Virus record (IMG/VR): IMGVR_UViG_3300033149_004223
Coordinates: 1-29,056 of that record
Reading direction: 5' to 3' (one strand)
Source: a virus
DNA: 29,056 nt
Shown one piece after another: positions 1 through 29,056 of this stretch. Position 1 is the first letter of the stretch, and each line of letters starts with the position of its first letter. Made by a program: the position numbers and the translations under genes. The notes under the pieces were generated by a model, which was not told the DNA's origin, ran no database searches, and saw only the letters and a list, made by a program, of their open reading frames with translations.

Positions 1-748
1 TGGCATCTTCCTTGAGCTGAAACGAGCCGAGATTGTAGCCCACCCAGTGGCTTGCTTTGTTCGAGTATCTTGACAGCGGCCGTCCTTCGCGGGCTGAAAA
101 GAAGAGCTCTCGGTTCTCATTAACCCCAAAAACCCAGTTGTGAGCCAGGTCTGCAAGTTTTTTCAGCGCGTCCTTGAGGCTCGATCTATCAAACTTTACG
201 TGTTGAATCCTGTAGCCCACCGGCATAAGGCGGTCCGAGAAGAACAGAATATCCTCCTGGGCGAGATATTTTGCTGCAAGGTCTTTAACTACTACCTCTA
301 CACCACAGCTTTGATATTCTTCCTCGACGATAAACTTATCCAGAATGTCAAAATGCCCACGGCCCTGGTATCGGAAGCTCTTCCAGGTCGTGTCAAGACG
401 TGGAAGATCAGTTATCCGGCCACTGAACCAGGGCTGCTCTGTGTGCATAAGGTGAATATCTATCCTGTCGCCTTGCCTGATCCGCAGGTTCTCTGGCGCT
501 GTATTTGTTTGAATTGTGAAACTGCCACAGCCGCTTTCTAAGAATTCAAATTCAACGCTCTCTATTGGATTCTCATCCTGATCGCTGGAATATATTGCCT
601 TGAGCGCATTAGTATGAGGCTCATAGGCTCGCACCTCCAGCCCGAACCGGCCTTCAGCATAAAAACGGGGAGCAGTATAGCTCAGTATTTCGCTGAACCT
701 GGTTTCTTCGTTAAATCGATATGCACCGAATTGACTAACATCCGGCAT
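1..748 (-). CDS. Tail hub/baseplate-like protein (partial, runs off the window)
   Basis: An open minus-strand frame of 249 codons starts at ATG 748 and continues past base 1 without a stop, so only the N-terminal part is present. The start overlaps the stop of the upstream Dit-like gene (TAATG), which indicates translational coupling. The protein begins MPDVSQFGAYRFNEE and is soluble and beta-rich; a region reading GDRIDIHLMHTEQPWFSGRI is typical of phage hub or late-control-D type tail proteins that close the tail tube and carry the tip. Its position directly after the tape-measure and Dit-like genes is where siphophages place the hub or tail-associated protein. The family is assigned mainly from gene order; the missing C-terminus could hold an enzymatic domain. 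Confidence 0.6.
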   Translation of the reverse strand, partial: MPDVSQFGAYRFNEETRFSEILSYTAPRFYAEGRFGLEVRAYEPHTNALKAIYSSDQDENPIESVEFEFLESGCGSFTIQTNTAPENLRIRQGDRIDIHLMHTEQPWFSGRITDLPRLDTTWKSFRYQGRGHFDILDKFIVEEEYQSCGVEVVVKDLAAKYLAQEDILFFSDRLMPVGYRIQHVKFDRSSLKDALKKLADLAHNWVFGVNENRELFFSAREGRPLSRYSNKASHWVGYNLGSFQLKEDA

Positions 749-1524
749 TACAAAAACCTCCTCGGCGCTGAAAGCGTAATTGTGCCGCCCGTTGGCCCGG
801 TATATACAATCGTATTATCGCCTGGCAGAACCCGCAAAAACGCACCGCTGAAGTAACGTATGGTGTTTTCGCTGTTGCGCTCTACTGTGCCGTCCTTGGC
901 GTCTATGATCAGTTTATCGCCATCACCGAGCAGTGGGTCCGTGTAGCGGCATAAATTGTCACTGTCGGTTTCATTCTTGATAGTAAAATCCGCCCATGCA
1001 GCCGTTGGATCGCATTGGATCCGGAGAGGCGAGGGGACATTGCCATTGTTTGTGAAAACGATGCTCTGCGGGCTGGCGGTAATGCTCACCGCTCCTGGCG
1101 AATCGTCGGACGTTGAATACCAAAAAGGATCTGGACATTCGAGCTCAATGTCAATTTCAACGCTCTTGTATGCAAGACCTTGTTTGAAACGCTTGGACCG
1201 GAACCTGCTTACATGAGAAACGTTGATGTAATACCCGCTCTCCCATGAGAAGCGATACGGGTTTCCATTATTATGCAGCGCTTTTGTGAGATCATCCAGA
1301 AACGTCTTGAGTGCGGCTTGTGAGGCGGCATGATAGGCACCCTGCACACGGACCTTTCTGGGCTTGATACCTCTGTCGCTTACCTCTGTACCGCCGTGTA
1401 TTCCGAACCGATCCAGGATCTTTGAGCGGGAGCTAAAATCCCTGTCATTCCAGGTATGAAGATCAAAATCGCCCGGAAAAGTATAGAAGACATTACTATT
1501 TTGATCTGTGAGTATCAGGCTCAA
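748..1524 (-). CDS. Distal tail (Dit-like) protein
   Basis: This encodes a 258-residue protein. The start is TTG 1524, which overlaps the tape-measure stop (TTGA), with GAGGAG a few bases upstream. The sequence starts with a beta-rich N-terminal half containing phrases such as RVQGAYHAASQAALKTFLDDL and ECPDPFWYS. That pattern (N-terminal ring domain, then the peptide around PDPFWY) is common in siphophage distal tail proteins, which form the ring joining the tail tube to the hub. Length and position between tape measure and hub agree. There is no sheath gene nearby, consistent with a non-contractile tail. An alternative is another baseplate ring component. Confidence 0.65.
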   Translation of the reverse strand: MSLILTDQNSNVFYTFPGDFDLHTWNDRDFSSRSKILDRFGIHGGTEVSDRGIKPRKVRVQGAYHAASQAALKTFLDDLTKALHNNGNPYRFSWESGYYINVSHVSRFRSKRFKQGLAYKSVEIDIELECPDPFWYSTSDDSPGAVSITASPQSIVFTNNGNVPSPLRIQCDPTAAWADFTIKNETDSDNLCRYTDPLLGDGDKLIIDAKDGTVERNSENTIRYFSGAFLRVLPGDNTIVYTGPTGGTITLSAPRRFL

Positions 1525-4205
1525 CTCAACGCTCCTCGTACAGCATCTTCAACAGATATTCCAATGCCTTCGCGGATCTCGTCCAGATCCGCATCGAGCT
1601 TTACGTCGCCGTGAAAGTCCATTTGCACATAGACATGAATTTCGGGCTCACTGCGCAGTGGACCTAAAGCAGGCACCACAGGCCGGGACGTCGCCTCCGG
1701 CATGACAACAGGAACGATCTCTCCCAAAATCGCCCGCGCTTCCCTTCGGCGGCGGGGCGACAGTGGTACAACCGCCTCCGGGCCTTCTTCGGCAATGAGG
1801 TGATAGGTAGGCTTCGTCTCGATGCCGCCCGCAGCAAAGGGAGCACCTACACTACCCTGTGCGGCTGTGGCGACGCTGGACATCGCTGCCATGACGCCCG
1901 CGGTAACGCCTGACATTGTGCCCATTGCAGCGGTGAAGGCAGCAGCACCGGCTTCGGCTGAGCCCCCGCCCGTGGCAATGGATGTGAGCATTGCAGCAGG
2001 TGCAGCAGCAGCCGCAATGCTTGTCATGCTTGCTACGGTGGTGGCAGTAATACCTGCCATCACTTTTTTCTGAATTGCCGCAAAGATCAGCTTTTGTGCA
2101 GCAATCTGCACCAGGGTTGAAATGGCCTGCCTTAGCATAGACTTAAAAAGTTCCTTGGCAGCGTCCTTGGCGCTCTTCGCGCCTGTGACGACGGCGGTGA
2201 ATGACGAGCCTATCTGGTGAGTTACGGTGGCCATAGCCTCGCCAATGTCCTGCCACACATTGACAGCCCCCTGCCGGATCTCCTGCCATGTGAGACCCCA
2301 GGATTCACGAAGAGCGTCCATGACCTCGTGCTGTTTCGTGAAACGCTCTTCGTCAAGCCTGGCCATCTCTGCCTGTCGCCACTCGTTTATCAGAGCCTCG
2401 GCATCTGCCTGGCCCCGAAGGGCCTGACGGTATTCCTCGGCCTGCTTTTCGATCAGGGATTTGCGAAACTCGTAGTCATCAACACCAAACTCGCGGAGTG
2501 TATCGTGCATCTCGCGGTAGGCGTTGAGACGGTCGGCCATGAAGCGCTTTTGCTCCTCAACTTCCTTCTGAGCTTGCTCTTTTCTGCGTTGTGCAGCCTC
2601 ATCTTCTATGGCCAGCTTCTCCCGGATATATTGTAGGTCCAGCTCCGTCGTGTCCTTGCCGGCCTTCCGGTATACATCTACGGCGTGTTTGTACCAGCGA
2701 TCGAGCTGCCAGATCTTGAAATCCGTGGCACTCAATGTGGCACGCTTGACCCGCTCCATCACCTGCGCGTGCAGGGCCTCGTATTCCTTCGACGCACCAG
2801 CATCAATTGTAGGGGTCTTTGGTTTTGGGGGTGTTTCGGGCGTGGGCGTGGTGCCAGTGGGCGTGGTGCTGGGGGCCAGTTTGGCTTTGTTGATTATCTT
2901 ATCGATCTCATCTGCAATCGCTTTCGCCTTAGCGGTAAATGACTTTGGGTCAATAATTTTCATCCGGACAAAGGGCTTGCCGAGTTCATCTCTTTTTGAC
3001 TTGATTTCTTCGAGCTTCTTGGCGAGTTCATCGGCGTTCATGGTCGCAAATTCGGACCACTTGATATTCCCTTTGAGGACCTCGTTGACGCCCTCAAGCA
3101 TGTTTTTTCCAACGCCGATTAGATGGAGGATGCCAATACCTGCAACTGCACCTTTTTTGCCCATCATGATGGCGCCGACAATACCGATATTCCGCACCCA
3201 ACCAGGAAGAGACTTGTAGCTATCCCAAAGCGCATTCGCCTCTTTTTTGATAGAGGGCCATATATCATTTATTGTATCCGCCGTCTTTCCGGCGCCCAAT
3301 ACAATTGCCTTGAACCACCCTAATGTTTTTATTGCTACCTCTTGCGCCCATTTATCAAGCTTTCCTGTTCTTTTTAGCTCATCAAGCTTTGAAATAATGT
3401 TTGACAGCCCGGTCTCCAGAGCCTTCATAACGCCCGACCGCATCACCAGGCGCTGAAATTCTTTCCAATAGGATTTCAAGCTTTCAACCAGACCAACCCA
3501 GGTGTTCTGGATCCTGGCGCTCTGGCCGCCGTATCTCTCGGCCATACCCTCAAGCAGGGCCTGGATCGCCCGGCTCGCGTCAATGCCCTGGGCGCCGATA
3601 TTACCCAATTGTTCGCCGGTCAGACCGAGCTTTTCCTTAAGGATCTCCATAGCTGGGATCCCTCTATCTGTTAGCTGCATCAATTCTTCAGCTGAAACCT
3701 TTCCTTTGGTTGCCATTTGCCCTAAAGCCCTGGCAATGCCTTCCAGGGTGTCGGCCTTCCCTCCCAGGGCGCTGGTGGCATCGACCAAGATTGTCATGTC
3801 TTTTGTGGTCGGCTTCAGGCCCATTGCTCGCATCATGATGAAGCTTTGAATGGCCTTCTCGGTATTAATAGGCATCTTGAGCGCCCAGGCGTTTAGCCTC
3901 TCAAACCATTCGTCGCCATGCCCTTTGGTGATAGTGTCAAGGGAGATCCGCATCTGGTCCATACCGGATGCGGTATCAACAAAGCTGGTTGCGAGCCTCT
4001 GCAGGCCATAGCCCGCTGCCAATCCCACCAGAGCCCCCTTAAGGCTGAAAACCTGGCTGGTGACCCGCTTGAAGGCAGCTTCGGACTGGTCGGCCATGCG
4101 CTTCATCCGCGTGGTCGCCTGCTTGGCGAATGAGGCTATTTCCTTGGCAGCCCTTCTGCCCGATGCCTCAATGATGATCTCTAATTTGTTTCGTGTACTC
4201 GGCAT
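1521..4205 (-). CDS. Tape measure protein
   Basis: This 894-residue protein is the longest in the tail cluster, as expected for the tape measure that sets tail length and is ejected into the host during infection. The N-terminus is helical and basic (IIEASGRRAAKEIASFAKQA) and is followed by the typical tape-measure segment DTASGMDQMRISLDTITKG. A Pro/Thr-rich linker lies near residue 440-460 (repeats of TPT and PKP), followed by a long charged coiled coil (about residues 490-620). Two hydrophobic stretches are visible: one near residues 340-365 and an Ala-rich one near residues 710-790. It starts at ATG 4205, inside the frameshift extension of the chaperone gene, and ends overlapping the Dit-like start. 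The opposite-strand frames here are shadows of its biased codons. Confidence 0.93.
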   Translation of the reverse strand: MPSTRNKLEIIIEASGRRAAKEIASFAKQATTRMKRMADQSEAAFKRVTSQVFSLKGALVGLAAGYGLQRLATSFVDTASGMDQMRISLDTITKGHGDEWFERLNAWALKMPINTEKAIQSFIMMRAMGLKPTTKDMTILVDATSALGGKADTLEGIARALGQMATKGKVSAEELMQLTDRGIPAMEILKEKLGLTGEQLGNIGAQGIDASRAIQALLEGMAERYGGQSARIQNTWVGLVESLKSYWKEFQRLVMRSGVMKALETGLSNIISKLDELKRTGKLDKWAQEVAIKTLGWFKAIVLGAGKTADTINDIWPSIKKEANALWDSYKSLPGWVRNIGIVGAIMMGKKGAVAGIGILHLIGVGKNMLEGVNEVLKGNIKWSEFATMNADELAKKLEEIKSKRDELGKPFVRMKIIDPKSFTAKAKAIADEIDKIINKAKLAPSTTPTGTTPTPETPPKPKTPTIDAGASKEYEALHAQVMERVKRATLSATDFKIWQLDRWYKHAVDVYRKAGKDTTELDLQYIREKLAIEDEAAQRRKEQAQKEVEEQKRFMADRLNAYREMHDTLREFGVDDYEFRKSLIEKQAEEYRQALRGQADAEALINEWRQAEMARLDEERFTKQHEVMDALRESWGLTWQEIRQGAVNVWQDIGEAMATVTHQIGSSFTAVVTGAKSAKDAAKELFKSMLRQAISTLVQIAAQKLIFAAIQKKVMAGITATTVASMTSIAAAAAPAAMLTSIATGGGSAEAGAAAFTAAMGTMSGVTAGVMAAMSSVATAAQGSVGAPFAAGGIETKPTYHLIAEEGPEAVVPLSPRRRREARAILGEIVPVVMPEATSRPVVPALGPLRSEPEIHVYVQMDFHGDVKLDADLDEIREGIGISVEDAVRGALS

Positions 4206-4407
4206 AAGCTATGCTCACCGCTTCGATCATTTCGAGTAGCCTATTCGGCTGGTCATAGAGCCCACCAGCGTGGGGCAGCACGTTCATCTGAGCCCAATTC
4301 CAGAGCTGGAACGCCTCTCTTGCCGTTTCGTCATACTCTGCACTCGGACATACGTGGTATTCTGTCCCATCCCGCCTGTAGAGCGGGGGTCCCCAATCTT
4401 TTCTTAT
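4168..4407 (-). CDS. Tail chaperone frameshift extension (gpT-like)
   Basis: This is a 79-codon open frame in the -1 register relative to the upstream chaperone gene, beginning right at its stop and ending with TGA inside the tape-measure gene. It has no usable start: the first ATG lies at codon 41 and lacks a ribosome-binding site. It is therefore best read as the C-terminal part of a fused product of about 199 residues made by -1 ribosomal slippage. The peptide is rich in aromatic and acidic residues (QLWNWAQMNVL). In lambda-like and many other long-tailed phages the equivalent G-T fusion binds the tape measure and recruits tail tube protein. Size, place and overlap with the tape measure all agree. 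Confidence 0.75.
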   Translation of the reverse strand: MRKDWGPPLYRRDGTEYHVCPSAEYDETAREAFQLWNWAQMNVLPHAGGLYDQPNRLLEMIEAVSIAYAEYTKQIRDHH

Positions 4408-4766
4408 TTTGGGACATCGCCTTTGCTCCTGGAGGCCTTTTTCTTCGCACTCTTCGCAGGAGTGGAGCCGTCCTCGGAACCATTCTCCTGCGACTCGTAT
4501 AAGTTTTTTACTGTGTCCTCGCCCAGGAAGGTAAGCTGCCCTATCTTTACGAAAAGGCTCATCGTCTGTGCTGGCGTAAGGTCGTCAAATGACGATGTAT
4601 CCACACCAATCATCTCAAATACCTTCATCATTTCCTCGTCACGCTTGAAAACATCCTCGATCTCCGGCACCTTCTGGATATCCACGCCGTCTTCTTTCAG
4701 CCTGCGCAGCTCACCCCGGGTCAGCCCGCGTATCTCGATATTATGTGCTCCGATTGTGACTTTCAT
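4404..4766 (-). CDS. Tail assembly chaperone (gpG-like)
   Basis: This 120-residue protein starts at ATG 4766 after the ribosome-binding site AAGGAGG. It begins MKVTIGAHNIEIRGLTRGEL, resembling small tail chaperones with a short beta N-terminus and helical body, and ends in a Lys/Ser-rich tail (KSAKKKASRSKG). It sits between the tail tube and tape-measure genes, the invariant place for this function. The last codons form a slippery heptamer, so a minority fused product is expected. The short form would be made in excess and hold the tape measure soluble during tail assembly. Confidence 0.8.
   Translation of the reverse strand: MKVTIGAHNIEIRGLTRGELRRLKEDGVDIQKVPEIEDVFKRDEEMMKVFEMIGVDTSSFDDLTPAQTMSLFVKIGQLTFLGEDTVKNLYESQENGSEDGSTPAKSAKKKASRSKGDVPK
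4407..4413 (-). promoter_or_regulatory. -1 ribosomal frameshift slippery site
   Basis: The minus strand reads C CCA AAA followed at once by TAA, an X XXY YYZ heptamer in the zero frame. A shift of -1 avoids the stop and enters the 79-codon extension. Just downstream, CCCGC and GCGGG (8-nt loop) can form a stem in the mRNA, which could stimulate slippage. The heptamer is seen directly; its activity is inferred from conserved frameshifting in tail chaperone genes. Confidence 0.75.
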
Positions 4767-4775
4767 AGCCCCTCC

Positions 4776-5702
4776 TTAGGTGAATTGCAGACTAATTTCG
4801 TCATCGCCGCTGTTTCTCTTTAGCTCGCACTCCATCTCCTGGATGGCGATCCCATCGCGCTCCCCCGGCTTCATACCTATGATTTGCACCTTCGGCGCCG
4901 AGATGGTGCAGATATTGCCAGCCGTAGCGCCAACCTGGGCGCTTAAAGCCACCAGGCTCCCGGCCTCCCAGAGTTGCCACCAGTCTTTGGTGCTCACAAG
5001 CACGTCCTCTGGATCCAGGGTCAGTTTCGGCTCCCGGCCGGTGATTATGGCGCTCACATAGCCCTGTGGCGCATTCGCGCTCGGCCTGAGCACAACATTG
5101 TTCGCAATATCGATCGAGAGGTTCTCAATGATTGCAGTATAAGCATCGAGCGTGAAATTGGCGCTTTTAAACGCGGGTGGAGACGTAGACTGATATGTGA
5201 CGCCTGCAAGGAGATTGAGGTCGGCATCGCTGATATTGGTGCCCGTAAACTCGAAGTGAAAGACTCCAGGCTCGCCCGCTTTGAGGTCCAGCTTCCAGGT
5301 ACCGCGGCAGCCAGCCACCTCGTATTTCTTTCCGTCCACAAACCAGCCAATGGTCAGGCTGGGTACTCCAGTGGATGCCGGATCATAGGTGACACTCGTA
5401 TTCGCAACGATGGTCTCTGCCATGCTACAGGCCCGCAGCAGTTTTCCGAATTCCGGTGGCGTACCTGCCTCGCCAGAGCCTTTCAGTCCCACATCAAAGC
5501 TGACCTTGGCCTGCATTGATCCTGGTACCTTAGAGAAAGGCGAAAGCGAACTGGATGCTGCCGGCCTTTCTGTCATCTTAACCTCGGGCTCATAAGAGAC
5601 GTTGCTTGCCAGCAGCACGTCAGCCGCAGCCAGGGTCTCTGGCGTCCCTTCCGTGGCCTCTTCCTTGACTGCTATTTGTAGTCGTTTCCAAATTAGTGAC
5701 AT
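4776..5702 (-). CDS. Major tail tube protein
   Basis: This 308-residue protein starts at ATG 5702 after a strong ribosome-binding site (AGGAGG). The N-terminus reads MSLIWKRLQIAVKEEATEGT, a pattern common in siphophage tube subunits (a basic strand, then KEE..GTPE). The rest is beta-rich with many Gly, Thr and Asn residues and no membrane segments. A size near 300 residues and the position upstream of the chaperone and tape-measure genes fit the protein that polymerises into the tail tube. There is no neighbouring sheath gene of the Mu gpL type, so the tail is most likely non-contractile, as in B3- and D3112-like transposable phages. Confidence 0.82.
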   Translation of the reverse strand: MSLIWKRLQIAVKEEATEGTPETLAAADVLLASNVSYEPEVKMTERPAASSSLSPFSKVPGSMQAKVSFDVGLKGSGEAGTPPEFGKLLRACSMAETIVANTSVTYDPASTGVPSLTIGWFVDGKKYEVAGCRGTWKLDLKAGEPGVFHFEFTGTNISDADLNLLAGVTYQSTSPPAFKSANFTLDAYTAIIENLSIDIANNVVLRPSANAPQGYVSAIITGREPKLTLDPEDVLVSTKDWWQLWEAGSLVALSAQVGATAGNICTISAPKVQIIGMKPGERDGIAIQEMECELKRNSGDDEISLQFT

Positions 5703-5720
5703 AACTTTAACCTCCTAAGT

Positions 5721-6179
5721 CTAAGTTGATGGGTACAACAGGGCCTGCGCGGTTTCATACTCTGCGCTGTAGATAGAAATACCTCTGCTGAACCACACGG
5801 GTACTTCCCTTAGCAGGTCAATGGGAAAAATTTCCAAAGAGAGCATTGACCCGAACAATTTGTCCCGTATGGCGTTCAGCATGGCATATGTGCCCGGGTT
5901 TTTGGCGCCGCCCCGCCTGGCTTCCTCTTCTGCGCGCAGGCTTTTGTCACAAACGAAAAGAACGTAACTCATCTTTTCGATCTTTCTGGCGCCGTGTTCG
6001 GTATATTGCGAGCCACCATAGACAACATATATTGCCGGAAAAAGCCGGACCAGGCGGTTGATATCCTCCTCGCTTTCCAGCTCGCCCTGGTACGATTTGA
6101 TCACGCGGACACCCAGGCTCGCTTTCAGGGGCTGAAGCTCATTGACAATTGCGTCTTCTATTTGCTGTATTGTGTACAT
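5721..6179 (-). CDS. Mu gp37-like (DUF1834) tail-completion protein
   Basis: This 152-residue protein begins MYTIQQIEDAIVNELQPLK and contains LFPAIYVVYGG, features of the DUF1834/Mu gp37 group, which lies next to gp36-like connectors and is thought to act at the head-tail junction or as tail terminator. The start ATG 6179 has only a weak purine run (GAGACAAACGAG) upstream, because that DNA consists of the 9-bp repeat array described separately. Translation may therefore depend on coupling or on the GAG motif within the repeat. Its gene neighbours (DUF1320 upstream, tail tube downstream) support the assignment. Confidence 0.75.
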   Translation of the reverse strand: MYTIQQIEDAIVNELQPLKASLGVRVIKSYQGELESEEDINRLVRLFPAIYVVYGGSQYTEHGARKIEKMSYVLFVCDKSLRAEEEARRGGAKNPGTYAMLNAIRDKLFGSMLSLEIFPIDLLREVPVWFSRGISIYSAEYETAQALLYPST

Positions 6180-6180
6180 T

Positions 6181-6296
6181 CTCGTTTGTCTCGTCTGTCT
6201 GGTCTGCCTGGTTTATCTCGTCTGTCTCGTCTGTCTGGTTTTTGGTCAACCAAATGACAGGATCAACCAGATAGACGAAATAGACCAAATCAGAAC
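6181..6296. repeat. 9-bp tandem repeats with inverted copies
   Basis: Bases 6181-6243 are seven consecutive 9-mers close to CTCGTCTGT or CTGGTTTGT. Bases about 6258-6296 carry the same unit family in the reverse orientation (GATAGACGAAATAGACC), so the transcript could fold into a long imperfect hairpin. The array fills the whole space between the gp36-like and gp37-like genes and takes over the stop region of one and the ribosome-binding region of the other. Related 9-mers occur at 14,990-15,018. Confidence 0.85.
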
Positions 6297-6715
6297 CCGC
6301 TCATTTTATCCCTGGTGAAGATCCGGTCGTTCTGGTCGATATCCACGCTATTGCCCGTGGTCTCTGGGGCTGGCGTGGCCGCACCCAGGCTGACCTGGCC
6401 ACTTGCCACCTTCTCCAGAAACCGGACAGCATTCTTGTACCGCTCTAGCCTATTCTCAGGCACACTGTCGGCCCGGCGCGAATAGAGATTGTAGACCGAG
6501 ATATCCACGCTGATCTTCCGGATCATGCCCGGGACCGGCTCAAGCGGAACCGAGTAGCGGCCCTGGCAATACGCGTCGATCGTGGCATCAGCATCGGAGA
6601 TCGCCCTTGTGACCACATCTGTATCCACCGAGCCAACGCCCTCATCATCAGTCAACTGGATGAGAGTGTCCTCATCCAGTTGCTGAAGTATGTCATCCTG
6701 CGTGCAATAGGGCAT
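6290..6715 (-). CDS. Mu gp36-like (DUF1320) head-tail connector
   Basis: This 141-residue protein begins MPYCTQDDILQQLDEDTLIQ and contains ISDADATIDAYCQGRYSVPL, a hallmark of DUF1320 proteins (Mu gp36), and later the helical stretch NRLERYKNAVRFLEKVASG. These are small helical adaptor proteins at the portal side of the head-tail interface. It lies between the capsid gene and the gp37-like gene, the standard Mu order. The C-terminal codons and stop run into the inverted 9-bp repeat units. The family call is confident; the structural role is inherited from the family. Confidence 0.88.
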   Translation of the reverse strand: MPYCTQDDILQQLDEDTLIQLTDDEGVGSVDTDVVTRAISDADATIDAYCQGRYSVPLEPVPGMIRKISVDISVYNLYSRRADSVPENRLERYKNAVRFLEKVASGQVSLGAATPAPETTGNSVDIDQNDRIFTRDKMSGF

Positions 6716-6718
6716 CTT

Positions 6719-6886
6719 TTAGCCTTCCTTTTTGCCTTTCTTTCCAGTCTTGACTTCCTCGAACCTCTTGTCTTCCAAGAGCTCTCGGGCCAGGTCGTCG
6801 GGGTAGCCTTTTGTTTCCCCTTTGATATGTTTCCCCTTGATGGTATTCACGTAATCCTGTGGGCCTAAAAATTTCAGCGTCTTCAT
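6719..6886 (-). CDS. Small conserved-position head protein, unknown function
   Basis: This encodes about 55 residues, starting MKTLKFLGPQDYVNTIKG. I chose ATG 6886 because GGAGG lies nine bases upstream; a longer frame from ATG 6919 has no such site and starts inside that leader. The protein is basic with a Lys/Gly-rich C-terminus (KTGKKGKKEG). It sits between the major capsid and gp36-like genes, where B3-like phages often carry a small unassigned protein. No known domain is recognised. Confidence 0.6.
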   Translation of the reverse strand: MKTLKFLGPQDYVNTIKGKHIKGETKGYPDDLARELLEDKRFEEVKTGKKGKKEG

Positions 6887-6959
6887 TTGCTTGGTCCTCC
6901 ATTTGGTCTTGCGGGGCACACATCCGGCGCCCCGCCTCAGTTAAAAAGCGAAAAGCCGA

Positions 6960-7955
6960 TTAGGTCGTATGGGTGTCGTAGAAGAGGTACCCCATATCAC
7001 GACCGGTCAGCTTCACGTCTACGTCCATGAATGCCTCGATTCTGTCCGAATGAATATCCTCCACCCTCCATTTCCTCACGCCCACAGGCATGGCATCTGA
7101 GGGAGCCTGCTGGATCAGACCGCGCAGCTCCGAGCGGACCCACCTGAAGATGCACCCTGCGGTGGGCTGTTTCGGCCCTACCACGCGGGGAGCATAGAGC
7201 AAAAGCCCGGAGCCTTTGCCTGCATTTGTCTCCCAGATGGCAGCCGGGGTGAAATCGTCGCCCGCTGCGGTCTCCTCGGCTGTGGAATAGACCGCACCCC
7301 CGACGAGGCAGCGGTCAAGGTCGAACATGGAGGCGAGGAGGTCCTTGGTGACCACACCACGCTCGGTATATTTGATCTTTTCCAGAACCGCATCGTCCTG
7401 TCGGATGTTGCTATAGGTGGTTGCGTCGATGATCAGTACGTTGGGCCTGTGCCCGGTATTGGAGAGCACCGTGCGGATTCCTTTCTCCACGTCCTCAATG
7501 AACGTGCTGGAGCTGCCCGCGGTCCACCCGCCTGCTGCGTCCTCAGAGTTGTCCCAATTGGCTGCTGTCATAAGTATCGATGCGACCAGCCTCTCCAGCC
7601 TCAAGAGTATTTTGTTGACGCAGTATTCCGTTGCGTCCTGATCGGGCTTGAGAGGGGCGTCCGCATTTTCCCTCACCTCATCGGGCACATCATCGTGCCA
7701 GGCCCATTCCTCGCAGTGATAAGTATCGGTCGTGACAGGGTACCCTCCACCGCGGCTGGCGCTTCCCGGAGCACGCATGGCGGCCTCGTCCCTGAACCAG
7801 GCCCCTTTGCGGAACTTGAAGTATTTGTCGCTCTTCTTGGCCACCTTCAAAATGGAAAGGGCCTGGAGAGCGATGAACTCCGCGTTTTTATAGCGCATCG
7901 CGAAGTTGCTCAGAGGCGCGTCAATGTGAACGTCTTTAGCTGTTGGTTGTGGCAT
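6960..7955 (-). CDS. Major capsid protein
   Basis: This 331-residue protein starts at ATG 7955 after an excellent ribosome-binding site (AGGAGGG). The sequence fits the HK97-fold major head protein of B3-like transposable phages: an N-terminal LSNFAMRYKNAEFIA, a GGGYPVTTDTYHCEEWAWHD segment, a middle helix LRLERLVASILMTAANW, and the stretch RPNVLIIDATTYSNI before the P-domain core. It follows the protease/scaffold and decoration genes, the normal assembly order. It differs from the Mu gpT type in sequence feel, consistent with the siphophage-type tail module downstream. There is no sign of truncation. Confidence 0.87.
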   Translation of the reverse strand: MPQPTAKDVHIDAPLSNFAMRYKNAEFIALQALSILKVAKKSDKYFKFRKGAWFRDEAAMRAPGSASRGGGYPVTTDTYHCEEWAWHDDVPDEVRENADAPLKPDQDATEYCVNKILLRLERLVASILMTAANWDNSEDAAGGWTAGSSSTFIEDVEKGIRTVLSNTGHRPNVLIIDATTYSNIRQDDAVLEKIKYTERGVVTKDLLASMFDLDRCLVGGAVYSTAEETAAGDDFTPAAIWETNAGKGSGLLLYAPRVVGPKQPTAGCIFRWVRSELRGLIQQAPSDAMPVGVRKWRVEDIHSDRIEAFMDVDVKLTGRDMGYLFYDTHTT

Positions 7956-8015
7956 CTTCTTTCCCTCCTTTTAAAGATTTATGGGGGGAGGCTCCAAGGC
8001 CTCTCCCTGATCGTT

Positions 8016-8771
8016 TTAGTGGACCACGGTGCCGAGGCTGTAGATGGTAACCGTGCTTGCACCGGTGACCACACACAGAAAACGCTTGGAGTTGTTCTGC
8101 GCGATGGTCATGGTTCCTGAGAGCGTCACCCCGGTCCCTGCGGTTACCGTGATGGTTTCATCGGCATCCGCGGTATTGCGGATCGTGAATTCAAAGCTAT
8201 TGCCCACGCCCGCCTGCCTCATCGCAGCAATGATGTTGGCTGCCGTGTCGGTCGGGTCGGACCTGTCCGCCCCTGCCGGATCACGAAGGATCAGCCCTCC
8301 CAGCAGCTCAGCGGCGGTATAGGTGTGGTTGCCCGCCGTATTCTCGGTCGTGACCGTGGTCTTGCCGATCAAGGTCCCGAGGCTTGGCGGAAACGGCCCC
8401 ACCAGCTCCACGGTTGCCAGGTCGTCTTCAGCGCCTGCCGGGTCAATGACCCGTGCGCGTGCATAGCCGAAATTGGCCGATGCGTCCTGGCCCTTACCGG
8501 CGTCTGCGGCAGATACGTATTCCGGTGAAAGAAGATCGCCCACGGCCACGGCGGCATTGACCACCAGCTTGCTGATACCCGCCTTCCTGACCAGTGCCTC
8601 TTCTCCGCTCTCGGGATTGTTTTGCAGGATCCCCTCGGCTATTTCTGTCGCGGAGTTGGGGCGCCTCACCTTCTTAGAGGTGCTGTCCAGCACCACGAAT
8701 TTGTACTGATCGTTACTCAGGTCTTCGGCCGCCTCGTATGTAACGTCCAGTATTGGGATTTCATATGCCAT
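8016..8771 (-). CDS. Capsid decoration/stabilisation protein with extra C-terminal domain
   Basis: This 251-residue protein starts at ATG 8771 (ribosome-binding site GGAGGG). The N-terminal half (about residues 1-125) resembles small head-decoration proteins (DUF2190-like): it is beta-rich, with DVTYEAAEDLSNDQYKFVV and AVAVGDLLSPEY. The C-terminal half (about 130-251) is a Thr/Ala/Gly-rich beta domain (FTIRNTADADETITVTAGTG, then NSKRFLCVVT), a pattern seen appended to capsid or fibre proteins where it may be surface exposed. It lies between scaffold and capsid genes, as cement proteins do. The two-part structure is inferred from composition; the exact family was not tested. Confidence 0.65.
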   Translation of the reverse strand: MAYEIPILDVTYEAAEDLSNDQYKFVVLDSTSKKVRRPNSATEIAEGILQNNPESGEEALVRKAGISKLVVNAAVAVGDLLSPEYVSAADAGKGQDASANFGYARARVIDPAGAEDDLATVELVGPFPPSLGTLIGKTTVTTENTAGNHTYTAAELLGGLILRDPAGADRSDPTDTAANIIAAMRQAGVGNSFEFTIRNTADADETITVTAGTGVTLSGTMTIAQNNSKRFLCVVTGASTVTIYSLGTVVH

Positions 8772-8800
8772 GTCTTTACCCTCCTTCCAGTGCGTTTTTG

Positions 8801-9421
8801 TTAGCGGCTGGACTTGATGTATTCCTCAGCCAGCTCTGGGTTCTCAGCCACCACGAGGTTCATCGCGTCCGCATAGCTCATGTCTTTATTCTCCTTGAGC
8901 TTCTTCGCAATGAGCCGGTCCATCTTCTCGGCAGGTGTGCCACCGCCCTGGTCCGGTCCCTGATCGGGCATTTCCTTGAGCGGAACTTCGCTAAACTCCC
9001 GTCGGCTCAGCACCACTTTCTTGAATTTTTCCGGATCTTTCATCGCCATATCCCTGCCGTATTCCTCGACCTGTGCAGGAGTGATCTGCCCCTTCGTCAG
9101 GGCCTTCGCGACTAGCTCGTCAGCGTTTTTCTCGTCCCATTTCTGTTTGAGCTCTTCGTGGTCTTTCTTCAGCGCGATGAGCTCCTGTTCAAGGTCGGTT
9201 TTTTTCTTCCCCGCCTCCCTGAGTTCGGTAACCTTTGCTACTACCTCCTCTTTCCCATCTTTCTCGGAGGCTCCGATAGCCTCCAGCACCTCCTTGCAGG
9301 CCACGATCTGCGTGCCTTCAAGCTCCTTGTTCTTTGCCACCACGGCCTCAACGGCCTCCACCACCTTGTCCTCGCCTGCTTCGTCGGGCAGGCCCAAGAG
9401 TTTACGAATCTTTGTGATCAT
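8801..9421 (-). CDS. Nested scaffold protein (Mu gpZ-like) from internal start
   Basis: Within the protease gene, ATG 9421 (Met246 of the long form) is preceded by a very strong ribosome-binding site, AAAGGAGGAGG, seven bases before the start. This would yield a separate protein of about 206 residues beginning MITKIRKLLGLP, highly helical and charged, containing AEKMDRLIAKKLKENKDM near its end. Mu makes its scaffold Z from an internal start of I in the same way. Making scaffold in excess over protease is the expected purpose. The site is seen directly; its use is inferred. Confidence 0.75.
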   Translation of the reverse strand: MITKIRKLLGLPDEAGEDKVVEAVEAVVAKNKELEGTQIVACKEVLEAIGASEKDGKEEVVAKVTELREAGKKKTDLEQELIALKKDHEELKQKWDEKNADELVAKALTKGQITPAQVEEYGRDMAMKDPEKFKKVVLSRREFSEVPLKEMPDQGPDQGGGTPAEKMDRLIAKKLKENKDMSYADAMNLVVAENPELAEEYIKSSR

Positions 9422-10156
9422 CTTTGCCTCCTCCTTTCTGAATTTTCCTATTGAAAATTTTTCCCTGAATTTATCCAGTCGCGCATTAATGATTGCGCGT
9501 TCCTCGGGTGTGTATTGCCTTTGGTTGTCCTTCTGCCCCCAATAGCTGGCCGCGGCCTTTGTCTGCTCAGCATCCGGGCAGGGGTAGCGGTAGTTGACCG
9601 GATCAAGCCACTCGTCATCTGGCACATCGGCCCACTCAGAGGGCTTGGTTACATGGCCTCCCTCCTTGATGCCGATGCCGTACCTGCGGGACCTTTCCCG
9701 TTGGGCGGCCCTGGCCTCCTCGCGGCTGAGCTTTGCCACGATGGGCCGGAGCTGGTTGATCTTGGGGAAATTTGTAAGCGCCACGTTCTCGATCCTTGCC
9801 ACCTTGCGGCCCTCTTTGGTGACCCAGAAAACAGGGGAAAAGTACCGGTATTCCTTGTTCTTGAGATACTCTCTCGCCCGCTCGGTCCATTCCACTACGG
9901 CCCAGAGTCCATCCTTGCCACGGTCTACCAGACGCTTGATCCAGCCCGCTGCAGGCGCCTGAACATCCTTCAATGTCTGGTGCTCGTAGTCGATTACCAT
10001 GTCGTTGCCGCGGCGGGTGAAATGCGAAATGACCGAAGCAATGGACTCCTCATCCACGTAGGCCGGGGGCTCCCCCTCGATGTCGATGCGGCCGTAAGGA
10101 AGCAGTTGAAATTCATTGGGTATATCTTTAATTTCTTTCAGGATTTCGATTATCAT
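8801..10156 (-). CDS. Mu gpI-like prohead protease with fused scaffold
   Basis: This 451-residue protein starts at ATG 10156, overlapping the gp31-like stop (ATGA). The N-terminal part (about 1-145) matches the Mu I protease type: IDYEHQTLKDVQAPAAGWI holds the conserved His of the catalytic centre, and the motif YRYFSPVFW follows with a basic region. A linker of about residues 155-240 carries EWLDPVNYRYPCPD. The C-terminal 200 residues are charged, helical and Gln/Glu/Lys-rich, as expected for a scaffold. The protease would process scaffold and head proteins in the prohead. An internal start makes the scaffold alone (see next entry). Confidence 0.88.
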   Translation of the reverse strand: MIIEILKEIKDIPNEFQLLPYGRIDIEGEPPAYVDEESIASVISHFTRRGNDMVIDYEHQTLKDVQAPAAGWIKRLVDRGKDGLWAVVEWTERAREYLKNKEYRYFSPVFWVTKEGRKVARIENVALTNFPKINQLRPIVAKLSREEARAAQRERSRRYGIGIKEGGHVTKPSEWADVPDDEWLDPVNYRYPCPDAEQTKAAASYWGQKDNQRQYTPEERAIINARLDKFREKFSIGKFRKEEAKMITKIRKLLGLPDEAGEDKVVEAVEAVVAKNKELEGTQIVACKEVLEAIGASEKDGKEEVVAKVTELREAGKKKTDLEQELIALKKDHEELKQKWDEKNADELVAKALTKGQITPAQVEEYGRDMAMKDPEKFKKVVLSRREFSEVPLKEMPDQGPDQGGGTPAEKMDRLIAKKLKENKDMSYADAMNLVVAENPELAEEYIKSSR

Positions 10157-10695
10157 CTCGTCCCTCCCACAATATGTTCGAGCAGGGCCTCACGGATTTC
10201 CTCCCAGTCCTCATCCTGAACCATAAGGAAGGGCCGGGCCGGAATATCGCCCCAGGGAAGCCGGACCGTGCGCTTATGCTCGCGGACCCTGACTTTCCCG
10301 CCTGACCGGATCCTGCGCATGTGCTCGCGGACGGTAAAGGTAAAGGCGCCAAATGAGCCCTTTTTTGCCCCGAACTGGTGGACCGCGGCATAGACCTTGT
10401 TCGTGCCAATAACCGCCCTATCTCTGTGCGCTCTGGCGTGGATCGAGCCTGCAAGGCCTCCTGCGAATCCCTGCCTCATCAGTATCTTCTTGCCCTTTCG
10501 CCTTGCCAGGGTGACAGGAGAGAGGGGTTTCCAGCGGGGCCTACCCCCTACCTCGAAGTTGCGGATCACCGAGGTCCGGACCGTCTCGCCGATGATCTTC
10601 ATGGCCGGGGTGAGGTCGGCCATGCGGCGCTGTATCCTGGTGAATAGATCGCGAATGCCGCTGTCTTCGATCTTTACGTCTACAGGCACTGCCAC
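10153..10695 (-). CDS. Mu gp31 (gpG)-like virion morphogenesis protein
   Basis: This 180-residue protein starts at GTG 10695 with GGAGAG upstream. It contains the family signature around WKPLSPVTLARRKGKKILMR, then GSIHARAHRDRAVIGTNKVYAAVHQFG; these are typical of the phage virion morphogenesis (Phage_tail_S) family to which Mu G belongs. The family acts in tail or head-tail completion. It ends overlapping the protease start. The 116 bases upstream, to the gp30-like stop, hold no convincing gene. Confidence 0.85.
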   Translation of the reverse strand: MAVPVDVKIEDSGIRDLFTRIQRRMADLTPAMKIIGETVRTSVIRNFEVGGRPRWKPLSPVTLARRKGKKILMRQGFAGGLAGSIHARAHRDRAVIGTNKVYAAVHQFGAKKGSFGAFTFTVREHMRRIRSGGKVRVREHKRTVRLPWGDIPARPFLMVQDEDWEEIREALLEHIVGGTR

Positions 10696-10811
10696 TTGAT
10701 TTTTCTCTCCGTTTTGCTATGTTTACCTTGACGATGGTTCCGGTATGAGCCGCAGCCTCTATCTGCCGGTGCCTGGCGATCCGGGTTGCTGCGGACCCGA
10801 GATCCCCATTC

Positions 10812-12053
10812 TTATTGCCGCGCCCATATCAACTTGCCCCGCCTTTGCCTGTTCAAGTACTTAAAATCCGAAGTCGGAACCATTGTCCATGCCTCCATGA
10901 CGCCGTTTTTAGACTGCGCCACAAGAAGCACACCTCGATTCTTGTCCAAACGCACTGCCTTGATAATTCGGTGTCTCAAAACTACCTTGCCGGTACCCTT
11001 ATGCCTCTCGAAGCTCAGCCAGATCTCATAGGGATCTTGCAAGGCTTCAGGCAAAAAGGGCAGAAACCCCGATCTTTTAAGGTCAACGTGTTCGGCCAGG
11101 CTCGATGCGTTTACCAGCACGTCGTATCGGAAAGAGCCACTATGGAACGAGAACACCTTTTCCTCGCCACCCAGCACTCTTTTGATCGCCTGCGCCGCTG
11201 CAGAAACCGTGTTCAATTTGGGCCCCACCTTGGCTTTTGGTGTATCCGCCCGGATTTTGGCGGGCCTTGCCTCCGTTTCCCAGTTGCCCGGAGTCAACCC
11301 CTCCCATGCCCTTGCGCCCTGAGCGCGCCAGGCGTCCATAGCATCTTTTGAGATCTTCCTCCCCCAGGCCGCTTCACCCGGGTTATAGGCCCATCCAGGA
11401 TCAATGCCGTTGGGTATCTTTAGGACCTCGCCCGTGTCCGGGTTGGTCCACTCATAATAGCCGTCCTCAGGGCGCTTTTCCTTGATGTCCACGCCCTCTT
11501 TTTTCAGTCTTTCCACCTCACGGGCGGAATGGCTCACCACCCCGCACTTTCAGCCCCAGCCGTTAGGCGGGTAATGGGTCTCCCACCAGGGATCGTCAGC
11601 AGGCAACACCACGTTATACCAGCGCATGTGCTCGGGCCGGGGATCAGCAGAGCTGGATGCCACATACCGCCACAGAGGTCGGGCCCTTAGCACATCCGGA
11701 TCAGTCATTTGCTTGTAGTGGCCGCTATGGTAGGCCACGGAAAGATTCGTGTTAAAGATAACCGCTGTCCTCCATGCCTTGCCGCCCCTGTATTTCCAAC
11801 CGTGGCGCTGGACGATCTCGTCGAACCCTTCCCGGAAGTCCTTCAGCGTGCTACCCTCTGAAATGCCTCTGTTCACCGCATCGTAGAGGTCGCTCAAGAG
11901 CTCTGATTTCATGGCGCCAGCCACCACAAAGGCCCGGGAGTGCATGCCTTCCCACAGGTCCCGCCATGTGCGCGTGGGAAGGTTGACCTTCTGGCGGAAA
12001 TACTCGATCGCCTCATCAAAGGGCAGAGCCATGTGCTCAGCGCTTGGTGGCAT
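10812..12053 (-). CDS. Mu gp30 (gpF)-like minor head protein with in-frame UGA
   Basis: One frame of 413 sense and recoded positions spans ATG 12053 to the stop at 10812, interrupted by a single in-frame TGA at 11,552-11,550. The part before it (167 residues) begins MPPSAEHMALPFDEAIEYFR and holds the head-morphogenesis core (RTAVIFNTNLSVAYHSGHYK, then RPEHMRWYNVVLPADDPWW). It ends YPPNGWG-[UGA]-KCGVV. In this family the motif reads NGWGCxC, so UGA replaces a Cys of a CxC pair. The rest (about 245 residues, KEGVDIKEKRPEDGY onward) has normal coding character. Either a recent nonsense mutation, readthrough, or selenocysteine insertion is possible. A restart at GTG 11540 lacks a good ribosome-binding site. 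Confidence 0.8.
11550..11552 (-). other. In-frame UGA at conserved Cys position of gp30-like gene
   Basis: The codon lies between TGG GGC and AAG TGC. Four bases after it the mRNA can fold into GCGG-GG-TGG with loop TGAG and return CCA-TT-CCGC, a compact hairpin at about the distance of bacterial SECIS elements, though not matching the E. coli loop consensus in full. Reading the codon as Cys or Sec would restore the family motif. Confidence 0.6.
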
Positions 12054-13596
12054 CGAACCTCCCTGAAAGCTCGGCCAGTGTGAAGGCCTTTTGCATCAAA
12101 TCACCCAGATCCGACTCATCCATGTCCGCGTAAAGATCCAGGAGTTTGTCCCGGAATTCCTCCAGGGACGAAACAGAGTTGAGGAGCCGCTCTACAGGGG
12201 CCATCAGAGGCTCAAAATCGGCCTCTGAGAGCGTTTTTTGCCCCAGCCCTATTAGTGTATTGGCCGGGCCTTCTTTCTGCGATTCTCGGCCTATTTTTGC
12301 CGTAATTTGCTTCATTGCAGAAGGGGCCCCGCGCTGTGGTGTAATAATGGTCTCACCTTCCTCTGGCAGCGGCACACCGAACCGCTCGCTGACATGTTCC
12401 GCGGAAATGGGCTGGCCCATCTCCACCAGATTCTTGTAAACCTTGGAGAGCTTTTCGAGGTCCTCGGGCTCCTGGAGCTGAAACTGGAACCAGGGAACCG
12501 GGGTGTCCCACCCAAAATTAAAGCCCACAAGCGGCCGCAAAAGCTGCATGCGCAGCGTGTTTGCCAGGGACCAGGCGTCGGATTTCACGAGGTCCAGGCG
12601 CACCTCGTTGTGGGTCTTGCTGGCCGCGTACGAGCCCTTGTCGCCCACATCAGTGGTGAGCGTTGCGCCCACAATGGCCTTACTCATCTCGCGGTTGCAA
12701 AAGTCGGCCAGGACCTTATAAAGATTCCCCTCCACTCTTCCCCGGATGGCCTCGACAAACTCGATCTCCGTACTCTTGGAGATGATGCCTGCTGCATCGC
12801 TTCCCAGGGACTGGATGGCTGCCACCAGGGCGTCTTTATCCTCCTTGCTCGCTCCTGGGTCGTATTTTCCCAGCCGAAGCGGCATGCCGAATACCTCACA
12901 AAAGGCCACCCAGTCCTTGATGCTGTAATTCTTGAAGAGATACATCCATGCACACACCCGCAGCATGCCCGCCCTGGTGTCATAACCGCTCCGGGCCTTG
13001 TGGCGGTGGTATATGACCTGGAAAGGACCTATTTCTTCGCCCATACCTTGCTCGTTTATAAGCTTCGGCTCTAGGGTGTCGGTGAATTGGAGCCTTTTCT
13101 GGTGTATCCACTGAAGGTCCGTGACAATCGCCTTCCCCTCTGCTACGTCCCACTTGATCCATGAGACGGCAAAGCCCTTGCCGATGGCATCCAGCAAATC
13201 AAAGAGAGAGTCCTCAAACGTGGGCATGGAATAGATCACATCGCGGCAGAAGTCGCAGACCTTATCAGGCTTGGTCTTTCCCCTTCGCCGCTTTGCGCCC
13301 TTAAGGCCCTCCTCGTAAGGAATAATCTCGAAGTCCAGGGCATTGACCGCGTTTTTGCGTTTCAGAAGCTCAGCCGAGAGGTGTGCGTCCTTTTCCTCCA
13401 TCTCCTCGAACAGCTCTGCCTGGCGGTACACATCTCCCTGGTCCGCCTCGACGAGTACGGCAGCAAGCTTTTGGGGGGTAAGGCCGTGAGAGGGGTAGGT
13501 GCTCCACCTGTCACTGATGGATATAACCGGGGCATGCCTGGTATCGGGCTTCTTTGGGATGTCTATAGGTCTGCCAAACTGGTCGAGTATGGGCAT
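12037..13596 (-). CDS. Portal protein (Mu gp29-like, DUF935)
   Basis: This 519-residue protein starts at ATG 13596, overlapping the terminase stop (TGATG). It begins MPILDQFGRPIDIPKKPDTR and contains AELLKRKNAVNALDFEIIPY and LRVCAWMYLFKNYSIKDW, which are strong DUF935 (Mu gp29) features. A later segment, GVPLPEEGETIITP, is also typical. The protein forms the dodecameric ring at the capsid vertex through which DNA is packaged. It lies directly downstream of terminase, with 17 bases of overlap with the gp30-like gene, as in Mu. Confidence 0.92.
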   Translation of the reverse strand: MPILDQFGRPIDIPKKPDTRHAPVISISDRWSTYPSHGLTPQKLAAVLVEADQGDVYRQAELFEEMEEKDAHLSAELLKRKNAVNALDFEIIPYEEGLKGAKRRRGKTKPDKVCDFCRDVIYSMPTFEDSLFDLLDAIGKGFAVSWIKWDVAEGKAIVTDLQWIHQKRLQFTDTLEPKLINEQGMGEEIGPFQVIYHRHKARSGYDTRAGMLRVCAWMYLFKNYSIKDWVAFCEVFGMPLRLGKYDPGASKEDKDALVAAIQSLGSDAAGIISKSTEIEFVEAIRGRVEGNLYKVLADFCNREMSKAIVGATLTTDVGDKGSYAASKTHNEVRLDLVKSDAWSLANTLRMQLLRPLVGFNFGWDTPVPWFQFQLQEPEDLEKLSKVYKNLVEMGQPISAEHVSERFGVPLPEEGETIITPQRGAPSAMKQITAKIGRESQKEGPANTLIGLGQKTLSEADFEPLMAPVERLLNSVSSLEEFRDKLLDLYADMDESDLGDLMQKAFTLAELSGRFDATKR

Positions 13597-15029
13597 CAGT
13601 ATGCTCCTCTTGCGTTGCCGAAGCGGCGCTCAGCCACTGTTTCGTACTCCACGGGGCCGGCAGGCTCCGCTGCCGCATGGATGGCCAGCGCCAGAGACCA
13701 AAAATGGTCCGCATGACCGTCCTTCGTCCGCTCGGCCGTAAACCGAATGTTACCCGCTGCGGTGGTCTGCTTTGTTACAGACCGCAGGTCCGCGCGGATG
13801 TGCGGATCGTAGGGAATCCGCAATTTGCGATCTTCCATCTTCCCCCGCACAGGGTATGCCAGGGCCTCCTTCACCTTCGGAGTGAATGTCACGGTCTCTA
13901 TACGGTATTCGCCGAACTTTGCCTTTGCATCGTCCCCCCATCCTATGCCAAGGCCCGTATAGTCGATGCAGGTGCGGTCAATAACCTCCAGCCACGGCCA
14001 CAGGACCTTTTCCTGCTCAGGCTTGGACATATTCTTAAGGGCTATCACCTTACGCGTATAGAGCACGTCTCCAAGTGCTTCCAGCACCCACAGCACGGTG
14101 AGGTCCCGGGTCCGGCCGATATCAAGGCCGGCATACAGTCGCCCCTCCACCGCGGCGTCAAGCTCAATTTCCCAGTCTTCATAACTGGCATATTCGCAGG
14201 CCGCGATAAGATCGTATTCCAGGAATGCCACGTCATCATCAGCAGGGTTACACATGTATTCCTGCTGAAAGGTCTCTTCATCCGGACAGCCTGAGCGGAT
14301 AAAGTCAAAATATTCGGCCTCGTCCATGTCCTGCCGCTCATCGTCAGCAGGAAGCGACTCCTGGAGCCTCCACAGAAACCCCTGGTCAAGGGCATCCTGG
14401 AGGGTCACGCGGTGGAGACTGATTTTCTTGGGGTTGCCGTGCTCGCGCACCTCTCGAATCAACTGGTTAAAAAAGTTATGGCTCCCGCGGTGCGTTGAGA
14501 CTACCTCCAGGCTCCCGCCCCAGGTAATACCCGGATAGGCAATGGCCCATAGCTTTCTCGGGTCCGGATGCAGGGCGAATTCGTCCAGCACGCGACCCCC
14601 GCGCTTGCCTGCCTGGGCATCAGGGTTGCTGCTCATGGAATGGATACGTTTTTCGTTTGCAAACTCCAGCACGTAGGCCGATGCGCGGGTCTTCTCATCA
14701 ATCACTATGAGGCCCAGGTCCTTCATGCCTGCCTGAAGCATACCCCCGAATTTCTTGCAATCTTCGATAAATAGCTTTGCCTGTAGATCATCGCGGCTTG
14801 AGATCCATTGATCGTACCGGGCCTCACGCGCCGCGGTCCGCTCTACTGTTGCATAGGCCGTGGCCCAGGAGATGCCTATCTGCCGGGACTTTTCCATGAG
14901 TTTCAGGCGGCTTCGGTCATCTATCCACCGGTCCTGGTACTCAAGGAAAAGCCGGTTCGGGTGTTTTGGCTTTATCTTTGCCCTGCCCACTGTTTCGTTT
15001 ATCTCGTTTGTTTCGCTCCTTAGGTCCAA
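13596..15029 (-). CDS. Terminase large subunit (Mu gp28-like)
   Basis: The protein is up to 477 residues from TTG 15029. ATPase motifs are visible: Walker A-like EKSRQIGIS at residues 46-54 and Walker B VLDE at 147-150. The nuclease half begins near AGLDIGRTRDL (Asp303), the first acidic residue of the RNase H-like site. The enzyme cuts and packages DNA into proheads. The start is uncertain because the 5' region is tandem-repeat DNA: TTG 15029 precedes the only good purine run (AAGGAG), and GTG 14990 follows it by 26 bases. The true N-terminus may begin in the first 15 residues. Confidence 0.9.
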   Translation of the reverse strand: MDLRSETNEINETVGRAKIKPKHPNRLFLEYQDRWIDDRSRLKLMEKSRQIGISWATAYATVERTAAREARYDQWISSRDDLQAKLFIEDCKKFGGMLQAGMKDLGLIVIDEKTRASAYVLEFANEKRIHSMSSNPDAQAGKRGGRVLDEFALHPDPRKLWAIAYPGITWGGSLEVVSTHRGSHNFFNQLIREVREHGNPKKISLHRVTLQDALDQGFLWRLQESLPADDERQDMDEAEYFDFIRSGCPDEETFQQEYMCNPADDDVAFLEYDLIAACEYASYEDWEIELDAAVEGRLYAGLDIGRTRDLTVLWVLEALGDVLYTRKVIALKNMSKPEQEKVLWPWLEVIDRTCIDYTGLGIGWGDDAKAKFGEYRIETVTFTPKVKEALAYPVRGKMEDRKLRIPYDPHIRADLRSVTKQTTAAGNIRFTAERTKDGHADHFWSLALAIHAAAEPAGPVEYETVAERRFGNARGAY

Positions 15030-15060
15030 CGCCTAACGCCCAACGCCTAACGCCTAGTTA
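14988..15060. repeat. Tandem 9-mers and 7-mers upstream of terminase
   Basis: Bases 15,026-15,053 are four units of the heptamer CYAACGC, plus a partial fifth (CTAGTTA) to 15,060. Bases about 14,990-15,018 hold 9-mers like TCTCGTTTG, the same family as the array at 6181. The repeat block overlaps the 5' end of the terminase frame and abuts the stop of the small terminase. Confidence 0.85.
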
Positions 15061-15594
15061 TAAAAACCTCTTGCGAAACTCGCGTATGGTCTTCTCATCA
15101 GCGATCTTTTCCAGGGTGTCCATTGCGTCCTTTTTGGCTGCCTCGCGCTCCCGGGCCCGTATCTCCTGCTCGCGCTTTAGATTGGTTGTGGCTGCCCGCT
15201 CAAGGCGCTCTATGGCAATTGCAAGGTCCTTGAGCATCTTGGGCTCCGCCTCTATGGTGCCTTCACTCAGGTTGAGCGTCATCTCAAAGGCCAGGGTCCG
15301 GATCATCTCGTTTAGCAGCTTGCCCACCTCGCCCTGGGGCGCGGCGCCCAGTTTGCCGATCCACATCTTTGCGATCTCGCGGGACTGCCTGAGCTTTGCG
15401 CCCACCTCCTCCATCTTGGCTGCGTAGCGGTTGACCGCACTCTTGGAGACCCTATCGGGCAACCCTTCTTCCTCAAGGATCGCATTGATCCTTTTGGTAG
15501 CCTCAAGCTGGGTCACCCGGGGGTCGCGCAGCAGCTCATGGAGCTTGTCGCGTATGTCATCAGGCAGCCTCTCTATGCTGGATCGCTGCGCCAT
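15058..15594 (-). CDS. Terminase small subunit-like (Mu gp27, DUF3486)
   Basis: This 178-residue protein starts at ATG 15594 after GAGGG. It begins MAQRSSIERLPDDIRDKLHE and carries an N-terminal helix-turn-helix (LEATKRINAILEEEGLPDRV, then SKSAVNRYAAKMEE), both signatures of DUF3486 (Mu gp27). The C-terminal 80 residues are a long charged helix suited to oligomerisation. In Mu this gene precedes gp28 and supplies the DNA-recognition part of the packaging machine. Order and sequence agree. Confidence 0.88.
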   Translation of the reverse strand: MAQRSSIERLPDDIRDKLHELLRDPRVTQLEATKRINAILEEEGLPDRVSKSAVNRYAAKMEEVGAKLRQSREIAKMWIGKLGAAPQGEVGKLLNEMIRTLAFEMTLNLSEGTIEAEPKMLKDLAIAIERLERAATTNLKREQEIRAREREAAKKDAMDTLEKIADEKTIREFRKRFL

Positions 15595-15598
15595 TTAT

Positions 15599-15898
15599 TT
15601 ATCCCTCTGGTCTTGGGCGCTTTACACCCGGCACAGCAGCCCTGCCCGCGGCAACATCAGAGCCGCGGCCAGTGAGCTTGGCAACCTTCACGCCGGCAAC
15701 GCTTTTTACAGTGACAAGTCCCTGCTCCTCCAGCCAGGCAAGGTCCGCCCTGAGCCGATCCTGGCTTACCGTGTGGCCAAGGGCCTCAAGCACACTCTGG
15801 AGTACATACTCGTTGAGGTCATAGCCCGGGTCTTCCTCCAGGGCCCGGAGGATCACCAGGCGGCGGTCAGCATCCAGGAGTTCTGCAAACTTGACCAT
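15599..15898 (-). CDS. Mu gp26-like winged-helix protein
   Basis: This 99-residue protein begins MVKFAELLDADRRLVILRAL. It has a compact winged-helix pattern: ALEEDPGYDLNEYVLQSVL, a recognition helix SQDRLRADLAWLEEQG, and the wing LVTVKSVAGVKVAKLT. The C-terminus is a flexible Pro/Arg tail. This type lies upstream of the gp27-like gene in Mu-like phages and is labelled gp26 or ArsR-like. The role is not known; it may bind DNA at packaging or act on host genes. The start ATG 15898 follows AAGGA. Confidence 0.75.
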   Translation of the reverse strand: MVKFAELLDADRRLVILRALEEDPGYDLNEYVLQSVLEALGHTVSQDRLRADLAWLEEQGLVTVKSVAGVKVAKLTGRGSDVAAGRAAVPGVKRPRPEG

Positions 15899-15899
15899 G

Positions 15900-16235
15900 T
15901 CACTTATCCTTGCTGATCAGGTATTCGTTCATGATATCCGCCACGCGGTTGATACCGCTCAGGCGGCCCTTCACTTCGCCCAGCTCACTAGTGAGGTAAC
16001 GGATGTCTTCCCGTAAGCCATTAAGCTCGGCGCGGCTGGGAATATGAGAAAGATCCGTACTTATCCTCACCACGCTCTTTTCTATCTCTTCAATTCGTGA
16101 TGACAGCCTTTCCTTGACCTCGTCCACGCGCTCATTGGTGGCCTGATAGCGTCGGTTCACCCATAAGTACAGGGATATCACGATGTTATACGCCATCTGG
16201 CCGATAGCCAGCCATGTCCTTGGGCTCCATTCCAC
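15900..16235 (-). CDS. Mu gp25-like (DUF2730) membrane/coiled-coil protein
   Basis: This encodes 111 residues from GTG 16235, which overlaps the holin-like stop (TAGTG); a longer upstream frame exists but is only the shadow of the holin-like gene. The N-terminus has one membrane helix (WLAIGQMAYNIVISLYLWV), followed by a basic segment and a long coiled coil (about residues 28-95; DEVKERLSSRIEEIEKSVV). This single-TM plus coiled-coil layout is that of DUF2730 (Mu gp25), found beside lysis genes. It may be a spanin-like or lysis accessory protein; the function is not established. Confidence 0.75.
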   Translation of the reverse strand: MEWSPRTWLAIGQMAYNIVISLYLWVNRRYQATNERVDEVKERLSSRIEEIEKSVVRISTDLSHIPSRAELNGLREDIRYLTSELGEVKGRLSGINRVADIMNEYLISKDK

Positions 16236-16693
16236 TAGGCCGACCCCGTGATCATCTTGACGATTTTGTTTTGCATGCCGCGTCTTTCGGCAGACCGCCC
16301 GATCACCCATGTCGTACAGATGCCTCCCCAGGCCAGCCAGAACTGGGTGGGCAGGGTGATATTCGGCATATTGGTTAGCGGTTTTCCTGTAACAACGAGC
16401 ACGATCCAAGCGATTATGGGTAGCAACACGTGAACCAGCGCAATGAAGGCCAGTCCCGCGTATATGACCGTGGGCCTGGCACGTTTCGTAAAGCTGTCGC
16501 CCTGCTGCAGCTCTGCCACCAGGACGGATTTTTTAGCCTCGATCAGGCTGTCTTCCCGTTTTTGCAACATCTCCTGAAGCTGTATCTGGGCCTGGGCCTT
16601 TTCCGCGTCCGTCATCTTTGGCGGGAAAAAGCGCTTGACCAGCTCTGATGCAAAATCTGCCACTGACCCTAAGCCTGTGATATCCAAAGCCAT
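16235..16693 (-). CDS. Holin-like membrane protein (3TM type)
   Basis: This 152-residue protein starts at ATG 16693 (AGGAGG upstream). An amphipathic N-terminal half (KRFFPPKMTDAEKAQAQIQL) is followed by hydrophobic segments: about residues 73-102 (VIYAGLAFIALVHVLLPIIA, then WIVLVV) and about residues 120-135 (LAWGGICTTWVIG). This layout resembles the 3TM-phage-holin group seen in Mu-like phages and gene transfer agents. Its place next to lysozyme supports a role in releasing or timing lysis at the inner membrane. Confidence 0.78.
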   Translation of the reverse strand: MALDITGLGSVADFASELVKRFFPPKMTDAEKAQAQIQLQEMLQKREDSLIEAKKSVLVAELQQGDSFTKRARPTVIYAGLAFIALVHVLLPIIAWIVLVVTGKPLTNMPNITLPTQFWLAWGGICTTWVIGRSAERRGMQNKIVKMITGSA

Positions 16694-16696
16694 TTC

Positions 16697-17119
16697 TTAT
16701 ACCTCCTGCCATTCGCCGGTACGCATCATCTCTGCCAGTTCCGTTGCCCTTGTCTTGACCTGCCTGGCCCAGCGGCTGTCGAGCATTTCCGCGGCGGCCT
16801 TTTGCCAGTCTCTGGCTTTTAAGCCGGCGATCATTCTTTTGAACCCCAGGACCCCTTTGAGCCCCAGGTTGTAGACCATATCAATGAGTACGGCCTGGCG
16901 GACCTCGTTGCAGTTTTCCCAGCCAGGAATGAGCGATGCCTCGCGCCTGGCAATGCGGACCTTGGCCTCCAGAAGGGCGTCCGCCTCCTCGATGGATATG
17001 CCGTAGGCCATCCAGTGATCCAGATTGAACCCATAGCCGATAGTGAGGACCCCGCGGGTGTCCTTATAGACATATCGCCGGAAACCTTCGTGACGCTTGA
17101 TCATGCTTTTTGCATCCAT
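16697..17119 (-). CDS. Endolysin, T4-type lysozyme (GH24)
   Basis: This 140-residue enzyme begins MDAKSMIKRHEGFRRYVYKD. Glu11, Asp20 and Thr26 are present at exactly the T4 lysozyme positions, in the usual motif context (HEGFR; YKDTRGVLTIGYG). It hydrolyses the MurNAc-GlcNAc bond of peptidoglycan. There is no signal peptide, so it needs the adjacent holin-like protein for access. It is the first gene of the late operon, about 45 bases after a terminator and 165 bases after a strong promoter, so its expression probably depends on passing that terminator. The best start is ATG 17119. Confidence 0.95.
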   Translation of the reverse strand: MDAKSMIKRHEGFRRYVYKDTRGVLTIGYGFNLDHWMAYGISIEEADALLEAKVRIARREASLIPGWENCNEVRQAVLIDMVYNLGLKGVLGFKRMIAGLKARDWQKAAAEMLDSRWARQVKTRATELAEMMRTGEWQEV

Positions 17120-17165
17120 ATCGCCATCCTAGCTTTGCTCCATTTCGCCTTTATGACCTCCTGCC

Positions 17166-17219
17166 AAAAAAAAGACCCGTCCATCCCAAGCAAAACAGTA
17201 TGCTTGTGACAGACGGGCC
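17166..17219 (-). terminator. Intrinsic terminator in late-operon leader
   Basis: In the minus-strand transcript, GGCCCGTC (17,219-17,212) pairs with GACGGGTC (17,181-17,174), one G-U among eight pairs, followed by eight U residues (17,173-17,166). The loop itself contains CAAGCA/TGCTTG and can fold as a second small hairpin. It lies between the late promoter and the lysozyme start. Confidence 0.85.
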
Positions 17220-17283
17220 TCTTATCAGCAACGAGCTATAAGCTCACACACACAGTGCCCGAATTGAATTTTAGACTACATCT
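17166..17283 (-). ncRNA. Putative short leader RNA of the late operon
   Basis: If the promoter at 17,290-17,318 fires and the terminator at 17,166-17,219 works, an RNA of about 118 nt is made without any coding frame of note. It may be an attenuated leader whose read-through needs an antiterminator, or a separate small RNA. It is inferred only from the two signals. Confidence 0.45.
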
Positions 17284-17318
17284 TGTGGTAGAATAGCAAA
17301 CCTACCACAAGATGTCAA
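17278..17318 (-). promoter_or_regulatory. Late promoter embedded in a perfect dyad operator
   Basis: On the minus strand, TTGACA (17,318-17,313) and TATTCT (17,295-17,290) are separated by exactly 17 bases, a near-consensus sigma-70 promoter with start near 17,283. The same bases form a perfect 14-bp inverted repeat, ACATCTTGTGGTAG, with a 10-base centre (17,278-17,315). The dyad covers both promoter boxes, as expected for a repressor site. It also overlaps the end of the last early gene. Confidence 0.8.
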
Positions 17319-17491
17319 GCACTAATATCGCTCAATTTCACCACGTAGACCTTTATCCTCTTGCCATCAATAGGGACATAACGGGGCAACTCCAGCTTGC
17401 AGTAAGGAGGGGCCACAGCCCTCACTTTGGCGTAATACTCTTGGCCACTGATGGTTATCCTGACTACGTCGCCTATATTGGGTTTATTCAT
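17315..17491 (-). CDS. Small early protein, 58 aa, unknown
   Basis: The protein begins MNKPNIGDVVRITISGQEYY. It is beta-rich and basic with the pattern GDVVRITISGQEYYAKV, resembling a small SH3-like or KOW-type barrel. The start ATG 17491 overlaps the upstream gene by eight bases and has AGGGAAG nearby. It is the last gene of the early operon; its stop lies inside the promoter dyad. No family is recognised. Confidence 0.6.
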   Translation of the reverse strand: MNKPNIGDVVRITISGQEYYAKVRAVAPPYCKLELPRYVPIDGKRIKVYVVKLSDISA

Positions 17492-17654
17492 GGTCTTGCT
17501 TCCCTTGTCCTATCAGCTTCCAGTCCTGTATTCTCCCGTCTCGCCATTCTACCCGTAATGTACCGGTGTATTTGGCATTCCTAAGTTTCATTGCTAAGTC
17601 ACGCATTTTTTTTACGTCCCGCAATTGTTCCCTGACTTTATCTTCTATTCTCAT
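17484..17654 (-). CDS. Small early protein, 56 aa, unknown
   Basis: The protein begins MRIEDKVREQLRDVKKMRDL: a basic amphipathic helix, then a short beta part (YTGTLRVEWRDGRIQDWKLI). The ATG 17654 is eleven bases after GGGGG. It overlaps the next gene by eight bases, which supports real translation. No known family is seen; it could bind nucleic acid or a host protein. Confidence 0.55.
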   Translation of the reverse strand: MRIEDKVREQLRDVKKMRDLAMKLRNAKYTGTLRVEWRDGRIQDWKLIGQGKQDHE

Positions 17655-17679
17655 ATCTTAGATACCCCCACGATTTTCT

Positions 17680-17760
17680 TTACATTGAAAGCAGATAAAT
17701 AAAAACAACGCAAAGGTAAAATAAAACAAGTATCATTAGAAGTTCCCAATCCACTCTCAT
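17680..17760 (-). CDS. 26-aa single-pass membrane peptide
   Basis: ATG 17760 overlaps the stop of the upstream gene (ATATGA) and encodes 26 residues: a short polar start (MRVDWE) then a hydrophobic helix (LLMILVLFYLCVVFIYLLSM). Translational coupling and a clean transmembrane composition suggest a genuine micro-protein. Function unknown; small phage membrane peptides can affect host membrane enzymes. Confidence 0.5.
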   Translation of the reverse strand: MRVDWELLMILVLFYLCVVFIYLLSM

Positions 17761-18269
17761 ATCTTCTTCCCAATCATCTCCGCCAGGCTCTGGATCCCCT
17801 TACGCTTCTTATATTCCTCAAGGGTAATACCTTCCTCGCGTGCTCCGGCCATGATCCGCTCTTCCTTGCGCCGAAGCTCCTTTTCTCTCCGGATGCTCTC
17901 CTGTTTCTGCTCGCGCTCTGCAATCCCGATCATCACCTTCTTGAGGTAGTTATGGTTCTCTAATGGCTGCTCAAAATGCTTGTTGCACACGATTCTCAGG
18001 GCCTCGGCAATGCCGGCCCTGCTGATGCGATATTGCTTTTTCTGGAATTTGAATGATTCATTGCGAAACAGCGCTGCCACCTCATTGAGCAGCCGGAGCA
18101 ACTTTTTGCTCTTGATCCGGAGCGGGGTCACACCGAAAAGCTCGCAATACTCCATTGCCAGCTTGGAATATGGTCCGAACTCCGGTATCAGGCTGATTAT
18201 ATCGTACCACTCGGCCTCTGCCATTGCCTCTCGCGGGTCAAAACTTTTTCCGCAATAGGGACACTGCAC
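17757..18269 (-). CDS. Zinc-knuckle-start early protein, unknown
   Basis: This 170-residue protein begins MQCPYCGKSFDPREAM, with a CPYC pair that could be half of a zinc site, then a helical domain (YDIISLIPEFGPYSKLAMEY) and a charged coiled coil with many Glu/Arg/Lys residues (about 120-160). It occupies the position that mor has in Mu, near the end of the early/middle region just before the late promoter, but it does not look like Mor or C. It could be a regulator of the late promoter by position only. The start ATG 18269 follows GGGAGG. Confidence 0.7.
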   Translation of the reverse strand: MQCPYCGKSFDPREAMAEAEWYDIISLIPEFGPYSKLAMEYCELFGVTPLRIKSKKLLRLLNEVAALFRNESFKFQKKQYRISRAGIAEALRIVCNKHFEQPLENHNYLKKVMIGIAEREQKQESIRREKELRRKEERIMAGAREEGITLEEYKKRKGIQSLAEMIGKKI

Positions 18270-18294
18270 GGGTTACCTCCCTGGGCATTCAAAA

Positions 18295-18441
18295 TTAATC
18301 ATTTGACCTCCGACCTCCGACAGCCGACCTCTGACAGCCGACTTCCGACATCCGACCTCCCGCTGCTTGGCAAAGGGCAACCACGAAAATCCCCGCAAAG
18401 ACCCCGATGAATATACCCAGTCCAAATGCTATCCAGGTCAT
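18295..18441 (-). CDS. Small membrane protein with repeat-encoded C-terminus
   Basis: This encodes 48 residues from ATG 18441, one base after the stop of the upstream zinc-ribbon gene and close to GGAGAGGAGG. The N-terminal half is a membrane helix (MTWIAFGLGIFIGVFAGIFV). The last 20 residues (GGRMSEVGCQRSAVGGRRSN) are encoded by the heptamer repeats described at 18,303-18,358 and look like read-through of non-coding repeats rather than designed protein. An original stop may have been displaced by repeat growth. Confidence 0.55.
   Translation of the reverse strand: MTWIAFGLGIFIGVFAGIFVVALCQAAGGRMSEVGCQRSAVGGRRSND
18303..18358. repeat. Eight tandem heptamers, CCGACNN
   Basis: Eight consecutive 7-bp units: TTGACCT, CCGACCT, CCGACAG, CCGACCT, CTGACAG, CCGACTT, CCGACAT, CCGACCT. 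The first five bases are conserved while the last two vary (CT, AG, TT, AT). They encode the end of the small membrane protein on the minus strand. Confidence 0.9.
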
Positions 18442-18442
18442 C

Positions 18443-18622
18443 TTAACCCTCCTCTCCCTTGTAAAACACCTCGTCATAGCGCGGCGGAGGATCCGCCGGC
18501 TCAAGCGCCCGGATCCATGTTGACAGCCAGATCCAATTATCGTCCCGCCCGCACACCGGGCAGGCTTCCCCTGTAAACAGCTCATCACACTGAATACACA
18601 CCTTCGCCTTGCCAATCTTCAC
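18443..18622 (-). CDS. Small zinc-ribbon protein
   Basis: This encodes 59 residues from GTG 18622, preceded by the strong ribosome-binding site AAAGGAGG. Cysteines are arranged C-x2-C (CIQCDELFTG) and C-x2-C (CPVCGRDD), a compact zinc ribbon, followed by an aromatic strip (NWIWLSTWIRAL) and an acidic/Pro C-terminus. It is the first gene after the pentamer array, so its ribosome-binding site follows the end of the array directly. It may bind nucleic acid or protein; no named family is recognised. Confidence 0.7.
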   Translation of the reverse strand: MKIGKAKVCIQCDELFTGEACPVCGRDDNWIWLSTWIRALEPADPPPRYDEVFYKGEEG

Positions 18623-18639
18623 TTCACTCCTCCTTTACG

Positions 18640-19063
18640 ACACAGAGGTCCGCGGTGCCAAAACCGTAGTTCACCGCACCTAGCTAAACCCAAGCGGGGC
18701 GTTACTTTACCTTACCCTTACGGAAATCCGCGGTACCAAACCCTAGCTAAAACGAGCTTTGCCCTACCAGACCACAACATCGCATTGCCCTGCTGTACCG
18801 CTACTGCAAAAAATCCAGCTCCGCGCCACTGTGCCACAACCTTACGCTACCTTGCTAAACCCTCACTAGGCATTACGAAATTACGCCTGCGCGGAATCGC
18901 ACCAAACTGCGCTTGTGCCGGGCCTTACTTTACTCTGCCCTGCTGAGCCAAACCATAACCGGGCATCGCGTCGCGTCACCCCAACCACACAGCAAAGAAC
19001 ACCGCAATGCCGGGGCCGAACACAACAAGGCCCTACCACACCGCCACCTCGCGCACCGTGGCG
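18640..19063 (-). repeat. Degenerate 5-bp quasi-repeat array (GYNNN)n, non-coding
   Basis: About 420 nt directly after the stop of the RAMP-like gene show a strong 5-base rhythm on the minus strand: G followed by C or T (sometimes G), then three variable bases, with occasional six-base steps. Examples: GC-AGG-GC-AGA-GT-AAA-GT; GC-AAT-GC-GAT-GT; GT-AGC-GT-AAG-GT. I count roughly 75-80 steps. It has no convincing gene on either strand, in an operon whose other genes mostly overlap or abut. It ends just before the ribosome-binding site of the zinc-ribbon gene and should be part of the early transcript. Confidence 0.85.
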
Positions 19064-19675
19064 TCACGACACCTCCACGATCTCAAACCGGCCATACCCG
19101 CCTGAGCCCCGCCACTGGCCCAGGCCCACATACTGCCCATAGTCCAGCATCTGCTCCACGGCCACGCGGTCAATGCCGGCCTTGTTCTTGAGAATGCGCA
19201 CGCTAAAACTAATCTCCGTTCCTGCATCTACATAGTCGCTCCGACACACGGTCACACGAGGCCCTTTGGCCGTCATGGTCCTCAGAGGACGTTCCAGGCA
19301 TCCATCCGGCTCACTTTTTCCCAGCGGGATCTGCCGCGGATCAATGAACACCACCAGGTCGATCCATTTCTTGTATGCCGCTATCTTGTCGAGGGCGCCA
19401 GCCGCCATGCACACCTCACATGCGCTCTTGAGAAAGCCCTTGACCATATAGTTGAAAATAAAGATCCCCTGCCCATTGCGATGGAATCCGGTCCAGCCCT
19501 TCTCTTCCACCTCTTCCACGCTCTCCACTTCTTCGTCTCCCAGCTCAGGCTCCGGGGCCTTGCTCGCCACAAACCGGCTGTACACCTCCGGATCCTTGGG
19601 CACGGTGCCGAGCATGGGCTCTAACAATCTGATTTTTACGTCAAATTTTTCTTCTAGTTCTGCCAGTCTTTTCAT
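19064..19675 (-). CDS. Phage protein with RAMP/Cas7-like hallmarks
   Basis: This encodes 203 residues. ATG 19675 is chosen because AGGAGG lies five bases upstream; a longer frame exists but overlaps the previous gene. The start is MKRLAELEEKFDVKIRLLEP. A central segment, NYMVKGFLKSACEV (about residues 79-92), resembles the RAMP-family motif where Lys-Gly is followed by a helix (KGxhR). The C-terminus, GLGQWRGSGGYGRFEI (about 183-198), resembles the glycine-rich loop of RAMP/Cas5-6-7 proteins. Similar proteins occur, as I recall, in clostridial phages without assigned function. An RNA-binding role is an inference; its gene is followed at once by the pentamer array. Confidence 0.65.
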   Translation of the reverse strand: MKRLAELEEKFDVKIRLLEPMLGTVPKDPEVYSRFVASKAPEPELGDEEVESVEEVEEKGWTGFHRNGQGIFIFNYMVKGFLKSACEVCMAAGALDKIAAYKKWIDLVVFIDPRQIPLGKSEPDGCLERPLRTMTAKGPRVTVCRSDYVDAGTEISFSVRILKNKAGIDRVAVEQMLDYGQYVGLGQWRGSGGYGRFEIVEVS

Positions 19676-19797
19676 GACGCCTCCTTTTCTCTCAAGATTT
19701 TCAGCGCTGTCTGGATAATACCGCCCAAAGCCACCAGACACAGCGCGGGCCCCAGCACGGGCCAGGCGAAATTAATGAGGTCTATTACCGTTTCCAT
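19672..19797 (-). CDS. Small membrane protein, 41 aa
   Basis: ATG 19797 follows CAGGAGGG, and the stop overlaps the RAMP-like start (ATGA). The product, METVIDLINFAWPVLGPALC then LVALGGIIQTALKILREKEA, is one hydrophobic helix with a charged C-terminus. Coupling to the RAMP-like gene suggests co-expression. The function is unknown; it is too short for family assignment. Confidence 0.65.
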   Translation of the reverse strand: METVIDLINFAWPVLGPALCLVALGGIIQTALKILREKEAS

Positions 19798-20053
19798 TGC
19801 CGGCCCTCCTGGCAAGTACGGTTATTGCCACAGCTTTGAACTCATCGACCTTGAGCACCACGTCCAAATCCGGACTCCAATATATCGCCGCCTGGCGGAA
19901 CTTATTGCGACTGCCAGGCACCTCAAGATCGCGGCAGCGCTGCACAATGACCGTGTGCGGGTCCCGAATGATATCCATGACCGCGCGCGGGTCAGGCTCG
20001 GTGCCCACTCTCTGCCGCCACCTTTCGACAAAATGCTTAGAGAGCTTTATCAT
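19772..20053 (-). CDS. Small early protein, possibly RelE/DUF4258-like fold
   Basis: This 93-residue protein starts at ATG 20053 (GGAGG upstream; start overlaps the previous stop as ATGA). It begins MIKLSKHFVERWRQRVG, a pattern shared by small RNase-like DUF4258/BrnT-type proteins (a helix with SxHxxERWxQR), and ends with a strand KAVAITVLAR. The similarity is weak and the usual catalytic set cannot be confirmed. No antitoxin-like partner is adjacent. Treat it as unknown early phage protein. Confidence 0.55.
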   Translation of the reverse strand: MIKLSKHFVERWRQRVGTEPDPRAVMDIIRDPHTVIVQRCRDLEVPGSRNKFRQAAIYWSPDLDVVLKVDEFKAVAITVLARRAGNGNGNRPH

Positions 20054-20268
20054 CTGCGCCTCCTTTGCTTACCCTTGCTTACCCTGAGCTTAAAATGCCT
20101 GCACGCCGGGTGAAACTCCTGGAAAATATGCTGATAGTGGTCTGAGTCGGGCTGTTCGCATGTAAAAAGTGCTGGCAGGCTTTGAAAGGCCACAGCCCAT
20201 AGACACTCGCCACAATTTCGTTTTTCTTCCCTCAGCGTTCCCCTTACAACCCTGAACAATGCAGTCAT
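20050..20268 (-). CDS. Small Cys/His-rich early protein
   Basis: This encodes 72 residues from ATG 20268 (GGGGG upstream); an upstream in-frame ATG lies inside a hairpin and was not chosen. Potential metal ligands are CGEC (C-x2-C) near the N-terminus, then CEQPDSDHYQHIFQEFHPAC and RHF, consistent with a small zinc-binding fold. The C-terminus is strongly basic (KLRVSKGKQRRRR). It probably binds nucleic acid; no family is recognised. Confidence 0.6.
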   Translation of the reverse strand: MTALFRVVRGTLREEKRNCGECLWAVAFQSLPALFTCEQPDSDHYQHIFQEFHPACRHFKLRVSKGKQRRRR

Positions 20269-20288
20269 ACAGTCCCCCTTCCCTTTAT

Positions 20289-20309
20289 CCCCTCCCACCA
20301 GGGGAGGGG
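20289..20309 (-). promoter_or_regulatory. Stable 8-bp hairpin upstream of the Cys-rich gene
   Basis: CCCCTCCC pairs with GGGAGGGG around a five-base loop, about 20 bases before ATG 20268 on the minus strand. There is no U-tract after it, so it is unlikely to be a terminator. It may protect mRNA or control the start. Confidence 0.5.
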
Positions 20310-20320
20310 AATTCAGCGGT

Positions 20321-20345
20321 TTTTGTCGCAGGTTTTATTTGATTA
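20321..20345 (+). repeat. Internal near-copy of the phage-end motif
   Basis: TTTTGTCGCAGGTTTTATTT plus GATTA matches the end-site sequence at 28,823-28,847 in 22 of 25 positions and in the same orientation. It lies in the short gap between gam and the Cys-rich gene. It could be an internal transposase-binding or activation site. Confidence 0.7.
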
Positions 20346-20355
20346 GCTTTGCCTT

Positions 20356-20808
20356 TCAGCTTTCAGCTTTGAGCTCATATTCATAATTCACCACCCTCCG
20401 CCGCTCCGCCCCTATCACCACCAGGCGGCTCTCAGGCCACTTAGAGACCACATCGCGGTCCACGCTCTTGACCACCTTAATAGCTTCATGCCACCCCTGA
20501 GCCTCAATCTTTTCCAGGGCATCACGCGGGATGCGGACCTTGTAGTCTTCCGAGCGAAGCAGAAGCCCGTTTTCAAGGCGCACGGTGTCACGGCCGGCGA
20601 AGATCTCAGAATCATTGGTCTTCACGAGAGCCTTAAGCGCCTTTTCCCGGGCCTTGATCAGCGCTTCCAGGTTGCTGATCTCCTCATGGTATTTCTCGCG
20701 CACGCGCGCGAGCTCTGCTTCAGCGTCTTCCCGAACCATTTGGAGGGAAAATTTGTAGCGCGTCAGATCCCAGAGAATTGCATCTGCTTTTTCACGCGGC
20801 TTCATCAC
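20356..20808 (-). CDS. gam: Gam-like host-nuclease inhibitor
   Basis: This 150-residue protein begins MMKPREKADAILWDLTRYKF and has a long N-terminal coiled coil (VREDAEAELARVREKYHEEI, then SNLEALIKAREKALKALVKT) followed by RLENGLLLRSEDYKVRIPRD. This is the Mu Gam type, a Ku-like protein that binds DNA ends and shields phage DNA from exonucleases. Position in the early operon fits. The start ATG 20808 overlaps the previous gene by 17 bases. Confidence 0.85.
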   Translation of the reverse strand: MMKPREKADAILWDLTRYKFSLQMVREDAEAELARVREKYHEEISNLEALIKAREKALKALVKTNDSEIFAGRDTVRLENGLLLRSEDYKVRIPRDALEKIEAQGWHEAIKVVKSVDRDVVSKWPESRLVVIGAERRRVVNYEYELKAES

Positions 20809-21175
20809 GCGCTCCCCGTAGCTCCAGGCTGAGCTGGCCCAGGAACTCGCCCAGCCCCAGGTTCTTCATACAGGAGACCATCTTCAGCTTCTTGAGGGCC
20901 TCCTGGGTGCGACGGCTGAAAAACTCCTCCAGCTCACTCTCCGACCGGGCCAGATAATAGCCACCCCCTGCGCGGGAGCGCGTCTCGCCAATCAGGTACC
21001 CCTCATAGCGAAGCTCGGTTATGAGGTAGCGGAGGCCTCGCGTGTCATTGATCCGGTGGCTCCACGGCTTGCCGTACACCCGCTCGTATAGCTCACCCAT
21101 GCCGATTGCCTTCTCCCTGCCCACGTGCCGGGTAAGGATACCCAGCACCTTGGCCTTCAGTTGATCGCGGTTCAT
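20792..21175 (-). CDS. Winged-helix early protein, unknown
   Basis: This encodes 127 residues from ATG 21175, chosen because AAGGAGG lies seven bases upstream; a longer frame is only an upstream extension. It begins MNRDQLKAKVLGILTRHVGR and carries a winged-helix pattern (MGELYERVYG, then NDTRGLRYLITELRYEGYLI with a GGGYY wing). The C-terminus is an amphipathic helix. It may bind DNA in the early region. The start overlaps the GemA stop by four bases. Confidence 0.7.
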   Translation of the reverse strand: MNRDQLKAKVLGILTRHVGREKAIGMGELYERVYGKPWSHRINDTRGLRYLITELRYEGYLIGETRSRAGGGYYLARSESELEEFFSRRTQEALKKLKMVSCMKNLGLGEFLGQLSLELRGARDEAA

Positions 21176-21576
21176 GATGACCTCCTTATCTTTTCCATCA
21201 CTGCCAGGAGGCGTTTGAGCTTCGAGGCCTCCCGGCACCACTCCAGCCGGTCCGTGCCACAGATACGGCGGCACAGGCGCGAAAAGCGCACATCCGACAT
21301 CGCCATCTGTTCCTTGAGCCCCAGGGCCCGCTCCCGCAGGGCTCCCACCTGGTCGGGCTGGGACTTGCCTCGTTTAGGGCTCCAGCCCTTTCCCTGAAAG
21401 TAGCGCACCAGGCTCTCCAGCTCGCGGTTGCTCAAGGCCGCGGCCGATGCCACGCCGAACTCCCGGCGCAGGATCTCCCGGTAGATGTCATCGTCGATAC
21501 ACAGATCCTTGATGGCAATGTGCACCTTTGCCAGGAGCCCCCGGCGCTGCTGCTCAGCTCTTGCTGTGGTTTTCAC
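21172..21576 (-). CDS. gemA: GemA/gp16-like protein (DUF1018)
   Basis: This encodes 134 residues from GTG 21576, with GGAGGAG just upstream; the longer frame overlaps the previous gene. It begins VKTTARAEQQRRGLLAKVHI and contains LCIDDDIYREILRREFGVAS followed by LSNRELESLVRYFQGKGW, the signature of Mu gp16 (GemA, DUF1018). In Mu it modulates host gene expression and DNA topology early in infection. Location between Gam and small early genes is typical. Confidence 0.88.
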   Translation of the reverse strand: MKTTARAEQQRRGLLAKVHIAIKDLCIDDDIYREILRREFGVASAAALSNRELESLVRYFQGKGWSPKRGKSQPDQVGALRERALGLKEQMAMSDVRFSRLCRRICGTDRLEWCREASKLKRLLAVMEKIRRSS

Positions 21577-21727
21577 TTTGCTCCTCCAGCCATTGGTATA
21601 ATTCTTCACCTAATGCCCGCCTGAGGTTTTCCGCCTGATGGCGGGCAATCTCCTCCGGACTCTCAAAATGCGACCGATCCTCGACCGCCTCGTCGTCCCG
21701 GGATCCCGGCGCATAAAACGGGCTCAT
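21554..21727 (-). CDS. Small acidic early protein, 57 aa
   Basis: ATG 21727 follows AAGGAAGGAG. The sequence, MSPFYAPGSRDDEAVEDRSH then FESPEEIARHQAENLRRALG, is acidic and helical toward the C-terminus. It overlaps the gemA start by 23 bases, which argues for real, coupled translation. No domain is recognised; its role is unknown. Confidence 0.6.
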   Translation of the reverse strand: MSPFYAPGSRDDEAVEDRSHFESPEEIARHQAENLRRALGEELYQWLEEQSENHSKS

Positions 21728-21738
21728 TCTCCTTCCTT

Positions 21739-21981
21739 TTAACTCTCCGGCTTGTCTTCCATTACTTCGACATCTCGTTTTCTAGGCCGGTATGCGGGGG
21801 TAATAATAAGGTTTTTCGATCCGTCCTCATACACCAGGGAAGCAGATCCACATACAAAGCTAGGTGGGCCGACTACGTTCACATCAACTACTTTCTTGAA
21901 CGGACCCTCAGTATTAGCAGGCCTACACATTTTTCCTACCCACCATTTCCTATAAATCTCTCTTTGTTCTTCCTTGCCCAT
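21739..21981 (-). CDS. Hypothetical early protein, 80 aa
   Basis: The protein begins MGKEEQREIYRKWWVGKMCR, then holds a beta segment (KKVVDVNVVGPPSFVCG, SASLVYEDGSKNLIITPAY) and a basic/acidic end. The ATG 21981 follows GAGGGG. The sequence reads as a normal compact protein, but no family is recognised. The neighbours are gemA-side genes and a winged-helix gene. Confidence 0.6.
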   Translation of the reverse strand: MGKEEQREIYRKWWVGKMCRPANTEGPFKKVVDVNVVGPPSFVCGSASLVYEDGSKNLIITPAYRPRKRDVEVMEDKPES

Positions 21982-22011
21982 TGATCCCCTCCATTTTCTT
22001 GTTCAACAACC

Positions 22012-22464
22012 TCAATCTCTCACAAACTCCAGATAAAACCCGTCCGGATCCACCAGGCCGAACACCGCTTCCTTGCGTCGGGTCCCGTTAAGCGGCCTAT
22101 CTCCGGTCTTGCGGATACAGCCCGCCTTTGCCAGTCGGCGGATCAGCGCACGGATGTAGCTTTCATCAGCATCGGTAAGCACCACGAGGTCCCGAGCCGA
22201 AAAAACCCTCTTTGTATACATGGCTCGGTAGACCCTTTCCCGGACCCCTTTGCCTTTGCCGGTGTGCTCCTTACCGCAGTACTTCCAGCACCCGCGGGCT
22301 ACATGGATCACCTCGCCCCGCCGGCGGAAGTCCCGAAGGGTATCCCGCACCTTAGCCACCTCGGTGTAGGATTGCACGCCTATCTCATCTGCCAACTTGC
22401 GGGGGCTAAAGGTGCCAAGCCTCTTGGCCGCCTCACGGATCCTCTGCGCCATCCCCGTCTTCAT
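22012..22464 (-). CDS. Two-winged-helix DNA-binding protein, unknown
   Basis: This 150-residue protein begins MKTGMAQRIREAAKRLGTFS (GAGGAG upstream). Two winged-helix units are visible: FSPRKLADEIGVQSYTEVAK with RDTLRDFRRRGEVIHVARGC (about 19-60), and FSARDLVVLTDADESYIRAL with IRRLAKAGCIRKTG (about 88-122). It sits directly downstream of the MuB-like gene. It may regulate the early operon or act at replication; it is not a recognised Mu regulator. Confidence 0.68.
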   Translation of the reverse strand: MKTGMAQRIREAAKRLGTFSPRKLADEIGVQSYTEVAKVRDTLRDFRRRGEVIHVARGCWKYCGKEHTGKGKGVRERVYRAMYTKRVFSARDLVVLTDADESYIRALIRRLAKAGCIRKTGDRPLNGTRRKEAVFGLVDPDGFYLEFVRD

Positions 22465-22481
22465 TTTCTCCTCTCTTTATA

Positions 22482-22512
22482 CCTAATGCCTAATGCCTAA
22501 CGCCCAACGCCC
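22482..22512. repeat. Tandem heptamers at the 3' end of the MuB-like gene
   Basis: Units CCTAATG, CCTAATG, CCTAACG, CCCAACG and a partial CCC follow each other, the same family as the heptamers at 15,026-15,053. The C-terminal codons and the stop of the MuB-like gene are built from them (residues VGVGR). Confidence 0.85.
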
Positions 22513-23192
22513 ACCCTACACACCTCATCAATGACCTGATCGTTGACCTGTTTCAGCCCTGTGGCAGCCAAGATGCGCTCTACCTTGAGCGCATCCTTGA
22601 TGACCAGGCGGAAGTCGCCCTCTGCGTGGCGGGCAAGTTTTTTGGATTGGTCCGGCGTGATGGCCTGAGCCAGAGCCTTGCGGTAAAAATAAAGCACGTC
22701 GCTCGGCGTGATAGGACCGAATGTGACTGTGTCGCGGAGGCGCGAATGGAGCCTTCGCTCCTGGCGCAGCTTGCCGGCCAGGGGTTCCTCGCCCACCAGG
22801 ATCACGGGGATGGTGAAGTGATCCGAGATATCCCTGAGCACGTTGAGATGCTTGAGTCCCAGGCGGTCGGCCTCATCTACAATAATGACCTTGTGATTGT
22901 TCCCCAATTCTGCCTTGAGGACCTCGTAGCAGGCAGAAGTCATCCTGGGCCTCACTCCACCCACGACAAATGCCACCTCGCGGAGTACCGCCACTGGCGA
23001 GCCGAAATCCAGGGGCCGCACATAAATGGCCTCGGGAAACTGCGTTGCCAGACGCTCGCTTGCCGTGGTCTTACCGCGGCCTGCGCGGCCGATCACCGCA
23101 GCCATGTCCACGCCGTAGCGGTTGGCCGCCAGGTCATTAAAAACATCCTCAAATCGCTGGTAATTGTCCGTAGAAACAAACACATCTCTCAT
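22497..23192 (-). CDS. MuB-like transposition ATPase (AAA+)
   Basis: This 231-residue protein starts at ATG 23192, overlapping the transposase stop (ATGA). Walker A GRAGRGKT is at residues 35-42 and Walker B VIIVDEAD at 102-109. The sequence VILVGEEPLAGKLRQERRLH continues the AAA+ core with a sensor region. In Mu, MuB forms ATP-dependent filaments on target DNA, delivers targets to MuA and gives target immunity. The protein lacks the long N-terminal DNA-binding region of MuB (312 residues in Mu), so it is a short form, as in several Mu-like phages. The last residues are repeat-encoded. Confidence 0.9.
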   Translation of the reverse strand: MRDVFVSTDNYQRFEDVFNDLAANRYGVDMAAVIGRAGRGKTTASERLATQFPEAIYVRPLDFGSPVAVLREVAFVVGGVRPRMTSACYEVLKAELGNNHKVIIVDEADRLGLKHLNVLRDISDHFTIPVILVGEEPLAGKLRQERRLHSRLRDTVTFGPITPSDVLYFYRKALAQAITPDQSKKLARHAEGDFRLVIKDALKVERILAATGLKQVNDQVIDEVCRVGVGR

Positions 23193-25381
23193 TGCTCGAC
23201 CTCCCCTTGCATCAGCAAGCTTTCCTTGTAGACCTGCCAGTACTCGCGGGCAGACTCATTCATTCCCATCTCGTAATTAGCTTTAAACTCTATATCTTCC
23301 TGATCTAGTTCAGCGCCTGCCGCCTCCTGCTCCAGGATCCAGCGGTAGCGGTCCAATTTTGAACTGAAAAGTGGCCGCACAGGGGCAGGCCGGTAATTCT
23401 CGATCCGCTCCACGCCCGCCAGGATCTCCTCATCCGAGGGCCCGGATATCTTTTTCTGCTCCTCCAGCCTCTTTTGCTTGTCCTTGCCGATCAGGGCTGC
23501 GGCCTTCTCAATGGCGGGCACTTCGGAAAATTGCCTGAAATCAGGTATTGCGCTTGTATAGCGTTTGTACTCCAGGATGAAGCCCTTGCGGGTGCGGGCC
23601 TTTTCCGCGATCTTGCGCGAGGCAAGCTCACGGTCTTTCATGGAGGAGTATTCCACCGGCTGCGCTGTGCAGAGGTACTTGCCACCCCGAAAGACCATGA
23701 CCCATCCTGGGTCGAGCGGGTCGTAGCGGCACTCCACGCGCGTGCCGTTAAGCTCCACCAGGGCCTCATGTTCGTACTGCTCATTCTGAAAAGTGATACG
23801 CCCCCGGTCCACCGTGCGGCGTGCCCGAGGTAAAAAGATAAGGTCAATAGCCTCCTTGGAGACCGGGCCGGGCCTCCAACCGGCAGTGTACCGGGCCCGC
23901 AAGGCGTCCATAGGAGTGGCTGACTTGGGTTTTGGCCGGTCCTTCCATTCCCTGAGCACCCCGCGGTGCGGGCGCTCATTATTGTAATAGTCCATCGCCT
24001 TCATCAGGATGCGGGCAAACTCCCAGAAGGTGAGTAGCTTACCCGCTTCGGCCAGGCGGCGAAGTTCTTTTTCATCCACCTCGTTCTCTTCAGCGGATCC
24101 GCCCAGGTCCTTCACATACCCTGGCACAAGGAAAACGCTCCGGAGAATATGCTGGAGCTTGTCGAATGTGCCCTCGATCATCTTGGCTTTGGCGTTCCGC
24201 ACAATGGCCTTTTTATGCGTTCCAGGAATGATCGCCAGAGGGTTAATCTCTTCGGGGTCAAGCCCTTCAGACTCAAATGGCACGTCCACCTCGCGAGCTG
24301 CATCCAGCCCGATGGAACGGATATCCTTAAGTATTCCCATTATGTAGCGGCTTAGCTCTGGCTTACCCCAATCCGTGTAAATGGAGCCGAAGGCCCCGAA
24401 GATCATAAGCCCCATGCGAAGGGCCAGGCCTATGAGGTAGGAGTCGTACTTGCGGTCCAGGGCACCGCCGTAGATCAGCCGTGTGCACAGGTCCTGCCAG
24501 AAGTAGCCCTCCGGACGGAAGATTTCACCCGTTTCCTCGTCCACAACCCAGAAGTCAAAACGATGTTGATCACCCACCAGTAGCTCGAAGGGCTCTAAGT
24601 CTGAATAGTCGCGCAGCACTGGGGGTAATGTATTGTCCAGGGCCCGGAGACCTCCGCGCTGAAGCGCCAGGAGCTGGGGGCTGACCTTTTTATCCAGCCA
24701 CCACATGGCGCTCTGGTAGGTGCCCACATTCCACCCGCGCTTCAGGGCCTCGTGGCACAGGATTTGGTAGAGCCGAAGCTTGTCGATCTTGCGGTGCTCG
24801 CGCTTGAGACACAACCCCACCCAGAAGTCTATGGCCTCGGGGCTCCAGGTTTTGGGCTTTCCCTGGGTTTTCTTGGTGTGTTTGAGGCCGGCCAGGCCCC
24901 GCTCTTCATAGCGCTTCAGGTAGCGATAGACTGTTTGGAATGTCGTGCCATGCTTAACGGCCACAGACTCGATCCAGGCCCGTTTTTTCCACCCCTTTGG
25001 GATCCGCTGGGCCTCCTGGACCATCCTTGCCCGTTTCTGGACTTTGGGATCGCGCAATACGTCCATGCCTATGGCCCGCTCAGGGGTCCAGGCCGGCATG
25101 TTTGGCACGGTATTTGCTATTTCATTATATATAGAAAGCTTCTTGTAGGCGGTTAGCTGTGCCTCGGGGGCAAGTTGAGGAATGAGAGAAACGGGAACAG
25201 CATCCTTTTTCGCAAGAGCCTTCTGGATGTCAGGGGGGAGGTCTTTGATGTGATACCGCCTGTCTCCCCTCTTGTTGATGACCTCGCAGGGCCAGGATTC
25301 TTTTTTGGCTCGTTCAAGGAGAGACTGCTTCGTAATCCCAAGGGAACCTGCTAGTTCGCGAGTACTTACAACCTCGTTCAT
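23189..25381 (-). CDS. MuA-like DDE transposase
   Basis: This 730-residue protein has the MuA plan. The N-terminus has a winged/MerR-like helix-turn-helix (STRELAGSLGITKQSLLERA, about 6-25). It then has a second DNA-binding part with a helix-turn-helix (GTTFQTVYRYLKRYEERGLA, about 145-164), and a catalytic core with Asp271 (LLVGDQHRFD), Asp337 (IYTDWGKPE) and Glu403 (KMIEGTF), matching the MuA D269-D336-E392 triad and spacing. A C-terminal beta domain and a charged tail follow that would contact MuB. It cuts and joins phage ends in integration and replicative transposition. It starts at ATG 25381, overlapping the previous stop. Confidence 0.95.
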   Translation of the reverse strand: MNEVVSTRELAGSLGITKQSLLERAKKESWPCEVINKRGDRRYHIKDLPPDIQKALAKKDAVPVSLIPQLAPEAQLTAYKKLSIYNEIANTVPNMPAWTPERAIGMDVLRDPKVQKRARMVQEAQRIPKGWKKRAWIESVAVKHGTTFQTVYRYLKRYEERGLAGLKHTKKTQGKPKTWSPEAIDFWVGLCLKREHRKIDKLRLYQILCHEALKRGWNVGTYQSAMWWLDKKVSPQLLALQRGGLRALDNTLPPVLRDYSDLEPFELLVGDQHRFDFWVVDEETGEIFRPEGYFWQDLCTRLIYGGALDRKYDSYLIGLALRMGLMIFGAFGSIYTDWGKPELSRYIMGILKDIRSIGLDAAREVDVPFESEGLDPEEINPLAIIPGTHKKAIVRNAKAKMIEGTFDKLQHILRSVFLVPGYVKDLGGSAEENEVDEKELRRLAEAGKLLTFWEFARILMKAMDYYNNERPHRGVLREWKDRPKPKSATPMDALRARYTAGWRPGPVSKEAIDLIFLPRARRTVDRGRITFQNEQYEHEALVELNGTRVECRYDPLDPGWVMVFRGGKYLCTAQPVEYSSMKDRELASRKIAEKARTRKGFILEYKRYTSAIPDFRQFSEVPAIEKAAALIGKDKQKRLEEQKKISGPSDEEILAGVERIENYRPAPVRPLFSSKLDRYRWILEQEAAGAELDQEDIEFKANYEMGMNESAREYWQVYKESLLMQGEVEQ

Positions 25382-25884
25382 TTCCTGCCCCTCAATTCCT
25401 TTTTCAACCTCTGCATCTCAATGATCATCTCATCCAGCTTGCCTAAGGCCATTTGCCGCACCTCATCCCCGGATATCACGCGCGCTCCCTCGGCTTCAGC
25501 CAGCGCCCTGATAGGCTCAAGCGAGCCGGTTATACGCTGGACTGCATATATATAATAGGTGGGGATAGGGTATTCGGAGGGCTTACTGAGATAATGGTTG
25601 AACATGTGAATGGAAAGGTGTTTGCCCCTTTTTGTATCCTCTTTGGGCCACCCGAAATAATCGTTGATAGCATCAACCATCTGCTCGCGGCTCAACCCGG
25701 TTTGCCGGATCGCCCTCTTTATGGCGGCAGCTATTTCAATACATGCCTCCTCAAATTCACAATGAGTCGTGGAGGCCTCCGGCCCCTGCAATATTTCCTC
25801 TTTTAATTCGCGGTACTGCTCAATTTTATGGTCAAAGTCGAAACTTAGCTGGTTCGGGTCTATTTTTTTCTTGCTTTTAGACAT
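25378..25884 (-). CDS. Helix-turn-helix-type early protein upstream of transposase
   Basis: This 168-residue protein begins MSKSKKKIDPNQLSFDFDHK (ribosome-binding site AAGGAG). A central helix-turn-helix-like segment, AIRQTGLSREQMVDAINDYF, is followed by YYIYAVQRITGSLEPIRALA, and the C-terminus is a helix (EMIIEMQRLKKELRGRK). It is coupled to the transposase gene (ATGA overlap). It may regulate transposase use or DNA choice; no named family is recognised. Confidence 0.65.
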   Translation of the reverse strand: MSKSKKKIDPNQLSFDFDHKIEQYRELKEEILQGPEASTTHCEFEEACIEIAAAIKRAIRQTGLSREQMVDAINDYFGWPKEDTKRGKHLSIHMFNHYLSKPSEYPIPTYYIYAVQRITGSLEPIRALAEAEGARVISGDEVRQMALGKLDEMIIEMQRLKKELRGRK

Positions 25885-25916
25885 TGACCACTCCTTATAA
25901 ATAAGTTATTCATAAC

Positions 25917-26156
25917 TCATAAAGACGCGACCCGTTTTTTTCGACGTCTGGGGTTGAAGTAATAGGAAGGGAACACCTGGCGGGGGTCTAAACCCAGCTT
26001 TTTCGCAATCGCCTTAAAAACCCGGTCTGAGGGACGCGCCTCAGGGTGGTTTATGACCGCTGATACGTGAAACTCAGACACCCCAAGCTCCTGTGCGATT
26101 TGCTTCTGGGTGATACCCCGCTTCTTGAGGGCGGCTTGTATGTCTGCTGGATGCAT
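25917..26156 (-). CDS. Ner-like DNA-binding regulator
   Basis: This 79-residue protein starts at ATG 26156 after AGGAGG. It begins MHPADIQAALKKRGITQKQI and has the Ner/Nlp helix-turn-helix (TQKQIAQELGVSEFHVSAVI) followed by PEARPSDRVFKAIAKKLGL, with a basic end (RRRKKR). In Mu, Ner is made early and turns down repressor and early transcription. The position just upstream of the transposase block agrees. Confidence 0.85.
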   Translation of the reverse strand: MHPADIQAALKKRGITQKQIAQELGVSEFHVSAVINHPEARPSDRVFKAIAKKLGLDPRQVFPSYYFNPRRRKKRVASL

Positions 26157-26185
26157 CAGTTAACCTCCTGGGTGGATATATAAAA

Positions 26186-26677
26186 ATGGATAAAATCGAA
26201 ACAGCTATTAAGGTCCTTGAGGCGTTGCACGAGGAAAAAGAAAAGCACGGCTACATGGGAAGACTCCAAATAGATGACCTCGTAGAAAAGCTGCGTGTTG
26301 ACAGGGAGGCCATCGAGAGGGTTGTCCACTATCTTCACGAGCGGGAGTTTGTGAGATGCAAGTCTAATGCGGTTGTGGATATAACGACCAAAGGCGAAGA
26401 CGTTGTGGACGGGCCCTCCCTGTTTAATCCCCCTGACAGACAGCATCAGATGAAGACCGAAATTTATGGGGGCACTATAGGCCAGGTTGTTCAAGCTCAT
26501 AAGGTCACCTTCACCGCTTCTAGTCTTCTTGATCATCTGACCGATGAGATACGCCGTCAGCCTGACCTTGACGAGGACCAGAAGAAGTCATGGCTGGATC
26601 ACCTGAGTTCGATGTCGAGCCATCCTGCGTTTCTGAAGATTTTGGATAAGGCATTGTGGATTCTGGGAAATCGTTAA
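26186..26677 (+). CDS. Plus-strand winged-helix protein, unknown
   Basis: This 163-residue protein begins MDKIETAIKVLEALHEEKEK. An N-terminal winged helix (about 25-70; RLQIDDLVEKLRVDREAIER, then LHEREFVRCKSNAVVDITTK) is joined to a helical C-terminal domain (SSLLDHLTDEIRRQP, then QKKSWLDHLSSMSSHPAFLK). It is divergent from the Ner-like gene with only 29 bases between, and its last 158 bases overlap a minus-strand gene. Its promoter is not evident. It looks like an inserted accessory (moron-type) gene; the function is unknown. Confidence 0.7.
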   Translation: MDKIETAIKVLEALHEEKEKHGYMGRLQIDDLVEKLRVDREAIERVVHYLHEREFVRCKSNAVVDITTKGEDVVDGPSLFNPPDRQHQMKTEIYGGTIGQVVQAHKVTFTASSLLDHLTDEIRRQPDLDEDQKKSWLDHLSSMSSHPAFLKILDKALWILGNR

Positions 26678-26894
26678 ACCAAATGCCGTGTTTGAGGTGT
26701 TGCTGTGCGAAAGCTTTGATTTGGGGGTCATCGCTTTTCGACGCTTCAATAATTAAAGAGGCGAAGAGTATGTCTGCCATCCTTCCCAGGCCGTGGCTGA
26801 TCCTTATAAGCTGCTTTCTGATTTGGTTAAGGACCCTAAACTCGATTAGTGGTTTTTGTACTATAAGGTCTTCTAGTTCTTTTTCGTATGCCAT
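26520..26894 (-). CDS. First early-operon gene, unknown, overlaps antisense gene
   Basis: This 124-residue protein starts at ATG 26894 after AAGGAG and about 65 bases downstream of a strong minus-strand promoter. The first 75 residues are convincing and helical (MAYEKELEDLIVQKPLIEFR, ASLIIEASKSDDPQIKAFAQ). The last 45 are low-complexity Ser/Gly/Asp, encoded opposite the plus-strand winged-helix gene, and may be a consequence of the overlap. No family is recognised; expected role in early control. Confidence 0.65.
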   Translation of the reverse strand: MAYEKELEDLIVQKPLIEFRVLNQIRKQLIRISHGLGRMADILFASLIIEASKSDDPQIKAFAQQHLKHGIWFNDFPESTMPYPKSSETQDGSTSNSGDPAMTSSGPRQGQADGVSHRSDDQED

Positions 26895-26959
26895 AGCGAA
26901 CTCCTTGTTTTTTTGGTGTTTAAGGTGAATGTCTATTTTGCGGCTAGAAATTGATAACA

Positions 26960-26988
26960 GTTATATGCGCTTTTTTGAAGAAAGTCAA
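26960..26988 (-). promoter_or_regulatory. Early promoter of the lytic operon
   Basis: On the minus strand, TTGACT (26,988-26,983) and TATAAC (26,965-26,960) are separated by exactly 17 bases, giving a start near 26,953. The palindrome ATAACAGTTAT (26,954-26,964) overlaps the -10 box and start and is a likely repressor or Ner operator. It points into the first early gene. Confidence 0.78.
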
Positions 26989-27016
26989 TCAAAAAAATGC
27001 CTGACAAAGCGATTTT

Positions 27017-27045
27017 TTGAATTTTTTACAATGAGCAGGTATCTA
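27017..27045 (+). promoter_or_regulatory. Possible repressor promoter
   Basis: TTGAAT (27,017-27,022), a 17-base spacer and TATCTA (27,040-27,045) could drive the plus-strand repressor. Both boxes are imperfect. Transcripts from it would pass through the hairpin at 27,090-27,119. A second possibility is CTGACA (27,103-27,108) with TTTATC (27,126-27,131), whose start would be at the ATG. Confidence 0.4.
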
Positions 27046-27086
27046 AGTGAAATTATTCAACTATTCCCTACTTACCTATTTTTCGC

Positions 27087-27128
27087 TTACCTGACGATTT
27101 ACCTGACAAAATCGTCAGGCTATTTTTT
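27087..27128 (+). promoter_or_regulatory. Repeated CCTGAC operator region / terminator-like hairpin
   Basis: CCTGACGATTT (27,090-27,100) is perfectly complementary to AAATCGTCAGG (27,109-27,119); the loop contains a further CCTGAC. A T-run (27,123-27,128) follows. Another CCTGACAAAGCGATT occurs at 27,000-27,014. The multiple CCTGAC half-sites suggest repressor operators; the hairpin plus T-run would also end plus-strand transcripts. Confidence 0.65.
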
Positions 27129-27137
27129 ATCAAAAAG

Positions 27138-27833
27138 ATGCATATTGGCGAGCGAATAAAAATTATCCGTGGCAAAATGTCGCAAAAGGATTTTGCCACC
27201 AAGATAGGCGCAGGCCAGAGGTCTATCCATTCCTGGGAGGCAGGAGAAGCGTCACCGGGCGCGCGGGCCCTGGCGGCAATACATAGGGTTTTTCATGTCA
27301 ACGTTCATTGGCTTCTCACGGGCGAGGGAGAGCCTTATATTGATGATACCCAAGGGACTGAACCGGGCAGCGGGGGACCGGTGGACTACTGCTTCGTCCC
27401 GCTCGTGGAGGGTAGGGTCACGGCAGGACCCGAGGGCGGGCTCCTATATGACGAGCCGGTAGATCATTATCCTTTCAAAAAGACATGGATACTGAGAAAA
27501 TTCGGCAGGGATCAGGCACGCCATAAGGCCCTTGTGCTTGTAAGGGTTACGGGAGATTCAATGAGCCCCACCATTAACCCGGGCGAGCTCATTCTGGTGG
27601 ACACCTGGGAGCCTGAAAGGTTGGAGATAAAGGACGGTAAGGTCTACCTTATCCGCATGCCAGACGGTATGATTACGGTTAAACGGTTGATGCTAAGCAG
27701 TCGAGACGACGAACTTAGTCTCGTCTGCCTCTCGAATAATCCCAATTTTGAGCCCTTCAAATTCGAGGTTGAAAAGCCGCTCCAGTGGTATGTCCTAGGC
27801 CGTATCCGCTGGGTCGGCCGGGAAATTGATTAA
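27138..27833 (+). CDS. S24-type (CI/LexA-like) phage repressor
   Basis: This 231-residue protein begins MHIGERIKIIRGKMSQKDFA. A helix-turn-helix (SQKDFATKIGAGQRSIHSWE, about 15-34) is followed by a self-cleaving S24 peptidase domain with Ser141 (VTGDSMSP) and Lys182 (TVKRL), and a plausible Ala96-Gly97 cleavage bond (VTAGPEG). This is a lambda CI/LexA-type repressor rather than the Mu c type, so induction by RecA after DNA damage is expected. It is divergent from the early promoter. It has no ribosome-binding site before ATG 27138, so a leaderless mRNA is possible. Confidence 0.92.
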   Translation: MHIGERIKIIRGKMSQKDFATKIGAGQRSIHSWEAGEASPGARALAAIHRVFHVNVHWLLTGEGEPYIDDTQGTEPGSGGPVDYCFVPLVEGRVTAGPEGGLLYDEPVDHYPFKKTWILRKFGRDQARHKALVLVRVTGDSMSPTINPGELILVDTWEPERLEIKDGKVYLIRMPDGMITVKRLMLSSRDDELSLVCLSNNPNFEPFKFEVEKPLQWYVLGRIRWVGREID

Positions 27834-27861
27834 TTTATACTTACAAAAAAGGGGTTTATAT

Positions 27862-28056
27862 ATGTTTGGAATTGGTTTACCGGAATTATTTATTCTTTTA
27901 TTCTTTTTTGGTGGCTTTATTCTTCCATTTTTTATTAATGCTAAGCTGGCAAAAAGTAGGGGTAAAAGCGTAGCACTAATGATGCTTTTAACCTTCATTT
28001 TTTCTTGGATTGTTACCTTGATACTGGCGTTCCTACCTAAGATCGAAAAGGCATAG
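27862..28056 (+). CDS. Small two-TM membrane protein
   Basis: This encodes 64 residues from ATG 27862 (GGGG upstream). Two hydrophobic helices, LPELFILLFFFGGFILPFFI and VALMMLLTFIFSWIVTLILA, are joined by a basic turn (NAKLAKSRGKS). It follows the repressor on the same strand, so it is probably expressed in the lysogen. It may act in superinfection exclusion or be a partner of the SLATT-like gene. No family is named. Confidence 0.7.
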   Translation: MFGIGLPELFILLFFFGGFILPFFINAKLAKSRGKSVALMMLLTFIFSWIVTLILAFLPKIEKA

Positions 28057-28070
28057 CTGGATTTTTTGTA

Positions 28071-28099
28071 TTTACATAATTTTCTTAATGTTGTATAAA
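28071..28099 (+). promoter_or_regulatory. Possible promoter of the SLATT-like gene pair
   Basis: TTTACA (28,071-28,076), a 17-base spacer and TATAAA (28,094-28,099) form a good sigma-70 match. The predicted start (near 28,106) falls within the AAGGAGG of the next gene, so leader and ribosome-binding site would be very short. This is an oddity to note. Confidence 0.5.
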
Positions 28100-28113
28100 A
28101 TAAGGAGGTAAAT

Positions 28114-28284
28114 ATGTCTGACGATAAGAAAAGGGGCGAGGGAGAGCGGCTCGTTCATGAAACTGAAAAGGTTATCGGTAAAACTATAACGAAGAAGGTC
28201 AAGCCTGTTCTCGACACCATACCGCCGCCCGAAAGCCCGCCAGACAAAGGAGGGGATAAAAATGGAGGACAAGATTCGGAGTGA
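28114..28284 (+). CDS. 56-aa hydrophilic partner of the SLATT-like gene
   Basis: ATG 28114 follows AAGGAGG. The sequence begins MSDDKKRGEGERLVHETEKV and ends in a Pro/Gly-rich tail (PPPESPPDKGGDKNGGQDSE). It is charged and lacks a membrane part. It overlaps the SLATT-like gene by 23 bases, and its 3' part supplies that gene's ribosome-binding site (AAAGGAGGGG). A helper or immunity-type role is an inference from the pairing only. Confidence 0.65.
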   Translation: MSDDKKRGEGERLVHETEKVIGKTITKKVKPVLDTIPPPESPPDKGGDKNGGQDSE

Positions 28285-28792
28285 TTTTTACAAGCTTCTT
28301 TTCGGAGTCCGCCGGTCCATTAGATACCACCACCGCAGGCGCCTATTTTTCGATAGGCTTCACCAAATCTCTACCTTTCTTTCTGCGGTTACTGGTACTG
28401 CCACCGTCGCATCCCTTTTAGCGAACGCCTCATCTTTAGCCCTGTTCTTCGGTATTTGTGTGGCCATCTTCTCAGTGATCGATCTGGTGGTTGGAGCGGC
28501 TCAGGCGGCAAGAGTTCATCACGACCTAGCCAAGAAGTTTATAGAACTCGAAAAGGCTATGACTGCTTGTAAAAGCCCCAGCGACGAAGACGTGATTCAC
28601 TTCAGAAGCGAAAGGTTGGATATCGAATCAGAAGAACCCCCAGTCCTGAAAGTCCTTGATGCCATTTGCCATAACGAACTAATCCGCGCTCTAGGTCACG
28701 ATCCAAAATACTATGCCAAAATTGCCTGGTACCAGCGCCTATTCGCTCACTTTTTTGACATCCGCGAACACAAAATCCAATTACAAACTTAA
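28262..28792 (+). CDS. SLATT-domain-like two-TM protein
   Basis: This 176-residue protein begins MEDKIRSDFYKLLFGVRRSI. A basic N-terminus is followed by two membrane helices, about residues 36-52 (ISTFLSAVTGTATVASLLA) and 58-80 (LALFFGICVAIFSVIDLVVG), then a long helical cytosolic part (ARVHHDLAKKFIELEKAMTA). This is the plan of SLATT proteins, predicted pore-forming effectors often linked to phage defence. It is a lysogenic accessory gene just inside the phage end. Whether it harms the cell or blocks rival phages is unproven. Confidence 0.72.
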   Translation: MEDKIRSDFYKLLFGVRRSIRYHHRRRLFFDRLHQISTFLSAVTGTATVASLLANASSLALFFGICVAIFSVIDLVVGAAQAARVHHDLAKKFIELEKAMTACKSPSDEDVIHFRSERLDIESEEPPVLKVLDAICHNELIRALGHDPKYYAKIAWYQRLFAHFFDIREHKIQLQT

Positions 28793-28822
28793 CCTTAGTT
28801 TACCTTACTTTTCTTGCCTGGA

Positions 28823-28960
28823 TTTTGTCGCACCTTTTATTTGAATAAGGGGCACTTTGAATCAAACAATGATGCGACAAAATTTCCGCGCCAAAATCAT
28901 CTAACCTCTCAATATTCCCGTCAAATCCCGCCAAATCCCGCTTTATCCCGCTTGTCGCAC
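28823..28960 (+). other. Prophage left-end region with transposase-type binding sites
   Basis: Three copies of a TTGTCGCA motif lie here: TTTTGTCGCACC at 28,823 (plus), TTTTGTCGCATC at 28,882-28,871 (minus), and TTGTCGCACTTTATG at 28,952 (plus). Spacing and mixed orientation resemble Mu end sites bound by MuA. The cut end is probably one of the CA dinucleotides between 28,983 and 28,999. No gene is seen between 28,793 and the end. Confidence 0.65.
28914..28953. repeat. Four 10-bp tandem repeats (AATCCCGCCA type)
   Basis: Units ATTCCCGTCA, AATCCCGCCA, AATCCCGCTT and TATCCCGCTT run head to tail. A 10-base period places every unit on one face of the helix. They lie immediately before the outermost TTGTCGCAC motif. 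Confidence 0.85.
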
Positions 28961-28984
28961 TTTATGTTTTATCTGTAAAAGGCA

Positions 28985-29056
28985 GACAGATAACATCCAA
29001 GAAAGAGGAAGAGGTCCGCGATATGGATTGTGCGGTTGAAAGCGAAGGCATGCACT
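28985..29056. other. Probable host flank beyond the prophage end
   Basis: The plus strand has an open frame here (RQITSKKEEEVRDMDCAVES by translation) to the window edge, with purine-rich codons unlike the adjacent phage end. It is likely part of a host gene interrupted by the phage, but it is too short to identify. Confidence 0.4.

What the first reader, a model, noticed from the sequence alone, without database searches (positions are those of the whole stretch)
18640..19063. A ~420-nt non-coding array with a 5-base rhythm inside the early operon
Read in the direction of transcription, the sequence is a chain of GY (sometimes GG) every five bases with three variable bases between, and occasional six-base steps. 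It is not a normal tandem repeat: the three-base slots differ from unit to unit while the two-base frame is kept over about 75-80 steps. Random drift would erase such a pattern, so the rhythm is probably maintained, as though a protein reads one unit per five to six bases or the variable slots carry information. It starts at the stop of a RAMP-like gene and ends at the ribosome-binding site of a zinc-ribbon gene.
Basis: partly seen in the sequence, partly recalled or inferred. Interest (0 to 1): 0.9.

Follow-up and report, generated by a model that had tools for sequence, protein, structure and literature searches.

The report
Phage guide-RNA array beside Cas7-like gene
A Mu-like phage carries a 420-base repeat with a five-base beat beside a gene for a Cas7-like RNA-binding protein; it is almost certainly the guide-RNA store of a VIPR system, a kind of phage-borne, CRISPR-related, RNA-guided weapon first described in a 2026 preprint.

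Summary
Read on the minus strand, 19063-18640 has a sharp spectral peak at 5.18 bases, about three times the maximum of 200 shuffles. It parses into 83 units G-Y-N-N-N, with a regular 6-base unit (an extra G) about once per six units. The upstream gene (19675-19064) is a RAMP/Cas7-fold protein: AlphaFold pLDDT 92.5, and the 50 listed PDB fold matches are all CRISPR effector complexes. At least 424 IMG/VR stretches encode relatives. Of 144 loci examined, 131 carry the same rhythm within 400 nt of the gene, although neighbouring genes differ. This matches VIPR (Viral Interference Programmable Repeat; PMC13142463, 2026 preprint): a phage Vipr RAMP plus vrRNAs of GGY/NN pentamers that recognise DNA non-contiguously. 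Phage SUSP1's Vipr gene belongs to PHROG 4652, to which the window protein is a remote but significant relative. The window type differs from SUSP1's: three variable bases per unit instead of two, a 6-nt unit every ~6 units, and long arrays with no tail seen. Two related phages carry both types, each with its own array grammar. No natural target was established; slot statistics are consistent with three target bases per five-base unit. New member of a known kind.

The parts
18640..19063 (-). Guide-RNA (vrRNA) array: about 83 units G-Y-N-N-N, 14 of them six bases long (GYNNNG)
   Evidence: Period 5.18, power 12.9 versus shuffle maximum 3.95; parse; same rhythm next to the gene in 131 of 144 related loci
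19064..19675 (-). vipr-like gene: 203-aa RAMP/Cas7-fold protein. By homology the start is the ATG at 19675; the open frame runs up to a GTG at 19741
   Evidence: AlphaFold2 pLDDT 92.5; Foldseek top hits type VII Cas7, Csm3 and Cas7-11, best E 6.6e-9; PHROG 4652 E 1.2e-4, the PHROG of SUSP1 Vipr
18443..18622 (-). 59-aa zinc-ribbon ORF directly after the array; a neighbour, probably not part of the system
   Evidence: No relative of it next to other family members; only weak Pfam zinc-ribbon similarity

Best explanation
The array and the RAMP-like gene upstream form a VIPR system of a Mu-like phage. The early operon is transcribed through the gene and the array. The array RNA is bound by Vipr subunits, one per five-base unit, which hold the constant G-Y (GGY at the six-base units) and expose the variable bases. 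Segments of roughly 10-16 units act as guides. Their variable bases pair with double-stranded DNA of a competing phage or satellite, about three target bases per five-base unit, and the bound complex blocks transcription there. Shown here: the rhythm, the fold, the conserved gene-array pairing, and remote homology to SUSP1 Vipr. Shown in the preprint for other Viprs: RNA binding, the non-contiguous code and repression. Inferred here: that the window's copy is expressed and works the same way, the guide length, and the nature of the target.
For: Rhythm. Protein: profile search against PDB best hit type VII Cas7, E 3e-4; AlphaFold pLDDT 92.5; the 50 listed Foldseek matches, of 160 at E<=0.001, are all CRISPR effector complexes. 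Link to experimentally tested VIPR: SUSP1 gene ALH47069 matches PHROG 4652 at 1.4e-96 and the window protein matches it at 1.2e-4; hhalign of 62 relatives against SUSP1 Vipr E 1.8e-4 with the glycine loop aligned. That ALH47069 is the Vipr is my reading from its place between the vrRNA repeats and its RAMP-like C-terminus. Pairing: 131 of 144 loci have the rhythm within 400 nt of the gene, against 0.4% of windows more than 1.5 kb away. The pair moves between unrelated phages: other window genes have almost no relatives beside other family members. Array read with the G strand on the coding strand of the gene in 15 of 15 arrays. Slots: trinucleotide residuals correlate 0.81 with those of phage genes; cross-unit pair statistics fit a target step of 3 best. 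Substitution rate: anchor G 0.093, slots 0.139-0.169. Within-array duplications shift by at least 52 nt, i.e. 10 or more units, in line with the 9-16 repeats per vrRNA of the preprint. Two related phages carry a SUSP1-type Vipr with a canonical GGY/NN array as well as the window-type pair. Mechanism: PMC13142463.
Against: No natural target was established. No 3' tail or Rfam RNA was found and the array RNA folds no better than shuffles, whereas SUSP1 vrRNAs have a structured tail. No accessory (vap) gene was recognised. The unit is GY/NNN rather than GGY/NN. Nothing here shows transcription. The supplement of the preprint could not be read, so the VIPR type cannot be assigned.
Confidence: 0.88

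Rival explanations
1. The array acts as DNA: its period of about 5.16 is half of a B-DNA turn, so proteins bind the duplex on both faces, as in a partition, origin or packaging site.
For: Mean period 5.14-5.20 in most loci, close to 10.4/2; the six-base steps keep the phase.
Against: The G strand is always the coding strand of the gene; phase is kept only by the interval between six-base units, not locked beyond that; the second VIPR type in L044/L049 has period about 4.9 with four-base units; the partner protein has an RNA-binding RAMP fold.
Confidence: 0.05
2. The array RNA is a decoy or regulator of the Vipr-like protein or of host CRISPR complexes (anti-CRISPR RNA or autoregulation) and the slots carry no target information.
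For: The array lies in the 3' part of the same operon; no target was found.
Against: Slots have the oligonucleotide statistics of natural DNA; kilobase-long, turning-over arrays are unnecessary for a decoy; the related VIPR systems are shown to be guides (PMC13142463).
Confidence: 0.05
3. A decaying tandem repeat or a coding remnant without function.
For: Units differ from one another and no tandem repeat finder reports it.
Against: The rhythm is kept in distant relatives at 33-41% protein identity; G anchors change less than slots; no open frame spans the array.
Confidence: 0.01

Closest known systems
VIPR systems (Viral Interference Programmable Repeat), e.g. Escherichia phage SUSP1, KT454805; preprint PMC13142463
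   Same: Phage-borne single RAMP protein of about 20 kDa with glycine loop; adjacent non-coding pentamer array on the coding strand; conserved G(G)Y with hypervariable slots; remote but significant sequence relation (PHROG 4652; hhalign E 1.8e-4)
   Different: Unit GY/NNN instead of GGY/NN; a six-base unit about every six units (mean step 5.16) where the SUSP1 arrays read here keep 5.0; uninterrupted arrays of about 80 to 600 units; no tail or vap recognised. The preprint mentions related consensus motifs and staggered arrays, so this type may be in its supplement, which I could not read
Canonical GGY/NN VIPR in phage loci L044 and L049
   Same: Same phages carry it about 3 kb (L044) or about 1.2 kb (L049) from a window-type pair; array next to its own Vipr in L044
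   Different: Vipr closer to SUSP1 (phmmer E 3e-7); array punctuated by four-base GGCA units and period about 4.9
Cas7 and Csm3 backbone proteins of type III and type VII CRISPR (PDB 9j9e, 8yhe, 6xn3)
   Same: RAMP fold with glycine-rich loop; oligomer on a guide RNA in those systems
   Different: About 14% identity; six-base spacing on the guide, contiguous spacer, CRISPR array with identical repeats, several cas genes; none of these here

Membership tests
VIPR | RAMP-fold Vipr protein with RRM core and glycine loop | tested here: met
   AlphaFold pLDDT 92.5, Foldseek E 6.6e-9 to type VII Cas7; G-loop GLGQWRGSGGYGRF conserved in relatives
VIPR | Homology to an experimentally tested Vipr | tested here: met
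   PHROG 4652: window E 1.2e-4, SUSP1 Vipr E 1.4e-96; hhalign E 1.8e-4, probability 49%. Remote but consistent
VIPR | Adjacent intergenic array of pentamers with constant G/Y and hypervariable slots | tested here: met
   conserved pairing in 131 of 144 loci
VIPR | Strict GGY/NN consensus | tested here: not met
   Base before GY is G in only 34% of five-base units. Not a defining feature of all types: the preprint allows a 'related consensus'
VIPR | vrRNA with structured 3' tail (type II) | tested here: inconclusive
   No fold above shuffles, no Rfam hit, no tail seen by eye; other types may lack it
VIPR | vap accessory gene | tested here: inconclusive
   Window neighbours have no relatives beside other family members; vap sequences of the other types could not be read
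VIPR | RNA expressed and bound by Vipr; DNA target repressed | not testable with these tools
   Needs experiments
VIPR | Slots match DNA of competing phages | tested here: inconclusive
   No rule above control in 4.6 Mb, both strands summed; one suggestive in-frame match, 23 of 24 bases, score 19.7 versus control maxima 17.9-18.7
CRISPR-Cas | Identical repeats with spacers, adaptation and other cas genes | tested here: not met
   No tandem repeat at the locus; genes assigned in the flanks are Mu-like phage genes

The most novel reading that the evidence does not exclude
The window represents a VIPR type with its own array grammar: five-base units with three informative slots (GY/NNN) that read three target bases each, and a six-base GGY unit about every six units that acts as punctuation (a guide boundary or a turn of the protein filament), the counterpart of the four-base GGCA unit in GGY/NN arrays.
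Probability: 0.35. Interest if true: 0.75.

Novelty: new member of a known kind. Interest (0 to 1): 0.6.

Why it matters
VIPR is proposed as the ancestor of CRISPR and uses a non-contiguous guide code. This locus adds a large clade: at least 424 relatives in IMG/VR and more in Clostridia, plus a few Synergistes, Coriobacteria and other genomes. Its arrays are much longer than the tested ones and follow a different unit rule. Two Vipr types with two array grammars in one phage give a natural test of what the protein reads. Decoding it could show which competing phages are attacked and extend the programmable code from two to three bases per unit.

Tried and rejected
Coding remnant, classical tandem repeat and CRISPR array were rejected. 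Mu-specific function was rejected because the pair occurs in unrelated phages. DNA phase locking as the main reason was rejected. Target search under many rules (which slots are read, target step 2-6, six-base unit counting 0 or 1 extra) against 2.6 and then 4.6 Mb (both strands summed): no rule clearly above unit-shuffled controls. Two excesses fell away on inspection: low-complexity matches for slots 1-2, and array-to-array matches at step 5. BLAST of decoded arrays against 50,697 phage records: best E 0.02. Decoded Porcincola array against 299 family genomes: hits in different genes and frames, so chance. In-frame stop-codon depletion in decoded slots was weak and ambiguous. The zinc-ribbon gene as an accessory partner was rejected for lack of conservation.

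Full report
WHAT IS THERE. The window is a 29-kb IMG/VR virus record of a Mu-like phage: MuA-, MuB-, Gam- and GemA-like genes lie on the minus strand. The finding lies in that early operon. On the minus strand, 19063-18640 has one dominant spectral peak at 5.18 bases, power 12.9, against a maximum of 3.95 in 200 dinucleotide shuffles scanned on a coarser grid, where the array itself scores 8.5. G autocorrelation peaks at 5, 10, 16, 21 and 26. The best parse gives 83 units, 68 of five and 14 of six bases, with G at 89% of anchors and a pyrimidine next to it. The six-base units mostly read GYNNNG, so that the next unit begins GGY. They occur about once per six units, more evenly than shuffled steps, without long-range locking beyond that interval.

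THE PROTEIN. The gene upstream (19675-19064, 203 aa) has no Pfam or NCBIfam match. A profile of 65 relatives finds type VII Cas7 in the PDB at E 3e-4 and Csm4 at 0.011. AlphaFold with 62 relatives gives pLDDT 92.5, and Foldseek returns CRISPR effector complexes (type VII Cas7, Csm3, Cas7-11) in all 50 listed matches, out of 160 at E<=0.001. The best viral match is a predicted 'Cas system-associated RAMP superfamily protein' of a siphovirus.

THE PAIR IS CONSERVED. Relatives were fetched from IMG/VR (424 related stretches in the last scan, best 80 kept), GTDB genomes (62 loci, mostly Clostridia prophages, few from Synergistes, Coriobacteria, Verrucomicrobiota, Saccharibacteria and others) and INPHARED (four human-gut scaffolds). 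A 5.08-5.24 rhythm lies within 400 nt of the gene in 131 of 144 loci, against 0.4% of windows more than 1.5 kb away; at a stricter threshold it is downstream in 98, upstream in 40 and on both sides in 12. Several exceptions are cut by contig ends; in the near relatives L002/L094 the array lies about 650 nt further downstream. Arrays have a median of 98 units and reach 616. In 15 arrays tested the G strand is the coding strand. Neighbouring genes differ (SSB, primosomal, RecT-like, helicase and others), and only two loci show any relative of another window gene, so gene plus array is a module that travels between phages.

WHAT IT IS. A 2026 preprint (PMC13142463) describes VIPR: a phage RAMP protein, Vipr, and vrRNAs of alternating GGY/NN motifs, 9-16 repeats plus a tail. 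NN bases recognise double-stranded DNA with one skipped target base per unit, and targets are competing phages, satellites and prophages. Seven types exist, some with a related consensus or with staggered, overlapping vrRNAs. I read the SUSP1 genome: its vrRNAs are strict five-base repeats next to ALH47069. That protein matches PHROG 4652 at 1.4e-96, and the window protein matches the same PHROG at 1.2e-4. hhalign of our family against ALH47069 gives E 1.8e-4 (probability 49%) with the glycine loop aligned, while the neighbouring gene gives nothing. That ALH47069 is the Vipr gene is my reading of the locus; the preprint text does not give the accession. Fold, remote homology, array form, position and phage setting agree, so I file it as VIPR.

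HOW THIS TYPE DIFFERS. In the window only 34% of five-base units have G before GY, so the unit is GY/NNN rather than GGY/NN. The regular six-base unit is its second mark: its extra G changes least of all between related arrays (0.043 per site, against 0.093 for anchor G and 0.139-0.169 for slots), and breakpoints between related arrays lie slightly nearer to six-base units than random points (8.3 against 9.8 nt, P 0.003; a modest effect, random points resampled). Within-array duplications are shifted by at least 52 nt, about 10 units or more, compatible with guides of 9-16 repeats. Loci L044 and L049 carry a second Vipr, related to SUSP1's at E 3e-7, and a canonical GGY/NN array punctuated by four-base GGCA units, period about 4.9. 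The two protein types thus go with two array grammars in one phage. I infer, not show, that four- and six-base units are punctuation of guides.

DO THE SLOTS CARRY INFORMATION? Slot trinucleotides deviate from independence as phage-gene trinucleotides do (r 0.81 over all frames, lower for the codon frame alone). Within a unit the three slots behave as adjacent bases. Between five-base neighbours slot 4 to slot 4 fits genomic distance 3 (0.77), slot 2 to slot 4 distance 5 (0.77) and slot 4 to slot 3 distance 2 (0.63); other pairs are ambiguous. Summed, a target step of three bases per unit fits best, as in the published code. A direct search for targets failed: no rule exceeded controls. One candidate is notable: eight units shared by arrays L194, L195 and L237 spell a 24-base match (23 of 24, the one mismatch at a wobble base) in frame inside a tail-fibre-like gene (my reading of the sequence) of another phage that carries the same system. 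Its score of 19.7 against control maxima of 17.9-18.7, after many rules were tried, is suggestive only.

VERDICT. The locus is a new member of a known, very recently described kind, probably of a type with its own unit rule. What remains open is expression, the exact code of this type, the role of the six-base units and the targets.

Noticed in passing
L044 2-1000; L049 2136-2861 with array about 240-560: A second, SUSP1-related Vipr gene and a canonical GGY/NN array with regular four-base GGCA units, in the same phages that carry the window-type pair.
   Followed up: partly
L002 5612-6270 (also L094): In the closest relatives of the window gene (87% identity) about 650 nt of non-coding sequence without clear five-base rhythm separates gene and array.
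   Followed up: no
L037 4661-8580: Array of more than 600 units, nearly 4 kb, much longer than any vrRNA described in the preprint text.
   Followed up: partly
window 6180-6241: Nine-base tandem repeat (TCTCGTCTG) between structural genes; unrelated to the finding.
   Followed up: no
window 18305-18360: Seven-base tandem repeat (GACCTCC) at the end of a small ORF two genes downstream of the array.
   Followed up: no
L007 4623-5037 and L049 about 1145-2166: A protein with many short Gly/Ser/Ala-rich repeats encoded near the pair; relatives in eight loci; function unknown.
   Followed up: no
L152, L153 (Porcincola intestinalis) and L154: Related prophages whose arrays share long decoded segments but differ in others: a natural series for studying guide turnover in a cultured species.
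   Followed up: partly
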